A stretch of DNA of 64,000 nt from the NCBI RefSeq assembly GCF_013166655.1, contig NZ_JABKCA010000003.1, positions 62,001 to 126,000 of the forward strand, given 5' to 3'. Each line of letters begins with the position of its first letter. Within the stretch, counting starts at the first letter, position 1. Made by a program: the position numbers and the translations under genes. The stretch is from Lentimicrobium sp. L6 (GTDB lineage: Bacteria > Bacteroidota > Bacteroidia > Bacteroidales > UBA12170). Positions 1 through 64,000 of the stretch are shown here, piece after piece. The notes beneath the pieces are model-generated. The model made no database searches, was not told where the DNA came from, and worked only from the letters and a program-made list of their open reading frames with translations.

Positions 1-480
1 TAGCGCTCCTCTAAGAAAATGGGAGGTGCTATCTGTTAAATAGAATTGATAGGGGGAGGCGGCTTCCGAACCTAATATTTGATAGGTGATTCCATAAACA
101 TCTAATTCCGGGTTCAAATACATTTGTTCATTAATGGCATTGGCTTTAGGAATATGTTTATTCATCATTTTATGAACATCATTTAAAAGAGTATCCAGAT
201 TATTAATGATGGGTTTGTAACTGATATGTAATTTTGCTTTGAACTTTGGGTAACTGATATTGATCCAATATTTTTCAGGATCAATTCTTGGCGGAATAAT
301 ATTGGCATAGGTAGAAACATCGAAGCTATAGGGATAGTTAGTAGCCTGAAATCTTTGATATTTATTGGCAGGTAACTCTATTCTGAAATATCCCCTAGGT
401 TTAGGCTGGTAGTCGTTTTGGCAATTCGAGAATACGAGTATAATAACCAATCCGATAATAATATTTCCAAATGCTTTCAA
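1..480 (-). CDS. gldD: GldD, gliding-motility lipoprotein (3' end outside window)
   Basis: Partial gene of 160 visible codons. It starts at a TTG codon (complement of 478-480) preceded by a strong AAGGAGGAA ribosome site that overlaps the stop of gldE. The N-terminus is a lipoprotein signal with a hydrophobic run ending in FSNC, followed by the Pro/Arg-rich start PKPRGYFRIELP that I associate with GldD. GldD is an outer-envelope lipoprotein needed for gliding and type IX secretion in Flavobacterium. The adjacency to gldE, the known gene order, strongly supports the call. The C-terminus runs off the left edge. Confidence 0.85.
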   Translation of the reverse strand, partial: MKAFGNIIIGLVIILVFSNCQNDYQPKPRGYFRIELPANKYQRFQATNYPYSFDVSTYANIIPPRIDPEKYWINISYPKFKAKLHISYKPIINNLDTLLNDVHKMMNKHIPKANAINEQMYLNPELDVYGITYQILGSEAASPYQFYLTDSTSHFLRGAL

Positions 481-481
481 T

Positions 482-1828
482 TTATTCCTCCTTATGCTCA
501 ATGAATACTTTAATCTTTTTTATTCTTTTGTAATCTAGTGTAATAACCTCAAAAGTATATTGATGGTGCATCACTTTCATTCCTTTCTTGGGAATGTTTC
601 CATATAACTCCAAAACAAGCCCAGCTATTGTGTCGTAGTCACCTTCAACTTCATCAAAAATATCATCGTCAATCTTTAATACTTTACAAAAATCGTTGAT
701 AGAAGTTTTGGCTTCAAATACATAAGTGTAATCATCAATTTTTTCAAAGTCTACATCTGATTCTAAATCATCAAATTCATCATTGATTTCGCCCACTATT
801 TCTTCTAGAATATCCTCTAAAGTTACTAAGCCTGAAGTTCCTCCATATTCGTCTACAACAATAGCAAGGTGGATCTTCTTTTGACGGAACTCTTGTAGCA
901 ATTCGTTTATTTTTTTGTTTTCAGGAACGAAGAATGCTGGTCTTATCAATTCTTGCCATTCAAAATTAGGTTTTTCATTTAAATATGGAAGTAGGTCTTT
1001 AATATAGAGGATGCCTTTAATCTGGTCTAGTGATTCTTTATAAACAGGAATTCTACTATATCCAGATTGTATCAGTAATTTCAATATGTCAGCATATTCA
1101 TCTTCTAGATCTATGGCAGATATGTCAACTCTCGCTTTCATGATTTCAGAGGTTTCCATATCGGAGAATTTTACAATTCCCTTTAGCATGCTTTTTTCTT
1201 CTTCGTAGGTGATGTCACCACTTGTCAACTCAATAGCATCATCCAATTCGCTTTTGCTAATGTCATGACCTTTTTTTGAGATTCTTCGGTCAACTACAGA
1301 AGTGCTAAAAGCCAATATTCTGCTAAGTGGTTTTATGGCATTATGAATGATGTAGATAGGATTTGACACCTGAAGCGCAAATCGTATATTGTATTGATTG
1401 GCGTATACTTTTGGTGTGATTTCTCCCAATAGAAGTAAGAGAAAAGTAACAATGACCACTTCAATAATAAACCCAAGAATTGGAAAGCCAGAAAAATTAA
1501 ATACCATACCAGTGATATAGGCAGATAAGATTACAATGGCCACATTTATAAAGTTATTGGCTATTAAGATGGTGGCTAGTAATTGTTTAGGTTTGTTTAG
1601 AAGTTTGATGATTCTTTGACTTTTGCTGTTGTCCATCACATATATTTCTTCTAATTGGCTACTGCTTAAAGAAAAGAATGCGGTTTCGCTACCCGAAATT
1701 AATGCGGAAATCATTAAAAGAAAAAACAGTCCCAGTAGGGCAAAATATAGGCTAAAGTCCGTGGGAGCGTGAAAAATAGAATTCAGTAGGATAAATAAAC
1801 CCGGTAAAGGATCGTCAATTTGTTCCAA
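482..1828 (-). CDS. gldE: GldE, CNNM/CorC-type membrane protein with CBS pair
   Basis: 448 residues. Residues about 20-170 form a DUF21/CNNM-type block of hydrophobic segments, followed by two CBS domains (about 230-355; SGYSRIPVY and VDEYGGTSGLVTLEDILEEIVGEI are recognisable in pieces) and a C-terminal CorC_HlyC domain (about 365-445). Such proteins are inner-membrane proteins resembling hemolysin C/CorC transporters; the Bacteroidota member next to gldD is GldE, which supports gliding/type IX secretion. The stop lies 1 nt before the gldD start, so the two are one operon. A TATTTTTG -7-like box lies at 1854-1861. Confidence 0.88.
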   Translation of the reverse strand: MEQIDDPLPGLFILLNSIFHAPTDFSLYFALLGLFFLLMISALISGSETAFFSLSSSQLEEIYVMDNSKSQRIIKLLNKPKQLLATILIANNFINVAIVILSAYITGMVFNFSGFPILGFIIEVVIVTFLLLLLGEITPKVYANQYNIRFALQVSNPIYIIHNAIKPLSRILAFSTSVVDRRISKKGHDISKSELDDAIELTSGDITYEEEKSMLKGIVKFSDMETSEIMKARVDISAIDLEDEYADILKLLIQSGYSRIPVYKESLDQIKGILYIKDLLPYLNEKPNFEWQELIRPAFFVPENKKINELLQEFRQKKIHLAIVVDEYGGTSGLVTLEDILEEIVGEINDEFDDLESDVDFEKIDDYTYVFEAKTSINDFCKVLKIDDDIFDEVEGDYDTIAGLVLELYGNIPKKGMKVMHHQYTFEVITLDYKRIKKIKVFIEHKEE

Positions 1829-1932
1829 TGTAATTGAGTGTTGATTATGAATGCAAAAATAAGTGTTTTTATATTAGATTTCTTAATGCAGGAAAAAAAA
1901 TATGAATTCTTTTTTTTTAATGGGAGAAGTAC

Positions 1933-2724
1933 CTATTTGCCTAGTACAAAGTAGGCTGTGGTAGTTAAGAAATCACGTAAATAGGGGATGCCAGATATTA
2001 TAGCAGATTGTTTTCGAGCCTGTAGACCAAATTTATATTTATAATTGGGGTTGATCAGGTAAAACTGTTTTTTGAGTACTTTGAGTTGGGCTTTTTTTGA
2101 AATTCTATAAAATCTGTTGATGCTTATCTGGGTATCTTTCACTTCTAGTAATCCGTCAACAACTCCTTGTCTTTTATCACCCATCTTTAACATGGTTTTG
2201 TATATTGGCCGTGGTAAGATATGATAGTAAGGGAGTTTTGAAAGCCACTTGTTTTGTAACATCTGCTGGTGACCACCAAAAGGCATACACCAAGGTGGCA
2301 TTCCTATAAAAATAATTCCATTTTCATTTAACAATGAAGCCAACTGCTTTAGCATTTTCTCCTGATCATGAACATGTTCTATCACATCTTTGAGAATAAT
2401 TAAATCAAAACCTTGTCCCAATTCTTCTTTGGTGATATCATGAATGTCTTTATTGAAGAATCGTACTTTATTTTGAGAAATTTCCTCAGCCATAAACTCT
2501 TTGGCTAGTTTTACTCGTCCACTACTTAATTCTATACCTACGGCATGATGTCCAATTTCAGTAAAAGCCTTTAACACGCCAGCCTCCGCAGAACCTACTT
2601 CACAAATGCTTAATGGTTTCTTTTCTCCAAGAAACTCCTCCACAAAAGGAATGATATAATCTCTACTGTGCTCAAATTGCTGATTGAAATAAACTGCTTT
2701 CTTGGTATGGAAATCGAAGGCCAT
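1933..2724 (-). CDS. Class I SAM-dependent methyltransferase
   Basis: 263 residues. A Rossmann-type methyltransferase is indicated by motif I (ICEVGSAEAGVL, about residues 40-51), an acidic motif II (VGIELS) and the post-motif LIILKDVIEHVHD, which is typical of Methyltransf_11/23 proteins. The C-terminal half has the PPWCMPFGGHQQ segment seen in membrane- or glycan-associated methyltransferases, but the substrate cannot be read from sequence. It is monocistronic, with a TACTTTTG -7 box at 2744-2751. It may act on polysaccharide or a quinone-like compound; this is open. Confidence 0.72.
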   Translation of the reverse strand: MAFDFHTKKAVYFNQQFEHSRDYIIPFVEEFLGEKKPLSICEVGSAEAGVLKAFTEIGHHAVGIELSSGRVKLAKEFMAEEISQNKVRFFNKDIHDITKEELGQGFDLIILKDVIEHVHDQEKMLKQLASLLNENGIIFIGMPPWCMPFGGHQQMLQNKWLSKLPYYHILPRPIYKTMLKMGDKRQGVVDGLLEVKDTQISINRFYRISKKAQLKVLKKQFYLINPNYKYKFGLQARKQSAIISGIPYLRDFLTTTAYFVLGK

Positions 2725-2743
2725 GATTCATTATTGTTTGCAG

Positions 2744-2751
2744 CAAAAGTA
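2744..2751 (-). promoter_or_regulatory. -7 box TACTTTTG for the methyltransferase
   Basis: On the minus strand this reads TACTTTTG, matching the Bacteroidota TAnnTTTG element, 19 nt upstream of the ATG at 2724. No clear -33 TTG was found at the usual distance. Confidence 0.4.
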
Positions 2752-2841
2752 ATCTTTATTTAGAATTTACAGTTAAGATAGACATGCCGAATTATTCAAA
2801 ATCTTGTTAATTCTTATTAGAAAGAATAATAAATTCACTTT

Positions 2842-3378
2842 TTAGAAATTGAATCCGATTACAATAGGAGTAATTAATACCTCGAAAACAGTTTCTTCTA
2901 TTGATTGTTGATGATTCCCATCGTTGTCGTATTCATTATGATAATCATAGTACATTACTCCATGAATTCTTAATCCAAACTGAAATCTTTTATAATGGTA
3001 AAATCCTGCTGCACTAAAGCCATAATTTAATCCAATAATATCATTGAAACCATCCATGGTTCCTAATGATATCTCAGGACCTATATCAATATGGAATTTT
3101 TCTGGAAATAAAAACCTGTATTGAATTTGTAATGTGATGAGGTCAATAATATCAAAATCAATATATGTGGAAATTGGAAATCGAAATCCTATACCCGTTT
3201 TTAATCGGGCACCTACTCCAAATTGTTCAGAAAATCTATAGGTGTAATCATATGAAACTGCTAATGGCTCTAATGAAAAACTATGTTGATTTTTTTGTGT
3301 GAAAAATGAATAATCTTTATCCTGTGAATAGAGGTTAATAGTAATGATACTAAACAGAATTAATAGTGTTTTTTTCAT
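2842..3378 (-). CDS. Exported beta-barrel-like hypothetical protein
   Basis: 178 residues from the preferred start (a further in-frame ATG lies at 3402). The preferred start gives a clean Sec signal peptide (MKKTLLILFSIITINLYSQ), and a TACTTTTG promoter box at 3400-3407 overlaps the upstream ATG, which excludes it. The mature part is rich in aromatic/Gly alternating segments (for example GVGARLKTGIGFRFP and FQFGLRIHGVMYYDY) and ends in a phenylalanine (VIGFNF), as expected for a small outer-membrane barrel. Specific function unknown. Confidence 0.6.
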   Translation of the reverse strand: MKKTLLILFSIITINLYSQDKDYSFFTQKNQHSFSLEPLAVSYDYTYRFSEQFGVGARLKTGIGFRFPISTYIDFDIIDLITLQIQYRFLFPEKFHIDIGPEISLGTMDGFNDIIGLNYGFSAAGFYHYKRFQFGLRIHGVMYYDYHNEYDNDGNHQQSIEETVFEVLITPIVIGFNF

Positions 3379-3399
3379 GTTATTCCTTTTCAATAATAT

Positions 3400-3407
3400 C
3401 AAAAGTA
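3400..3407 (-). promoter_or_regulatory. -7 box TACTTTTG, decides the start of the exported protein
   Basis: TAnnTTTG match on the minus strand, 21 nt upstream of the chosen ATG at 3378. It overlaps the alternative ATG at 3402, which would not be transcribed. Confidence 0.45.
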
Positions 3408-3527
3408 GAGAAAAATGACGGGTTTGTTAAATCAGGGATGAATATTAATAAATTATTGGCTATTATCAGCTCAATGAAGTCATTTCTAGATTAGAAATTA
3501 TTATTCGCGTTTTCAAGGCTTTTATAT

Positions 3528-3535
3528 TAAATTTG
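3528..3535 (+). promoter_or_regulatory. -7 box TAAATTTG for leuS
   Basis: TAnnTTTG match about 110 nt upstream of the leuS ATG; the long leader contains the TTAGTGCC repeats at 3574-3607. The -33 element is not obvious. Confidence 0.4.
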
Positions 3536-3573
3536 CGCCCTTAAAATAGACTACAATCAGCTATTTAAATTTC

Positions 3574-3607
3574 TTAGTGCTTCTTTGTGCCTTAGTGCCT
3601 TAGTGGC
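3574..3607. repeat. Short reiterated CTTAGTGCC/CTTTGTGCC block in the leuS leader
   Basis: The leader contains CTTAGTGC, TTTGTGCC, TTAGTGCC and TTAGTGGC in quick succession. A related reverse-complement string, AAAGGCACAAA, lies just downstream of leuS at about 6472-6482. I recognise this kind of CTTTGTGCCTTAGTG string as a dispersed intergenic repeat of bacterial genomes; copy number here is unknown. Confidence 0.4.
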
Positions 3608-3646
3608 AATAAAAGTAGATTAGCTAATAATAAAGATAATAACAGC

Positions 3647-6430
3647 ATGGAGTATAACTTTAACGAAATAGAAAAAAAGTGGCAAGCCTATTGGGCAGAA
3701 CACAAGACTTTTAAAGCAGAAATAAAAAAAGACAAGCCTAAGTTTTATGTCTTAGATATGTTTCCTTATCCTTCTGGTGCTGGACTACATGTGGGCCATC
3801 CTCTAGGATATATTGCCTCTGATATTTATTCTCGTTATAAAAGAAACAAAGGTTTCAATGTTTTGCATCCAATGGGATATGATGCTTATGGTCTTCCTGC
3901 TGAGCAATATGCCATTCAAACAGGAACACATCCTGCTGTTACTACAGAAAAGAATATTGCTCGTTATCGTCAGCAGTTAGACCAAATTGGTTTTTCTTTC
4001 GATTGGGATAGGGAAGTAAGAACATCCGACCCACAATATTACAAATGGACACAATGGACTTTCATTCAATTATTCCATTCCTATTTTAATAATGAGACCA
4101 ATAAGGCTGATAAAATTGAAACTCTGGTTGCGAAATTTGAAGCTGAAGGAAATAACAATGTAAATGCAGCCACTTCTCAAGAAGAGATTTTTACTGCTGA
4201 AGATTGGAAAGCAAAATCAGAATTTGAGCAGCAAGAATTATTGATGAATTATCGTTTGGCTTATTTGGCCAATACAACTGTGAATTGGTGTCCAGCTTTA
4301 GGTACCGTACTTGCTAATGATGAAGTAAAAGAAGGATTATCAGAAAGAGGAGGTCATCCAGTTGAGAAACGAATGATGAAACAGTGGTTGCTACGAATTA
4401 CTGCTTATTCTCAACGTTTGCTAGATGGTTTAAATACCATCGATTGGAGTGATTCTTTAAAAGAAACGCAACGCAACTGGATTGGTCGTTCCGAAGGAGC
4501 TTCTGTAGATTTTGAAGTAAAGGGAGTTGAGGAGAAGATAGAAGTATTTACTACTCGTCCTGATACTCTATTTGGAGCAACTTATATGGTTTTAGCTCCT
4601 GAACACGAATTGGTATCTCAAATCACCACTGATGAGCAAAAAGCAGAAGTAGAAGAATATGTGACCTGGGCTAAAAATCGTTCTGAAAGAGAGCGTATGT
4701 CAGAAGTAAAAACCGTAAGCGGGAAATTCACTGGTGGTTACGGAATCAATCCTCTAACAGGGCAAGAAATTCCAATTTGGGTAGCTGATTATGTATTGAT
4801 GGGTTATGGAACGGGTGCTATTATGGCGGTTCCTGCACACGATACTCGCGATTTTGCTTTTGCTAAACATTTTGAATTACCTATTGTTCAAGTGGTGAGC
4901 CAAGAAGGAGAAGAACCAACTGACCCAGCAACTTGGGAAGATTCTTACGATTCTAAAGATGGAATTTCTATCAATTCTGGTTTCTTAACCGGAATGAAAA
5001 CGAAAAAAGCCATTAAAGCTGCCATCCATAAAGTAAAAGAAATGGGAATTGGCGAAGGCACCATCAATTACAGATTGCGTGATGCTATTTTTAGTCGTCA
5101 AAGATATTGGGGAGAACCATTCCCAGTTTATTATAAAGATGGAATGCCTCAAACCTTAAATGAGGACCAACTTCCATTAGAATTACCAGAAGTAGATAAA
5201 TATCTTCCTACAGAAAGCGGTGAGCCACCATTGGCCCGAGCTACCAATTGGAAAACTGAGGAGGGTTATCAGTTAGAGACCAATACTATGCCTGGTTTTG
5301 CTGGTTCTAGTGCCTACTATTATCGCTATATGGATCCTAATAATCAGAATGAGTATTTCTCAAAAGAAGCTATCGATTATTGGCAAAATGTAGATTTATA
5401 TCTAGGTGGTGATGAGCATGCAACTGGACACTTATTATATTCTCGTTTCTGGGGAATGTTTCTTTTCGATTTAGGTTTAACTGTAAAAGCTGAGCCTTTC
5501 CAGAAATTGATTAATCAAGGGAAAATTCAAGGACGTTCAAGCTTTGTGTATAGAGTGAATGGTACCAATAAGTATGTCAGCTTTGGATTAAGAAAAGAAT
5601 ACCAAACTACTCGTTTACATGTAGATATCAGTTTTGTAAATAATGATGTGTTAGATACAGAGGCTTTCAAAGCATGGAGAGCAGAGTATGCCGATGCAGA
5701 ATTTATTTTAGAGGATGGTAAATATGTTTGTGGTTGGGAAGTTGAGAAAATGTCCAAGTCCAAATATAATGTTCAGAATCCTGATGATTTAATTGAGAAG
5801 TATGGCGCTGATACTTTCCGTTTATATGAAATGTTCCTCGGGCCTCTAGAGAGTCATAAACCTTGGGATACCAATGGGATTGAAGGTGTCTTCCGCTTTA
5901 TGCGTAAGTTCTGGAGATTATTCCACAATGAGCAAAACGAGTTTGAGGTGAGTGATGCTGAGCCAACCAAAGCTGAGTTGAAAATCCTTCACCAAACCAT
6001 TAAGAAAGTAGCCGACGATATTGAGCGTTTCTCGTTTAATACCACAGTGAGTCAGTTTATGATTTGTACCAATGAGCTTACAGATTTAAAATGCAATAAG
6101 AAGGCTATTCTTGAACCACTTACCATTTTAATTGCAAGTTATGCGCCTCATATTGCTGAGGAATTATGGCAGAATTTTGGTCATCAAGAAAGTATTTCAG
6201 AAGCGGAATATCCAACATTTGTTGCAGAACATGTAGCTGAAAATAATTTCTCTTACCCTGTTTCCTTTAACGGAAAAATGAGATTTAAAATGGAATTAGC
6301 AGTGACCATGAACCCAAAACAAGTGGAGGAGGCTGTGTTAAATAGCCCAGAAGCTGAAAAGTGGTTACAAGGAAAAGCTCCTAAGAAAGTGATTGTGGTG
6401 CCTAAGCGTATTGTGAACATTGTGATTTAA
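3647..6430 (+). CDS. leuS: Leucyl-tRNA synthetase
   Basis: 927 residues, normal for Bacteroidota LeuRS. It attaches leucine to tRNA-Leu in the cytoplasm. The class Ia HIGH motif is HVGH at residues 48-51, and KMSKS is at residues 701-705, just after an insertion that separates the tRNA-binding part. The central editing (CP1) domain is recognisable from [19 protein letters not shown] and the [11 protein letters not shown] motif. The C-terminal anticodon-binding region follows. The gene stands alone, with a candidate -7 box at 3528-3535 and a strong hairpin terminator just downstream. Confidence 0.98.
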
Positions 6431-6441
6431 TTTGTTTTGCT

Positions 6442-6460
6442 CCCTGAGCTTGTCGAAGGG
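6442..6460. repeat. REP-like palindromic 19-mer CCCTGAGCTTGTCGAAGGG
   Basis: CCCT and AGGG arms surround a GAGCTTGTCGA core, right after the leuS stop. I recognise this string as one that recurs in intergenic DNA of many unrelated bacteria. It is GC-rich compared with its surroundings. Confidence 0.55.
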
Positions 6461-6483
6461 CGCAAAGCTATAAAGGCACAAAA

Positions 6484-6525
6484 AAAAAGAGATGTCATCG
6501 CAAAAGTCGATGGCATCTCTTTTTG
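6484..6525. terminator. Rho-independent terminator after leuS
   Basis: Inverted repeat AAAAAGAGATG-CATCG / CGATG-CATCTCTTTTT with a short loop around 6501-6507, flanked by A and T runs. It can end leuS transcription on the plus strand and looks symmetric enough to act in both directions. Confidence 0.8.
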
Positions 6526-6540
6526 CGTTTTATTACTTGA

Positions 6541-6720
6541 AACTGAGGGGTCAAAGTCTTGAGTAAAGCGAAAGGATTGAGGCCCTAGGATATGAAAGAT
6601 AAAACCAAGGATGCTGCCCCTTCGTGTATTTCTACTAAGTTCAATGTAAACCTCAGGGCTATCACCCTTTACATCAAACTAAGGGATTAAAGCCTTGAAT
6701 ATGCGAAAGGAAGTTTTACC
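6541..6720. repeat. Degenerate intergenic repeat block, left of the AAA ATPase gene
   Basis: No gene is visible. The stretch carries short related words: GGGGTCAAAGTCTT (6547-6560), AGGATTGAGGCCCT (6573-6586), CCAAGGATGCTGCCCC (6605-6620), CCTCAGGGCTATCACCCTTT (6651-6670) and AAGGGATTAAAGCCTT (6681-6696). The same words in a similar order occur to the right of the ATPase gene at 8085-8277. The spacing is uneven and the copies are imperfect, so it is an eroded repeat rather than a CRISPR array. Confidence 0.6.
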
Positions 6721-6771
6721 CTGAATTTAGGAATCTGAAAAGAAACAGTAGCTCGATATTTTGTTAGTATG

Positions 6772-6831
6772 TAATAAAAAACTTACTAATAAAAAACTTA
6801 CTAATAAAAAACTTACTAATAAAAAACTTAC
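6772..6831. repeat. Tandem repeat, four perfect 15-bp copies
   Basis: TAATAAAAAACTTAC occurs four times head to tail (6772-6786, 6787-6801, 6802-6816, 6817-6831) with no mismatch. The array ends 9 bp before the -33 TTG of the AAA ATPase promoter, so it occupies the upstream-element position. Perfect identity suggests recent expansion and possible length variation by slippage. Confidence 0.9.
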
Positions 6832-6840
6832 ATATATTAC

Positions 6841-6871
6841 TTGATAATCCATGTTGAATGACCTATCTTTG
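6841..6871 (+). promoter_or_regulatory. Promoter of the AAA ATPase gene
   Basis: TTG at 6841-6843, a 20-nt spacer and TATCTTTG at 6864-6871: a full match to the Bacteroidota -33/-7 pattern. The ATG follows 17 nt after the -7 box. Confidence 0.7.
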
Positions 6872-6888
6872 TGATAAATATTTGATAG

Positions 6889-8025
6889 ATGAAAATTCCT
6901 TTTGTATATGGTAAGTTAGCACTTTTTTCTGATTTCACTGACAGAGAAACGGAATTAGAAAGGCTTGTAAATAACTTTAAATCAGGCGTTAATACTATGC
7001 TTATTTCTCCTAGGCGATGGGGTAAGTCTTCTTTGGTGGTGAAGGCTGCAGATCGAGTTATTGCTAAAAACAAAAAAGTAAAGGTTTGTTTTATTGATGT
7101 GTTTGAGGTAAGAACTGAAGCTCAGTTTTATCAAGTTTTGGCAGAGGCCGTTATGAAGGTGACTACATCTAGAATTGATGAAATAGGGGGGTATTTGCAA
7201 AGATTCATGTCGAAACTACTTCCTAAAATTAGTTTCAGTCCGGATAATATGCAAGAAATATGCCTAGCATTCGATTGGAAAGATTTGCAAAAACATCCGT
7301 CAGAAGTTTTAGATCTAGCCGAAAAAATGGCCATTGAAAAGAAAATAGAAATAGTTTTGTGTTTTGATGAATTCCAAAATATAGCTGCTTTTGAACATCC
7401 TTTAGCATTTCAGAAGAAACTACGCTCTCATTGGCAAAAACATCAAAAAGTGAGTTATTGCTTATATGGTTCTAAGCGACATATGATGATGGATATATTT
7501 ACTTCTCCCTCAATGCCATTTTATAAGTTTGGAGATGTCTTTTTTTTAGAAAAGATAAAAGAAGATAAATGGGTGCCTTTTATTCAAAGTAAATTTTTAG
7601 AAAGCAAAAAAAAGATACATGAAAAAGATGCTCGACTAATAGCACAATTAGTAGAGAACCATCCATACTATGTACAGCAATTGGCACAACTGACTTGGCT
7701 AAGAACCATAAACACCTGTAAATCTCCATCTATACACGATGCTCATGATACCTTGATGCTTCAATTATCGCTATTGTTTCAAAATATCACGGATTCATTG
7801 TCAATAATGCAGGTTCATTTTCTGAAGGCTTTGGTAAACGGAGAAACAAGATTAAGTTCAAAAAAAATTTTGGACACTTATGATTTAGGTTCCTCAGCAA
7901 ATATCTCACAGCTTAAAAAAGCCTTAGCAAATCGTGAAATCATTGATATTGTTACAAACGAAGTGAATTTTACTGATCCCGTTTATAAAGCTTGGTTAAA
8001 GAAATATTATTTTAAAATAAAATAG
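6889..8025 (+). CDS. AAA ATPase of the ATPase_2 (archaeal-type/STAND-like) family
   Basis: 378 residues. The Walker A is SPRRWGKSSL (residues 40-49) and the Walker B is VLCFDE with D160-E161. A winged-helix-like C-terminal part (about 300-378: RLSSKKILDTY, LGSSANISQLKKAL, FTDPVYKAWL) fits the ATPase_2 (PF01637-like) architecture. These NTPases are common, often multicopy, in Bacteroidota and archaea; their cellular role is not settled. It is monocistronic, lies between two blocks of degenerate repeats, and its promoter abuts a 4 x 15 bp tandem array, which suggests a dispersed or variable accessory gene. No partner gene that would make it a clear defence system was seen. Confidence 0.8.
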   Translation: MKIPFVYGKLALFSDFTDRETELERLVNNFKSGVNTMLISPRRWGKSSLVVKAADRVIAKNKKVKVCFIDVFEVRTEAQFYQVLAEAVMKVTTSRIDEIGGYLQRFMSKLLPKISFSPDNMQEICLAFDWKDLQKHPSEVLDLAEKMAIEKKIEIVLCFDEFQNIAAFEHPLAFQKKLRSHWQKHQKVSYCLYGSKRHMMMDIFTSPSMPFYKFGDVFFLEKIKEDKWVPFIQSKFLESKKKIHEKDARLIAQLVENHPYYVQQLAQLTWLRTINTCKSPSIHDAHDTLMLQLSLLFQNITDSLSIMQVHFLKALVNGETRLSSKKILDTYDLGSSANISQLKKALANREIIDIVTNEVNFTDPVYKAWLKKYYFKIK

Positions 8026-8084
8026 GCAAGATTTAGTGATGGAATATATGGATTACTTGGAATTCCAAGGACACTATCTCTAGC

Positions 8085-8277
8085 TATAATCCAGTTGAAC
8101 CAAAAGGGAATTGAGGCCTTAGTTTCCTATAACACTCATCAAAAATATCAAGGACGCTATCCCCTCATGCTTTAAGGTAACTTAAGGGATCAAAGTCCCA
8201 AAGGGGATTGAAGCCCTGGTATCAGGAAGACAAATCAAGGACACTATCCCATCGTACCTCAGGGCTATCATCCTTTA
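8085..8277. repeat. Degenerate intergenic repeat block, right of the AAA ATPase gene
   Basis: No gene is visible. Repeated words: CCAAGGACACTATCTC (8085-8100), AAGGGAATTGAGGCCTT (8104-8120), ATCAAGGACGCTATCCCC (8147-8164), TAAGGGATCAAAGTCCC (8183-8199), AGGGGATTGAAGCCCT (8202-8217), ATCAAGGACACTATCCC (8234-8250) and CCTCAGGGCTATCATCCTTTA (in two parts, 8257-8277). They match the block at 6541-6720 in the same orientation. Confidence 0.6.
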
Positions 8278-8298
8278 GTTAATACATATTAAAAAGAA

Positions 8299-8330
8299 AA
8301 AATCCACTCAACATAGGCTAAGTGGATTTT
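8299..8330. terminator. Bidirectional terminator between the AAA ATPase gene and hutU
   Basis: Perfect 10-bp stem AAAATCCACT (8299-8308) / AGTGGATTTT (8321-8330) with A-rich and T-rich flanks, placed between convergent genes. Confidence 0.75.
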
Positions 8331-8353
8331 CTAGATTTAAAATGATGGTGTAA

Positions 8354-10366
8354 TTAAAACAAACCGTCAATCAATTTCTCATCAGTAAAATTTGGTAGTG
8401 TAACCTTCAGGTCTGGATTTACATCCATGGCACGTTTAATAGCAAATACAGCTTCTTCGTTTCTGGCCCAGCTTCTTCTGCTGATTCCATTATTTACATC
8501 CCAGAAAAGCATGCTTTTTAATCTGCGCTCTGCATCGGAAGAACCATCTAATAGCATGCCAAAGCCACCGTTAATTACTTCTCCCCAGCCAACACCACCA
8601 CCATTGTGGATGCTTACCCAAGTAGCTCCTCTGAAAGAATCGCCAATGACATTTTGAATCGCCATATCGGCAGTGAATGAAGAACCATCATAAATATTTG
8701 AAGTTTCGCGGAAAGGGCTATCCGTACCAGAAACATCATGGTGATCACGACCTAAAACTACAGGAGCTGTAATTCTACCTTCTTCAATTGCCTTGTTAAA
8801 TGCAGCAGCAATTTTTATTCTTCCTTCTGCATCGGCATAAAGGATTCTAGCTTGAGAACCCACCACTAGTTTGTTTTCTTGTGCTCCTTTAATCCATTGA
8901 ATATTATCAGCCATTTGGCCTTGGATTTCCTTAGGACTACTGGCCATGATTTCTGCTAGAACATCACTAGCAATCTGGTCAGTGATTTCTAAGTCTTTAG
9001 GGTCGTTTGAAGTACAAACCCAACGGAAAGGACCAAAACCATAATCAAAAAACATAGGTCCCATAATATCTTGAACGTAAGAAGGGTATTTGAAATCGAT
9101 ACCATTTTCTGCCATCACATCTGCTCCAGCGCGGCTAGCTTCTAGGAGGAAAGCATTACCGTAATCGAAGAAATAAGTTCCACGAGCGGTATGTTTGTTA
9201 ACTGCAGCAGCATGACGGCGCAGCGTCTCTTGAATCTTTTCTTTGAAAAGCTCGGGCTGTTTGGCCATCATCTCGTTAGACTCTTCATAACTCATATCCA
9301 CTGGATAATATCCTCCAGCCCATGGGTTGTGTAATGATGTTTGGTCTGAACCCAATTCAACAAAGACATCCTTCTCTGCAAATTTCTCCCAAACATCAAC
9401 AATGTTTCCTTGGTAAGCAATGGAAACCACTTCTTTATTTTCTTTAGCCTTTTTTACTCGGCTTACTAATACATCTAAATCATCAATCAGCTCATCAACC
9501 CAACCTTGAGAATGACGAGTATGTGTTGCTTTAGGATTAACTTCTGCACAAACAGAAACCACTCCAGCAATATTTCCAGCTTTTGGTTGTGCACCAGACA
9601 TACCACCTAAGCCAGCAGTTAAAAATAGTTTTCCTGCAAATGGATTTTCACCTTCTTTAGCTACTTTTCGAGCTCCATTCATTACGGTAATGGTAGTTCC
9701 GTGGACAATTCCTTGAGGACCAATATACATAAATGAACCTGCTGTCATTTGACCATATTGAGATACGCCTAAAGCATTGAATTTTTCCCAATCGTCTGGT
9801 TTGCTATAATTAGGAATCACCATTCCGTTCGTTACCACAACTCTTGGTGCATCTTTGTGGGATGGAAATAATCCCATGGGATGTCCGGAATACATGGTCA
9901 ATGTTTGCTCATCAGTCATTGTGGCTAAATACTGCATAGTGAGCAGGTATTGAGCCCAGTTTTGGAAAACGGCACCGTTTCCACCATAAGTAATGAGCTC
10001 ATGAGGATGTTGAGCAACTGCATAATCCAAATTGTTCATAATCATAAGCATGATAGAAGCTGCTTGTTTGCTTTGGTGCGGAAACTCATCGATATGACGG
10101 GCATGAATAGCATAATCAGGACGAAAACGGAACATATAAATACGACCATAATCTGTTAATTCTTCAGCAAATTCTGGAGCCAAAATAGCATGATGTTTTT
10201 CCGGGAAATAGCGTAATGCATTTTTTAATGCCAACTTCTTTTCTTCTGGACTTAGAATTTCTTTACGAATAGGAGCATGATTGATATCCTCGTCATACTT
10301 CTTTACAGAAGGTAATTGCTCAGGGATACCTTGTAATATTTGTTGCTTGAATGTTGCTATTTCCAT
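8354..10366 (-). CDS. hutU: Urocanate hydratase (urocanase), long form
   Basis: 670 residues from the preferred ATG at 10366 (an ATG 14 codons earlier lies upstream of the -7 box at 10392-10399 and is unlikely to be used). The enzyme converts urocanate to 4-imidazolone-5-propionate with tightly bound NAD+, the second step of histidine breakdown. Visible family motifs are YGGNGAVFQNW, MTAGSFMYIGPQGIVHGT, GLGGMSGAQPKA and LGRDHHDVSGTDSPFRET. Many urocanases have about 555 residues; this is the longer version seen in some phyla. No other hut gene lies nearby. A hairpin terminator follows. Confidence 0.95.
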   Translation of the reverse strand: MEIATFKQQILQGIPEQLPSVKKYDEDINHAPIRKEILSPEEKKLALKNALRYFPEKHHAILAPEFAEELTDYGRIYMFRFRPDYAIHARHIDEFPHQSKQAASIMLMIMNNLDYAVAQHPHELITYGGNGAVFQNWAQYLLTMQYLATMTDEQTLTMYSGHPMGLFPSHKDAPRVVVTNGMVIPNYSKPDDWEKFNALGVSQYGQMTAGSFMYIGPQGIVHGTTITVMNGARKVAKEGENPFAGKLFLTAGLGGMSGAQPKAGNIAGVVSVCAEVNPKATHTRHSQGWVDELIDDLDVLVSRVKKAKENKEVVSIAYQGNIVDVWEKFAEKDVFVELGSDQTSLHNPWAGGYYPVDMSYEESNEMMAKQPELFKEKIQETLRRHAAAVNKHTARGTYFFDYGNAFLLEASRAGADVMAENGIDFKYPSYVQDIMGPMFFDYGFGPFRWVCTSNDPKDLEITDQIASDVLAEIMASSPKEIQGQMADNIQWIKGAQENKLVVGSQARILYADAEGRIKIAAAFNKAIEEGRITAPVVLGRDHHDVSGTDSPFRETSNIYDGSSFTADMAIQNVIGDSFRGATWVSIHNGGGVGWGEVINGGFGMLLDGSSDAERRLKSMLFWDVNNGISRRSWARNEEAVFAIKRAMDVNPDLKVTLPNFTDEKLIDGLF

Positions 10367-10391
10367 GTCAATCTTGTTTTGAAAATTTTTG

Positions 10392-10399
10392 CAAAGGTA
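10392..10399 (-). promoter_or_regulatory. -7 box TACCTTTG for hutU
   Basis: TAnnTTTG match on the minus strand, 25 nt upstream of the ATG at 10366. It supports that ATG over the one at 10408. Confidence 0.45.
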
Positions 10400-10475
10400 A
10401 GCAATCAACTTCTATTTGCCGATGTGAGAAATACCTAATTTGCTAATGGCGAAATAGTTGTTTTTAAAGAATATG

Positions 10476-10523
10476 TCTCAAATTTCATTTTTGAATATCT
10501 CAAATTTATTGTCTATATTTGAG
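10476..10523 (+). promoter_or_regulatory. H-NOX operon promoter with flanking direct/inverted repeats
   Basis: TTG at 10491-10493, 20-nt spacer and TATATTTG at 10514-10521. The direct repeat TCTCAAATTT occurs at 10476-10485 and 10498-10507 (22 bp apart, bracketing the -33 box). CTCAAAT (10499-10505) and ATTTGAG (10517-10523) form an inverted repeat over the -7 box. These are candidate operator half-sites. Confidence 0.55.
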
Positions 10524-10543
10524 TAAACCAAAATCCCCATGAT

Positions 10544-11089
10544 ATGAAAGGCATAGTATTTACAGAATTTATTGAATTTGTTGAAGATAAATTTGGTTTC
10601 GAAATTAGTAACGATATTATTATTGAGTCACAATTAAAATCAGGTGGCGTATATACTGCTGTAGGGACTTACGATTTCCAAGAAATGTTAAGCCTCTTGA
10701 TGAGTCTTCACGCAAAAACTAAAATTCCAATTCCTGATTTATTAGAAGTTTTTGGTAAGCACTTGTTCTATCGGTTTGTAGATTTATATCCAGACTTTGT
10801 GCACAAATCATTAGGGTTGTTTGGCTTTATTGAGAAGATAGATGATTATATTCATGTGGAAGTAAAGAAGTTGTACCCTGATGCTGAGCTGCCCAAATTA
10901 ACTGTGAAAGCAAAGACTAAAGATGCTATGGTGGTGTTATATAAATCGGAACGAAAGCTAGGGAATTTTGCTTTAGGTCTTTTGAAATCTGCAGCTGAGT
11001 TTTTTAATGAACCCTTGTCCATCAGTATGCAAACTTTAGAGGAGGATGGTTCTGTTGTTCAATTTACACTAAATAGATCCGATGGCTGA
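10544..11089 (+). CDS. H-NOX haem protein (nitric-oxide sensor)
   Basis: 181 residues, the usual H-NOX length. The proximal haem ligand fits H104 in the HVEVKKLYPDAELP segment, and the porphyrin-contacting YxSxR motif is Y133-S135-R137. The position five residues after that Arg is Phe rather than Tyr, which fits the NO-selective rather than O2-binding class (family knowledge). Stand-alone bacterial H-NOX proteins control a cognate histidine kinase. Here the next gene, overlapping by 8 bp, is exactly such a kinase, so the pair probably forms an NO-responsive phosphorelay. Confidence 0.9.
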   Translation: MKGIVFTEFIEFVEDKFGFEISNDIIIESQLKSGGVYTAVGTYDFQEMLSLLMSLHAKTKIPIPDLLEVFGKHLFYRFVDLYPDFVHKSLGLFGFIEKIDDYIHVEVKKLYPDAELPKLTVKAKTKDAMVVLYKSERKLGNFALGLLKSAAEFFNEPLSISMQTLEEDGSVVQFTLNRSDG

Positions 11090-12440
11090 AGATCCTAAAT
11101 ATGATGCTATATTACAAACTCTGAAAAGAGAGCGATTGGCAAGGAAAGCTGCAGAAAGAGTCATTGAAGAGAAAAGCAGTGAGATTTTCCGAGTCAACCA
11201 GGAATTACTAGGCCTCAATCAGAACCTAGAAAGAAGAATAGAGGAGCGTACTAAAGACATTGAAAAGAGTAATAAAGAGCTCGGAATAGCCATGAAAATT
11301 GCTGAGGAAGCTACTGCTTCAAAGTCATTGTTTTTATCAAATATGAGTCACGAAATTAGAACTCCTCTTAATGGGATTATAGGAATTACTGAGTTGCTTC
11401 TTCAAGATAATCAGGATAGTAAGCTTCTAAAGATGCTAGATTCTATTAAATATTCAGCAGATAATTTAATTAAAATTATAAATGAGATTTTGGATTTTTC
11501 TAAAATTGAAGCAGGGAAAACAGATTTTGAGAGAATAGATTTTAACTTGAAAAGATTGTTGAACCAGCTGGTGAGTAATATGGAATTCGCTAGTAAAGGA
11601 AAACAGATTGATTTGAGATATGATATTGGCAAAGAAGTTCCCGATTTTGTAAATGGAGATCCTGTGAAACTGACTCAGGTTTTAACTAACTTAATTGGAA
11701 ATGCCATAAAATTCACTGAAACTGGATATGTAAAACTCATAGTGAAAGCCCAGAGACCTTATGAATATGAGCATATTGAAGGAGTCTATTTTTCTGTTGT
11801 GGATACTGGAGTTGGGATACCTAGCAATAAACTCGATAGTATTTTCATTAGTTTCCAGCAAAGTGATTCAAGTACAACGCGGAAATTTGGAGGAACAGGA
11901 TTAGGGCTGACCATCAGTAAAAACTTTGTAGAGTTGCAAGGAGGAAAAATGTATGTAGAGAGTGAGTTGGGTAAGGGATCTAATTTCCAGTTCATATATC
12001 CTTGTAAGCCATTGAAGAGGAAAGCCCAAGAGTATAATATGGCTGCTCAAGAATATAAATTCTCCAAACTCGATGTAAACATTCTTGTTGTAGAAGATAA
12101 TAAACTAAATCAATTTGTAGCTTCTCAGTTTCTTAATAAATGGGGTGCTAGAGTTGATATTGCTAATAATGGATTGGAAGCGCTGCACTTATTGGCGAGG
12201 AAAAAATATCATATTGTATTAATGGATATTCAAATGCCAGAAATGAATGGCCTGGATGCCTCAAGAGAGATTCGAAAAGAAAACACTTCGGTTCTCCAAA
12301 GAGATATTCCAATTATCGCACTTACCGCAAACGCATTTCAGGATACCAAACGCGAGATATTTCTAGCAGGAATGAATGCTTTTGTGTCGAAACCCTTGAT
12401 ACCAAAAGACCTTCATTTAAATATTAAAAATTTGATTTAA
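11082..12440 (+). CDS. H-NOX-associated hybrid histidine kinase
   Basis: 452 residues, no membrane segment, so probably cytoplasmic. Order: N-terminal coiled coil (about 10-75, Glu/Arg-rich), HisKA with the phospho-acceptor in SNMSHEIRTPLNG (about 88-100), HATPase with DTGVGIP and GGTGLGL, and a C-terminal receiver (about 335-450) with VVEDN and the acceptor Asp in VLMDIQMPEMNG. The start overlaps the H-NOX stop by 8 bp, indicating translational coupling. In known systems H-NOX bound to NO inhibits such kinases; the downstream output here is not visible. Confidence 0.9.
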   Translation: MAEDPKYDAILQTLKRERLARKAAERVIEEKSSEIFRVNQELLGLNQNLERRIEERTKDIEKSNKELGIAMKIAEEATASKSLFLSNMSHEIRTPLNGIIGITELLLQDNQDSKLLKMLDSIKYSADNLIKIINEILDFSKIEAGKTDFERIDFNLKRLLNQLVSNMEFASKGKQIDLRYDIGKEVPDFVNGDPVKLTQVLTNLIGNAIKFTETGYVKLIVKAQRPYEYEHIEGVYFSVVDTGVGIPSNKLDSIFISFQQSDSSTTRKFGGTGLGLTISKNFVELQGGKMYVESELGKGSNFQFIYPCKPLKRKAQEYNMAAQEYKFSKLDVNILVVEDNKLNQFVASQFLNKWGARVDIANNGLEALHLLARKKYHIVLMDIQMPEMNGLDASREIRKENTSVLQRDIPIIALTANAFQDTKREIFLAGMNAFVSKPLIPKDLHLNIKNLI

Positions 12441-12450
12441 AAGGAAGAAT

Positions 12451-12891
12451 ATGAAATTTGAAGAATTTGATCAAGAAGATATTTTGCATTTGTTCAATTG
12501 CATTTCACAAGAAGTGGATCAGTTATTCTTTTTGGTGGATCATGCATTTAGAGTTCAATACATCAATAAGGCTTTTAGTCAATATGTTAGAAAAAACATC
12601 TCCGAAATTATTGATAAGGAATTTGGGGATGCATTAGGATGCTCAAATATAGAAAAAGATGCTGCTAGATGTGCCTTCACCAGTTATTGTGGATTTTGTG
12701 AAATCAGATCCAATCTTCATCAAGTTTTTGACAAGAAATTAGAACGTGCAGAATTTGAATTGGTTAGAGAGTTTATGATTGTGGATGAAGTATTAGTGAG
12801 GCGTCTAAAGTTTAAAATTATTCCCATGCAATTGCATTCAAGCTCATTTGCTTTAATAATCATGGACGATATTGGCTCAAAAAAAGTGTAG
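12451..12891 (+). CDS. PAS-domain protein with a four-Cys cluster
   Basis: 146 residues. A PAS fold is suggested by FFLVDHAFRVQYINKAFSQYV near the N-terminus (read as two pieces) and IPMQ..SFALIIMDDI at the C-terminus. The middle holds GCSNIEKDAARCAF followed by YCGFCEIR, giving cysteines spaced C-x10-C-x6-C-x2-C. Such Cys-containing PAS segments occur in some sensor kinases and may bind metal, an iron-sulphur cluster or haem; that is inference. It lies 10 nt behind the kinase, in the H-NOX operon, and has no output domain of its own. Confidence 0.6.
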   Translation: MKFEEFDQEDILHLFNCISQEVDQLFFLVDHAFRVQYINKAFSQYVRKNISEIIDKEFGDALGCSNIEKDAARCAFTSYCGFCEIRSNLHQVFDKKLERAEFELVREFMIVDEVLVRRLKFKIIPMQLHSSSFALIIMDDIGSKKV

Positions 12892-12957
12892 TATTCATTT
12901 GATAGTTCAAAAAATAACTCAATTATATTTTAAGTAATTTCATTCCAAAGCATTTCT

Positions 12958-12965
12958 TATTTTTG
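12958..12965 (+). promoter_or_regulatory. -7 box TATTTTTG for crcB
   Basis: TAnnTTTG match 18 nt upstream of the crcB ATG at 12984; the upstream in-frame codon at 12963 overlaps it and is not a plausible start. Confidence 0.4.
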
Positions 12966-12983
12966 TGGTCAAATATTCCAATA

Positions 12984-13355
12984 ATGAAGTTTTTATATTT
13001 AGCCTTAGGAGGAAGTATTGGGGCAATACTTCGATATTTAGTCTCACTCTATTCCATTAAGTTTTTAGCTTGTGGTTTTCCCATTGGTACATTATTGGTG
13101 AATCTGATTGGGTCTTTTTTGATAGGTTTTGCCTTTGTGCTTTTAGGACGAGAGCAGATAGCGCCAAACTTAAAAATATTTCTTTTTATTGGTATCTTCG
13201 GAAGCTTTACCACTTTCAGTACTTATATGTTTGAGTCTTATGAGTTTTTTAAAATGGGCGATATAAAAATGGCCTTATCCTATATTGCCATTTCTAATAT
13301 TTTAGGTTTGTTAATGGTGTATTTAGGTTTTGTATTGGCTGAGTATATTGAATAA
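12984..13355 (+). CDS. crcB: Fluoride channel CrcB/FluC
   Basis: 123 residues, four hydrophobic segments. Signature segments GGSIGAILRY (N-terminus), GTLLVNLIGSFLIG and GIFGSFTTFSTYMFE match the dual-topology fluoride exporters, including the Asn of TM2 and the conserved Phe/Thr-rich TM3 break. It lowers cytoplasmic fluoride. Only one copy is present, so it probably works as a homodimer. No fluoride riboswitch was recognised in the short upstream region. Confidence 0.93.
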   Translation: MKFLYLALGGSIGAILRYLVSLYSIKFLACGFPIGTLLVNLIGSFLIGFAFVLLGREQIAPNLKIFLFIGIFGSFTTFSTYMFESYEFFKMGDIKMALSYIAISNILGLLMVYLGFVLAEYIE

Positions 13356-13366
13356 ATGAATGCTTA

Positions 13367-13936
13367 ATGTTTTCTTTAGAACCTCACTATAATTGGCGGA
13401 AAGTATATACCGCAGAAGAAGACCCCAACTCTCCATTTTATGGTAGAGTTTATTCTGAGTTTGAATTTAGAAATGCCATTTATGATACTGTTATTCACCC
13501 TCAGTGGGATGAGTTTGGCTCTTTAACACTGTATACAAAGATTCTGTTTACAGATTATGATATGGGATTCGTTATTATGGAGTTTATTGGTGAATGGAAC
13601 GATTTGCTCTATAATGATATTATGTATTTATATAGAAATGTGATTGAAGAATTGATAGAGCAAGGTATCAATAAGTATATTTTAATTGGTGAAAACGTTC
13701 ATGCTTTTCATGCTGATGACGATGCCTATTATGAAGAGTGGTTTGATCAAATAGAAGATGGCTGGATGGTGGGGCTCAATTTCTTTGATCATAATATGTC
13801 GGAAATAGAACAAGCTCGTATTGACAATTATATTAGTTTTGAAGACGAGTCGGAATTTGAAAACTGGCGAACTTATCAGCCAAAGAAGCTATTTGAGAAA
13901 ATAGATAAAATGATGACATATAGACTAGGTGAATAA
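13367..13936 (+). CDS. Conserved hypothetical protein, acidic, soluble
   Basis: 189 residues, rich in Asp/Glu and aromatic residues, with no signal peptide or membrane segment. It begins 11 nt after crcB and 12 nt before the acylphosphatase gene, so it is probably co-transcribed. I do not recognise a catalytic motif. The length and alternation of hydrophobic segments (LTLYTKILF, DMGFVIMEFIGEW, NKYILIGENVH) suggest a compact alpha/beta fold. Function unknown. Confidence 0.6.
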   Translation: MFSLEPHYNWRKVYTAEEDPNSPFYGRVYSEFEFRNAIYDTVIHPQWDEFGSLTLYTKILFTDYDMGFVIMEFIGEWNDLLYNDIMYLYRNVIEELIEQGINKYILIGENVHAFHADDDAYYEEWFDQIEDGWMVGLNFFDHNMSEIEQARIDNYISFEDESEFENWRTYQPKKLFEKIDKMMTYRLGE

Positions 13937-13948
13937 ATTTTTGATAAA

Positions 13949-14215
13949 ATGAGAACACTACAGATTAAAGTATTAGGTCGAGTTCAAGGAGTTGGATTTA
14001 GATATTATACAAACAAACGAGCTAATGAGTTCAATCTAAAAGGTTATGTGAAAAATATGAGTGATGGTTCTGTTTACATTGAAGCCGAAGGAGAGAATTC
14101 TGTTATTAAGACATTTGTGTCCTGGTGTGAAAGAGGCCCAGCATGGTCTAGGGTTTCTGAATTAAAAATCTCTGAAATACCCTTTGTAGGGTACGAGAGC
14201 TTTGAGATTAAATAG
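13949..14215 (+). CDS. acyP: Acylphosphatase
   Basis: 88 residues, the family length. The signature GRVQGVGFRYYT contains the phosphate-binding Arg (R18) and GYVKNMSDGSV the catalytic Asn (N36). It hydrolyses carboxyl-phosphate bonds such as acetyl phosphate in the cytoplasm. It is the last gene of the crcB group. The stop codon overlaps the outer arm of the palindrome at 14215-14335. Confidence 0.93.
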   Translation: MRTLQIKVLGRVQGVGFRYYTNKRANEFNLKGYVKNMSDGSVYIEAEGENSVIKTFVSWCERGPAWSRVSELKISEIPFVGYESFEIK

Positions 14216-14335
14216 TGTTCGTCTATAATGCCCAATTTCATCGTTATTGCTCAAAATTCAAATCCTCAAATACACTAGTATTCTGCGTTTTGAATTATTC
14301 ACATGCCTAGAACCTGGACTTCATGGTTCAAACAC
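14215..14335. repeat. 121-bp imperfect palindrome between convergent genes
   Basis: Nested inverted repeats share one centre near 14275: outer GTGTT (14215-14219) / AACAC (14331-14335), middle AATTCAAA (14255-14262) / TTTTGAATT (14288-14296), inner AATAC (14269-14273) / GTATT (14278-14282). The right outer part is poorly matched, so the copy looks decayed. It occupies essentially the whole gap between acyP and mnmD. I think similar strings (TCGTCTATAATGCCCAATTT) occur as extragenic repeats elsewhere, but this was not checked. Confidence 0.6.
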
Positions 14336-14350
14336 TCTGCTTTGTTGATT

Positions 14351-15031
14351 TTAAATTGTTTGTCTTATTGCATTTAATATCTCCCTCTTCCCTGGAGGGC
14401 CTGGTTTTTTCTCAATCTTAAAGCCGCAAGATTTCAGAGCTCGTTTTACTATTCCCTTGGTACTATAGGTACTCAAAACACTTTCAGGTTTCATTGAACA
14501 ATAGATTTTCTCAAACAATTCTGAGGTCCATAATTCAGGCTCCAAATCGGGATTGAAAGCATCAAAATATACCACATCATATTCTTCGTTAGGGAGATTA
14601 GAATCAATAATAGACTCCTCCATTTTTGTTAATGAGAAATTAGAATCTAATTCAAAAGTTTCATTCCATTTAGAATCATGAATTTTTGAAAATATTTCTT
14701 CTGATTCTGGCATGTTGACTTGGGCAGAATAATTGAGCTGATTCCAAATATCCTTTTCAACAGGATAGGCTTCAATAGCATGATAGTTTATTTTAAGTCC
14801 ATTTTCTTTGGCATAAATCCAAGTGAGTAAAACGTTGAGCCCAGTTCCCATTCCAACTTCTAAAACAGATATGGTTTTGATGTTTTGTAATACTCGTTCC
14901 AAGCCGTTTTTGATATAAACATGATTAGATTCTTGAATGGCTCCATGGGTGGAATGATACTGCTCATTCTGGCCTATAAGTTCAATGGTATGTGAGCCAT
15001 CTTCACTGGTAATGATTCTTTTCTGATACAT
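14351..15031 (-). CDS. mnmD: tRNA mnm5s2U34 biosynthesis methyltransferase MnmD
   Basis: About 226 residues from the ATG at 15031; an ATG seven codons earlier is possible. The family pattern (Methyltransf_30) is clear: HSTHGAIQESNHVYI near the N-terminus, the SAM motif LEVGMGTGLNVLL, and YDVVYFDAFNPDLEPELWT. MnmD makes the last methylation of 5-methylaminomethyl-2-thiouridine at the wobble position of tRNA. Here it is the stand-alone form without the FAD oxidase part of MnmC. It is convergent with acyP. Confidence 0.9.
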   Translation of the reverse strand: MYQKRIITSEDGSHTIELIGQNEQYHSTHGAIQESNHVYIKNGLERVLQNIKTISVLEVGMGTGLNVLLTWIYAKENGLKINYHAIEAYPVEKDIWNQLNYSAQVNMPESEEIFSKIHDSKWNETFELDSNFSLTKMEESIIDSNLPNEEYDVVYFDAFNPDLEPELWTSELFEKIYCSMKPESVLSTYSTKGIVKRALKSCGFKIEKKPGPPGKREILNAIRQTI

Positions 15032-15118
15032 TCGGCAAAATAACGAAATCATTTCTTTAAAAGGTACTCTGTTTTTCGATTCTTAACAGATTGTTTATTA
15101 TAAATGAATTTGACAAGC

Positions 15119-15149
15119 TTGATTTGACTTGAGTTTTGCACTACATTTG
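15119..15149 (+). promoter_or_regulatory. Promoter of the metal-uptake operon
   Basis: TTG at 15119-15121, 20-nt spacer, TACATTTG at 15142-15149. The ATG codons at 15154 and 15157 follow only 4-7 nt later, so the transcript may be leaderless or nearly so. Confidence 0.6.
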
Positions 15150-15153
15150 CCAG

Positions 15154-15534
15154 ATGATGTTAAAGAAAATTACAGCATTATTCTTTGTTTTGTTTTATTT
15201 GCTTATTTCGGTAGGTTTTACCGTGTCTCTGCATCATTGTATGGGTGAAACTACGGTGAATATTGGAGAAGCAAAGTCTTGTTGTTGTGATGGTGAGGAA
15301 GCTAATAACAGATGTTGTTCCGATGTGGAGAAACTAATTGTTTGGGATTCTGACCACCAACTATCATCTGCTTTTAATTTCGAAATGAATGTCTCATTTG
15401 AAATAAAGACCCCTTTCGTTTTTTCTTTTGAAGAGCCTATTTTGGATGAAGTGACTCATCTCTTTTTAGACCTACCACCTCCAAAACTCCAGAAAATATT
15501 TCTTTTAATTCAACGATTTACATTTTACGAATAA
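15154..15534 (+). CDS. HYC_CC_PP-like small exported Cys-rich protein
   Basis: About 126 residues with an N-terminal hydrophobic segment (ITALFFVLFYLLISVGFTVSL) acting as signal or anchor. Directly after it comes HHCMGE, then two Cys clusters (SCCCDG and RCCSD), and near the C-terminus LPPPKL. This pattern fits the HYC_CC_PP family of Bacteroidota, which lies beside HMA and TonB-receptor genes. Likely a periplasmic metal (copper) binding protein; this is inferred from Cys/His content and neighbours. ATG 15154 or 15157; an earlier in-frame ATG at 15136 lies upstream of the -7 box. Confidence 0.7.
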   Translation: MMLKKITALFFVLFYLLISVGFTVSLHHCMGETTVNIGEAKSCCCDGEEANNRCCSDVEKLIVWDSDHQLSSAFNFEMNVSFEIKTPFVFSFEEPILDEVTHLFLDLPPPKLQKIFLLIQRFTFYE

Positions 15535-15618
15535 TACTTTGTGCCATTTAATTTATGAATGGGTTTTTATCTATTTATAAGACTATGTGTGCAATAATAA
15601 TTTTTAATAAATGTAAAA

Positions 15619-15990
15619 ATGAAGAATATAATTTCAGTATTGGCTCTTACATTATTGGTATTAATGATGATTTCTCCTGCCGATATAAATGCTCAAAAAC
15701 CTAGTTCCAAAACGATTATTACCGATAGCCTTTTTGTTAGAGGTGTTTGTAATAGTTGTAAAGAGCGCATAGAGAATGCCGCCTTAATTAAAGGAGTAAA
15801 GAAAGTTTCCTGGAATAAGAAAACTCAATATTTAACAGTTATCTATAAGCCTTCAAAAATAAGTCTCAATAAGATTGAAGATGAGGTGGGGTTGGCCGGG
15901 CATGATACAAAAGACAAAAAAGCATTAGACAAAAACTATAACAAATTACCTGCATGTTGCGCCTATAGGTCAGGTATTGCTCCTCATTAA
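15619..15990 (+). CDS. Exported heavy-metal-associated (HMA) domain protein
   Basis: 123 residues with a signal peptide (MKNIISVLALTLLVLMMISP, cleavage near INAQ). An HMA ferredoxin-like domain follows with the metal-binding pair C44-x-x-C47 in RGVCNSCKERIE and the typical GVKKVSWN step. Near the C-terminus is a second Cys pair (PACCAY). Such proteins carry Cu(I) or similar ions; with its signal peptide this one should act in the periplasm. Its stop overlaps the start of the TonB receptor (TAATG), showing tight coupling. Confidence 0.85.
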   Translation: MKNIISVLALTLLVLMMISPADINAQKPSSKTIITDSLFVRGVCNSCKERIENAALIKGVKKVSWNKKTQYLTVIYKPSKISLNKIEDEVGLAGHDTKDKKALDKNYNKLPACCAYRSGIAPH

Positions 15991-18206
15991 TGAGGATAAT
16001 AGTATTTATTTGTTCGTTTTTCTTTGTGTTGGGATTATTTGCGCAACAAAATCCTGTACTAAAAGGAAAAGTTACCGAACAAAATAGTGAAGCCTTGGTT
16101 GGTGCTAATGTTTATTGGTTAGGGACTAATATTGGAGGAAGTTCTGATGTTAATGGTTTATTTGAAATTGAGGAGTCTGCAAAATCGAGGACTCTTATTA
16201 TCAGTTTTACTGGTTTTGTTAATGATACCATCCTCATTCAAAATCAATCCTTTGTGGAGGTGGTTTTGCAGTCCTCTGTTGAGTTGAACGAGGTAGAAGT
16301 AGCTGCACGAGTGAAAACTACGAGTATCAATTTCATGGACCCCATAAAAGTAGAAACCATTGGAGAAGAAGAACTCTGCAAGGCTGCTTGTTGTAATTTG
16401 AGTGAGAGTTTTGAAACTAATCCTTCTGTTGATGCATCATTTACCGATGCTGTGACCGGAACAAGGCAAATTCAAATGCTGGGATTGGCTGGTCCATATA
16501 CTCAAATCACTCGTGAAAACATCCCCGATATTAGAGGATTGTCGGCCATTTATGGCTTAGAATATACACCAGGCCCTTGGGTAGAAAGTATCAGTTTGAT
16601 AAAAGGAACTGGAACGGTTGTAAATGGATATGAAAGTATTGCCGGTCAAATTGATGTTTCCTTGAGAAAGCCTCAAACCATGGATAGACTTTATGTGAAT
16701 CTGTTTGCAAACCAAGATGGAAGACTAGAGGCTAATGTGAATTTAAAAACTGATTTGAACGATAAGTGGTCTACAGCCTTATTACTTCATGCCAAGAATA
16801 ATTATAATCGACATGATAAAAATGAAGATGGCTTTTTAGATATGCCTTTAGGTCATAGTTTGATTGCTTTAAATAGATGGAACTATAATTATAATGGAGT
16901 AGTTTGGGATTTTGGAGTAAAAGCAACTATGATTGATCATATTGGAGGGCAGAATAATTTCTATAAAAGTGATATCGGCTCCAATGAAATTTGGGGAATG
17001 CATACCAATACAAAAAGGGTAGAAGCTTGGAGTAAATCAGGATTTGTATTTGCAAATCACCCCAATAAAAGTATGGGCTTGCAGTTGTCTGGAATTTATC
17101 ATGACTTTACAAGCGATTTTGGCTTACGAGAATATGATGCCAAACAACAAAGCTTTTATGCCAATTATATATTCCAAAATACTTTGGAAAACGATGCTCA
17201 CATGTATAAAATAGGAGCAAGCTTTGTTTATGATGATTATCAACAATCTTTGGCTCAAACTCCATTTAATCATACAGAAATAATTCCAGGTGCTTTTGCT
17301 GAATATACTTATAATTGGGAAGAAAGGTTGAATATTGTAGCGGGTTTGAGAGGAGACTATCATAATCATTATGGCTTTTTTATGACACCGCGTTTACACA
17401 TGCGATACTTGTTGACAGATGATTTAGTCATACGAGCATCTGCCGGAAGAGGTCAAAGAACAGCACAAATAATTTCTGAGAACATTGGTGTTTTAGCTAG
17501 TAATAGAGCTGTTTTAGTAAGTGCTGTTGATAATGATAAGCCCTATGGATTAGATGCTGAAGTGGCCTGGAATTATGGTGTAAATCTGAGTTATGAATTT
17601 GAACTGGATTATAGAACTGCTGTAATTAGTTTTGACGTTTATAGAACACAATTTGAAAACCAAATCATTGTGGATTTAGACAGCGATGTTCGTCAAGTAC
17701 AGTTTTATAATCTCTCCGGAAATTCCTTTTCCAATAGTTTACAAGCCCAATTTGATTATGAGTTAATAAACAGGTTCGATGTTCGTTTGGCCTATCGTTG
17801 GTACGATGTTAAGGCAACCTATGGAGGTGAACTTATGGATAAGCCATTTGTATCTACTCATCGTGCTTTTGCTAACCTAGCTTATGAAACTAGAAATAGC
17901 TGGAAGTTCGATGCGACCCTAAATTGGCAAGGGCAGAAGCGATTGCCTTCAACTATGGATAATCCTGTTGAGTATCAAAGAGCGAGTCAGTCTCCTGATT
18001 TCTACTTGCTCAATGCACAGATTACAAAGGTGTGGAACGATAAATTGGATATTTATCTTGGAATAGAGAATATTCTAGATTATAAACAAAATGATCCAAT
18101 TGTAGCTGCTGACCAACCCTTTAGGGAGAATTTTGACGCTTCTATGGTTTGGGGACCAGTCTTTGGTAGAAATATATACATAGGTTTAAGATATAGAATT
18201 AAATAA
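15990..18206 (+). CDS. TonB-dependent receptor, probably for a metal or metal complex
   Basis: 738 residues. Signal peptide, then a carboxypeptidase-regulatory-like (CarbopepD_reg_2) domain (about 20-105: LKGKVTEQ..ALVGANVYW), a plug domain (about 120-230) and a 22-strand-type barrel ending in an aromatic/Arg-rich strand (GRNIYIGLRYRIK). The plug carries an unusual CKAACC motif, giving three more cysteines in an operon of Cys-based metal carriers. It probably imports copper or another soft metal across the outer membrane, using TonB energy. A terminator follows at 18229-18259. Confidence 0.88.
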   Translation: MRIIVFICSFFFVLGLFAQQNPVLKGKVTEQNSEALVGANVYWLGTNIGGSSDVNGLFEIEESAKSRTLIISFTGFVNDTILIQNQSFVEVVLQSSVELNEVEVAARVKTTSINFMDPIKVETIGEEELCKAACCNLSESFETNPSVDASFTDAVTGTRQIQMLGLAGPYTQITRENIPDIRGLSAIYGLEYTPGPWVESISLIKGTGTVVNGYESIAGQIDVSLRKPQTMDRLYVNLFANQDGRLEANVNLKTDLNDKWSTALLLHAKNNYNRHDKNEDGFLDMPLGHSLIALNRWNYNYNGVVWDFGVKATMIDHIGGQNNFYKSDIGSNEIWGMHTNTKRVEAWSKSGFVFANHPNKSMGLQLSGIYHDFTSDFGLREYDAKQQSFYANYIFQNTLENDAHMYKIGASFVYDDYQQSLAQTPFNHTEIIPGAFAEYTYNWEERLNIVAGLRGDYHNHYGFFMTPRLHMRYLLTDDLVIRASAGRGQRTAQIISENIGVLASNRAVLVSAVDNDKPYGLDAEVAWNYGVNLSYEFELDYRTAVISFDVYRTQFENQIIVDLDSDVRQVQFYNLSGNSFSNSLQAQFDYELINRFDVRLAYRWYDVKATYGGELMDKPFVSTHRAFANLAYETRNSWKFDATLNWQGQKRLPSTMDNPVEYQRASQSPDFYLLNAQITKVWNDKLDIYLGIENILDYKQNDPIVAADQPFRENFDASMVWGPVFGRNIYIGLRYRIK

Positions 18207-18228
18207 AGTGGAGAAGTAAATTTGAAGG

Positions 18229-18259
18229 AGCTGAGCAATTTATTTTGTTCAGCTTTTTT
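18229..18259 (+). terminator. Terminator of the metal operon
   Basis: AGCTGAGCAA (18229-18238) pairs with TTGTTCAGCT (18245-18254) over 10 bp with one G-U pair, followed by TTTTTT. Confidence 0.8.
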
Positions 18260-18302
18260 AGTTTCTTAGGGCAACTATCTTCTTGAAAATTACGGTATCT
18301 CA

Positions 18303-18319
18303 TACTAATAAAATTAGTA
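18303..18319. promoter_or_regulatory. Candidate operator palindrome upstream of the LuxC/LuxE cluster
   Basis: TACTAAT-AAA-ATTAGTA, a perfect 17-bp inverted repeat with 7-bp arms, about 45 bp before the first preferred start codon. A TAATTTAG string (18318-18325), one base away from the -7 consensus, overlaps its right arm. It could be a regulator site; no regulator is known. Confidence 0.4.
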
Positions 18320-18363
18320 ATTTAGCTGTGAAACACATTTATCTCGCAATAAATCAAATCTAT

Positions 18364-19635
18364 ATGAAAACTTACCCCCTAAAAACGATCATTGCACAAG
18401 CCAAAATGCTATCTCCATTTTATAGAGATTTATATAAAAATCTTAAAGACGATGGATTTTGGACATTGAAAGATTTACCTTTAACAAAGCAAAAGCCCTT
18501 TTGGCAAGCCAATCAAATAAAAGACAATCAACTCCTTACTGGTAAACTCCACGATGGAATCGTGTTTAAGAGTGGAGGAACCACTGGAGCCCCTAAGTTT
18601 TCAGCCTATACTAAAATGGAATGGGAAACCATGACCACTTCTTTTGGTCAGTATTTTGGTTCAAATGGTTTGAAAACAGGCGATAGAGTAGCAAACCTAT
18701 TTTATGTAGGAGAGTTATACTCTAGTTTTATTTTCTTGAGCGATACTATAGAAAGGTGCCCTGTGGAGGTGACTATTTTTCCCATTTCTGGTGCAGCGCC
18801 AGCAGAATTCATTATCAATACCATGAAAGACTTTGATATTAATGTAATTCTTTGTGTTCCTACTACTATCATGGCCTTGGCCGATCATATTAAAGCCAAT
18901 CATATAGAGGGTATAAAGCTGGACACCATATATTTTGGTGGAGAAACCATGTATGAGGATCAAAGATTTTATTTGAAGGAAGTTTTTCCAGGAGTAGAGA
19001 TTCGTTCTGTTGGCTATGCTAGTGTAGATGCTGGCTTATTAGGTTTTGCTGATGATAGCTGTGCCTTTAATGAACACCGTCAATTTGATGATTATAATAT
19101 TATCGAGATTATTGATGAGGACACTGGGCAGCCTATTGATGAAGTTGGGAAACATGGTAAAGTTTATAGTACTAATCTTAGTCGTTTGCTCATGCCTATT
19201 ATCAGATATCCAGTTGGTGATAATGGCTTTTGGGTGGAAGAAAAGGGTAGTGTAAACAGAAAGTATAAAATTCTAGGACGTTCAGAAGAAGGAGCGAGAA
19301 TAGGCCCTGTCACTTTTTATGTGGAGGATTTTCAGCATATCTTAAGTCAATTCGAAAGTGAGTTCTCTGTTTCTAATTCGCAAATGCTAATAGAACATTT
19401 CGATCACAAAGATTGCTTGACGCTAAAAATAGCCGTTCATGAAAAACCTAATGATATTCACCTGATGAATGAGGCTATCATACAAATGGTTTACAAGGAA
19501 CGTCATATGTTTGAAGAGGAAATTGCTAAGAGAAAAATACAACCTATCAAGATAGAGTGGCTGGATTCAGATCAATTAGAAATCAATAAGCGAACTGGGA
19601 AGCTCATCCAGATTATTGACAAGCGATTCAAGTAG
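18364..19635 (+). CDS. PaaK-like adenylate-forming ligase
   Basis: 423 residues from ATG 18364 (an in-frame TTG at 18283 would add 27 residues not typical of the family). The adenylation motif is FKSGGTTGAPKFS; YFGGETM and a C-terminal GKLIQIIDKR follow. It resembles the phenylacetate-CoA ligase/F390 synthetase branch of adenylating enzymes, which activate carboxylates as acyl-AMP. It is paralogous to the C-terminal half of the LuxC fusion two genes downstream: same SGGTTGxPK context and same GKLxxIIDKR ending. Substrate unknown. First gene of a four-gene operon. Confidence 0.8.
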   Translation: MKTYPLKTIIAQAKMLSPFYRDLYKNLKDDGFWTLKDLPLTKQKPFWQANQIKDNQLLTGKLHDGIVFKSGGTTGAPKFSAYTKMEWETMTTSFGQYFGSNGLKTGDRVANLFYVGELYSSFIFLSDTIERCPVEVTIFPISGAAPAEFIINTMKDFDINVILCVPTTIMALADHIKANHIEGIKLDTIYFGGETMYEDQRFYLKEVFPGVEIRSVGYASVDAGLLGFADDSCAFNEHRQFDDYNIIEIIDEDTGQPIDEVGKHGKVYSTNLSRLLMPIIRYPVGDNGFWVEEKGSVNRKYKILGRSEEGARIGPVTFYVEDFQHILSQFESEFSVSNSQMLIEHFDHKDCLTLKIAVHEKPNDIHLMNEAIIQMVYKERHMFEEEIAKRKIQPIKIEWLDSDQLEINKRTGKLIQIIDKRFK

Positions 19636-19659
19636 TATAAAGCATTAAAACCAAAACAG

Positions 19660-20838
19660 ATGAGTGAAAATAATAAAGAATTAAAAGTGCCAGATCATTC
19701 TGCCTTATCAAAAGTGCAAGACTTATGCGATATTCCTCAACCTTATTTGCAGTCTGAGGAAATGGATACTCTGTTCCTAGATGCTATGAAACAAAGTGTA
19801 GAATGGCATAAAAGTAGAAATCCTTTCTATGACAAATTATTAAAATTAAATCAGATTCAATCTGAGGATTTAAAGAATCTTGAGGATTTACAAAAGCTTC
19901 CCTATATCCATGCTAATTTCTTTAAAACGCATGAAGTACCAACGGTTTCTAAAGAAGATGTTGCCATAACATTAACCTCCTCAGGGACCACTGGACAAAA
20001 AAGTCAGATGTTTTTCGATGATTGGTCCATCAATTCTGGACGGAGGATGGTAGATTTCGTTTATGATTATTATGGTTGGAATACTCCTGAAACTAAAACC
20101 AATTATATAGTTTCCAATTATGAGCCAGAACCAGATTCTACTCGTGGAACCACAAATACAAGTAAATTCTTAACCCATTATGCTCCTGCTAATGATATGT
20201 TTTATTTGCTTCGTTCCAATGGGCGAGGAGGTCATGAATTTGATGCCTTTGGAGCCATTGAAAAATTAAAGAAGTACGAGAAAGAAGGATTACCTGTTAG
20301 AGTGGTCGGATTTCCATCTTTCTTTTATTTTGTGATTAAGCAAATGATGGATTTAGGAATGCCTCCTCTAAAACTCAATCCAAAGTCATTGGTTTTTACC
20401 GCCGGTGGATGGAAAGGATATGCCGACCAGCAAATATCTAAAGCTGATTTTGCAGCATTAGTAGAACAGCAATTAGGAATTCCTGAGAGTCAATGCCGCG
20501 ATGGATATGGTTCTGTTGAGCACTCAGTGCCTTATATCGAATGCCCAAAGCATCATCTGCATGTTCCAATATGGTCAAGAGCCTTTATTAGGGATACTAA
20601 AACGCATGAGGTTATCGGTTATAATAAACCTGGGTTTTTATGTTTCGTGACTCCTTATATCACATCTGTGCCTGCCATTAGTGTAATGATGGGTGATTTA
20701 GCTATGTTGCATCCAAGTGATGAATGTAGCTGTGGTATTGAAACTCCTTTTATTGAAATACTCGGTAGAGCAGGTGTTTCAAAGAATAAAAGTTGTGCAG
20801 TATCAGCATCAGAGTTATTAAAAAAGGAAAGTGTTTAA
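19660..20838 (+). CDS. LuxE-family acyl-protein synthetase
   Basis: 392 residues. The adenylation loop is SSGTTGQKS (residues 107-115); PYIHANFFKTHE, the VGFPSFFYF segment and the DGYGSVEHSVPYIEC region match LuxE family proteins (PF04443). The C-terminal end has NKSCAVSASELL, with Cys379 in the place where LuxE carries its acyl-accepting cysteine (family knowledge). LuxE activates a fatty acid as acyl-AMP and passes it to LuxC. A CSCG motif lies near the end. It lies 24 nt after the ligase gene and 16 nt before the LuxC fusion. Confidence 0.85.
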   Translation: MSENNKELKVPDHSALSKVQDLCDIPQPYLQSEEMDTLFLDAMKQSVEWHKSRNPFYDKLLKLNQIQSEDLKNLEDLQKLPYIHANFFKTHEVPTVSKEDVAITLTSSGTTGQKSQMFFDDWSINSGRRMVDFVYDYYGWNTPETKTNYIVSNYEPEPDSTRGTTNTSKFLTHYAPANDMFYLLRSNGRGGHEFDAFGAIEKLKKYEKEGLPVRVVGFPSFFYFVIKQMMDLGMPPLKLNPKSLVFTAGGWKGYADQQISKADFAALVEQQLGIPESQCRDGYGSVEHSVPYIECPKHHLHVPIWSRAFIRDTKTHEVIGYNKPGFLCFVTPYITSVPAISVMMGDLAMLHPSDECSCGIETPFIEILGRAGVSKNKSCAVSASELLKKESV

Positions 20839-20854
20839 TTCAAGAGGAAAAACA

Positions 20855-23359
20855 ATGAAAAAAGAACATTTATATAGAGGAGAATGGATTTCTGAATCAG
20901 AATTAGCCACTTCATTGAATAGATTAGAGGAGGTCATATCTCAAGATTTATCTATTAAATTTAATCCACTAGTATTATTAAAAGCAGCAGAAAAAGTAAA
21001 ATCAGATATTGAAAAGGAAGTGCCTCAAGAATGGATGGCTTCCTTAATGCTGTCTGGTCAGACTGAACAAGCTGCTCAGCAAACCATATCCGTGATTGCA
21101 AATTTCTTTAATCAAGACGATTTAAAGAAGAAATATATCAGAGAATTAGGAAGTTTAGAACCGTTTATTCCAAAGCGTTTTGATTTTAAGACCAACGTGT
21201 TCGAAGCTTGGGCTCCTCTGGGTGCTCTTGTTCATATTGTTCCAGGAAATGCTGCCACCGTTGCACCACTTAGTGTATTGGAAGGCCTAATGTCCGGAAA
21301 TATAAATCTCTTGAAAAACTCCAGCAAAAATGGGAATTTCCCTCAATTGGTTTTAAAAGCATTAGTGGATGCTGATGGAACAGGACATCTTAAATCATTT
21401 GTTTATGCTTTTCAAATCTCATCAAAAGAGGAGGTGCTTTTAGGGAAATTATATCAAGTTGCCAACGGAATTGCAGCTTGGGGAGGAGAAGAGTCTGTTG
21501 CTGCTGTTAAGAAAATGGCTGCTCCATCTGTTAGAATTATTGATTGGGGGCATAAGATTAGTTTTAGTTATGTGGCGAAAAGTAAAAAAGATGATAGACC
21601 AAGTTTAGAGGCCATTGCTTATGATATCTGTGTGATTGAACAGCAAGCCTGCTCCAGTCCACAGTGTTTGTATTTAGATACTGATGATCAAACAGAACTG
21701 GATGAATTTGCCAATCATTTTTCTGAGATTTTAGAACAGGTTTCCAATACTTTTCCGCAAAAGAATCCAAGCATACAAGAGAGTGCTGAAATTTCTGGAA
21801 TTACTCAAGTCGCTCGTACTTCTGAAGCTCTAGGTGAATCAAAAGTGATAGAATCAAATGATCATATTTGGAGAATTATTGTTGATTATAAATCCTCATT
21901 ACGTCCCTCTCCTTTATACCGTACTATTTGGGTGAAACCTTTGTCCTCGAATAAAATAGTTTCTGTTCTAGAACCATTTAGAACCTATTTGCAATCGGCT
22001 GGATTGGCATGTCAGAGAGAAGAATTGTATGACTTGTCTACCAAATTGTTTCAAGCTGGAGTAACAAGAGTCATGCCTCCAGGTAAGATGCTCAATGGAT
22101 ATGCAGGGCAGCCACATGATGGAGTGTATGCCTTACAAAGATATTCCCGAAGAATAAGCTTAATGGCAGAGGAATTAACAAAGGATATTAGTGACTTTTC
22201 TGAATTAAAAACTCAAGATGTATTGCCTTTTTCAACAAATACAGCTGTGACTACCAAAGAGGATTATTTAGCCCATCATATTTCAGAAGAAAATGCTCAA
22301 TTATTTTTCAAAAGTGGTGGTACTACAGGTAAGCCTAAAAAGGCAGTTTACACCTATGATGATTATCATGTGCAAATGAAAGCAGGTGCTGAAGCCTTGT
22401 TTTCGGCGGGCTTAAATCCTGAAACGGATAGATGTGCCAATCTGTTTTATTCAGGGCATATGTACGGTGGATTCATTAGCTTTTGGAGTATTTTGGAATT
22501 TCTCCAAGCCAAGCAATTTCCTATCACCGCTATCCCCGATTTTGATCAATTAACCGAAAGTATAATAGATAATAAAATTGATACCCTTTTGGGAATGCCG
22601 TTTTACTTATCGCAGCTGTTTGAGCATTCTTTTGAAGAACTGAAAGCTTATGGAGGTTTGGAAAAAATATTCTATGGAGGCGAACATTGGCCCGAAGAGC
22701 AATGTATAAAGTATCAGAAAGCTTTCGGAATAGAAATGTTTAAATCCGCTGTCTATGGTAGTAATGATGCTGGACCTTTGGGCTATGCTTGTTCTCATAC
22801 GCAAGGAAGTGTGCATCACTTGCTCACCCAGACTCAATATTTAGAAATACTCGAATTAGATAGTTTAAAACCTGTTGAAAAAGGGGAGGTAGGAAGATTG
22901 ATTTTTACTTCCAAATACAGAAAAGGACAGAACCTTAATAGATACGAAATTGGCGATTTGGGTAGGTGGATTGAAGGAGATTGTCCTTGTGGAAGAAAAG
23001 CACCTCGCTTTGAATTATTAGGTCGTTTTGGCGATATTTTCAAGATGGGACCACTATTTAATTATAATGAATTTGTGGCGGTTTTGGAGAAGGAGTTTCA
23101 TTATGCTGGACAATTGCAACTTGTTCTTGATGTTGCAGATGATGGCCCTCAATCCATATTGATGAGGATAGAACAGAAATATAAATTGAAAGAAACTGAT
23201 GTTCTAAATGCTATTAGAAGGGCATTTCCAACCATTGATGTAGTGAATGAGAATCAAGTTCTGATAGATTTAAAAGTTGATTTTATTGACGAAGAGCAAT
23301 TTGAGCAAGTGTCCACCACTGGAAAATTAAAAAGGATTATTGATAAAAGAACTTTGTAA
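20855..23359 (+). CDS. LuxC acyl-CoA/acyl reductase fused to a PaaK-like ligase domain
   Basis: 834 residues from ATG 20855, preceded by AAGAGGAAAAA; an earlier ATG at 20831 overlaps luxE. Residues about 1-440 are LuxC: the HIVPGNAATVAPLS nucleotide-binding part and the catalytic thiol C266 in QQACSSPQC. Residues about 450-834 are an adenylating domain with SGGTTGKPK at 487-495, YGSNDAGPLGYAC, a CPCG zinc-like motif and the C-terminal GKLKRIIDKR. The combination could activate a carboxylate and reduce it to an aldehyde on one chain. The ligase half is a paralogue of the first gene in the operon. Confidence 0.85.
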   Translation: MKKEHLYRGEWISESELATSLNRLEEVISQDLSIKFNPLVLLKAAEKVKSDIEKEVPQEWMASLMLSGQTEQAAQQTISVIANFFNQDDLKKKYIRELGSLEPFIPKRFDFKTNVFEAWAPLGALVHIVPGNAATVAPLSVLEGLMSGNINLLKNSSKNGNFPQLVLKALVDADGTGHLKSFVYAFQISSKEEVLLGKLYQVANGIAAWGGEESVAAVKKMAAPSVRIIDWGHKISFSYVAKSKKDDRPSLEAIAYDICVIEQQACSSPQCLYLDTDDQTELDEFANHFSEILEQVSNTFPQKNPSIQESAEISGITQVARTSEALGESKVIESNDHIWRIIVDYKSSLRPSPLYRTIWVKPLSSNKIVSVLEPFRTYLQSAGLACQREELYDLSTKLFQAGVTRVMPPGKMLNGYAGQPHDGVYALQRYSRRISLMAEELTKDISDFSELKTQDVLPFSTNTAVTTKEDYLAHHISEENAQLFFKSGGTTGKPKKAVYTYDDYHVQMKAGAEALFSAGLNPETDRCANLFYSGHMYGGFISFWSILEFLQAKQFPITAIPDFDQLTESIIDNKIDTLLGMPFYLSQLFEHSFEELKAYGGLEKIFYGGEHWPEEQCIKYQKAFGIEMFKSAVYGSNDAGPLGYACSHTQGSVHHLLTQTQYLEILELDSLKPVEKGEVGRLIFTSKYRKGQNLNRYEIGDLGRWIEGDCPCGRKAPRFELLGRFGDIFKMGPLFNYNEFVAVLEKEFHYAGQLQLVLDVADDGPQSILMRIEQKYKLKETDVLNAIRRAFPTIDVVNENQVLIDLKVDFIDEEQFEQVSTTGKLKRIIDKRTL

Positions 23360-23361
23360 TC

Positions 23362-24837
23362 ATGTTGAGGGAAGTGAAAATACATATTCCAAATGCTGTA
23401 GAGAGTATTTCTATTAGTTCTGCCTCCATAAAAGAGTATGCGCACCTTGTTGGTTTTAGGAGGAGGGATGCTAATAAAATTACCCAAATCACGGAGGAGG
23501 TTTTGAAACAAATCATAAAGTGTTTTTATTTGGAAGAACAAGTGGACGAGATCATTGTGCACTTGGAGCACATTACAGAAGGTTTGAGAATTACAATCAA
23601 CGATCATGGTATTCCAATGGATGTCGAGAAGATTCAATCTTGTGATGATCATGATCAACAAGGTTTTGGTATGGTCAGGAAAATGCTTCATCAATATATG
23701 AATGTGGTGAGTTTTGAGGCGAAAGGGTTTGCTGGGAATGAAACCATCTTTGAAAAGCATTTGAAACCAAAGAAGCAAATTTCAGAAACCGATGAACATT
23801 CTATTCTCCAAGAAGAATTAGAACATGAAACCCATAAGGATATTTCTGTTCGTTTATTAGACAAGGAAGAATCCAATGCCATCTCAAAGCTCGCATACAT
23901 TGCCTACCATTACAGCTATCCATATGAATTAATCTACATTCCTAAGAAGGTACAGAAGGAAATAGAACGTAAACACATGTTTTCAGCAGTTGGTATCCTT
24001 GGAGATGATAATAAAATCATTTCACATACAGCTTTGGTCTTGTCTGACTCTAGTTCTAAAACTGCTGAAATAGGTATTGCTTTCACCGACCCTATGTATC
24101 GCGGTTATGGTTGTATGCAAAAGCTATGGACTTATTTAATTGATGATGTTGCAGCTAGCATGAAATTGTTTGGTGTTTTTGCTATGGCGGTTTGTTCTCA
24201 TCCTTATTCACAAAAGGCTTGTCATAAGATGCAATTATTAGATACTGCTTTATTGGTTTCAAGGGCTCCAGTTTTAGGTTTTGAAAGCATAGAGGTGGAG
24301 GAAAAGCAAAGAGAAAGTTTAATGATTGCGTTTCGAGTTCTGAACCAACCTGAAAAGGTGACTTTCTATGTTCCAAAGCATCATAAGAAAATGGTTCTGG
24401 CTATTTCGAAGCAATTGGGATTGAATGCTGTTATTGCTAAACATCCTCTTTTTTCTTTTGATAGCAATCATACCTATTCTAACTTGGAGGTTTCTAATGA
24501 TGATGTATTTAAAGTTTCAAATATTGTGCTTAATCATATAGGTAGAGATATAAAGCAGGTATTTGAAGAGAACCTACAAAAATTAAAAAACGCTCGATAT
24601 GAATCTATTTATCTATTCTTAGATTTGGCAGATTATCATACTGAAAAATATACCTCTTATTTTGAAAGTAAAGGATTTTTCTTCGCAGGAATCATGCATA
24701 AAGAAAATAGGATGAATTTGGTTTTACAATATTTAAATAATCAGGATTATCATTTTGCTAGTTTACAAATTGCTTCTGATTTTGGTCAGGTGTTGGCAAA
24801 TTATGTAGAGGCTGAATATGAAAAGAATAGAATTTAG
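23362..24837 (+). CDS. RsbW-like HATPase fused to a GNAT acetyltransferase domain
   Basis: 491 residues, 2 nt after the LuxC fusion. Residues about 1-135 look like an anti-sigma-type HATPase (RsbW/SpoIIAB family): NDHGIPMD (G1-like box) and QGFGMVRKM (G2-like). The N-box, usually with an Asn, reads TEEVLKQIIKCF, so ATP binding may be altered. Residues about 165-300 form a GNAT domain with AEIGIAFTDPMYRGYGCMQ, the acetyl-CoA loop (RGYG). The rest, about 300-491, is a second GNAT-like or unknown region. In this operon it may modify or regulate the reductase system; its target is unknown. Confidence 0.7.
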   Translation: MLREVKIHIPNAVESISISSASIKEYAHLVGFRRRDANKITQITEEVLKQIIKCFYLEEQVDEIIVHLEHITEGLRITINDHGIPMDVEKIQSCDDHDQQGFGMVRKMLHQYMNVVSFEAKGFAGNETIFEKHLKPKKQISETDEHSILQEELEHETHKDISVRLLDKEESNAISKLAYIAYHYSYPYELIYIPKKVQKEIERKHMFSAVGILGDDNKIISHTALVLSDSSSKTAEIGIAFTDPMYRGYGCMQKLWTYLIDDVAASMKLFGVFAMAVCSHPYSQKACHKMQLLDTALLVSRAPVLGFESIEVEEKQRESLMIAFRVLNQPEKVTFYVPKHHKKMVLAISKQLGLNAVIAKHPLFSFDSNHTYSNLEVSNDDVFKVSNIVLNHIGRDIKQVFEENLQKLKNARYESIYLFLDLADYHTEKYTSYFESKGFFFAGIMHKENRMNLVLQYLNNQDYHFASLQIASDFGQVLANYVEAEYEKNRI

Positions 24838-24929
24838 AAATTTTTTAGTCTTAGTTAATAAAATAGAAAGCTGAATATGAAAAATTACCGCTAAATATTA
24901 AAATCTATTTAAAGAATTAGCGTGAATAA

Positions 24930-26309
24930 TTATGATATGAAAATGTCATAAGCTGCTTTTGCTTGATGAAATAACCATTTTTCTCCTGAGATAAGTGTAA
25001 ATTCTTTTTCTTTTTGGAAAGGGATAAATTGAGAATTTGGATAAATAGCATCCAAGATGATATGATGGTTTTGTAGATGTGAAGTTTGAATTAAGCTGAA
25101 AGGACTCGGAACAGTATTTATTATGAGATGAAACTCTTCAATATTGATGTTTTCTTTGGAATTCATTGAAAAATCTTCAGCAAGACTTTTGGCTTTAGAG
25201 TAGGTGCGATTAAGGATAGTAGTATTTACATCAATAGAATTCATGGCAAAGGCTGCTGCTCTAGCTGCACCACCTGCACCAATGATTAAACAATTTTGAA
25301 TTTCTGAGACAGCGATTACTTCCTTAATGGAATTCAAAATCCCAAGATAATCAGTATTGTCTCCATACCATTGCATCTCTTTTTTGAACACGGTATTTAC
25401 GGCTCCTATGCTTTTTGCCGAATCCGATAATTCATTAAGAAATGGAATGATGTTTAGTTTAAACGGAGCAGTTACATTAAAGCCATCATAAAGATGCTGT
25501 AGCTCCTTTAATTCTTCAATTTGCTCTAGCTCAATTTTCTCGTAAACTCCATTTATCCCATTCTCCTCAAAGAATTCTTTAAACAAAACAGGACTTTTTG
25601 AATGAGCGATTGGATTTCCTAAAACGGCTAATTTTATTGATTTCCCTCCTCTATAATTCATATAGGCCTTTTGAAAACCATCATAATCTAATTGACCTTT
25701 AGCAGTTGATTTACTTAAATCATAAGCTGTAAAAGTAAAGGCTCCTCCATTTAGAATACTTTTTATTCTACTTTCAGTTGCTAATTCACCCATGCCAAGA
25801 CAAATGATATTTTGATGAGAATTCTGAGTCTTAATTAGTGTATCAATATCATCTGGACTATGAAGCAGTGTGGCAATCTTTATTAAATCGGCTTTAGAGG
25901 ATGCCATTTTAGAAATCCTCTCATCTAGTATTTTTGGAGATGGAGTCTCATTATAATTATGGTAAGAGAGAATGAGTTGACAAGATGATTGAGAAAGAGG
26001 AGCATAAAGAGAAGGGAGCAATGTTCCATCATGTTCAAGATCGATGTCAATATAACTATAGTTTGATTCTATGGCCTTTAAATAGGCTTCTAATTGAATA
26101 TCATCAGAAAAATTTCCGCCACGACACGTGAAAATTAGTGCATTATCTGTACTGCTTTTAATGGGTTCGATATCATCAATTCTTAGTTGACTCAAGTCGA
26201 ATCGTAATTCTCCCAAACTTTTGATTTTCTCAACAACATCTATAGCTGCACTCAAATCATCTGTAAAAAAGCTTTCACAAACTCTTCCATCTAAACTTCT
26301 GTTCCTCAT
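24930..26309 (-). CDS. aroDE: Fused 3-dehydroquinate dehydratase (type I) and shikimate dehydrogenase
   Basis: 459 residues. Residues about 1-215 are type I dehydroquinate dehydratase: H117 in SYHNYNETP and the Schiff-base K144 in LIKIAT. Residues about 225-459 are shikimate dehydrogenase: GNPIAHSKSP (231-240), NVTAPFK with K284, GAVNTV, DNTD with D320, and the NADP loop IGAGGAARAA. The two shikimate-pathway steps (3 and 4) on one chain resemble the plant enzyme. It lies 9 nt downstream of the PHP gene on the same strand, so they are probably co-transcribed. Confidence 0.93.
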   Translation of the reverse strand: MRNRSLDGRVCESFFTDDLSAAIDVVEKIKSLGELRFDLSQLRIDDIEPIKSSTDNALIFTCRGGNFSDDIQLEAYLKAIESNYSYIDIDLEHDGTLLPSLYAPLSQSSCQLILSYHNYNETPSPKILDERISKMASSKADLIKIATLLHSPDDIDTLIKTQNSHQNIICLGMGELATESRIKSILNGGAFTFTAYDLSKSTAKGQLDYDGFQKAYMNYRGGKSIKLAVLGNPIAHSKSPVLFKEFFEENGINGVYEKIELEQIEELKELQHLYDGFNVTAPFKLNIIPFLNELSDSAKSIGAVNTVFKKEMQWYGDNTDYLGILNSIKEVIAVSEIQNCLIIGAGGAARAAAFAMNSIDVNTTILNRTYSKAKSLAEDFSMNSKENINIEEFHLIINTVPSPFSLIQTSHLQNHHIILDAIYPNSQFIPFQKEKEFTLISGEKWLFHQAKAAYDIFIS

Positions 26310-26318
26310 GCTGCAAAT

Positions 26319-27170
26319 CTAGATACTTTTTGCTTTCCATTCCTCATTTTCTCGTATCCATAATTCCTTTATTCCTAAACGTCGAATCAGTTCTAAGGTA
26401 TTTTGATATCCAAGGTCAATATCTGACAACTTGTGAACATCTGCATTCATCTGGAATTTTATATTTTTATTCTTGAGGATGTTCAAAAAGGAGAGGTGTG
26501 GGTAAGTAGTAGGTTGTTGTGATAATTTCAGTCCTTTAGTATTGATTTCAACAATCACATCTGATTGCTCCAATGTATTTGCAAAATCTTCCAATAGGTC
26601 TCCATACCATTTTTTGGATAAAATTGTGGGGTCATTTTTTAAGGCGTGGCTGATTATTTTATCTGGATGACCAATTACATCAGGAGCATCGTTTAGAATC
26701 ATTTTTGTACTCAATTCAAAATAATGTTCCATAGCAGCTCTCAAATTATTATCGTAATGTTTGGCTAAACCATCAAGAAATTTTGAGTATGGGCCATCCA
26801 TTTCAAATAATTCAGATATTGGGCCTTTGCCTATAAAGTGAATACTTCCCACTGTATAATCTAATAAATGTGCATAGGAGGAAGGACCTTGAACCTCATC
26901 AATAAAATCCACTTCAAGGCTTTTAAAGATTTCAATTCGACTGTTGTATTTTTCTTTAAGGCGATCTACTTCTTTCAAATATCCTTCGAGCATTTCAGCC
27001 TTCATATTCCAAACGCTTCCCCCAGGAATAGGAGCATGGGAGCTGAATCCATAAGATTGGTATCCTTTATCAATACAGGCGATAATATAATCTTCTAATT
27101 GATGAGCGCCATCACAATACTTGGAGTGGCTATGGTAATTATATGGAAAAGGAGAAGTCATATTTATCAT
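26319..27170 (-). CDS. PHP-family phosphatase, probably histidinol-phosphatase
   Basis: 283 residues. The PHP metal site is recognisable from YHSHSKYCDG near the N-terminus, FSSHAP (about 44-49), LEVDFID and the C-terminal MNADVHKL. The length and the SSHAP motif fit the HisJ/HisK (PHP) histidinol-phosphatases, which make histidinol from its phosphate; other PHP phosphoesterases are possible. The alternative ATG three codons later (27161) is equally plausible. It shares an operon with aroDE and diverges from the flavin reductase gene. Confidence 0.75.
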   Translation of the reverse strand: MINMTSPFPYNYHSHSKYCDGAHQLEDYIIACIDKGYQSYGFSSHAPIPGGSVWNMKAEMLEGYLKEVDRLKEKYNSRIEIFKSLEVDFIDEVQGPSSYAHLLDYTVGSIHFIGKGPISELFEMDGPYSKFLDGLAKHYDNNLRAAMEHYFELSTKMILNDAPDVIGHPDKIISHALKNDPTILSKKWYGDLLEDFANTLEQSDVIVEINTKGLKLSQQPTTYPHLSFLNILKNKNIKFQMNADVHKLSDIDLGYQNTLELIRRLGIKELWIRENEEWKAKSI

Positions 27171-27195
27171 ATTTTAGAAGTAAAAAGGATTTGCT

Positions 27196-27203
27196 TAACT
27201 TTG
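27196..27203 (+). promoter_or_regulatory. -7 box TAACTTTG for the flavin reductase gene
   Basis: TAnnTTTG match 16 nt upstream of the ATG at 27220, in the short divergent gap. Confidence 0.45.
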
Positions 27204-27219
27204 ACCGAAAATACGAAAA

Positions 27220-27852
27220 ATGGAAGAACAGATTATAAAAAATGGAAAGTTACAGTGGGAGCCTGGAACTATGGTTTATCCCATTCCTGCTGTAATGCTG
27301 AGTTGTGGTGATCACAAGGATAATTATAATATCATTACCATCGCTTGGACCGGGACTTTGAATACCAACCCTCCCATGTTATATGCTTCCATTAGGAAGA
27401 ATAGACATTCACATGAAATAGTTTCTAGAACTAAAGAATTTGTAATCAACTTAACCAATAAAGATTTGGCTTTTCAAACAGATTGGTGTGGTGTTAAAAG
27501 TGGAAAAGACTATGATAAATTTAAATCCATGAAGCTGACCCCTAGAAAAGGAGAAAAAGTAAATGCACCTATTATAGTGGAGTCTCCTGTAAATATTGAA
27601 TGTAAGGTCACTGAAATAAGAGAACTGGGTACCCATGATATGTTTGTAGCTGAAGTAGTCAATATACAGGCAGATGAGAAATATTTAGATAAAAGAAGTG
27701 GCAGTTTTGAGCTATTCAGAGCAAATCCACTCGTCTACTCTCATGGCCATTATTATGAACTAGGCGATCATCTTGGTAAATTTGGTTTCTCGGTGATGAG
27801 CGAAAAGGCTAAAAAGAAACAGCCTCAGGTGAACTATAATAGGCGAAAATAA
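27220..27852 (+). CDS. Flavin reductase-like domain protein
   Basis: 210 residues. The FMN-binding split-barrel pattern is clear: PVMLSCG near residue 27-32 region, NIITIAWTGTLNTNPPMLYASIRK in pieces, HSHEIV, EFVINL and DKYLD..GSFELFRANPLVYSHGHYYELG. These proteins reduce or bind FMN and partner oxygenases or work alone. The C-terminus is Lys/Arg-rich and unstructured. A symmetric terminator lies at 28009-28043. It is monocistronic, and no oxygenase lies nearby. Confidence 0.85.
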   Translation: MEEQIIKNGKLQWEPGTMVYPIPAVMLSCGDHKDNYNIITIAWTGTLNTNPPMLYASIRKNRHSHEIVSRTKEFVINLTNKDLAFQTDWCGVKSGKDYDKFKSMKLTPRKGEKVNAPIIVESPVNIECKVTEIRELGTHDMFVAEVVNIQADEKYLDKRSGSFELFRANPLVYSHGHYYELGDHLGKFGFSVMSEKAKKKQPQVNYNRRK

Positions 27853-28008
27853 TTATTAGCACAAATAATTGGTAGAATAGGTAGTATTGTGCAAAAGGCT
27901 TCAAGGTCGAAGTTTTTGCAGGTTTTAAATTCGGGAGTTTACAATAGTAAATGACTGGATTTGAAAGCAAAAAAGACGAAGAGATTGGCGCTTTTTGCAA
28001 ATACTAAG

Positions 28009-28043
28009 AAAGCCTCCTCTAAAACGAATTAGAGGAGGCTTTT
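28009..28043. terminator. Bidirectional terminator between flavin reductase and yidC
   Basis: AAAGCCTCCTCTAA (28009-28022) pairs perfectly with TTAGAGGAGGCTTT (28029-28042), loop 6 nt, between convergent genes. Confidence 0.85.
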
Positions 28044-28062
28044 ATATATTTAGAAATAAGTA

Positions 28063-29997
28063 TTATTTCTTCTTCATTTGTTTAGGATCTAAACCTCTTT
28101 GTTTGGCCATATCTTCCATCTTTTGTTGGAATTTAGACTTCTTAACAGGCTTTTTCTTATTGGCTTGTAATTGTGCATGTATTTTATCCTCATTAATGGT
28201 CATTCTAATTAAGTACATTTGGAGGAAGGTGAACATATTAGCTAAGAAATAGTAATAACTCAAACCAGATGCATAGCTGTTAAACATTCCTAAGAACATA
28301 ATAGGCATCATATACATCATGGTTTTCATACCTGGCATTTGATTAGAGCCAGTCCCCATCATATCATTATTTACTTTGGTGTAAATCAAAGTAGATATAG
28401 TCATTAATAATGTAAATAGACTTACGTGATCACCATAGAATGGGATTTCGAAGGGGAGATCTAAAATACTATCATAAGAAGATAAATCGTGAGCCCAAAG
28501 GAAAGATTTCTGTCTTAACTCAATAGAGGAAGGGAAGAAACGGAAAATTGCAAATAAGATAGGCATTTGCAATAGCATAGGAACACAACCCGCTAGAGGA
28601 TTTACCCCCGCTTTTTTGTAAAGATCCATGGTGGCCTGTTGTTTCTTGACCGCATCTTTGTCTTTAAACTTCTCGTTTATCTCATCTATCTCTGGTTTTA
28701 AGACTCTCATCTTTGCAGAGGAGGTATAGGTTTTGTATGCGATTGGGAATAGTACCAGTTTCAATAAAAGCGTAAGAACTAAAATGACGATTCCATAATT
28801 CCATCCCCAGTGACCTAACCAGTCGAATACATTAATTACAATGTATTCATTAATCCATGCCAATAAGAAGAAACTCCATCCAATTGGGATTTGCTTTTCA
28901 AGTTCAAGGTCAAATGACTTTAATCTCTTAAACTCATTGGGACCCATATAAATCTGCATACCAAAATCCATATCCCTAGTATTACTCACCGGAATACCAA
29001 GAACAGTAGACATGGTCATTTCATATTTAGGATCGTTTGATGGCATATAATACTGATTGATCTCGCCATTCATGAAAGCCTTGTCAGCAATAATACTAAG
29101 ACTAAAGAATCGTTGTTTAAAACTGACCCACTTTACCTTACTGGCTAATTTTTCTGCTTCTTCTTCATTGTCAGAAAGCCAATCTACATCATCCTGAAAG
29201 TATTTATAATAAATAGCAGAACCATTAAAGCGGTCTACAATTTTTTCTTGATTTCTAACATTGGCACTCCAGTTGAAGTCTATATATCCACTTCTACTAT
29301 CCACCAAAGTTTCCATGTTCTTCATTCTTACATTGAAGGAATACATGTATTTGTTTCCATAGATGGTATAAGCATACTCAATATATTGGTGTTGATTATA
29401 TCCTTGATTGGCATCGGGAAATAAGCGCATACTTATAGTTACACTATCGTCACCAGAAACTTCAACTTTTTGTCCTTGGTAAGGTCTGCCATCAATAAAT
29501 GCTTGAAAATTATGATCTTGAGTGTGTATTAGACGATTGGCAGCAGAAAACACAAATCCAAATGTGGCAGTATCGCCTTTGAATAGAACTAAAGGAAGGC
29601 TGTCGTTGGTTTGATAATTTATTAACTCAGCTTGTCTCACTCTACCTCCCAATGACTGGAAGTCGAGTTTCATCACTTCATTTTCTACATTGATGATTTG
29701 ATTCTCCCCAACTGAGGAATTAGCAAAAGCCCCAAATTTCTGTTGTAATTGCTCTTGAACTACACCATTATCAATTACTTGAGTATCCTCAAGTTGAGTA
29801 GGATTAATTTGGTTTTCCTGATTATACTGTACTCGATTTATAGAGTCCTGATAGCGAAGTTCAGTTTTAACTAAAGCTATAGAATCCATTCTGTTTTGAT
29901 AGGCTAGTTTTTCTTCTTCTGATGGAGCGTTCCACCAAGAAAAGCCAAAAAAGATGGCAAATATTAATACTAAACCTATGATTGAATTTCTATCCAT
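28063..29997 (-). CDS. yidC: Membrane protein insertase YidC
   Basis: 644 residues. One N-terminal membrane segment (SIIGLVLIFAIFFGFSWW), a large periplasmic beta domain (about 30-360) typical of Gram-negative YidC, and the conserved 60KD_IMP core (about 370-600; WGWNYGIVILVLTLLLK, MPILFAIFRFFP). It inserts and folds inner-membrane proteins with or without SecYEG. The C-terminus is Lys-rich, as expected for ribosome contact. A TACATTTG -7-like box lies at 30020-30027. Confidence 0.97.
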   Translation of the reverse strand: MDRNSIIGLVLIFAIFFGFSWWNAPSEEEKLAYQNRMDSIALVKTELRYQDSINRVQYNQENQINPTQLEDTQVIDNGVVQEQLQQKFGAFANSSVGENQIINVENEVMKLDFQSLGGRVRQAELINYQTNDSLPLVLFKGDTATFGFVFSAANRLIHTQDHNFQAFIDGRPYQGQKVEVSGDDSVTISMRLFPDANQGYNQHQYIEYAYTIYGNKYMYSFNVRMKNMETLVDSRSGYIDFNWSANVRNQEKIVDRFNGSAIYYKYFQDDVDWLSDNEEEAEKLASKVKWVSFKQRFFSLSIIADKAFMNGEINQYYMPSNDPKYEMTMSTVLGIPVSNTRDMDFGMQIYMGPNEFKRLKSFDLELEKQIPIGWSFFLLAWINEYIVINVFDWLGHWGWNYGIVILVLTLLLKLVLFPIAYKTYTSSAKMRVLKPEIDEINEKFKDKDAVKKQQATMDLYKKAGVNPLAGCVPMLLQMPILFAIFRFFPSSIELRQKSFLWAHDLSSYDSILDLPFEIPFYGDHVSLFTLLMTISTLIYTKVNNDMMGTGSNQMPGMKTMMYMMPIMFLGMFNSYASGLSYYYFLANMFTFLQMYLIRMTINEDKIHAQLQANKKKPVKKSKFQQKMEDMAKQRGLDPKQMKKK

Positions 29998-30019
29998 GTT
30001 GCATTTTCATTTTAGGGTG

Positions 30020-30027
30020 CAAATGTA
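30020..30027 (-). promoter_or_regulatory. -7 box TACATTTG for yidC
   Basis: TAnnTTTG match on the minus strand, 22 nt upstream of the yidC ATG. Confidence 0.45.
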
Positions 30028-30075
30028 CGTTTTTCTATTTGATTGACATAACGTAAAAATGTTAGGGATTTAAGC

Positions 30076-30114
30076 AAAAAAATAGCCGAAAGAATTATGA
30101 TTACTTCCGGCTAT
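30076..30114 (-). terminator. Terminator of the BACON-like lipoprotein gene
   Basis: On the minus strand ATAGCCGGAAG (30114-30104) pairs with CTTTCGGCTAT (30092-30082) with one G-U pair and is followed by seven T. Confidence 0.8.
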
Positions 30115-30137
30115 ATTGATGATATGTGTTAAGACAA

Positions 30138-31463
30138 TTACTTACGAGTCGTATTCTCTAATGATTGTGCATGACGAGTTCTGATATTTTTTTGTGTTTG
30201 AGATTTTATGTTTAATGTTTCTGGAGTTTCATGTTTTTTCTTGAAATCTCTGTTTGAAATAATACCTGATTTTTTTAAATCACTTTCTACCAATATTCCT
30301 TGGTTCAAAGTCCATGGGAAATTAAACTCTTTTCCTTGTTCCCAATAGGCATCCGTATTAGTGCCTACTATACTTGCATACACATTGGAATTATTTAGGG
30401 CGTCGTAATATCCAAAGTAGTATTCATATCCATCGTTTGGAATATTTACATCTTCGTCGAATTGGTATTCAGTGTCATAATTAATACTCCAATTGTTTAA
30501 ATCATGTGCTCCATAATTCTGTGCACTTAAGAAGAAGAAGTCTTCACTGATATTTAAATAAAAGACTGGGGAGTCTTCATTGCTGAGATTTATTGTTTCT
30601 TGCCAAGTTAAAGTAAGACCCAATTGTTGGAAGTTTACTGTTTCACCTTTAGTTTCGGCTTGATAGGTTATTGCTCCCGGATTTGATGGGAATATATAAT
30701 TAATTCTATCTAAAACTGGAATTTGAAGCCATTCGAAACCTGGAACTTTTATATCAATAATAGTATAAGTTGGATTAAAGAAGCTTACTGAATATACCCC
30801 AACTTCCATATCTACCTCAACACTGGCATCTCCACCGTTTGAGGTAATGTTCACCACACCAGAATATAAATCATTCGACAATCCAGATCTGTCAGCAATC
30901 ACCCAAACTCTATCTTCTTGTCCTGGGGAAAGGTTTCCAGAGTTTTGAGAAAAGCTCATCCAGCTTGATGAGGTAGTCAAATTATATTCTAACATACCTT
31001 CGCCATCATTGCTAATGGTAATGTAATCTCTATCAGAATTAGCTGCTATTTTTATATAGTCTATATCCCACCAAAGAGCTGGTGGATCTGGATAGGGATT
31101 TAATATGGTTACTTCTACAAAACTACTTCCACCATTACTTTGTATGTTTATGGAACCAGTATGCAAACCATAATCTAACCCTGAAGTTTCTGCATTTACT
31201 TGTATTTTTGCCAATTGATTAAATCCAATGCTGCCAGATGATGGGCTAACGCTCAAGAAATCGTCGTTTGTTGATACTTGGTAATCCATGGTAGCATTTC
31301 CCATATTTGTGATTCCAAAGAATTGAATAGTTTCATTCTTTTTAAAAATGATTTCTTGACTATCTGTATATAATTGAGCTGGTCTGTCATCTTTTCTACA
31401 TGAAGCAAAAAGAAGAACAAATACGCTGCTTAAAATGATAAAAGATATGATTCGAGTTTTCAT
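30138..31463 (-). CDS. Surface lipoprotein with two BACON/Ig-like repeats
   Basis: 441 residues. A lipoprotein signal ends in the lipobox FASC (Cys22 region). Two Ig-like repeats of about 90 residues follow (about 30-120 and 130-220), each with a W or F....SG.L..GQ...V.V pattern and an INI.SNGG segment (SINIQSNGG, VNITSNGG) typical of BACON-type domains. The C-terminal 200 residues match no domain I recognise; the last 45 are Lys/Thr-rich. Bacteroidota use BACON domains on surface proteins, often glycan-related. No sugar-utilisation genes lie nearby, so the role is unclear. Confidence 0.7.
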   Translation of the reverse strand: MKTRIISFIILSSVFVLLFASCRKDDRPAQLYTDSQEIIFKKNETIQFFGITNMGNATMDYQVSTNDDFLSVSPSSGSIGFNQLAKIQVNAETSGLDYGLHTGSINIQSNGGSSFVEVTILNPYPDPPALWWDIDYIKIAANSDRDYITISNDGEGMLEYNLTTSSSWMSFSQNSGNLSPGQEDRVWVIADRSGLSNDLYSGVVNITSNGGDASVEVDMEVGVYSVSFFNPTYTIIDIKVPGFEWLQIPVLDRINYIFPSNPGAITYQAETKGETVNFQQLGLTLTWQETINLSNEDSPVFYLNISEDFFFLSAQNYGAHDLNNWSINYDTEYQFDEDVNIPNDGYEYYFGYYDALNNSNVYASIVGTNTDAYWEQGKEFNFPWTLNQGILVESDLKKSGIISNRDFKKKHETPETLNIKSQTQKNIRTRHAQSLENTTRK

Positions 31464-31596
31464 GAGCTTTTTTTTCTGATGATTATGTTAATAGACTAAC
31501 CAATATCGTACCAAAGTTTTAAAAACAGAAGGATATTATTTCTAATGACTTGAAATTATTCTTCTAGTTGCTTTGTTTGCATTATAAAAGAGGCAT

Positions 31597-31627
31597 AAAA
31601 AAACCGTCCCTAAAATAGAGACGGTTT
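31597..31627 (-). terminator. Terminator of ppdK
   Basis: AAACCGTC (31601-31608) / GACGGTTT (31620-31627), with inner CT/AG pairs, and a run of T on the minus strand side (A run 31597-31603). Confidence 0.8.
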
Positions 31628-31652
31628 ATTATTTAGATAAAAACTCTAAGAA

Positions 31653-34592
31653 TTATTTCTTCTTCAAATTTTTAATTTCATCTTCGAATTTGCTGATGAT
31701 TTTTTTAGCTTCTGATTTTAAGTTTTTCAACTCTTTTTCAGCTTCTTTACGAGCTTTCTTTGCCACTTTCTTCGCTTCTTTTTCAACAACATCAAACTCA
31801 GCACTAACAGCATTACCAATATTTTTGGCACTACCTTTTAGAGCTTCTTTTGTAGCGTCAGCATCCCAAGCACCTTGCTTAATGTTAGCATGAGCAGCAG
31901 CTAAACGAGCGATTGGTACACGGAAAGGAGAACAAGAAACATAACCGAATCCTAAAGTATTACAGAACTCAACAGAACTTGGCTCTCCACCATGCTCTCC
32001 ACAAATACCAATCTTGATATTTGGACGAGTTTTTCTACCTTTTTCAACAGCAATCTTCATTAGGCTACCAACACCTGTTTGGTCAATAACTTGGAATGGA
32101 TCTGCATCAAGAATTCCTTTGTCAAGATAAACAGGTAAGAATTTACCAGCATCATCTCTTGAATAACCAAAAGTCATCTGAGTTAAGTCATTAGTTCCGA
32201 AAGAGAAGAATTCTGCAGTTTCAGCAATTTCGTCAGCAGTTAAAGCAGCTCTAGGAATTTCAATCATAGTTCCAACTAAATAATCGATTCTATCATTTCT
32301 TTCTTCGAATACTTTTTCAGCAATAGATCTCACAATCTCTTCTTGCATCTTCAATTCAGCTTTAGTACCGATAAGAGGAATCATAATTTCTGGTTTAGCA
32401 GTAATTCCTTTAGCTTTTAGGTTTAAAGCAGCTTCGATGATAGCACGAGTTTGCATTTCTGTAATTTCAGGATAGGTATTTCCTAATCGACAACCACGGT
32501 GACCTAACATGGGGTTGAATTCGTGAAGATCTTCAACTTTTTGTTTGATATCTTCAACAGTAAGTCCCATTTCGTCAGCCATCTCTTTTTGGTTTTCTTC
32601 CTCGTGAGGAATAAACTCATGCAATGGTGGGTCGAGTAAACGAACAGTTACAGGAAGATCGTGCATCGCTTGGAAAATACCTTCGAAATCTTCTCTTTGA
32701 AGTGGTAATAATTTAGCAAGAGCTTCTCTTCTACCTGCTTCATCTTCTGAAAGAATCATCTCACGCATAGCTTTAATCTTATCACCTTCGAAGAACATAT
32801 GTTCTGTACGGCAAAGACCAATTCCTTGTGCACCAAAGTCACGAGCTACTTTAGAGTCGTTAGGAGTTTCTGCATTAGTTCTAACTAACATTACAGAATG
32901 TTTGTCAGCTAATTTCATTAACTCACCAAAATCACCACTCAACTCAGGCTTGATAGTAGCAATTTTTCCTTCTAAGATTTCACCTGTTGTTCCGTTTAAT
33001 GACAACCAGTCTCCTTCCTTGAAAACTTTACCATCAACAGTCATAGTTCTCTTCTTATAGTCGATACGAAGACTACCAGCGCCAGAAACACAACATTTAC
33101 CCATACCACGAGCAACAACAGCAGCGTGAGATGTCATACCACCACGAGCAGTTAAAATACCATTGGCAACATTCATTCCTTCAAGATCTTCAGGAGAAGT
33201 TTCAATTCTAACTAAAACAGCGTTTTCATATTTTTCACATTCGTCAGCAAAGAAAACAATCTGTCCAGTAGAAGCGCCAGGAGAAGCTGGTAAACCTTTG
33301 GTAACAACAGTTCCGCTAGCAAGAGCATCTTTGTCAAATACAGGGTGAAGTAACTCATCTAATTTGTTAGCTTCAACTTCTAATAAAGCTTCTTTTTCAG
33401 AAATCATACCTTCTTTAAGCTTGTCCATGGCAATTTTAACCATAGCTGCACCAGTACGTTTTCCATTTCTTGTTTGTAGCATCCAAAGTTTACCATCTTG
33501 TACGGTGAACTCAAGATCCTGCATGTCTTTATAATGTTGTTCTAGTTTGTTTTGCAACTCATCTAGTTCCTTATAAATTACAGGCATTGCTTCTTCTAAT
33601 GAAGGGAAGTTAGCAGCTCTGTCTTCTTCAGAAACACTAGCAAGAACAGCCCATCTCATTGAACCTTCTTTTGTAATTTGCTGAGGAGTACGGATACCAG
33701 CAACAACATCTTCACCTTGAGCATCAATTAAGTACTCGCCGTTGAAAAGGTTTTCACCTGTACCAGCATCTCTTGTAAAGGCAACACCAGTAGCTGAATT
33801 AGCACCCATGTTACCAAATACCATGGCCTGAACGTTAACAGCAGTTCCCCATTCAGCAGGAATATCATTTAATTTTCTATAGTAGATAGCTCTTTTTGTC
33901 ATCCAGCTATCAAAAACAGCCATTACAGAACCCCATAGTTGTTCCCATGGATCATCTGGAAAATCTTGACCAGTTTGAGCTTTAACGGCAGCTTTGAAAC
34001 GCTTAACCATTTCTCTCAAATCGTCAACGCTTAAGTCTTTATCGTCTTCAACGCCTTTTTCTTCCTTAATAGCTTCAATAATTTCTTCGAAAGGATCGAT
34101 GTCTTCTTTAGATTCAGGTTTCATTCCCATAACTACGTCACCGTACATTTGTACGAAACGACGGTAAGAATCCCAAGCAAAACGATCGTTTCCAGATTTT
34201 TTTGCGATACCTTCAACAGCAGCATCGTTCAAACCTAGGTTTAAAACTGTATCCATCATTCCTGGCATAGAAGCACGAGCTCCAGAACGAACTGAAAGTA
34301 AACATGGGTTTTCTTTGTCACCAAATTTTGTACCCATCATTTCTTCTACTGCTTTAACAGCAGTCTCAACTTCTTCTTTGATTAGACTAACTACGTAATC
34401 ACGACCTTTGTCGTTATAAAGGGTACAAACTTCGGTAGTAATAGTGAAACCAGGAGGAACTGGAACACCAATTAAATTCATTTCGCAAAGGTTAGCACCT
34501 TTACCACCTAATAGGTTTTTCATGGTAGCATCACCATCGGCTTTTTTATCTCCCCAGAGATAAACGTTTTTTTGATTTTTTTCTTTACCCAT
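31653..34592 (-). CDS. ppdK: Pyruvate, phosphate dikinase with a charged C-terminal tail
   Basis: 979 residues against about 880-910 in the family. It interconverts pyruvate, ATP and phosphate with PEP, AMP and pyrophosphate. An ATP-grasp part is at the N-terminus (GGKGANLCEMN, about 28-38). The phosphohistidine domain has GGMTSHAAVVARGMGK. The PEP/pyruvate barrel at the C-terminus has GHRGCRLG and GICGEHGGEP. About 70 extra residues follow, very rich in Lys, Ala and Glu, and read as a long coiled or helical tail (AKKVAKKARKEAEKEL and similar). The tail resembles histone-H1-like segments and is not part of the catalytic fold. Confidence 0.95.
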   Translation of the reverse strand: MGKEKNQKNVYLWGDKKADGDATMKNLLGGKGANLCEMNLIGVPVPPGFTITTEVCTLYNDKGRDYVVSLIKEEVETAVKAVEEMMGTKFGDKENPCLLSVRSGARASMPGMMDTVLNLGLNDAAVEGIAKKSGNDRFAWDSYRRFVQMYGDVVMGMKPESKEDIDPFEEIIEAIKEEKGVEDDKDLSVDDLREMVKRFKAAVKAQTGQDFPDDPWEQLWGSVMAVFDSWMTKRAIYYRKLNDIPAEWGTAVNVQAMVFGNMGANSATGVAFTRDAGTGENLFNGEYLIDAQGEDVVAGIRTPQQITKEGSMRWAVLASVSEEDRAANFPSLEEAMPVIYKELDELQNKLEQHYKDMQDLEFTVQDGKLWMLQTRNGKRTGAAMVKIAMDKLKEGMISEKEALLEVEANKLDELLHPVFDKDALASGTVVTKGLPASPGASTGQIVFFADECEKYENAVLVRIETSPEDLEGMNVANGILTARGGMTSHAAVVARGMGKCCVSGAGSLRIDYKKRTMTVDGKVFKEGDWLSLNGTTGEILEGKIATIKPELSGDFGELMKLADKHSVMLVRTNAETPNDSKVARDFGAQGIGLCRTEHMFFEGDKIKAMREMILSEDEAGRREALAKLLPLQREDFEGIFQAMHDLPVTVRLLDPPLHEFIPHEEENQKEMADEMGLTVEDIKQKVEDLHEFNPMLGHRGCRLGNTYPEITEMQTRAIIEAALNLKAKGITAKPEIMIPLIGTKAELKMQEEIVRSIAEKVFEERNDRIDYLVGTMIEIPRAALTADEIAETAEFFSFGTNDLTQMTFGYSRDDAGKFLPVYLDKGILDADPFQVIDQTGVGSLMKIAVEKGRKTRPNIKIGICGEHGGEPSSVEFCNTLGFGYVSCSPFRVPIARLAAAHANIKQGAWDADATKEALKGSAKNIGNAVSAEFDVVEKEAKKVAKKARKEAEKELKNLKSEAKKIISKFEDEIKNLKKK

Positions 34593-34977
34593 TATTATGT
34601 ATTTTAAAATATATAAATTTCGTTTTTAGGACTGCAAATTTACAAAATTTATGCTTTCATTTGCGTTAAAATTTCATAAGGCAAATGATATTTTCGATTA
34701 CTGAATTTCAAACGATTGCGGTGGTTTTTTGTGTTCTTATTTCATTTCTTTTTGATTCTATTGTTATCATTACTAATAAACACCACTACTTGTTCTATTG
34801 GTGGATGAAAAAAACACCGAATTTCATGTTTAGAGAGAAGGAAATAGTCAGTTGATTTGTGTGTTTAAGCCAAGAAATATTGTTCGGTGAACTTTTTTAA
34901 GCATATTGTTTTATTGGTTTATTCATATTTATGTGTTGAAAAGTAGCAATCTTTGAATTGTTCTATGAGTTGATTAT
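34593..34977. other. Intergenic region between ppdK and the hybrid kinase gene
   Basis: 385 bp of very AT-rich divergent spacer. It holds a -7-like box for ppdK (TAAATTTG on the minus strand, 34635-34642). I see no gene, RNA or clear repeat in the rest. No promoter with good spacing was found for the kinase gene. Confidence 0.5.
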
Positions 34978-35010
34978 TTGTATCTTGATGTACTTTTAAA
35001 AACCATTTCT

Positions 35011-36675
35011 ATGATAACGAATATTAATGTTTTAGCCATATTTTTAATCGTTTTAATTACGATTTTGATCGTCTATTTGCTATTTCAATATAGGAAAATC
35101 AAGCAACTTCAAGAGGAGAAAGATCAAATCTTAAAAAGTGTAAATTCTACTAAAATGGAATTTTGGTCTTCCATTTCTCATGAGATTAGAACTCCAATGA
35201 ATGGTATTTTGGGTTTAGTAGATTTATTGAAGAAAACAAAACTAGATAAAGAACAGGATGAATATTTGGTGGATCTTAATACCAGTGGAAGTAACCTATT
35301 AACAGCAGTTAATTCTCTTCTTGATAGAGCTCGTTTGGCTTCAGATACCATAGACTTGGATGAAGTACCATTTAATATTAATGATATTGTACACGGTGTT
35401 GCAGAGTATGTTCAACCGGAGATTAAAGAGAAAGAGATTGAATTGGTTGTTTATCTTGAACCTGGGATTCCTGAATTGATGTTGGGGGATCCTGTTAGAC
35501 TTAAAGAGATTCTACTGAATTTTGTAAGGAATGCTGTAAACTATACTGTAAAAGGTGAAATAGTTATCTATGTGGAAACAGAATCGAGTCAACTAGATAC
35601 GGTGACTTTAAAGTTTAGAGTAGAAGATACTGGTATGGGAATGAGTCCTGTTAAGCAAGAAGCGCTTTATAATACGGTAACCAAAATAGACAAAAAGCGA
35701 TTCCTCGATTATAATGGCCCTGGATTAAGTTTGGCAGTTTCTAAGCGAATGAGTGAACTGATGGGTGGTGAAATGGGATTCAAGAGTGAGGAGGGTAAGG
35801 GAAGTAATTTTTGGTTTACTGCCCTATTTGTGAAAACCACAAACAAGATGGCTTTTAGTCATAGTAATTCTGGAATTACTTTTAGCGGATTGAAAGCCAT
35901 AGTTATTGAAAAACATGAAATTAGCAGAAAGATACTCAAAGAATACCTACAAACCTTAAGTATAGAAGTCTTAGCTTTTACAAGTACTGGTGAGGTTATT
36001 GAGTATATGGAGAATAATAAGATTAGTGATGTTTTTGATTTGATATTACTAGAAAGACATTTTCAGGAAGTTACAGATAGGATGGAGATTAGAAGGTTGA
36101 AAGGAATGAGACCCTTAAATAGAGCTGAAATTATTTTAATATCAGCCTCAGCAAACCTTTATCATAAAGAAACTTTGCGTGAGGCAGGCTATTCAGGTTA
36201 TCTAAACAAACCAATTGTCTTGTCGCATCTGGCCAATGAAATTGGAGCTGTTATTCCTGCAAAGTATAAGAAAGATATACTAATCACATCAAAGGGTTCA
36301 AAGGATTCTAAACTGAGGATTCTATTAGTTGAAGATAACCTGATAAATGAAAAAGTAGCTAAAGTCAGTTTAGACCGAATAGGTCATGAGGTAGAAGTAG
36401 CACGAGAAGGTAAAACAGCCATAGCTAAATATAGAGTTAAGGATTATGATCTCATTCTTCTCGATATTAAGATGCCGGGTATGGATGGTTTCGAAGTTGC
36501 AACGGAGATTAGGAACATCGAGAAAAACAATCCAAAGAAATCGGAAGTTAGAATTATTGCATTAACAGCTGAAGATTTTGAGGGTATAAAGACTAAATGT
36601 TATAAAGTTGGAATGAATGGTATGCTGCGTAAACCATTTAATTTTGCTGAGCTGTCTAATATTTTGAAGCAATAA
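35011..36675 (+). CDS. Hybrid histidine kinase with a degenerate first receiver
   Basis: 554 residues from ATG 35011; an in-frame TTG at 34978 is less likely. One N-terminal membrane segment (VLAIFLIVLITILIVYLLF) without a large sensor domain. HisKA has the acceptor His in SISHEIRTPMNG; HATPase has EDTGMGM and NGPGLSL instead of the usual GGTGLGL. The first receiver (about 290-410) lacks acidic VDD residues (IEKHE) and has Glu in place of the phospho-acceptor Asp (LLERH). The second (about 430-550) is intact with LLVEDN and LLDIKMPGMDG. It is an orphan kinase; the pseudo-receiver probably has a structural role. Confidence 0.88.
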   Translation: MITNINVLAIFLIVLITILIVYLLFQYRKIKQLQEEKDQILKSVNSTKMEFWSSISHEIRTPMNGILGLVDLLKKTKLDKEQDEYLVDLNTSGSNLLTAVNSLLDRARLASDTIDLDEVPFNINDIVHGVAEYVQPEIKEKEIELVVYLEPGIPELMLGDPVRLKEILLNFVRNAVNYTVKGEIVIYVETESSQLDTVTLKFRVEDTGMGMSPVKQEALYNTVTKIDKKRFLDYNGPGLSLAVSKRMSELMGGEMGFKSEEGKGSNFWFTALFVKTTNKMAFSHSNSGITFSGLKAIVIEKHEISRKILKEYLQTLSIEVLAFTSTGEVIEYMENNKISDVFDLILLERHFQEVTDRMEIRRLKGMRPLNRAEIILISASANLYHKETLREAGYSGYLNKPIVLSHLANEIGAVIPAKYKKDILITSKGSKDSKLRILLVEDNLINEKVAKVSLDRIGHEVEVAREGKTAIAKYRVKDYDLILLDIKMPGMDGFEVATEIRNIEKNNPKKSEVRIIALTAEDFEGIKTKCYKVGMNGMLRKPFNFAELSNILKQ

Positions 36676-36676
36676 C

Positions 36677-37252
36677 TTAAAGCTTGCCTTGCTCTATTAA
36701 CTGAACAATATATTCTAACTCTTTATCTCGTCCTTCTGGGTCGTAACGATCTTTTAAATTGAAGCCAAATAATCTGGCAGAACTTTGGTAGAATGTGGCC
36801 TTAAAACCTCCTCTCATATCTTTTACCAATTCATAACCCGATGTGTTAGTTTCTCTATCAATGAGTTTTAATAAGATTTCGCCTTGCATATAGGTGAGTT
36901 GCTTCAATTCATTTTCAAACTCCTCTTTTAATTCTTGCTCGGCTCGACGCATAATCTTTTTTCGATCTCGTTTCTTATCTGTTTTTTCGAGTATGGCTTC
37001 GTATTCTCTCATTTTTATTCCAGCTACTTTTGCATAAGGATATACCTTTTTTACATATCGAACGACTCTACTATATCGTTTAGCATTTCTTTTACTATCG
37101 AAAACCAATGGAGCTTTGACTTCAACTTCATTCAGAAACTCCACGTATATGGTATCTCCATTTTCAATATATGCAGGAATAACTCCATTTGTTTGAGAAA
37201 ACAAATGAGAGTATCCAATGCTGAGAACGATAATAATGATAGCTCGAATCAT
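36677..37252 (-). CDS. DUF4294 family exported protein
   Basis: 191 residues with a signal peptide (IIIIVLSIGYSHLFSQ). The conserved core VVRYVKKVYPYAKVA and a Lys/Glu-rich helical middle match the Bacteroidota DUF4294 family, of unknown function. It stands alone between the hybrid kinase gene (convergent, 1 nt apart) and the clpX terminator. Likely periplasmic. Confidence 0.8.
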   Translation of the reverse strand: MIRAIIIIVLSIGYSHLFSQTNGVIPAYIENGDTIYVEFLNEVEVKAPLVFDSKRNAKRYSRVVRYVKKVYPYAKVAGIKMREYEAILEKTDKKRDRKKIMRRAEQELKEEFENELKQLTYMQGEILLKLIDRETNTSGYELVKDMRGGFKATFYQSSARLFGFNLKDRYDPEGRDKELEYIVQLIEQGKL

Positions 37253-37299
37253 AATTATTATTAATTGAAAACAAAACTAATCAAATTTTATACCATAAA

Positions 37300-37330
37300 A
37301 AAAGCTGCTTTCGTGTTAAAAGCAGCTTTT
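37300..37330. terminator. Terminator of the tig-clpP-clpX operon
   Basis: Perfect 12-bp inverted repeat AAAAGCTGCTTT (37300-37311) / AAAGCAGCTTTT (37319-37330); on the minus strand it is followed by a T run. Confidence 0.85.
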
Positions 37331-37349
37331 TGATAGTGTAAAATGATTT

Positions 37350-38591
37350 TTAGGCCACTTTATGTTTACTTATTCCATTTTCATTCAGCATGTCTTCAGC
37401 ATACTTTTTTGTGATTTTAAGTTTGCTTTTGTCTTTTGAAGATGGAGCTTCAAACATGGCCTCTGTCATTATTGCTTCAATAATAGAACGCAAACCACGA
37501 GCTCCAATTTTGAACTCAATGGCTTTGTCAACTATATATTCTATAGCATCTTGGGCAAAACTAAGTTCAATGTCATCCATCTCAAAAAGTTTACCGAACT
37601 GTTTAGTCAAGGCATTTTTGGGTTCAGTAAGAATTCTTTTCAGTGCATCTTTATCCAAAGGATTTAAATAAGTAAGTATTGGCATTCTTCCAATAATTTC
37701 AGGAATAAGACCAAACTTCTTTAAATCTGTTGGAGAAACGTACTGTAAAAGGTTTTTCATATCAATTTGCTCTTTCCCTTTTTTAGCACCGTAGCCCAGC
37801 ATATTGGTCCTTAATCGAGAGCCAATATGACGTTCGATTCCATTGAAGGCACCTCCGGCAATAAATAAGATGTTTCGAGTGTTGATTTTTACCATTTTCT
37901 GCTCAGGGTGTTTACGACCACCTTGTGGAGGAACGTTCACATCTGTTCCTTCGAGTAATTTTAGCAAGGCTTGTTGAACTCCTTCGCCAGATACATCTCT
38001 AGTGATAGAAGGGTTATCACTCTTGCGAGCAATTTTGTCCAACTCATCAATAAAGATGATGCCTTTTTCGGTAGAAGCTACATCGTAATCAGCGGCTTGT
38101 AGTAATTTTGATAGGATGCTTTCTACATCTTCTCCAACATAACCAGCTTCAGTTAATACTGTTGCATCAACAATGGCAAATGGAACTTTAAGGATTTTGG
38201 CAATAGTTCTAGCTAAAAGTGTTTTTCCTGTTCCTGTTTCGCCTACCAGCACGATGTTTGATTTTTCAATCTCAACATCTTTGTACTTCTTGCTTTCGGG
38301 CTGACCTATTCTCTTATAGTGATTATAAACCGCTACCGAAAGGATTTTCTTTGCTTCGTCCTGACCAATGACATATTCATCAAGAAACCCTTTGATTTCT
38401 TTAGGAGTAGGTATTTCTTCAGTAGGAATACCATTGTGGTCTCCTTTTACTTCCTCCTTAACTATAATATGTGCCTGTTCAACACAACTATCGCAAATAT
38501 GACCTGAGAATCCAGCAATAAGAATACTAGTTTCTTCTTTTGGTCTTCCACAGAATGAGCACTTCTCTTCTGTTTTTTCTTTCTTTCCCAT
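37350..38591 (-). CDS. clpX: ATP-dependent Clp protease ATPase ClpX
   Basis: 413 residues. The N-terminal zinc finger is CSFC...CDSC (about 12-37). The AAA+ core has GETGTGKT (Walker A), [10 protein letters not shown] (Walker B) and the pore segment GYVGEDVES. The C-terminal helical part ([15 protein letters not shown]) is sensor-2. ClpX unfolds substrates and feeds them to ClpP. It lies 8 nt after clpP in the usual tig-clpP-clpX order. Confidence 0.98.
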
Positions 38592-38599
38592 AATAAAAA

Positions 38600-39265
38600 C
38601 TACCTTCCCAAAATTTCATCAATCATACCATATTCCTTGGCTTCCGCTGAAGTTAGCCAGTAATCTCGGTCGCCATCTTTTTCTATTTTCTTAATGGTTT
38701 GACCGCTATGACTGCTGATGATTTGGTAAAGTTCTTTCTTAAGTTTCAGGATTTCTTTAGCTGTGATTTCTATATCGCTAGCTTGTCCTTGTGCACCACC
38801 CATTGGCTGATGAATAAGAACTCTACTATGCTTTAAGGCTGTTCTCTTGCCTTTTTCACCTGCACATAATAGTACAGCTCCCATACTAGCAGCCATGCCT
38901 GTACAGATAGTAGCTACTTGAGGTTGGATATATTGCATGGTATCATAAATACCTAATCCAGCATAAACTGATCCCCCAGGGGTGTTTAAGTATATCTGTA
39001 TATCTTTTTCAGCATCGGCACTTTCTAGAAATAGAAGTTGAGCTTGAATAATATTAGATACATAATCGTCAATAGGGACACCTAAAAAGATGATTCTATC
39101 CATCATTAACCTGGAAAAAACATCCATTTGGGCAACATTTAATTGGCGCTCCTCAATAATAGTAGGAGAGATATAATTCTGAACCATTGAAGTATAGCGA
39201 TCCATGGTTAGGCTGCTAATACCCATATGGCCAGTGGCATATTTTCTAAATTCGTTTGGATTCAT
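38600..39265 (-). CDS. clpP: ATP-dependent Clp protease proteolytic subunit ClpP
   Basis: 221 residues. The nucleophile is S127 in [11 protein letters not shown] and the catalytic His is H152 in [11 protein letters not shown]; the Asp follows in the GDRDYWL region. It is a self-compartmentalised serine protease that works with ClpX. It lies between tig and clpX with gaps of 12 and 8 nt. Confidence 0.98.
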
Positions 39266-39277
39266 TCTCGTTGGTTT

Positions 39278-40648
39278 TTATGCCTGAGGAACTTCACTAG
39301 CTTTTTTAATGAAGTCTTCAAGAGGCATGGTTTCTATATCTAAAGATAATGATTCTTTAAATAGATTCAAAATTTTATTGTCGTAAAGTTGATCGTAGAT
39401 TTTCTTTACTTCATCTTGATTTTTCAAGACATTATCAACAATACCATTCAATGAGCTTTCGAAAGCTTCGTTTTGTTCCATTCCGCCAAAATATTGACCA
39501 CTAATGAAACCTCTAACATGATTTCTTATTTCCTCCTCACTAACCTGTAGATTATTGTCTGTAATGAGTTTGTTCTGAAGGATTTGCCATTTCAAAGAAT
39601 TAGCATAGCTGTCATACTGAACTTCTAATTGTTCTGCAGTAAGCTCACCTTCGTTGTTTTCTAAAATCCAACGCTTCATGAACTCATCTGGTAATTTCAT
39701 GCCAGCTTTTTCTATCAAAACATCCACAGCTTTTCCCATGAATAGTTTGTCACTTTCACCTGCAAATTGCTTTGAAGCATCTTCTTTAATGCGGTTTCTT
39801 AAATCTTCTTCAGTTTTAAGCTCTGCACTAGGATATGCTTTTTTAAATAATTCCTCGTTAAGTTCAGCAGGAGTAATATTAACTATTTCTTTTATTTCAA
39901 CTTCAAATTCTGCTTTTAAATCTTCAACCATTAATTTAGCAACTTTAAGCATAGCTGCAACCTTGTTGGCATCTTTAAGAGCTCTCATGGGGTCTAACTT
40001 TACTGTTTCGCCAACAGCTTTTCCAACTAATAATTTAGTGATGGTTTTAAGTTTAATATCTTCTACAGCAAATGTAGCATCTTCAGAAGCTATTCCGCCT
40101 TCTATTGCATTTCCTTCTTCATCTAATTGTTTAAATGAAGCTGTAATTTTACTGTTTTCCTCTACATTTTCTGGATGAGTTTGTTCGCCAAAACGCTCGC
40201 GAATATCTGTCATATAATCATCCACCATGTTATCTGCTACCTCAATTTCACTGTACCCAACATGTATGTCTTTGTTTAACTCTAAATTGATTTCAGGAGA
40301 AAAACCAATATCAAAATGAAAAACAAAATCTTTTTGAGTATCAAAATTGATTTCGTCCTTTTGGTCAACACTTGGAAGGGGTTGTCCTAAAATATTTAGT
40401 TTGTTCTCAGTAATGTAATTGTTCAATGATTCGCCCAACATTTTGTTAACCTCATCTGCCAAAACTGATTTGCCATACATTTTATTCACAACGCCAAAAG
40501 GAACTTTTCCGGCTCTAAACCCAGGGATATTGGCTTTTTTTCTTAAGTCACCTAATGCTTTTTTTACGTTCTCTGCGTAGTCAAGCTCTGCAATTTCTAC
40601 TTTAAGAACTGCTGTCAAATCTCCTGTGTTTTCTCTTGAGATATTCAT
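39278..40648 (-). CDS. tig: Trigger factor
   Basis: 456 residues. The N-terminal ribosome-binding domain contains IPGFRAGKVPFGVVNKMYG, the signature loop. The middle PPIase-like domain is diverged (no clear FKBP active site), and a long helical C-terminal arm follows. It is the ribosome-bound chaperone and prolyl isomerase, and the first gene of tig-clpP-clpX. A TATATTTG box lies on the minus strand at 40756-40763, about 108 nt upstream. Confidence 0.93.
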   Translation of the reverse strand: MNISRENTGDLTAVLKVEIAELDYAENVKKALGDLRKKANIPGFRAGKVPFGVVNKMYGKSVLADEVNKMLGESLNNYITENKLNILGQPLPSVDQKDEINFDTQKDFVFHFDIGFSPEINLELNKDIHVGYSEIEVADNMVDDYMTDIRERFGEQTHPENVEENSKITASFKQLDEEGNAIEGGIASEDATFAVEDIKLKTITKLLVGKAVGETVKLDPMRALKDANKVAAMLKVAKLMVEDLKAEFEVEIKEIVNITPAELNEELFKKAYPSAELKTEEDLRNRIKEDASKQFAGESDKLFMGKAVDVLIEKAGMKLPDEFMKRWILENNEGELTAEQLEVQYDSYANSLKWQILQNKLITDNNLQVSEEEIRNHVRGFISGQYFGGMEQNEAFESSLNGIVDNVLKNQDEVKKIYDQLYDNKILNLFKESLSLDIETMPLEDFIKKASEVPQA

Positions 40649-40954
40649 GAATTTTCTTTTTATAAGTGTTTTATTTTCTTCAAATTAATTCAAAACAATA
40701 CCTTCTTTATTTATTGTTTTGAAAGAGATCAAAGTCTCATCGATTTTTAGGGCTGCAAATATATAAAAAAAATCAATGTGGTATTGATGAAATTCGGTGT
40801 GTTTGACCTACTTAGCTAATTCTTTTTTTTATTCAGTAGGATTTAATGAGTTGTGAACATTTATTTATCATTTTTCGGATTTTTTTTTATCTTTATGAAT
40901 GAAAAATTTAGATACTTTTGCCGCCGAAATAGTTCTTATCATAGAAAAAATGCC
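40649..40954. other. Divergent tig/nusB intergenic region
   Basis: About 300 bp, very AT-rich. It carries a -7-like TATATTTG on the minus strand (40756-40763) for tig and TACTTTTG at 40913-40920 for nusB. Nothing else recognisable. Confidence 0.4.
40913..40920 (+). promoter_or_regulatory. -7 box TACTTTTG, decides the nusB start
   Basis: TAnnTTTG match 34 nt upstream of ATG 40955. The longer reading frame from 40853 would need translation through this box, so the ATG at 40955 is preferred. Confidence 0.5.
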
Positions 40955-41917
40955 ATGCTAAATAGAAGACATATCAGAATCAAGGTACTACAAGCCCTTT
41001 ATGCTGCCATTCAATCTGACCAAACCGATGTATATAATGGACAAAAAAAACTAATGAGTAAGTTTGATAAATTATATGACTTGGCCATTTATCAAATGAG
41101 TTTTATGCTTGAAGTTAGAGACTTTTCTGAAAACCGTCTAGAAGAAGCCAAAAAGAAACATTTTCCTACAGAGGAGAATAAAAACCCAAACACTAGGTTT
41201 ATTAATAATCCTGTTTTACTCCAGATTCGCGATAATGCAGATTTTAATCGCAGAGTTGATAATTTGGCCGTGAACTGGTCAACTGAGCCCGAAATGATTA
41301 GAAAAGTATTTATGAATCTTTTGGAAACTGAGTTTTATAACGATTATCTTCAGCTCAAAGATTCGAATTATAAGCAGGACAAAGAATTTGTTATTCGCTT
41401 TTTTGAAGAAGTAGTATTACCCCACGAAAGTCTTCATTCTTTATTTGCGGAGAAAAATTTGGATTGGACTGATGATTATAATTTAGCTGCAGAAGTGGTG
41501 ATGATGATTATATCTAATTACAAACAAGGTTGGACTGAAGAAAGAAGACTTCCTCCCTTGTTTAAAGATGATAAAGAGGAGGGTAGAAGTCAAGATAGAT
41601 CTTTCGCAAGAGATTTGTATAAGGAAGTTTTGGACAAGCAATTTGAGTATGATGAGTTGATTAAACCAAATATTAAAAACTGGGAAATTGAAAGATTAGC
41701 AACTATTGATAAAATTCTGATAAAGATGGCTTTAGCTGAGATACTTGAAATGCCAACTATCCCAATTAAAGTTTCTATGAATGAATACATTGACCTGAGT
41801 AAATACTTTAGTACCCCAAAGAGTAAAGTGTTTATCAATGGAATTTTAGATCACCTTATTGCTGAACTAAAAGAGCAAGGTAAAATTAAAAAGATAGGTA
41901 GAGGTTTAGTAAATTAA
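40955..41917 (+). CDS. nusB: Transcription antitermination factor NusB, Bacteroidota long form
   Basis: 320 residues from ATG 40955. The N-terminus LNRRHIRIKVLQALYA is typical. The classical NusB all-helical domain is at the C-terminus (about 215-315; SFARDLYKEVL, IDKILIKMALAEILEMPTIPIKVSMNEYIDLSKYF), preceded by about 190 extra residues, as is usual in this phylum. NusB with NusE binds boxA RNA in rRNA transcription. It is convergent with gcvT. Confidence 0.92.
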   Translation: MLNRRHIRIKVLQALYAAIQSDQTDVYNGQKKLMSKFDKLYDLAIYQMSFMLEVRDFSENRLEEAKKKHFPTEENKNPNTRFINNPVLLQIRDNADFNRRVDNLAVNWSTEPEMIRKVFMNLLETEFYNDYLQLKDSNYKQDKEFVIRFFEEVVLPHESLHSLFAEKNLDWTDDYNLAAEVVMMIISNYKQGWTEERRLPPLFKDDKEEGRSQDRSFARDLYKEVLDKQFEYDELIKPNIKNWEIERLATIDKILIKMALAEILEMPTIPIKVSMNEYIDLSKYFSTPKSKVFINGILDHLIAELKEQGKIKKIGRGLVN

Positions 41918-41932
41918 ACTCTTTTCATAAAT

Positions 41933-41972
41933 AAAAAAATGCCATCACTTTAATTAGTGATGGCATTTTTTT
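41933..41972. terminator. Bidirectional terminator between nusB and gcvT
   Basis: 17-bp perfect stem AAAAAAATGCCATCACT (41933-41949) / AGTGATGGCATTTTTTT (41956-41972) with a 6-nt loop, between convergent genes. Confidence 0.92.
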
Positions 41973-41987
41973 ATGAGTAAAATTATA

Positions 41988-43091
41988 CTAATCCTTGTAG
42001 ATAGGCATCTTTACAATCTGAGCCTTTACTAAGCTTTTTCTAACTCTAATGTAAATTTCGCTACCAAATTTTGCATGAGCAGTAGCAATATATCCCATAC
42101 CAATTCCTTTTTTCATCATTGGAGATTGAGTGCCAGAAGTTACTTCACCAATTACATTACCTTCTGCATCACAAATTTCGTAATGCTGTCGTGGAATACC
42201 TTTTTCTAACATTTCGAATCCACGTAATCTTCTGGTTACGCCATCGTCTTTCTGCTTTTGCATATAGTCACGATCGATGAAATCTTTGCCTTCAACAAAT
42301 TTTGTAATCCAACCTAAACCTGCTTCAATAGGAGAAGTAGTATCGTTAATATCGTTTCCATAAAGACAGAATCCTTTTTCTAAACGTAGGGTGTCTCTAG
42401 CACCTAGACCAATTGGTTTGATACCATAATCTTCTCCGGCTTCAAAAATGGCTTTCCATAACTGGTCGGCATCTTTATTTGGAATATAGATTTCGCATCC
42501 ACCAGAACCAGTATAACCGGTAGTGGATAAAATGACATTTGGAATGCCAGCAAACTCTATAACTTGGAAAGTATAGTATTCCATATCTACGATATTTACA
42601 GAAGTTAATTTCTGCATAGCCTCTAAAGCTTTAGGACCTTGAACCGCTAACTGCGCAATATTATCAGATGCATTTGTGATGTCTTTTCCAGCTTCTAAGC
42701 CCATGAGCTCTGCTTGTTTGGTACACCATTCCCAATCTTTGTCAATATTGGCAGCGTTAACCACTAATAAATATTTTTCAGCTTCAAAACGGTAAACCAA
42801 AAGGTCATCTACGATTCCGCCTTTTCCATTAGGAAAGCAACTATATTGGACTTTACCATCTTCTAAAGCAGCTACGTTATTCGACGTTATCTTTTGTAAA
42901 TAATCAAGAGCTTTAGGTCCGTAAACCCAAAATTCTCCCATATGTGATACATCAAAAACACCAACAGAATTTCTCACTGTTTCGTGCTCAGTATTTAGCC
43001 CTTCGTATTGAATAGGCATTTTATAGCCTGCAAACTCCACCATTTTGGCGCCTAAACTCTCGTGGATGTGGGTGAAAGCTGTATTTCTCAT
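41988..43091 (-). CDS. gcvT: Glycine cleavage system T protein (aminomethyltransferase)
   Basis: 367 residues. It transfers the methylene group from the lipoyl H protein to tetrahydrofolate. Signature segments are [12 protein letters not shown] near the N-terminus, [12 protein letters not shown] in the middle and the [18 protein letters not shown] folate-binding region. The C-terminal domain has [21 protein letters not shown]. It is not accompanied by gcvH or gcvP here. Confidence 0.96.
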
Positions 43092-43245
43092 TTTTAATAT
43101 TTTTGAGTAGACATTATTTTATGCCGCGAAATTAATGATAATATAATTACAAATTTTCCATTTTGGTAATATTCAGTAAGCATGTCTCTTATTTAAACCA
43201 ATTATAAAGTTGGATATTTAAAATTAGACATTTATATTATTCATG

Positions 43246-43253
43246 TATATTTG
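43246..43253 (+). promoter_or_regulatory. -7 box TATATTTG for the dehydratase gene, decides its start
   Basis: TAnnTTTG match that overlaps the first in-frame ATG (43243) and sits 19 nt before ATG 43273, which is therefore the better start. Confidence 0.5.
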
Positions 43254-43272
43254 GAAACTCGAAAACACCTCA

Positions 43273-45144
43273 ATGAAAGATTGGATTTTAAAATATAAAG
43301 TACCCCGCTGGACTGTATTTATTATTGATACGCTTATTATCGTTTTTTCTATTTTAACAGCCTATATGTTAAGGTTTAATTTCCGTATACCCGGAAGTGA
43401 AATAGCATATTTTAATATGGCTTTTGTCATTATTTTTACAGTTCGTGTATTCAGCTTTTTTGTGGCGAAAATGCATGCCGGAGTTATACAGTATACCAGT
43501 ACTCGAGATGCCAGTCGGATTTTTATTATTTTGAGCAGCGGAAGTATTCTATTTGCAATCGCAAATATGATAAGTGTTCGTAGTTCTTTACAAATTCATT
43601 TAATCCCTTATAGTATTATTATATTGGAGTTTATTACTTCTCTTTTGTTCTTGGTAAGTTATCGTGTTTTTGTGAAGATAGCTTATATCGAGTTGTCAAA
43701 ACCTCACTCTGGGTTTACAAAGGTAATGATATTTGGAGCTGGTGAGGCAGGTGTGATTACCAGCCGTGCGCTAGAGGCAGAGATTAATTCCAAAGTAAAA
43801 ATCATCGGTTTTTTCGATGATGATAAATCTAAAGCTAAAAAAAGGTTGGGTGGAACTAAAGTCTATTCTGGCGATGATATTCGAAAGATACTTGAGGAAA
43901 AAAATATAGAGCAACTGATATTAGCAGTGCAAAGCCTACCTAATAACAGGAAACAGGAATTGATAGATATTTGTATGGAATTGAATGTGGTAGTTTTAAA
44001 CGTTCCACCCGTGCAAACCTGGATTAACGGTGAATTGAGCTTGAAGCAAATTCGTAGTGTTAGAATAGAAGATTTATTGGGAAGGGATGAGATAAAACTT
44101 TCAGAAGCTAAGGTTAAAGGGGATTTACGCGATAAAGTGGTTCTGATAAGTGGAGCTGCAGGAAGTATAGGAAGTGAATTGGTAAGACAAGTGAGTCGGT
44201 TCAAGCCCAAAAAGCTCCTTTTGGTAGACCAAGCGGAGAGTCCTTTATTTCAACTAGAAATAGAGCAAAGTGCAACATTCCCAAACGTAGAAGCCCGTTA
44301 TATATTAGCTGATGTAGCAAATACGGATAGAATGAAAGCTGTATTTGCTCGATTTAAACCCCATTATGTTTTTCATGCTGCGGCTTATAAACATGTCCCC
44401 ATGATGGAAAAAAATCCTATGGAAGCCATTAGAGTGAATGTGCTCGGAACAAGGAATATGGCCAATCTTTCTGTGGAGCATAAAGTGAGCAAGTTTGTGA
44501 TGATATCCACTGATAAAGCTGTAAACCCAACCAATGTAATGGGAGCCAGCAAGCGATTTGCTGAAGTTTATGTACGTTCCTTAGCATCAAGTTCTAAAAC
44601 TCAGTTTATCACCACTCGCTTTGGAAACGTTTTGGGATCTAATGGTTCTGTTATTCCTTTGTTTGAAAAGCAAATAGCAAATGGGGGGCCTGTTACTGTA
44701 ACTCATAAAGACATTACTCGCTTCTTTATGACTATTCCAGAAGCCTGTAGATTAGTTTTAGAAGCAGGCAGTATGGGGAAAGGAGGGGAGATATTTGTCT
44801 TTGATATGGGGAAATCAGTAAGAATTGTTGACTTAGCTAAAAAGATGATACGCCTTTCTGGTCTTGAGCTTAATAAAGATATTGCTATTGAATTTACTGG
44901 TTTACGACCCGGTGAAAAACTTTATGAAGAATTGTTGGCTGAAGAAGAAAATACAAAACCAACTCATCATGAAAAAATATTGATCGCCAATGTGCAGGAG
45001 TCTCAAATAGAGGAGATTAATAACACGGTCATGGCTTTTCAAGAAGCTTTAGCTCAACAAGATGTATTTGAGTTGGTTAAGCTCCTCAAAAAGATGATTC
45101 CAGAATATAAGAGTGAGAATTCCGAGTTTTCAGTTCTCGACTAA
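43273..45144 (+). CDS. Membrane-bound NDP-sugar 4,6-dehydratase (PglF/CapD type)
   Basis: 623 residues. Four hydrophobic segments (about 10-140), a CoA_binding_3-type Rossmann domain (about 150-255; VMIFGAGEAGVITSRAL), then an SDR domain (about 280-560) with ISGAAGSIGSELVRQ and the catalytic TDKAVNPTNVMGASKR. The Met in place of the usual SDR Tyr is typical of this large 4,6-dehydratase class. It makes 4-keto-6-deoxy sugars for capsule, O-antigen or protein glycans. No other glycan genes flank it here. Confidence 0.92.
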   Translation: MKDWILKYKVPRWTVFIIDTLIIVFSILTAYMLRFNFRIPGSEIAYFNMAFVIIFTVRVFSFFVAKMHAGVIQYTSTRDASRIFIILSSGSILFAIANMISVRSSLQIHLIPYSIIILEFITSLLFLVSYRVFVKIAYIELSKPHSGFTKVMIFGAGEAGVITSRALEAEINSKVKIIGFFDDDKSKAKKRLGGTKVYSGDDIRKILEEKNIEQLILAVQSLPNNRKQELIDICMELNVVVLNVPPVQTWINGELSLKQIRSVRIEDLLGRDEIKLSEAKVKGDLRDKVVLISGAAGSIGSELVRQVSRFKPKKLLLVDQAESPLFQLEIEQSATFPNVEARYILADVANTDRMKAVFARFKPHYVFHAAAYKHVPMMEKNPMEAIRVNVLGTRNMANLSVEHKVSKFVMISTDKAVNPTNVMGASKRFAEVYVRSLASSSKTQFITTRFGNVLGSNGSVIPLFEKQIANGGPVTVTHKDITRFFMTIPEACRLVLEAGSMGKGGEIFVFDMGKSVRIVDLAKKMIRLSGLELNKDIAIEFTGLRPGEKLYEELLAEEENTKPTHHEKILIANVQESQIEEINNTVMAFQEALAQQDVFELVKLLKKMIPEYKSENSEFSVLD

Positions 45145-45145
45145 A

Positions 45146-47164
45146 TCAATCCAATTGGTTATAAGACAATTGCTCAGGACAATGTTTCATAGCCATTTTA
45201 TATAGTTTATGATTAAGCACCTCTTTTTTAAAAGGCTTACTCACCAAATCATTCATGCCTTGGTCAACCACTTTCTTTTTTGTTTCGGGAAAAGCATCAG
45301 CAGTTAGCGCAATGATTGGAATTCTGATATTGTTGATTCCGGCATTACCTTGCCTTATTCTTTTGGTGGTTTCATAACCATCCATTACTGGCATTTGTAA
45401 ATCCATCAAAACTATATCAAAGGATTCTTTGGCCATTTTACCGATTCCAATCAAACCATTATCAGCCAATTGAAATTTACAACCCCATTTCAGTAGAATT
45501 TGAGATATTACTTTTTGATTGATCAGGTTATCTTCAAAAACCAGAATGTTTAAACCTGCTAAACATTTTTCTGAATAGTTGATGGCATCAAATTCTTTTG
45601 TGGCTGACTTGCTGATGGTGAAATCCAAATCGAAGAAAAATTTAGATCCTTTTTCTAATTCACTCGTTAACTGTATTTGGCCTCCCATAAGCTGGATGAG
45701 CTGTTTAGTGATGGAAAGTCCCAAACCTGTGCCTCCGAATTGTCTGGTGATATTAACGTCGGCTTGTGTAAAGCTCTCGAAAATTTCTTTTTGGCGATCC
45801 TCCGAAATTCCAATTCCAGAGTCCTCAACAGAAAAGTGAATACTGACTTGGTCTCCCACTTTTCTGTTTAATTTCACTTTAATATCCACATGACCTTTGT
45901 CGGTGAATTTTATGGAATTGCTGCAAAGGTTCAGGATGATTTGATTTAGGCGAAATGGGTCACCCAATAAAAACTCAGGAATATCACTATCAATAATTAA
46001 ATTAAAGTCTAAATGCTTCTGTTGGGCTTTGAAAATCATGGTCTTTTCAATATGCTCCAATTGATAGATAAAGTTAAAGCTCGTTTTCTCAATTTTTACT
46101 TTTCCAGCTTCAATTTTAGAAAAGTCTAAAATGTCATTGATTACAACCAATAAATTATCGGCAGAATGTTTTATGGTTTTTAAATTATCTTTCACTAACT
46201 CAGTTAGAGGCTCTTGCAAAACGATGTCGGTTAAGCCAATAATCGCATTCATTGGAGTTCTGATCTCATGACTCATATTAGAGAGGAACTCTGCTTTAAT
46301 TTCCAAAGCTTTTTCGGCTACTTCTTTGGCATTGGCAGATTCTTCTTCTACTTTCTTGAGATTAGAGATATTAATAGTTGTTCCAATAATTTCTTTTACA
46401 TGTCCATTTTTATGTCTACTGAAAATAGAATCTTTATTGAAAAACCAAACCCAGTCTCCTTTGGAATTCTTCAATCTGAACTCCAGTTCGGAATTTTGAT
46501 AATCGGGATTTTCAGCAATTTCCTGCATATATTTAAAAGCAGCTTGAGCATCTTCTTTATTCATTTGCTCAATAATAGATTGATAGCCTGAAACCTCATC
46601 CTCAGAAATTTCAAAACCCAAGTCATTTAAAATATTTCTATTGGCATAGGTGAATTCTCTTTGTTCCATATTAAAAATATAGATGATGTTAGGAGAGGAC
46701 TGGGTAATGCCTTGGAGAAATAGTTTGTGCTTTTGTAGTGATTTCTCTACTTGTGATTTTTCATTTTGGATTTCATTATATTGCAATATTGAATTAATTT
46801 TTTTCCTCAATTGCTCAGCTCTCACCTCTGACTTTGGGAAATAGTCAAAAGCGCCTTCCTTCATTATCTCCACAGCTAGTTTTTCATCTCCGTGGGAGGT
46901 GATTACGCTTACAGGAATAGATATGTCTAATTCATTTATTTGTCTTAGTAATTGTAAGCCATCAACACCTGGTAATAGGTAATCAATGAAGATACAATCA
47001 TAGTTTGTTTTATGCTCAGTAAGGTGAATTAGGGCTTCTTTGGCATAAGTAAAGGAGGTGATGGAATGTGAAATTTCAGCTTTTTTAAGTGCTCTCTTAA
47101 AAGCCATAATATCAATCTCATCATCGTCTACCAATAATATTCTTATTTGTTCGGCGTCTTTCAT
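45146..47164 (-). CDS. Hybrid histidine kinase: REC-PAS-HisKA-HATPase-REC
   Basis: 672 residues from ATG 47164; the ATG at 47200 would overlap the upstream gene by 31 bp. Cytoplasmic. Receiver 1 (about 7-125) has VDDDE and FIDYLLPG; a PAS domain (about 150-270) follows with a PAC-like VKEIIGTTINISNLKK; HisKA has SNMSHEIRTPMNAIIG; HATPase has EDSGIGI and GGTGLGLS; receiver 2 (about 545-665) has FEDNLIN and LMDLQMPVMDG. It is the last gene of the FIST-kinase-receiver-hybrid operon and probably collects the phosphoryl signal. Confidence 0.92.
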   Translation of the reverse strand: MKDAEQIRILLVDDDEIDIMAFKRALKKAEISHSITSFTYAKEALIHLTEHKTNYDCIFIDYLLPGVDGLQLLRQINELDISIPVSVITSHGDEKLAVEIMKEGAFDYFPKSEVRAEQLRKKINSILQYNEIQNEKSQVEKSLQKHKLFLQGITQSSPNIIYIFNMEQREFTYANRNILNDLGFEISEDEVSGYQSIIEQMNKEDAQAAFKYMQEIAENPDYQNSELEFRLKNSKGDWVWFFNKDSIFSRHKNGHVKEIIGTTINISNLKKVEEESANAKEVAEKALEIKAEFLSNMSHEIRTPMNAIIGLTDIVLQEPLTELVKDNLKTIKHSADNLLVVINDILDFSKIEAGKVKIEKTSFNFIYQLEHIEKTMIFKAQQKHLDFNLIIDSDIPEFLLGDPFRLNQIILNLCSNSIKFTDKGHVDIKVKLNRKVGDQVSIHFSVEDSGIGISEDRQKEIFESFTQADVNITRQFGGTGLGLSITKQLIQLMGGQIQLTSELEKGSKFFFDLDFTISKSATKEFDAINYSEKCLAGLNILVFEDNLINQKVISQILLKWGCKFQLADNGLIGIGKMAKESFDIVLMDLQMPVMDGYETTKRIRQGNAGINNIRIPIIALTADAFPETKKKVVDQGMNDLVSKPFKKEVLNHKLYKMAMKHCPEQLSYNQLD

Positions 47165-47169
47165 TTGGT

Positions 47170-47598
47170 TTAATTTGGTGGGAATTCGCAAAGCTTCCAA
47201 TAACTCTTTAAAGTGGAGACAGCGTGGATAAACTGATTCATTGAAAGAGGTTTAAGTATATAGCCTGCAACATTTAGGTTAAAGGCTTTTAGTTTATCAC
47301 TTTCCTCATTACTGGTAGTCATAATAAAAACGGAGATGGTTTTAAGCTTCTCGTCTTTTCGCATTTCCTCTAGAAACTCTAATCCTCCCATACGTGGCAT
47401 ATTTAAATCTAGTAGGATAATGCGAGGAAAATGGATTTTTTGTTCGTGGGTTCCCCTGAGTTTTTCTAATGCTTCCACTCCATCGTGGGCTATGTATAGT
47501 GGATTCTCAATATTGTTTTTTTTGAATGCTCTTTTCACATTCATGATGTCCACTTCATCATCTTCTATAAGTAGGATGTTAATAATTGTATCTGTCAT
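47170..47598 (-). CDS. Single-domain response regulator (Rcp1-like)
   Basis: 142 residues, one receiver domain only: LLIEDDEVD at the N-terminus, the acceptor Asp in LLDLNMPRMGG and the Lys in YILKPLS. The form with the long DxxN-RAF..NNI segment resembles Rcp1-type regulators that pair with PAS/phytochrome-type kinases. It has no output domain and lies between the two kinase genes, so it probably shuttles phosphate. Confidence 0.92.
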   Translation of the reverse strand: MTDTIINILLIEDDEVDIMNVKRAFKKNNIENPLYIAHDGVEALEKLRGTHEQKIHFPRIILLDLNMPRMGGLEFLEEMRKDEKLKTISVFIMTTSNEESDKLKAFNLNVAGYILKPLSMNQFIHAVSTLKSYWKLCEFPPN

Positions 47599-47601
47599 GC
47601 G

Positions 47602-48852
47602 TTAAAATATTTCGTTTTTTATAATAATGGGCCAGCTAAATTTGAAAGTACTTCCTTTCCCAATTTCACTGTTTACAGTAATTTCTCCACCTTTGTCTTC
47701 AACTATCTTCTTTACTATGGCTAAGCCTACACCGGTGCTTTCAATTTTATCACGGGCTTGGAGTGTTTGGAAAATAACAAATATTTTCTCCAAATACTCT
47801 TCAGCTATTCCGGGGCCATTATCTGTTACACTAAAATAGTAAAATGGAGGATTGATTTCAAATCTAATTTTTACTTTAATCGATTCGCTGATGTTGTATT
47901 TGATGGCATTGCTAATGAAGTTTTGTAGGACTTGATATAAAGTGACCCGCTCAGTATGAATGGTTGGCATATTCTGAGGAATGTCAAATTCAATATGTTT
48001 CTTGGTTTGGTTGGCTTCTTTTAATTCATGGAAAAACCGATTGAGTTCTACATGTGAAATTTTTGCTTTGATCCTACCCACCCGGCTGTATTCTAGTATT
48101 CCATTAATAAGGCCTTCCATTCTTGTAACACGCGAGCGTAATAAGTTCATGTTGTTCTTCGTATCTTCATCCATGGCCTCTTCCATGTCTTCTTCAATCC
48201 ATTCCGAAAGATTATTAATGGCACGTAAAGGTGCTTTTAGATCGTGTGAAACCACATAGGCAAATTGGTCTAATTCTTTGTTGATTTTCTCCAGGTTTTT
48301 AGCATAAGCCATGGTTTCTTGTTCAGCATCTTTAATCTTTGAAATATCAATTTTAAAGGTGATATATTTTGTGGGTTTACCAGCTGAATTTAAAAATGGA
48401 ACAATGGTGGTATCTGTCCAAAAGTATTTACCGTCTTTTGTAATATCTCTAATTTCACCTTTCCAAACATTCCCGTTAATAACGGTTTTAGCCATTTCGT
48501 CATAAAATACAGAGCCATGATAATTGCTATTGAACTTCTGATTTCTTTGGCCAAATAATTCACTCTTATCATATCCTATAGCTTCAATAAAGTTATCATT
48601 TGCAAAGGTGATGACTCCGTGAAAATCGGTAATAAAAACCATAGATGTTTTGCTAATAGCATTTTTGAAATCGCTTAATTCTTTAAAGGATTCTTTAGCA
48701 CTAATTTCTAAGGTTCGTTCTAATTGCTGATAATCTGAATCAAAATTTTTATAGGCGGTATTTACTGCTTCAATAAAATCATCGAGCAGACCTGATTCAT
48801 TCAGATCTGCTGACAATGTTTTTTTGATTTGTCTTTTTAATAAACGGTGCAT
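47602..48852 (-). CDS. PAS sensor histidine kinase
   Basis: 416 residues. A helical N-terminus (about 1-70) precedes a PAS domain (about 75-185; TDFHGVITFANDNFIEAIGY) with a PAC end. HisKA has the acceptor in AYVVSHDLKAPLRAI and HATPase has DNGPGI and STGVGLAIVKK. No membrane segment was seen, so it is cytoplasmic. It lies 3 nt before the receiver gene (the stops and starts nearly abut) and downstream of the FIST gene, which is its likely sensor partner. Confidence 0.92.
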   Translation of the reverse strand: MHRLLKRQIKKTLSADLNESGLLDDFIEAVNTAYKNFDSDYQQLERTLEISAKESFKELSDFKNAISKTSMVFITDFHGVITFANDNFIEAIGYDKSELFGQRNQKFNSNYHGSVFYDEMAKTVINGNVWKGEIRDITKDGKYFWTDTTIVPFLNSAGKPTKYITFKIDISKIKDAEQETMAYAKNLEKINKELDQFAYVVSHDLKAPLRAINNLSEWIEEDMEEAMDEDTKNNMNLLRSRVTRMEGLINGILEYSRVGRIKAKISHVELNRFFHELKEANQTKKHIEFDIPQNMPTIHTERVTLYQVLQNFISNAIKYNISESIKVKIRFEINPPFYYFSVTDNGPGIAEEYLEKIFVIFQTLQARDKIESTGVGLAIVKKIVEDKGGEITVNSEIGKGSTFKFSWPIIIKNEIF

Positions 48853-48876
48853 TGAGTAATTTGAGTTTTATGGGTT

Positions 48877-50013
48877 CTATTCAGCAAAAGTGGTAATGGT
48901 CATGGTTTGGTTGTGAAGCTCACATTTTGCACCTTCGAGGAAAGGGGCCATTTCTCCATAGGAATAAAAACCTGTGAGGATGGCGTTTTCGCCAACTACT
49001 TCTTGAACAGCTTCTACTTCTTCTTCTACCATTTGCTTAAGAACAAGTTTTCGCCCAACACAACTAATTAATATAGCCAATTGTGCTGTTTTATCAGTCA
49101 ATGGATTTACGCTCACCTCAGCAGCATTTTCTGCACCATTGATGAGTCTGTCAATATTGGCTTTCATTAGTTTAATAAAGGATCCTTCAGGAATATCACC
49201 AGCAAAAGTCAGACTTTGTTTTTCTTCATCAACGGCAAGTATGGTTCTTACAACAGGCTCAGCCCCAGCCTCAGTTCGCATGCTGAGTGGAAAGAGTAGG
49301 CCAGAAGCAGGTAAGTCTTTCGCTTTTTCACCTAAGAAAGATTTGTATAACTCTAAAGCTGGAAGATTGTCAATTTCGTATAAAATATTTCCATCCGATT
49401 TGGTCACTGAACGTTCGATTCCAAAGCTATCCCAGCCCCCGAGGCTTCCATAACCTATTTGAATGTCTTTCCCATAAAATCCGATGGCAGTAATCAGACC
49501 GCTTTTAACTTCACCGGAATTTGAAACCACTACAGTTTTTTCAAATAAAGCACCATCTCCAGCCAAGCCTCCTGTGGTATTTATGCCTTCTGGTAATCCG
49601 GCTCTTACTCCATTTACTAATTCTGTCCCGTTTACTTGCAAACCTTCAGATAATACAAATACATGCTTCAAGTCTTCGGCTACTAGTCCTTGAACTAAAT
49701 GGGTGCCAGCCTCAGCAGAACTCTTGAAGTCGCCAATATTTACCTCGCTATATTTTAGTTTTGTTTTATCAAATTTAATTGCAGTTGCAGTCAGACTATT
49801 GTCATTTACATTGACTCCATTAATTTCACCACTAGTGCTACAACCAGTGATGATAGCTTTTGGATAAGCTTTTTTGAGCATATTCACCAATGGAGTATCA
49901 GCAAACATGGACCTACTGGCAAAGATTAAAATCAGATCAGGGTAGAAATTAAATTTTTGAATATTGCATTTGGCTTCTTGTCGTGGGAAGTAAATAAATT
50001 GTTGAGTCTTCAT
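48877..50013 (-). CDS. FIST-domain sensor protein
   Basis: 378 residues. FIST_N (about 25-215) with ITGCSTSGEINGV and LSEGLQVNGTELVNG, then FIST_C (about 225-365) ending FYSYGEMAPFLEGAKCELHNQTMTITTFAE. FIST proteins sense small ligands and pair with kinases; one subgroup, NosP, binds haem and nitric oxide (family knowledge). Whether this one binds haem cannot be read here. It is the first gene of a four-gene operon with two kinases and a receiver and has no signal peptide. Confidence 0.88.
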   Translation of the reverse strand: MKTQQFIYFPRQEAKCNIQKFNFYPDLILIFASRSMFADTPLVNMLKKAYPKAIITGCSTSGEINGVNVNDNSLTATAIKFDKTKLKYSEVNIGDFKSSAEAGTHLVQGLVAEDLKHVFVLSEGLQVNGTELVNGVRAGLPEGINTTGGLAGDGALFEKTVVVSNSGEVKSGLITAIGFYGKDIQIGYGSLGGWDSFGIERSVTKSDGNILYEIDNLPALELYKSFLGEKAKDLPASGLLFPLSMRTEAGAEPVVRTILAVDEEKQSLTFAGDIPEGSFIKLMKANIDRLINGAENAAEVSVNPLTDKTAQLAILISCVGRKLVLKQMVEEEVEAVQEVVGENAILTGFYSYGEMAPFLEGAKCELHNQTMTITTFAE

Positions 50014-50170
50014 TTTATGTCATTTTATATCATATCATCTATCTAGATTGTATGACTGTGGTTATAGGTGAATAACTTGTTTAATAATTGTGGATCTAAT
50101 ATAAGGTTTTCTGTTTTAGTAAGCAAGGAGTATAAATGCATTTAACACTTAAGGCAGTATTCTGAACATA

Positions 50171-50202
50171 AAAAAAGCCGACTTCATAGTGAATTCGGCT
50201 TT
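50171..50202 (-). terminator. Terminator of sucC
   Basis: AAAGCCGACTTC (50174-50185) pairs with GAATTCGGCTTT (50191-50202) with one mismatch; the minus strand then has a T run. Confidence 0.75.
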
Positions 50203-50223
50203 CAAAATATATTATTTCTGGTT

Positions 50224-51414
50224 TTATCCAACCACTTCTTTTACCAATCGAGCAGCATCTTCTAAAGCAATAGCTGAAGATACTTTTAATCCTGATTTGT
50301 CGATGAGTGCTTTACCTTCGGTAGCATTAGTTCCTTGTAATCTTACAATGATAGGAACTTTAATATCACCAATATTGGCATAAGCATCAACAATACCTTG
50401 GGCTACTCTGTCGCAACGAACAATTCCACCAAAGATATTAACCAAAATAGCTTCTACATTGGGGTCTTTTAAAATGATACGGAATGCTTCTTCAACACGT
50501 TTTGCATTTGCGGTTCCTCCAACATCAAGGAAATTGGCAGGGTCACCACCGCTCATTTTAATCATATCCATAGTAGCCATTGCTAGTCCAGCTCCATTTA
50601 CCATACAACCTACGTTACCATCTAGTTTCACATAGTTAAGGTCGAATCGGCGCGCTTCTACTTCAATAGGATCCTCCTCTGTTTCATCGCGTAGTTCTTT
50701 AAAATCTTTATGACGGAATAATGCATTATCATCTAGAGTTACCTTAGCATCAACAGCAAGAATTAAATTATCTGAAGTCTTTAAAACAGGATTGATTTCA
50801 AACATGCTAGAATCAGTTCCTTCGTAAGCAGCATATAATGCATATACAAATTTCACCATTTCTTTAACGGCACCACCAGTGAGGCCTAAATTAAAAGCAA
50901 TTTTTCTAGCTTGAAAAGCTTGAAGACCAACTTTAGGATCAATTTCTTCTTTAAAAATAAGATGAGGAGTCTTTTCAGCAACACCTTCAATGTCAACACC
51001 ACCTTCTGGGCTGTACATGATGATATTTCTTCCAGTATCTCTATTGAGTAATACGCCCATATAATACTCTTGAGTTTCAAATTCTCCAGGATAATAAACA
51101 TCTTGGCCCACTAAAACTTTTAAAACTTTTTTGCCCTTTGGACCAGTTTGGTGTGTGACCAACTGCATTCCTAGTATTTGATCTGCAATTTGTTTAACCT
51201 CATCTAGGTTTTTAGCAAGTTTCACTCCACCGCCTTTACCACGGCCACCTGCATGAATTTGAGCTTTAATCACCCACCAGCTAGTTCCTGTTTGCTTTTG
51301 TAATTCTTTGGCGGCTTCTACTGCTTTGTCGGGAGTAGCAGCTACAATACCTTCTTGTATTCTAACGCCAAAACTTTTCAGAATTTTTTTTCCTTGATAC
51401 TCGTGTATATTCAT
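50224..51414 (-). CDS. sucC: Succinyl-CoA ligase (ADP-forming) beta subunit
   Basis: 396 residues. It makes ATP and succinate from succinyl-CoA with SucD in the TCA cycle. An ATP-grasp domain is at the N-terminus (MNIHEYQGKKILKSFGV, GGRGKGGGVKLAKN), and the C-terminal ligase domain has GNVGCMVNGAGLAMATMD and FGGIVRCDRVAQGI. sucD is not adjacent. A -7-like TAATTTTG lies on the minus strand at 51454-51461. Confidence 0.97.
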   Translation of the reverse strand: MNIHEYQGKKILKSFGVRIQEGIVAATPDKAVEAAKELQKQTGTSWWVIKAQIHAGGRGKGGGVKLAKNLDEVKQIADQILGMQLVTHQTGPKGKKVLKVLVGQDVYYPGEFETQEYYMGVLLNRDTGRNIIMYSPEGGVDIEGVAEKTPHLIFKEEIDPKVGLQAFQARKIAFNLGLTGGAVKEMVKFVYALYAAYEGTDSSMFEINPVLKTSDNLILAVDAKVTLDDNALFRHKDFKELRDETEEDPIEVEARRFDLNYVKLDGNVGCMVNGAGLAMATMDMIKMSGGDPANFLDVGGTANAKRVEEAFRIILKDPNVEAILVNIFGGIVRCDRVAQGIVDAYANIGDIKVPIIVRLQGTNATEGKALIDKSGLKVSSAIALEDAARLVKEVVG

Positions 51415-51453
51415 TTGTTAGGTTTTTTTGATACTTGTATAGAAATACGACTC

Positions 51454-51461
51454 CAAAATTA
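51454..51461 (-). promoter_or_regulatory. -7 box TAATTTTG for sucC
   Basis: TAnnTTTG match on the minus strand, 39 nt upstream of the sucC ATG. Confidence 0.4.
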
Positions 51462-51572
51462 AAAATATATTCGCAGAAAAGATAGTTTCTTAAAAAATAT
51501 TATGTTTAGAGAGTTTAAATCTAAATAATGATAAAAATGTGTTAATATATAAGTGTTTATTGAGATTCTATA

Positions 51573-51580
51573 TACTTTTG
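51573..51580 (+). promoter_or_regulatory. -7 box TACTTTTG for the small HMA protein
   Basis: TAnnTTTG match 16 nt before ATG 51597. It rules out the GTG at 51582 as start, since that codon lies at or before the expected transcript start. Confidence 0.5.
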
Positions 51581-51596
51581 TGTGAATAAAATAACA

Positions 51597-51908
51597 ATGA
51601 TGGTCGCAGAAATATTTGTAGAAAACGTAAAGTGTAATGGTTGTAAAAATACCATTATAAAAGAGGTGAAGAAGCAAGAAAAGGTGAGCCAAGTTGATGT
51701 GGAAATTGAAACTGGCAAAATCACTCTTGAGTTTGAAGGGAAAGATACTGTAGCGCGAATTAAGTCGAAGTTAAAGAGAAAAGGTTATCCTGAAAAAGGA
51801 AAAAATAATATAAAAAGCACTGTGGTTTCTTACGCAAGCTGTGCCATTGGAAGAATAAATGGTCCTACCAAATATCAGGTTAAGAATTTTGATGTGGCAG
51901 AGGATTAG
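51597..51908 (+). CDS. Small cytoplasmic HMA metallochaperone-like protein
   Basis: 103 residues from ATG 51597 (ATG 51600 is as good). An HMA domain has the metal pair C13-x-x-C16 in VENVKCNGCKNTI and the usual beta-alpha-beta pattern. A C-terminal extension with SYASCAIGRING adds a Cys. No signal peptide, so unlike the HMA protein of the 15-18 kb operon it should stay in the cytoplasm. It is monocistronic. Confidence 0.75.
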   Translation: MMVAEIFVENVKCNGCKNTIIKEVKKQEKVSQVDVEIETGKITLEFEGKDTVARIKSKLKRKGYPEKGKNNIKSTVVSYASCAIGRINGPTKYQVKNFDVAED

Positions 51909-51949
51909 AACATATATTATTTAATCCGCTTTTCTGATTCATAGTTCTA

Positions 51950-53827
51950 TTAGATTTTTAGAATCTTAAAGATTTCTGAATGACCCTCTTTATTATTAAG
52001 CTGAATCATATAAACTCCATTTTCTTGAGGAAGTTCAAGCTTTACTAATTCTTGATTAGTAAGCTGAATGTTTGAAATAAATTGACCATTGGAATGGTAA
52101 ATATCGATTTGCTCCCAATTTTGATTATTCTCAATAAAGACATAGCCTTGGCTTGGATTAGGGTAGAACTTGGGGAGGTTTTCCAACTTATTTATAGTAG
52201 TTTCAAGACTGATAATTTCTTTTGTTCCCATTAAAACTGGACTTTTATCTGAAGCTTCATACATTCCTTCAAATAGGTCAATATCTTCACTGCTTTCATT
52301 AAACATATCTTCCAGCCATTTGGAGCCTACCGTTTGATAATAAACTTTTGCCGTGACCTTTAATTGGCCTTGATATTGCTGGGTTGGAATATGGTATTTA
52401 ATCAAATCTCCACCTTGTTCTGAAGGGTTGAATGTTTCATCTGAAGCTGCAAGACCAGCAATAATAGTCGTATCGTAGCTGGGGTGACTGGTGCTAAAGC
52501 CCATTGGAGGAAGTCGATTGTCCTTTAATGGATATGCGGCATGAAGCAAGGTTGTAGTTACCTCATCTTCTACATTGGCCATTACGGTTTGATAGATTTG
52601 TACTTGGTTTTCATTATTGATCATGGAATAATGAGGTTCATATTCCTCATCTTCGTTTATTATTTGGAAGTTCTCGTCTAAGCCACCACTCAAGAAAATA
52701 GTTTCAAAGGCTTCATTTTGTACCTCCAATTGCACAAATACTTGTCGACTCGGATAACCACTTGGGACTTTATGACCAGCATAATTGAGGATTCTTAAAG
52801 ATAAGTATAGGCTATCTTGGTCACGCTCCTCTATATTTAATTCTAATTGTAGGCTGAGTTCTTGAAGTTGATGGAGGGTACGAGAAATACTAGCATCAAA
52901 ATCTTCTGCTCCTGCTGTGAGTTCTAGCTCATCAATATTATCGCGCAAAAGGCGAAGCATAAAAACATTTCCACCAACTAATTCATGCTTTCCAAAAGGT
53001 GTTTGCCCAGTTAGCCATGGAGGCATAGTGCTGATCACAATGGACTCATCAATCTCTGGTAAATGACAGTCTTGGCAACTGACACCATTGGTAAAGGACT
53101 CCGAATTTTTCCATTCTTGATAAACCGATTGTTCTACAAATTCACCTCCTGTAAGCTGACCATTTAAATCTACGGTAGGAGTGAGGAGGGTGTGGCAATT
53201 AGCACAGAGCTCCGAATCTTTAATATGAGTGCTATAAGTAGGGGTATAGCCAGTCGTATTAATCATGGGATTTGGGAAGATATCAGAATATGGGCCGTAT
53301 ATTTCATGTGCGCTATTAAATTGAATGTTTCCACTGAAATTGCCATGAGACTCTTCCATTATTTGATGACAGGTTGTACAAGATACACCATCTTTTGCTA
53401 ATGGATCCATATTCAACTCTGCTATACTATAATGTGTTTGCCCATTATGTTGAGCTTCAAAGTTTCCTTGTGGAGCGTGGCATCTGGTACAAGTGGTCTC
53501 AATCTCTTCTTGTAAACCTGGGTTGATGATGGTTTCAAAGCTTACCTTGGCTTTCCAAAATGGATCTTTGGAAGCATTCCCCATCATCGTTGATTTCCAT
53601 GCGTCTAATATCCCAATATTATTTCCATCGGAATCTATCATAGAATTATGGCATTGCAAGCATTCGCCAGAACCTGCAAATAGGGTGTTATAGCCTGTGG
53701 GCAGGGGAAGCTCTTCAGTTTGACTTGGGGATTTTGTTTTTGAGGAATCTTCTGCTTGGGCAATAGTTAAGCCTAAAAATAAGGAAATAAATAGGAGAGT
53801 TCCGAATAGGAATTGATGACTTTTCAT
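51950..53827 (-). CDS. Secreted pentahaem cytochrome c with a type IX sorting domain
   Basis: 625 residues. Sec signal peptide (FLFGTLLFISLFLGLTIAQA). Five CxxCH haem sites are in the N-terminal half: CLQCH, CTRCH, CTTCH, CANCH and CQDCH, in an arrangement like the cytochrome c554/multihaem family. The middle is a beta-rich domain. The last about 75 residues (FYPNPSQGYVFIEN ... NGVYMIQLNN...FKILKI) form a type A C-terminal sorting domain that sends proteins through the type IX system to the surface. It would be an outer-surface electron carrier or haem enzyme; substrate unknown. Confidence 0.88.
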   Translation of the reverse strand: MKSHQFLFGTLLFISLFLGLTIAQAEDSSKTKSPSQTEELPLPTGYNTLFAGSGECLQCHNSMIDSDGNNIGILDAWKSTMMGNASKDPFWKAKVSFETIINPGLQEEIETTCTRCHAPQGNFEAQHNGQTHYSIAELNMDPLAKDGVSCTTCHQIMEESHGNFSGNIQFNSAHEIYGPYSDIFPNPMINTTGYTPTYSTHIKDSELCANCHTLLTPTVDLNGQLTGGEFVEQSVYQEWKNSESFTNGVSCQDCHLPEIDESIVISTMPPWLTGQTPFGKHELVGGNVFMLRLLRDNIDELELTAGAEDFDASISRTLHQLQELSLQLELNIEERDQDSLYLSLRILNYAGHKVPSGYPSRQVFVQLEVQNEAFETIFLSGGLDENFQIINEDEEYEPHYSMINNENQVQIYQTVMANVEDEVTTTLLHAAYPLKDNRLPPMGFSTSHPSYDTTIIAGLAASDETFNPSEQGGDLIKYHIPTQQYQGQLKVTAKVYYQTVGSKWLEDMFNESSEDIDLFEGMYEASDKSPVLMGTKEIISLETTINKLENLPKFYPNPSQGYVFIENNQNWEQIDIYHSNGQFISNIQLTNQELVKLELPQENGVYMIQLNNKEGHSEIFKILKI

Positions 53828-53907
53828 GGGTGTTTATTTGGTTTTTCTGGGTAAAGATAGTGAAAAATAATTTATTGAACGGTGTTCAATAAATTGAGAG
53901 GTTTGGG

Positions 53908-54015
53908 TGACGTGTCGGGCTTTCAGCCCTTAGGCTTGCCTTGGCTTTGCCAAGGTCTTGCCCCCTCACCTGCGCTTTGCTTGTTGAGGGTTTTGACGTG
54001 TCGGGCCTTTGGCCC
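53908..54015. repeat. GC-rich repeat/hairpin block
   Basis: TGACGTGTCGGGCTTTCAGCCC (in pieces, 53908-53929) recurs as TGACGTGTCGGGCCTTTGGCCC (53994-54015), 86 bp apart. Each copy ends in a small GGGC/GCCC hairpin. In between are CCTTGGCTTTGCCAAGG (53939-53955) and CCCTCA ... TGAGGG hairpins. It is visibly more GC-rich than the genome around it. No gene is seen in 53828-54070. Confidence 0.6.
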
Positions 54016-54027
54016 ATGTATAGATCA

Positions 54028-54064
54028 AAGAAACCGGAATTGACTTTGTCGATTCCGGTTTCTT
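54028..54064. terminator. Terminator of the LTA-synthase/aat/DUF3127 operon
   Basis: AAGAAACCGGAAT (54028-54040) pairs perfectly with ATTCCGGTTTCTT (54052-54064), with an inner GAC/GTC pairing. Confidence 0.85.
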
Positions 54065-54079
54065 ATTTCTTTTTCTTGA

Positions 54080-54475
54080 TTAGAATGGCAAATCACCAAA
54101 CTCTTCTTCTGCTGGTGCATCACCGGCTGGAGGTGGCGGAGGAGTTGATGAAGAACTAGCTTGTGGCGCTGGAGCTCCTGCTGAAGCTCCTTCAATTTTC
54201 CAAGCATCTAGGTTTACGAAATAACTCGTTTGACCATTTTTCTCCCATTTATTACCTCTAATATTGAAAGCAACATTGATATCGTTGCCCAATTCGTAGC
54301 TGTCTAATAAATTACACTTGTCTTGTGTCAATTGGAATTTGATAGTATCAACAAATTCAAATCCATTAGGGCTGGATTCTTTTTTCTCGATCACAAATTC
54401 TCTTTTCTTAAATCTATCGCTAATCACTTGCGTGTCGTTTTTAACGATTAATGTTCCTTGTATTTCAAAATTCAT
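54080..54475 (-). CDS. DUF3127 OB-fold protein with an SSB-like acidic tail
   Basis: 131 residues from ATG 54475 (an upstream ATG at 54559 lies inside aat). The N-terminal 95 residues match DUF3127 (MNFEIQGTLIVKN, KKREFVIE, VAFNIRGNKWEKNGQTSYFVNLDAWKIE), an OB-fold related to single-strand DNA-binding domains. A Pro/Ala-rich linker leads to the acidic tip EEEFGDLPF, much like the C-terminal tip of SSB (DDxPF). It may bind nucleic acid and recruit partners. It overlaps the aat stop by 11 bp, so it is translationally coupled. Confidence 0.82.
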   Translation of the reverse strand: MNFEIQGTLIVKNDTQVISDRFKKREFVIEKKESSPNGFEFVDTIKFQLTQDKCNLLDSYELGNDINVAFNIRGNKWEKNGQTSYFVNLDAWKIEGASAGAPAPQASSSSTPPPPPAGDAPAEEEFGDLPF

Positions 54476-55169
54476 CTCTAATTGTTTTTGTCCATTTTCC
54501 GAGGCAAGTGGGATGTGTAAGTGCTTCATTGAGGATAGATAAAAAGTCTTCTCGGGCAACGTTTTGTGCTCCTAAACTGATTAAATGTGCTGTTTCAACT
54601 TGTCCGTCAATAAAATGAAAGCCCCATTTGCTTAATTCTTGGCAAAGATAGTAAAGAGCTACTTTAGATGCATCTCTTTTTTTAAAAAACATACTTTCAC
54701 CACAAAAATATTTTCCTAAAGAAACTCCATAAAGTCCTCCCACCAACTCGTCATGCTCATAAACTTCTACACTATGCGCAAGTCCACGCTCATGCAATTT
54801 CATATAAGCCTCTTTCATCTCGTTAGTGAGCCAAGTTCCTCCTTGGTCTCCTCTAGGTACTTTTGAGCAGGCTTCTATCACTTCAGTAAAACGATGGTCG
54901 AATTTAACCACGAATTGTTTCTTTTTTATCACTCTTTTTAGTGATTTTGATAGCTTGAATTCTTGCGGTAATAATATCAATCTTGGATCTGGCGACCACC
55001 ATAAAATAGGATCTTCTTCATTAAACCATGGAAAAATTCCTAATCCATAGGCTGTTAGTAGCCATTTGACGCTTAAGTTTCCTCCCGTTGCTAGAATTCC
55101 GTCTTCATTGGCTAAATTTGGATCTGGAAAACCTGGTTCCGCATTTTCTTCTAAATAATAAATCGCCAT
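54465..55169 (-). CDS. aat: Leucyl/phenylalanyl-tRNA-protein transferase
   Basis: 234 residues. It adds Leu or Phe to the N-terminus of proteins starting with Arg or Lys, marking them for ClpAP/ClpS-type degradation. Family motifs are GILATGGNLSVKWLLTAYGLGIFPWFNE in pieces, LWWSPDPRLIL and the GGLYGVSLGKYFCGESMF centre. It overlaps the gene before it by 1 bp and the next by 11 bp. Confidence 0.97.
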   Translation of the reverse strand: MAIYYLEENAEPGFPDPNLANEDGILATGGNLSVKWLLTAYGLGIFPWFNEEDPILWWSPDPRLILLPQEFKLSKSLKRVIKKKQFVVKFDHRFTEVIEACSKVPRGDQGGTWLTNEMKEAYMKLHERGLAHSVEVYEHDELVGGLYGVSLGKYFCGESMFFKKRDASKVALYYLCQELSKWGFHFIDGQVETAHLISLGAQNVAREDFLSILNEALTHPTCLGKWTKTIRDEF

Positions 55170-57028
55170 TATTGATCCATATATTCTTGAAATAATACTT
55201 GAAGAAATGCTTTTCCTTCATTGCTTATACTATCTTTTGCAGTTGGAGGAGTCGTATTATAGTGTAGTCTATCGAATCTTTTCTCATAGGAAATTGATCC
55301 AATAGGTCGTTTCCAAGCAAAGCCTTCTTCATAGGAAGTGTAGGCAAATTCTGGAGCATAGTGATTTAATAGGTTTTTACTCCAAGGATATGCTGTGGCA
55401 TCCATATTTAATTGTCCCAATAGCGTTGCTGGAATATCTGTTTGGATACCCAAATGTGAAACCGTTTTTCCGCGCCAAGCACTGTCAATCACATTTCCAT
55501 AAAACAGCAATGGGATTTTTTGATATTCAGGATTGCTCATGGCTAAATTCTTATAACTATTATGGGAGTGATCGGCCACAAAAATGAAAAGAGTATTCTC
55601 AAACCAAGCTTCATTTTTTGCTTCATCAATAAATTTACCCATGCTATAATCGGTGTAGTATGCAGAATTTAAATATTGCTGCTCATTCTTTCCCCAGCTA
55701 ATTTTTTCCTCCATAGGTTGGTCGTAGGGAGAATGAGTGCTCATGGTAAATAAGGAAGCAAAGAAAGGTTGTTGATCTTTACTTAAATCTTCTTTCATTT
55801 CATGCAAAGTATATTCATCATGAATTCCTAAACTGCCTTGAGGTAATTCTTTATTAAAGTCGTATACTTCTTTAATTCTATCAAACCCATTGAAAATAAT
55901 AAAGCTCTTTATATTTCCATAAATCAATTGTCCACCAAAATAAAAAGAGGAGGCATAACCCTTGGCTTTAAAGTCTTTTACCATACTGGGAAGCTTCTGG
56001 TATTTGTCAGGCTGAACAGTGATGGATGAGATGGGGTGAGCAGGAAATCCACTAAAGATACTTGCCATTCCTTGTTCGGAGCGTGGTCCTGTGGAATAAA
56101 TATTATCAAAATATACCCCATCTTTCATTAATTCATGAAAGCGAGGGGTAACTACTTTTTCATCTTCTGGTGTGAATATTAAATCAGCCGACCAACTTTC
56201 CATAATGATCAATACAATATTTGGTGTTTTCTGATTCACTATTTGGGTGGTGCTGTCTTGGCTAGTTTTGTATATGTTGGCGACGATTTGTTTTGCTTTA
56301 ACATCCTCCATTTCTTTAAAAGGGTTCTCGTTTAAACTCTTTTGGTTCTCATGAAAACTAATATAAAGGTTGAAAACAGAATTGGTCGCCGCTGTATTTA
56401 AAATGGCATGTTTGCTATAAAAGCTCTGGCTTTGATTAATAGGGATTTCTTGTAATCCACCTCTTGCTCCAAGTACTAATAGGGGAGGCATAATGATAAA
56501 AAATAGGAGGCTAAGAACAGGTGGGGTATGTATTCTAATTAGCTTAGAGTGAAAGAATCTATTATAGAACCAAATTCCAAAAAGACTAAGTAATATGGTG
56601 AGTAGTGAAAAACCGATGATTTGATTGGTTTGCGCCGTATTCATCACCTCTGAAGGGTTCTGAAGGTATAGAAGTGCTTTATAGTTTATTTTGGTTTTCC
56701 ATTCTGCATATATGCCTAATTCACTACTAATTAAAGAAGAGTAGGCTATGATAAGTATGCTTTGGTATATCTGATTGATTCTACTTATAATAGGGGCGCT
56801 ATAAAATATGGTGACTAAATGCAAGACAAAAGGAAACATCATAAAATAGCAAGTGGTGGCTAAGTCAAGCTGAAAACCATTGGAGAAACTCATCAGGATT
56901 TCACTAAAAGTATCAGCGGCCGTTAAAGCTTCGCTTCCATAATAGATCAGAAAAACCGCTCTGCCTAGAGCAAAGAACAAGAGCCAGAATAGTGCTTGCT
57001 TAAAAAACGATGTATAAAGTCTTAGCAT
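55169..57028 (-). CDS. LTA-synthase-family membrane sulfatase-like enzyme
   Basis: 619 residues. Five hydrophobic segments (about 10-190), then an extracytoplasmic alkaline-phosphatase-fold domain (about 270-560): NIVLIIMESWSAD (metal site), STGPRSEQGMASI (nucleophile region), FVADHSHNS. The nucleophile position reads Ser (RSEQG) where many relatives have Thr. Family members add phosphoglycerol or phosphoethanolamine groups to lipids or glycans. As Gram-negative bacteria lack lipoteichoic acid, the acceptor is probably a lipid A or glycan; unknown. A -7-like TATTTTTG is on the minus strand at 57051-57058. Confidence 0.88.
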   Translation of the reverse strand: MLRLYTSFFKQALFWLLFFALGRAVFLIYYGSEALTAADTFSEILMSFSNGFQLDLATTCYFMMFPFVLHLVTIFYSAPIISRINQIYQSILIIAYSSLISSELGIYAEWKTKINYKALLYLQNPSEVMNTAQTNQIIGFSLLTILLSLFGIWFYNRFFHSKLIRIHTPPVLSLLFFIIMPPLLVLGARGGLQEIPINQSQSFYSKHAILNTAATNSVFNLYISFHENQKSLNENPFKEMEDVKAKQIVANIYKTSQDSTTQIVNQKTPNIVLIIMESWSADLIFTPEDEKVVTPRFHELMKDGVYFDNIYSTGPRSEQGMASIFSGFPAHPISSITVQPDKYQKLPSMVKDFKAKGYASSFYFGGQLIYGNIKSFIIFNGFDRIKEVYDFNKELPQGSLGIHDEYTLHEMKEDLSKDQQPFFASLFTMSTHSPYDQPMEEKISWGKNEQQYLNSAYYTDYSMGKFIDEAKNEAWFENTLFIFVADHSHNSYKNLAMSNPEYQKIPLLFYGNVIDSAWRGKTVSHLGIQTDIPATLLGQLNMDATAYPWSKNLLNHYAPEFAYTSYEEGFAWKRPIGSISYEKRFDRLHYNTTPPTAKDSISNEGKAFLQVLFQEYMDQ

Positions 57029-57050
57029 AGGATTAAATTCAAAGGAAGCA

Positions 57051-57058
57051 CAAAAATA
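57051..57058 (-). promoter_or_regulatory. -7 box TATTTTTG for the LTA-synthase-type gene
   Basis: TAnnTTTG match on the minus strand, 22 nt upstream of the ATG at 57028. Confidence 0.4.
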
Positions 57059-57076
57059 AGAATCTTTTTGTGATGC

Positions 57077-57661
57077 TTACTGATTTTGTAGGAATTGGAT
57101 GAGTTTGGCAACAGCACGTCCTCGATGACTGATTTTGTTTTTATCATCAAGACTCATTTCAGCAAAAGTGAATTCATTCCCTTCTGGTGCAAAAATCGGA
57201 TCATAGCCAAAGCCATCTGTTCCACTTGAAGTTTCTGTAATACTGCCATCCACTCGTCCTTCGAAAAAGAATTCTTGGCCATCTATAATTAAGGAGATAA
57301 CTGTTCTGAAATTGGCATTTCGATTTTCTTTTCCTTTGAGCTCCTCTAAAAGTTTGTTTACATTGTCTTGGAAACTGCAATCAAGGCCTGCATAACGAGC
57401 TGAATAAACTCCAGGAGCACCACCGAGGGTGTCAACCTCTAGTCCAGTATCATCAGCAAAGCAGTCGAAGCCAAAACGGTTAAATATGGTTCTTGATTTG
57501 GTTTGTGCGTTTTCTTGCAGGGTTTCGAAGGGCTCTGGGATGTCTTCGTTAAATCCGATGTCTTTTAAACTTAATATCTTGTATTGCCCTTTAAGGTAGT
57601 GTCTAACTTCTTCTAATTTGTGGGCATTATTGGTGGCAAAAACTATTCTTTTTAAACTCAT
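57077..57661 (-). CDS. rdgB: XTP/dITP diphosphatase (non-canonical purine NTP pyrophosphatase)
   Basis: 194 residues. RdgB/HAM1 motifs: FATNNAHKLEEV at the N-terminus, DDTGLEVDTLGGAPGVYSARYAG in pieces, GFGYDPIF and SHRGRA at the C-terminus. It removes inosine and xanthosine triphosphates. It overlaps the preceding gene by 4 bp (ATGA). Confidence 0.97.
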   Translation of the reverse strand: MSLKRIVFATNNAHKLEEVRHYLKGQYKILSLKDIGFNEDIPEPFETLQENAQTKSRTIFNRFGFDCFADDTGLEVDTLGGAPGVYSARYAGLDCSFQDNVNKLLEELKGKENRNANFRTVISLIIDGQEFFFEGRVDGSITETSSGTDGFGYDPIFAPEGNEFTFAEMSLDDKNKISHRGRAVAKLIQFLQNQ

Positions 57662-58149
57662 ACAGCTTGTTGGTCATACATGTTAAATGCTTTTTTCTTA
57701 GTTCTAAATTTACTAATGAATTTACCGATATAACCAATAAATCCAAAAATGTAAATGAAGGCCACAAAGCTAAAAATATTTAAAAAGTACCAAACGTCAC
57801 CATTTGAAGAAAAGGAAAAATTTCCATTAGAAAAAAAAACAGGGTTGATAACGAATATAGTAATCAGTAGAAATGCCATAAACAGCAGGAAAATAATCAG
57901 CTTATTATAGAAGCTAGAAGATCTTAAAGAAAAACTTGGTTTCTTATTTAAGTTATTCCATGTTTCTAATTCCCACTTTTGTTTATAAATAGCAATTTTT
58001 TTAAATTTAAAATCGCGGCTTTCTAGGATTCTCGCGGCAAGGTAGCGCTCCTCCTTGGGTCGATGAATAGGGTATCCACAATATATGTGGAATAACTCCT
58101 TATCCGACATGGTGGATAATTCATCTTTGCATTTGTATAAACGAACCAT
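57658..58149 (-). CDS. Small two-helix membrane protein, unknown function
   Basis: About 163 residues from ATG 58149; earlier in-frame starts reach 58233 but give a non-conserved-looking leader. Two membrane segments (about residues 85-105 and 120-145; KLIIFLLFMAFLLITIFV and FLNIFSFVAFIYIFGFIGYI) follow a charged N-terminal half with a YPIHRPKEERYLAARIL segment. The stop overlaps rdgB by 4 bp. No known domain recognised. Confidence 0.6.
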   Translation of the reverse strand: MVRLYKCKDELSTMSDKELFHIYCGYPIHRPKEERYLAARILESRDFKFKKIAIYKQKWELETWNNLNKKPSFSLRSSSFYNKLIIFLLFMAFLLITIFVINPVFFSNGNFSFSSNGDVWYFLNIFSFVAFIYIFGFIGYIGKFISKFRTKKKAFNMYDQQAV

Positions 58150-58376
58150 TTTGACTTTTGTTTTTGATATTATTCTAACGAATGTTAAAGCGATTTTATT
58201 GTGTAGAATTGTTACAATAAATTCAAGAAACAATAACGCTACTATAAACCTATAGACCTAAGTTTCATAGAAACAGTTGTCTATGCTTTGTAAAATATTT
58301 TAGAAAGTTTTGAATGTTTATTTGAAAACTCCCAGTTAGAAGATGATTATTTACTTTTTTAAGTTCGTTTTTATAT

Positions 58377-59360
58377 TTATAATTCAATTCTAAGTGCTTC
58401 TTGAATCATGAGGTCAAATATTTCACGAGTACTTGAGCCGAATTCTCTAATCTGTTGTGGAATAAGGCTTTCGGCAGATAGACCAGGTACGGTATTCACT
58501 TCTAGAAAATATAATCCATTTAAACTATTGATATAATCAAAACGCACTACACCTCTCAAGTGTAGAACCTGATATAGTTTAGTGGAAACCTCCTCAATTT
58601 GTTGTTTCAAACTGATGGGAATTTGTGCTGGTGTGATTTCTTGATTTAATTCAGGATTGTATTTGGCCTCAAAATCGAAGAATTCTTTTTTACTGATGAT
58701 TTCAGTTATCGGAAAGGTGATGATTTCATCATTTAGTTTTATGGTTCCTATGGTTAACTCTCTGCCTTCAATAAACTCTTCCACCAATACTTCTGTATCT
58801 TCGGCAAAAGCTTTTTTAAGTGCAGGAAGAATTTCATCTTCAGTTTTAACCTTACTCATTCCTACACTCGATCCTCCTTGATTAGGTTTAACAAAACAGG
58901 GGAGGGTAATATTGGTTAATATATCCTTTGTCGTATAGGTTTGTTCTTTGAAAAGGTGCATAGAGTTGGCCACATTAAAACCTGCATTTTTCACCACTTG
59001 ATTACAGAATGCTTTATTAAAGGTGAGTGCGGAGCTGATAGAGCCAGTTGAAGTAAATGGGATTTTCAGCATTTCAAGAAATGCTAATATTTTACCATCC
59101 TCACCAGGTGTGCCATGAATCGCATTAAAAACCACATCAAAACTAATTTTTTTATCATTTATAGTCAATGAGAAATCGTTTTTGTCAATATTGATTTTAC
59201 CTAGTGATTCATGACGATAAATCCAATCGCTACCTTTAATCTCGATTAAATAAACCTCATATTTCTCTGAAGGAATATTTTGAGCCACTATGGATGCGCT
59301 TTTAATTGAAATCTCATATTCTCCAGAATCACCACCTGCTATTAAGGCCACTTTTTTCAT
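58377..59360 (-). CDS. ddl: D-alanine--D-alanine ligase
   Basis: 327 residues from ATG 59360 (the ATG at 59384 adds 8 residues lacking the family start). The ATP-grasp fold is shown by KKVALIAGGDSGEYEISIKSA, HGTPGEDG, CFVKPNQGGSSVGMSKV and YFLEVNTVPGLSAESLIPQ. It makes the D-Ala-D-Ala end of peptidoglycan precursors. In many Bacteroidota it lies next to a PASTA gene; here they are about 4 kb apart. Confidence 0.96.
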   Translation of the reverse strand: MKKVALIAGGDSGEYEISIKSASIVAQNIPSEKYEVYLIEIKGSDWIYRHESLGKINIDKNDFSLTINDKKISFDVVFNAIHGTPGEDGKILAFLEMLKIPFTSTGSISSALTFNKAFCNQVVKNAGFNVANSMHLFKEQTYTTKDILTNITLPCFVKPNQGGSSVGMSKVKTEDEILPALKKAFAEDTEVLVEEFIEGRELTIGTIKLNDEIITFPITEIISKKEFFDFEAKYNPELNQEITPAQIPISLKQQIEEVSTKLYQVLHLRGVVRFDYINSLNGLYFLEVNTVPGLSAESLIPQQIREFGSSTREIFDLMIQEALRIEL

Positions 59361-59499
59361 AGTATTTTTTTTATCAAATTTCAATAATTTATCATTCTTT
59401 ATACCTTCATATTCTATAACTTTTTCACAAATTTTTGGTGAAAATCATAATGGAATTTTAAAATTTAGTAAATTGGTACCCAAATACTAATAAAGCTAA

Positions 59500-61464
59500 A
59501 TGAAAAAGATTATTATTCAAAAAAGAAAATGGCTAATCCTTGCTAGTTCTTTTCTAATTTCCATTTTTATTATTCCTGTTTCAAATGCTGTGAATACTGA
59601 TAGTTTGGAGTTGATAGTGGAAGATTTAAGTGGAGAGCAAAAGATTAAAATACTTTCCGATTTGTGTTATTATCTCAGTTATTCTGATGTGGAGAAATCG
59701 GAGAAATATGGTTTGCAATGTTTAGATTTGGCTCTAAATCATGGGGATTCTGTACTTATTGCTAATGCTTATAATGATTTAAGTATCCTTTATACCTTAA
59801 AATCGGATTATAAAAAAGGCTTAGAATATAATATTGAAGCCTATAAAATCAGGAAAAACCTTAACAATCCTGCACAGTTATTATCGAGTTTAAGTAAGCT
59901 TGGAGTTTGTTATTCTGAGTTAGGAGAATTTGAGGATGCTACCAAATATCTTCTAGAAGCCATAGAGATTGTAGAATCTAATCATTGGGAAGAAAGATAT
60001 TTTCAGGTTTATGATAATTTAGGTGGTGTTTTTAAGGAAATGAATCAATATGAGACGGCATTGATTTATCATCAGAAAGCCTATGATTATGCTCTAAAAT
60101 CGAATAATACTCGAGCACGATATACCATCTTGGTGAATGTGGCGGGCGCGCATCGGAATTTGGGTAATACTAAGAAATCGATTGATTTACACAAGGAAGC
60201 AGAGCAAGGAATTAAAGAGGCTAAAGATTTTCGTGCTTTAGCTTTGGTCTATTCTAATCTTGCCTCTTTATATTCTATGGAACATGAATTTGATAAGGTA
60301 TTATTCTATTCTAGGAAATCTATAGATATATACGAGGAGCTTCAAAACATAGATGGTTTGTCCTTAGCCCATAATAATATTGCTCTATTCTATTTGGAGA
60401 ATCAATTGTTGAATGCTGAAAATGCAAATGATGTAGAGAATGAATTAGAATTAGCCCAGAAATATGCCTTGGAGTGTAAATCAATGCCAAGACAATTACA
60501 AAATTATGATGCCTACTTTCAGTTTTATCTGGTTTTGGGAAATTATGAGGATGCTATGAATTATAAGCTTAGAGCCGATTCTGTTTCTGATCAATTATTT
60601 ACACTGGAGAATAACAAAATGGTTGAAGAGCTGAAGACCCAGTACGAAAGTGAGAAAAAAGAGAAAGAACTTATTCAACAAGAATCTAAAATCCGACAGA
60701 AGAACTATCAATTAATTATCAGTCTTGGAGTTTTGCTTTTTATCATTATTGGAGCTATTGAGAACTATCGAAAGTTCAGATATAAAAGAAAGAAATTACA
60801 AGAAGAAATTCAATTGAAAGAAGAATTAGCAGAGGTTAAAATAAAGAGTCAGGTGCAAGAGGAACGTTTAAGAATCAGCCGAGATTTGCATGACAATATT
60901 GGTTCCCAATTAACTTTTATCATTTCTTCTCTCGATATGGCTCAATATGTGGCACAAAAAGAGGATGTAATTGTATTGGGAAAAAAGCTCAATGAAATTA
61001 AAGAGTTCTCCGCATCTACCATCGCAGAATTTCGAGATACCATTTGGGCTTTAAATAAAGAGAATATTACACTGAAAGATTTAGAATTAAAACTCACTTC
61101 CTTTATATCTAAAGCAAAAAGTTTAGTTCCTAATATTTCATTTCAGTTGGATTTTCTGGCTAAGCAAGAGTTAGTATTGGATAGCGAGAAAGGAATTAAG
61201 GTGTTTCGTATTATGCAGGAAAGTGTGAATAATGCCATAAAACATTCTGAAGCAGATAAAATTATTTTATCATTTATTGATATAGAGGAGGCCATTATGA
61301 TCAAAATAGAAGATGATGGAAAAGGAATGGACATTGATGATTTAGAGCGTAAGAATGGATTAGCTCACATGGAAGTAAGAGCGGAAAAAGCAGGAGGGAA
61401 TTTGAGGATTAGCAGTGAGCTCAATAAGGGTACACAAGTTTGTTTGACTCTTCCAGTTCAGTAA
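59500..61464 (+). CDS. TPR-repeat sensor histidine kinase (NarX/LiaS type)
   Basis: 654 residues. Signal peptide (about 10-30), six or more TPR repeats (about 60-400; ALVYSNLASLYSMEHEFDKVL and similar), one membrane segment (LIISLGVLLFIIIGAI, about 405-420), a HisKA_3 dimerisation domain with the acceptor in ISRDLHDNIGSQL, and HATPase_c with EDDGKGMD. The TPR part should sit outside the membrane or in the periplasm. Its partner regulator follows 59 nt later. Confidence 0.92.
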   Translation: MKKIIIQKRKWLILASSFLISIFIIPVSNAVNTDSLELIVEDLSGEQKIKILSDLCYYLSYSDVEKSEKYGLQCLDLALNHGDSVLIANAYNDLSILYTLKSDYKKGLEYNIEAYKIRKNLNNPAQLLSSLSKLGVCYSELGEFEDATKYLLEAIEIVESNHWEERYFQVYDNLGGVFKEMNQYETALIYHQKAYDYALKSNNTRARYTILVNVAGAHRNLGNTKKSIDLHKEAEQGIKEAKDFRALALVYSNLASLYSMEHEFDKVLFYSRKSIDIYEELQNIDGLSLAHNNIALFYLENQLLNAENANDVENELELAQKYALECKSMPRQLQNYDAYFQFYLVLGNYEDAMNYKLRADSVSDQLFTLENNKMVEELKTQYESEKKEKELIQQESKIRQKNYQLIISLGVLLFIIIGAIENYRKFRYKRKKLQEEIQLKEELAEVKIKSQVQEERLRISRDLHDNIGSQLTFIISSLDMAQYVAQKEDVIVLGKKLNEIKEFSASTIAEFRDTIWALNKENITLKDLELKLTSFISKAKSLVPNISFQLDFLAKQELVLDSEKGIKVFRIMQESVNNAIKHSEADKIILSFIDIEEAIMIKIEDDGKGMDIDDLERKNGLAHMEVRAEKAGGNLRISSELNKGTQVCLTLPVQ

Positions 61465-61481
61465 ATGTTTATTAGTCAAAC

Positions 61482-61518
61482 GCCGTATTGTTCCTTCAAA
61501 TAAGATACTATAATTTTG
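61482..61518 (+). promoter_or_regulatory. Internal promoter of the NarL-type regulator gene
   Basis: TTG at 61488-61490, 20-nt spacer, TAATTTTG at 61511-61518. The ATG at 61524 follows after 5 nt, so the transcript could be leaderless. The string GCCGTATTGTTCC (61482-61494) and CTATAATTTTGTC match the lipoprotein promoter at 62238-62275. Confidence 0.65.
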
Positions 61519-61523
61519 TCGAG

Positions 61524-62177
61524 ATGACTCAGAAACTAAAAATAGCCATAGCAGAAGACAACAGCTTTTTGTTGCAAAGTATTATAGATAAACTATCTTT
61601 TTTGGATAATGTTCAGATAAAACATTGTTCCGAAAATGGAGAATTATTACTTAAAAAACTAGAGGAATATTCCCAAATCGATGTGGTATTGATGGATATT
61701 CAAATGCCTAAGATGGATGGAATAGAAGCCACCTCTATTTTAAAGTCAAAGTATCCTCAGATAAAAGTGGTGATGTTGACTATTTTTGATGATGATGAAA
61801 ATATTTTTAAAGCCATTCAAGCTGGAGCCGATGGCTATTTGCTCAAAGAAACGGGCCCCGCTGAGTTGGATAAAAGTTTAAAAGAAACTATAAATGGAGG
61901 AGCACCCATGACTCCCATTATTGCCAGTAAAGCCTTGCAACTGCTTCGCTTTACTCCAGAATCTTTCCTGAAAAAAGAAGAAAACCCACTCAGTAATCGA
62001 GAAACTCAAGTGCTTGAACAACTCTCTAAAGGACTCAATTATCAAGAAATAGCAGAGAATTTAATTATTTCACCCTCCACCGTACGCAAGCATATTGAGA
62101 ATATCTACAAAAAACTTCAAGTCAGAAATAAAATGGAAGCCGTAAATAAAGCAGATAAAAATGCTTGGTTAAAATAA
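61524..62177 (+). CDS. NarL/LuxR-type response regulator
   Basis: 217 residues from ATG 61524; ATG 61488 lies inside the -33 box. Receiver domain (about 1-120) with IAEDNS and the acceptor Asp in LMDIQMPKMDG, Lys in LLKETG. A LuxR-type helix-turn-helix (about 150-215) has LSNRETQVLEQLSKGLNYQEIAENL and STVRKHIENIYKKL. Partner of the TPR kinase. The matched promoters described nearby suggest autoregulation and control of the next gene. Confidence 0.93.
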   Translation: MTQKLKIAIAEDNSFLLQSIIDKLSFLDNVQIKHCSENGELLLKKLEEYSQIDVVLMDIQMPKMDGIEATSILKSKYPQIKVVMLTIFDDDENIFKAIQAGADGYLLKETGPAELDKSLKETINGGAPMTPIIASKALQLLRFTPESFLKKEENPLSNRETQVLEQLSKGLNYQEIAENLIISPSTVRKHIENIYKKLQVRNKMEAVNKADKNAWLK

Positions 62178-62226
62178 GCTCATTTGCTCACTCGTGGAAC
62201 TTTAAACATTGAACTTTAATCTTTTT

Positions 62227-62273
62227 TACGACATATGTCGTATTGTTTCAATCTCCAATCTCCTATAGTTTTG
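62227..62273 (+). promoter_or_regulatory. Lipoprotein promoter with a perfect palindrome at the -33 box
   Basis: TACGACATATGTCGTA (62227-62242) is a perfect 16-bp palindrome. It abuts the -33 TTG (62243-62245); a 20-nt spacer and TAGTTTTG (62266-62273) follow. The segment GTCGTATTGTTTC and CTATAGTTTTGTC align with the regulator promoter upstream. Confidence 0.7.
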
Positions 62274-62314
62274 TCTCAGAAAAAAATTAGAAATATTCAT
62301 CAAAACCTAATATT

Positions 62315-62797
62315 ATGAAACGAGTTCAATTTTTATTTGTAGCCATTTTATCTATCGTATTATTCTCATTCTCCAGTTGTAATAAAAGCGAGGATGATGT
62401 TACACCCGATAACCCATTATTGTCAACAGGATCCATCAGTTTAAAAGTGGATGGAGCCAGTTGGAATGCTTCATTGGCAGTGCAAGGAATCAATACAAAC
62501 GGTGTGATTAATGTAACTGGCAGCGATTCAGATGCCAAGCAAGCTAGTCTGATTTTATATGGTGTATCAGCGCCCGGAACTTATACTATTGGATCAGGAA
62601 GTACTCATCAATTACGCTGGACAGAAGGTTTGGGACAAACAGAAACCTATTCTGCTAATGGAGTTATTGGTTCTGGTACTATTACAGTTACAGAATTAAG
62701 TTCCACCAAGATTAAAGGAAGCTTTTCTTTTACAGGAATGAACACTGCTCAAGCTACAAAAAGCATCACTGATGGAAGTTTTGAAGCCACTTTTTAA
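62315..62797 (+). CDS. Small lipoprotein, DUF6252-like
   Basis: 160 residues. Lipoprotein signal ending in FSSC. The mature part is beta-rich and Ser/Thr/Gly-rich: ISLKVDGASWNAS, GTYTIGSGS, ITVTELSSTKIKGSFSFTGMN, ending GSFEATF, as in Bacteroidota DUF6252 proteins. Function unknown; probably outer membrane. It directly follows the regulator gene and has its own promoter with a palindrome, so it is a likely target of that regulator. Confidence 0.75.
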   Translation: MKRVQFLFVAILSIVLFSFSSCNKSEDDVTPDNPLLSTGSISLKVDGASWNASLAVQGINTNGVINVTGSDSDAKQASLILYGVSAPGTYTIGSGSTHQLRWTEGLGQTETYSANGVIGSGTITVTELSSTKIKGSFSFTGMNTAQATKSITDGSFEATF

Positions 62798-62810
62798 AAC
62801 GCATTTCCCC

Positions 62811-63085
62811 ACTAACCTGAGTTCGACAGTAAATATCACCACAGTTTCAGATAATTAGTTCATATACGACTCAGATTTCTAAAGAGCTATCGGGATAACT
62901 CAAGGAAATTTGAGGAAGAAGATGAGCTAATTATAGAAATCCACCTGTGGAAAAGCCAATAACACATCATCTTTCATCTAAAAACCATTTGATATAGCCC
63001 GCTATAACTTCATGATTTTTAGACTTAAATCTAATGCGTTATTGGCTTTCTGTGGTAGCTATTTAATAATCGAACTCAGGTTACT
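62811..63085. mobile_element. MITE-like structured element with terminal inverted repeats
   Basis: Element 62814-63082 (269 bp) begins AACCTGAGTTCGA and ends with the reverse complement TCGAACTCAGGTT; the match continues imperfectly to CACCACAG / CTGTGGTAG. A flanking ACT occurs on both sides (62811-62813, 63083-63085), a possible 3-bp target duplication. It contains a long hairpin: AAAGCCAATAAC (62952-62963) / GTTATTGGCTTT (63038-63049) with TATAGC-CC-GCTATA (62993-63006) at the tip. A second lobe pairs GATAATTAGTTC with GAGCTAATTAT around CTCAA/TTGAG. No coding region fits it. Confidence 0.7.
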
Positions 63086-63120
63086 ATTTATTAATGTATC
63101 TTACATCAATTTGGATAATT

Positions 63121-63150
63121 AACCCTTTTTCTATGAAATTGGGTTTTTTT
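63121..63150 (+). terminator. Terminator downstream of the structured element
   Basis: AACCC (63121-63125) / GGGTT (63141-63145) with an inner TTT/AAA pairing and a run of eight T. It probably once ended the lipoprotein transcript and is now separated from it by the element. Confidence 0.6.
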
Positions 63151-63198
63151 TATGGCTATTGATTAAAGAAAGCATGCATCACCTGTGACTAGAAATAT

Positions 63199-63206
63199 TA
63201 TCTTTG
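63199..63206 (+). promoter_or_regulatory. -7 box TATCTTTG for the PASTA gene
   Basis: TAnnTTTG match 55 nt upstream of the ATG at 63262; -33 element unclear. Confidence 0.4.
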
Positions 63207-63261
63207 CCGTTTACAATAAATTAGGCCTTTGGGCAGTTAAGTATTTGATGATTTAAATCTT

Positions 63262-64000
63262 ATGAGTCTTAAATCTTTTTTAATAAGTAAAGCGTTTTTT
63301 AAAAGCTTGGCCATTGCCTTCGTAGTAGTGGTGATTATGATGTTTGTGACCATCAAAGGATTGGGCTATTATACTGATAATGGTTCTTTTATTTTGGTTC
63401 CAAAGTTGGCCCATCGCGATTCCGATTCTTTAAGGGTACTGTCTTCTGCCGATTATTTGCAATATGAAGTAATTGATAGTATGTATGCTGATGATTATAT
63501 GCCTGGTACTGTGGTATTGCAAAATCCAACTCCAGGAGCTAAAGTGAAAAAAGGAAGAAAAGTTTATCTTTCCATAGTAGCTAAAACTCCTGAATTGGTT
63601 AGTATGCCGAATCTTCTTGATTTGAGTATCAGAAGAGCCATAGATGTGGTTCAGTATGCGCATTTGAAAGTAGAAAGAATTGAGTTTGCTGACGATATTG
63701 CTCTGAATGCTGTGATAGAGCAATTATACAAAGGCGACACTATTGCACCTGATTCTCTCTTGCCAAGTGGAGCCAGTATTACCCTGGTGGTAGGTAATGG
63801 ATATCGTAAAACAGGAGCAACAGTTCCTTTTGTTTTAGGGAAGAATTTGACACAAGCACGTAAAGCAATTTTGAAAGCCTCATTTAATATGGGTAGAATA
63901 GATACTTTGCAAGAAGATTACGAAGGTCGTTGGTTTGTATATGAGCAAAGTCCATTTGCTGACCCGCTTCATCCTTCAAAGGCTCCTCTAGGCTCAAATA
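63262..64000 (+). CDS. PASTA-domain membrane protein (3' end outside window)
   Basis: 246 visible residues, open to the right edge. One membrane segment (about 16-36; LAIAFVVVVIMMFVTIKGL) then PASTA repeats: about 40-108 (VVLQNPTPGAKVKKGRKVYLSIV), about 110-180 (SMPNLLDLSIRRAI ... SGASITLVVG) and a third starting at about 185 (TVPFVLGKNLTQARKAIL). PASTA domains bind peptidoglycan-like ligands. In Bacteroidota such proteins lie near ddl and rluD; only ddl is in the window. No kinase domain is present in the visible part. Confidence 0.88.
   Translation, partial: MSLKSFLISKAFFKSLAIAFVVVVIMMFVTIKGLGYYTDNGSFILVPKLAHRDSDSLRVLSSADYLQYEVIDSMYADDYMPGTVVLQNPTPGAKVKKGRKVYLSIVAKTPELVSMPNLLDLSIRRAIDVVQYAHLKVERIEFADDIALNAVIEQLYKGDTIAPDSLLPSGASITLVVGNGYRKTGATVPFVLGKNLTQARKAILKASFNMGRIDTLQEDYEGRWFVYEQSPFADPLHPSKAPLGSN

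Follow-up and report, generated by a model that had tools for sequence, protein, structure and literature searches.

A luciferase-free LuxC/LuxE operon in Lentimicrobium and its probable role in leupeptin-type peptide aldehyde biosynthesis

The DNA analysed was a 64,000 nucleotide stretch from Lentimicrobium sp. L6 (the window). Between positions 18364 and 24837, four ORFs were read on the same strand, arranged head to tail in the order lig1, LuxE, LuxC-lig2 and RsbW-GNAT, and separated by gaps of 24, 16 and 2 bases respectively. The original prediction had described four tightly packed genes at this locus, which is borne out by the ORFs, their spacing and their Pfam and NCBIfam matches. The features are:

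18222..18261, + strand, terminator-like hairpin between the TonB receptor gene and the operon (weak evidence alone)
18364-19635, + strand, lig1, 423 aa counted from the conserved ATG
19660-20838, + strand, LuxE, 392 aa
20855-23359, + strand, LuxC-lig2 fusion protein, 834 aa
20855..22162, + strand, LuxC reductase domain, aa 1-436 of the fusion
22163..23359, + strand, lig2, PaaK-like ligase domain, aa 437-834 of the LuxC fusion
23362-24837, + strand, RsbW-GNAT protein (protein 4), 491 aa
23362..23781, + strand, RsbW-like HATPase_c_2 domain, aa 1-140 of protein 4
23833..24336, + strand, GNAT domain with acetyl-CoA motif, aa 158-325 of protein 4
24349..24834, + strand, conserved C-terminal region, aa 330-491 of protein 4

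The TonB receptor/HMA gene pair just upstream was rejected as part of the operon: the pair retains the same order in L069, where the operon is missing, and is followed by the terminator-like hairpin. A small flavin reductase gene (27220-27852), 2.4 kb from the operon, was likewise rejected as a luciferase partner. In L068, which belongs to the same genus, this gene stays beside aroDE at a place without the operon, and it therefore lies outside the operon. No transporter or exporter gene was found in the window operon, and by Pfam none of its four proteins has a PP-binding carrier domain.

The LuxE protein matches the Pfam LuxE family (E=1e-31), and the fusion protein matches both LuxC (E=1e-87) and AMP-binding (3e-12). 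Their catalytic motifs are intact, and both catalytic cysteines are conserved. LuxE has the loop SSGTTGQKS starting at aa 107, and its Cys379 (KNKSCAVS), the predicted acyl carrier, aligns with the cysteine of LuxE in PDB 7xc6. The predicted catalytic Cys266 of LuxC (QQACSSPQ) falls on the QQAC motif when aligned to the LuxC chain of the same structure. The protein families, the cysteines and the expected conversion of an activated acyl group to an aldehyde are thus common to this operon and luxCDABE. Unlike luxCDABE, however, the operon lacks LuxD, its LuxC is fused to a ligase, and the scores of LuxE and LuxC are nowhere near the NCBIfam lux long-chain equivalog cut-offs (98 vs 550 and 88 vs 750 bits respectively). 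A profile search for bacterial luciferase (Bac_luciferase, PF00296) gave no match in the whole 5.1 Mb genome. The absence of luciferase noted near the operon by the original prediction therefore extends genome-wide, and no luxAB genes were found that would make this an ordinary bioluminescence locus.

Lig1 was classed as PaaK-like by NCBIfam (4e-21), and has a phosphate-binding loop, SGGTTGAP, from aa 70 and a catalytic-type Lys413 within RTGKLIQ. The corresponding elements of lig2 are the loop KSGGTTGKP and Lys824. Orthologues of lig1 in Salmonella, Streptomyces and the Bacteroidota genome L057 share 37-43% identity with it and are clearly nearer than lig2, and in a tree the lig2 domains, whether from Bacteroidota, Salmonella or Streptomyces, fall into a single clade with support of 100/100. 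The typical substrates of PaaK-like enzymes are aryl or short acids, and the usual products are CoA esters. The closest NCBIfam models for the ligases are phenylacetate-CoA ligase types, as are the PDB matches, but the operon ligases reach none of the NCBIfam cut-offs for these types. Weak similarity of lig2 to the DdaG and BagE/FevW models of NCBIfam offers a precedent for amide or ester formation. Substrates of PaaK-like ligases are not readable from sequence. We propose that lig1, a stand-alone AMP-forming ligase, may form peptide bonds, and that lig2 may be a second peptide-bond ligase feeding the LuxC reductase.

Protein 4 begins with an RsbW-like domain that matches HATPase_c_2 marginally (28.2 bits against a cut-off of 27.4, E 2e-6); the L056 and L057 homologues score 64-65 bits. 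The N-box Asn of the ATP/Mg site is replaced in the window protein, L003 and L059, and is retained in L056, L057, L039 and L040; RsbW-like kinase activity of the window protein is therefore doubtful. The GNAT domain falls just under the Pfam cut-off (18.8 vs 20.7 bits), which its homologues in L056, L057 and L048 exceed. It contains the acetyl-CoA motif A, YRGYGCMQKLW (R-G-x-G), and in a profile search it hits GNATs of known structure, with E 4e-5 at best. The sole NCBIfam match of the Streptomyces GNAT, under its cut-off, is AblB, a beta-lysine N-acetyltransferase. Motif A and the homologue matches support the earlier suggestion of an acylation-type fourth protein, as an acetyltransferase, and we propose that the domain may be an amino-acid N-acetyltransferase. 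The GNAT proteins of Salmonella and Streptomyces share the C-terminal region in divergent form. A tandem-GNAT assignment of this region was unsupported (hhalign probability 0.2, best PDB E 0.045), and the AlphaFold model of protein 4 was too poor to use (mean pLDDT 30). Stand-alone RsbW-GNAT genes were observed in the genome G416.

Genes for lig1, LuxE, LuxC-lig2 and GNAT were co-located in six other Bacteroidota MAGs. Four contain the full set, with 84-90% identity in L003, 36-64% in L056, 24-54% in L057 and a divergent set in L059; the other two, L004 and L058, have partial sets ended by contig edges. The set is also carried by two Salmonella conjugative plasmids, CP054717 (29-47% identity) and CP053580. 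The cluster DNA of the first recurs at 99.9% in the second, whose gene list has no separate entry for the GNAT. Several Streptomyces/Streptantibioticus plasmids carry it as well, among them those of Streptomyces NBC_00158, BHT-5-2 and S. cattleyicolor (pSCAT). These plasmid clusters have the gene types and the LuxC-ligase fusion in common with the window, at approximately 29-51% identity. They differ in that an MFS gene is present and in that the GNAT has no RsbW domain, while the ligases and LuxC/LuxE are retained. The RsbW-like/GNAT fusion of the original prediction is present in the window, but among the clusters it was seen only in those of Bacteroidota and is not core to the pathway.

Every LuxC-ligase fusion found adjoins LuxE, one or more PaaK-like ligases and a GNAT gene as far as the contig extends, and the arrangement is therefore not due to chance. 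Co-occurrence of the four genes is conserved both within Bacteroidota and across phyla. A same-genus genome has an empty site in place of the operon, indicating that the operon moves as a unit. Deep branches of a concatenated LuxC and LuxE tree were unresolved, so we make no claim as to donor and recipient of the cluster. A phage or viral origin was rejected, as viral contigs contained no relatives and matches in phage collections were only partial. No match to the operon, near or distant, was found in E. coli. The clusters of Streptomyces, L057 and L059 include an MFS exporter, and a truncated MdfA-like MFS gene heads the Salmonella cluster; the recurrence of exporters suggests that the product is small and secreted.

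The gene set resembles leupABCD of Klebsiella michiganensis/oxytoca, Xenorhabdus and Photorhabdus, which is described as a non-NRPS route with separate AMP-dependent ligases and a reductase (Li et al. 2020, cited via PMC8283571, PMC11480411 and PMC11212599). In Klebsiella the four genes lie beside a transporter (PMC8283571). Coordinates derived from that report place the start of leupA at 315403 and the end of the cluster at 321183 in CP011636.1, giving a length of 5781 bp, with leupA shorter than 1237 bp. The Salmonella set, in the order LuxE, LuxC-lig, lig, GNAT, fits this published geometry, measuring 5759 bp from ATG to stop with a first gene of 1128 bp. All four gene types recur in the window, where they are ordered differently and span 6.5 kb. 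It shares with the leup type the separate AMP-dependent ligases (two PaaK-like modules and LuxE) with no NRPS carrier module, a candidate aldehyde-making reductase in LuxC/LuxE with its conserved cysteines, and unit insertion at a defined site. It differs in its Bacteroidota host, the RsbW-like domain on the GNAT, the order lig1-LuxE-LuxC.lig2-GNAT and the lack of an adjacent transporter, an accessory rather than catalytic feature that is found in the clusters of relatives. Gene content, size and the published description suggest homology to LeupA-D, and gene content suggests that the leup reductase may be of the LuxC type.

We consider it likely, from these sequence comparisons, that the four genes form a compact leupeptin-type biosynthetic cluster, one that works without carrier proteins and yields an N-acetyl peptide aldehyde. 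Leupeptin is acetyl-Leu-Leu-argininal. In the proposed pathway, the GNAT domain of protein 4 would use acetyl-CoA to N-acetylate an amino acid; lig1 would adenylate the N-acetyl amino acid and join it to a second amino acid, and lig2 would add a third. LuxE would then adenylate the terminal carboxylate of the peptide and load the peptide on its own Cys379, from which the acyl group would pass to Cys266 of LuxC for reduction with NADPH to the aldehyde. The predicted product is an N-acetyl tripeptide aldehyde that would block serine or cysteine proteases. The proposed class, protease inhibitors that are N-acyl peptide aldehydes, also includes the NRPS products antipain, MAPI and flavopeptin, as well as livipeptin (PMC10548850). 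Those compounds are made by an NRPS or a tRNA-dependent enzyme, neither of which is in the operon.

The original prediction of a luciferase-free LuxC/LuxE operon is upheld, and reduction of a carboxylate to an aldehyde is probably right, while the suggested lipid or pigment substrate is probably wrong. The same applies to the idea of three adenylating modules acting on such an acid, as two of the ligases would form peptide bonds and only LuxE would feed LuxC. A fatty-acid reductase making a fatty aldehyde or alcohol for a lipid, pigment or signal would explain the LuxC and LuxE Pfam families, and in flagellin glycosylation islands LuxC/LuxE are indeed accompanied by acyl carrier protein, FabG and an AMP ligase. 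We regard it as improbable, since both proteins fall far short of the long-chain cut-offs and no fatty-acid gene, for acyl carrier protein or otherwise, was seen in the operon or alongside it in relatives. LuxE/LuxC pairs also serve other pathways, adjoining YcaO/DUF692 in L049, and no ACP, FabG or glycosyltransferase gene of the flagellin glycosylation module was found among the immediate neighbours of the operon.

The usual aryl or short-acid substrates of PaaK-like enzymes, together with the phenylacetate-CoA ligase types as nearest models and structures, would suit another small N-acylated or aromatic aldehyde or alcohol that is not a peptide. Here the ligase products would be CoA thioesters or amides other than peptides, with the GNAT transferring one acyl group and LuxE/LuxC reducing another acid. 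The ligases reach none of the phenylacetate-CoA family cut-offs, however, and leupABCD fits the gene set and size better, making this explanation unlikely. Regulatory acylation of cellular proteins by RsbW-GNAT and LuxE, with the ligases supplying acyl groups, would account for the RsbW domain of protein 4, and one of the stand-alone RsbW-GNAT genes in G416 adjoins a histone-deacetylase-like gene. It appears very improbable in view of the Salmonella and Streptomyces clusters, which dispense with that domain while keeping the other components, and of the exporters suggesting a small secreted product.

If the leupeptin-type explanation is true, an anonymous 'lux-like' operon becomes a predicted protease-inhibitor pathway, leupeptin-type biosynthesis reaches Bacteroidota as well as Salmonella and Streptomyces plasmids, and a LuxC-PaaK fusion beside LuxE, a PaaK ligase and a GNAT provides a mining signature for carrier-free peptide aldehydes. 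Most likely the route itself is known, and what is new is the Bacteroidota branch with the RsbW-like domain on the acetyltransferase; searches of the freely accessible literature found no earlier report of this cluster in Bacteroidota.

The L057 cluster holds STAS and SpoIIE genes and the L059 cluster holds STAS; the window operon has neither, and unlinked STAS genes lie elsewhere in the genome. The Bacteroidota RsbW-like fusion would probably couple GNAT acetylation to STAS/SpoIIE partner switching. More tentatively, the acetyltransferase could itself be a partner-switch component, in which a SpoIIE-type phosphatase carrying a sensor domain would free a STAS protein to bind the RsbW-like domain, and so start or stop production of a secreted protease inhibitor by acting on the enzyme and not via a sigma factor. 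Such an arrangement of the fusion with STAS and SpoIIE genes in the clusters of relatives would be an uncommon control of a biosynthetic enzyme. In the Streptomyces NBC_00158 cluster, an AraC regulator lies upstream.

The four open reading frames of the original prediction were confirmed at window positions 18364-24837, on the + strand and separated by gaps of 24, 16 and 2 bases. Pfam and NCBIfam models identified a stand-alone PaaK-like ligase (lig1), LuxE, LuxC and an AMP-binding ligase (lig2) within one protein, and an RsbW-type HATPase_c_2 domain in protein 4. The GNAT match in protein 4 was by itself weak (18.8 bits against a cut-off of 20.7); the domain was clear in its homologues and in a profile built from nine sequences. 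In alignments with PDB 7xc6, LuxC Cys266 (QQACSSPQ) and LuxE Cys379 (KNKSCAVS) fall on the conserved cysteines of its LuxC and LuxE. Related clusters share both types of motif, and lig1 and lig2 have each kept a phosphate loop and, C-terminally, the T-G-K lysine. Judged by these motifs, the operon enzymes look intact. PF00296 luciferases are absent from the whole genome, and the only LuxC-family gene outside the operon encodes a 361-aa reductase on a different contig. Against the long-chain bioluminescence equivalogs, LuxE scored 98 of 550 bits and LuxC 88 of 750 bits, far under the curated cut-offs.

LuxC-ligase fusions are rare in Bacteroidota. Among 395 genomes sampled phylum-wide, one was found only in the window's genome; 393 genomes sampled at order level yielded full or partial fusions in that genome and in G931, G997 and G1013; the fusion in G1049 is divergent. 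Fusions at loci L003 (genome G397) and L004 were added from genome contigs. LuxE and a PaaK-like ligase adjoin every Bacteroidota fusion as far as the contig permits, and an RsbW-GNAT gene does so in 5 of 5 contigs reaching far enough (the window, L003, L056, L057 and L059). At L069, from the same genus, aroDE and the TonB/HMA block are ordered as around the window operon with a small ATPase gene alone between them, and the four genes were therefore gained or lost as a unit.

Searching plasmids with tblastn detected full-length fusions together with LuxE on two conjugative plasmids of Salmonella (CP054717 and CP053580), in Streptomyces NBC_00158 and BHT-5-2, and in S. cattleyicolor pSCAT. Annotation and ORF reading showed that lig1 and GNAT accompany them; the GNAT gene is absent from the annotation of CP053580, yet its DNA is 99.9% identical to CP054717. 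The operon's gene types are thus linked in Bacteroidota, Salmonella and Streptomyces clusters, the conserved co-occurrence proposed earlier as a check. In a tree, a single clade (100/100) united the Bacteroidota lig2 domains from the window, L003, L056 and L057 with those of Salmonella and Streptomyces. It excluded lig1, other PaaK-like ligases and the divergent domain of L059.

Making acetyl-Leu-Leu-argininal takes a single N-acetyltransferase, two ligases for the peptide bonds and a single acid reductase that uses ATP and NADPH. The operon fits this chemistry: GNAT would perform the N-acetylation, lig1 and lig2 the two peptide-bond formations, and LuxE/LuxC the ATP/NADPH reduction of the acid to the aldehyde. 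In older work, a synthetase and a reductase of leupeptin acid were reportedly described from Streptomyces roseus. Matches to family models, themselves weak, agree weakly with a leupeptin-type reading: lig2 resembles DdaG and BagE/FevW, which form amides and esters, and the Streptomyces GNAT resembles a beta-lysine N-acetyltransferase. Leupeptin of Xenorhabdus bovienii is described, in a passage of PMC11212599 citing Li et al. 2020, as a non-NRPS product with amide bonds made by separate AMP-dependent ligases and the aldehyde by a reductase. A passage of PMC8283571, which likewise cites Li et al. 2020, places Klebsiella leupABCD and an adjacent transporter at CP011636.1 315353-321183, with the leupA start at 315403 and a leupB primer end at 316639. 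Counted from the start of leupA, these published coordinates give leupABCD a length of 5781 bp and put leupA itself below 1237 bp; the Salmonella set measures 5759 bp and its first gene 1128 bp. A truncated MFS gene precedes the Salmonella set. By published description, gene content and size, the operon product is most likely a leupeptin-type peptide aldehyde, not leupeptin specifically; its particular amino acids are not predictable from the operon.

The leup-like cluster of two Salmonella enterica conjugative IncF plasmids (L044, 10272-16435, and L045; 99.9% identical) lies close to recombinase and transposase genes, and its MFS gene is truncated to 121 aa.

The new element is the Bacteroidota GNAT bearing an N-terminal RsbW-like domain, which the Salmonella and Streptomyces GNATs lack. 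The complementary components of a partner switch lie within two of the clusters: L057 encodes a STAS protein and a sensor-domain SpoIIE phosphatase, and L059 a STAS protein. Window protein 4 has another residue in place of the N-box Asn, and no linked STAS gene was found at the operon, so that its switch may be degenerate or act in trans. An unlinked RsbR/S/T-like module with two STAS proteins, recognized by eye in the same genome (L070 3199-5761, contig C16), is a possible trans partner. Stand-alone RsbW-GNAT genes in G416, not adjacent to any LuxC seen on the contigs that carry them, suggest a recruited Bacteroidota family. One adjoins a histone-deacetylase-like gene (PF00850; L039 2514-5071), possibly forming an acetylation/deacetylation pair.

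The divergent G1049 cluster (L059 156-9664) comprises RsbW-GNAT, MFS, an extra 449-aa protein, ligase, LuxE, LuxC-ligase and STAS, and its product may differ from that of the other clusters. In G394 a LuxE-LuxC pair lies between DUF4842 and P-type ATPase genes with no adjoining ligase or GNAT (L041 9796-12167), another orphan LuxC/LuxE use. On a Streptomyces europaeiscabiei plasmid (L049 4883-13341), LuxE and LuxC adjoin DUF692 (multinuclear iron), MBL-fold hydrolase and YcaO genes in a RiPP-like arrangement, which suggests that they reduce the carboxylate of a ribosomal peptide. Urocanate hydratase genes, read by eye, occur 8 kb from the window operon (8354-10408), beside the clusters of G931 (L056 14058-16055) and G1013 (L058 3589-5595), and beside a stand-alone RsbW-GNAT gene in G416 (L040 1807-3855); this recurrent neighbour may reflect a shared insertion neighbourhood.
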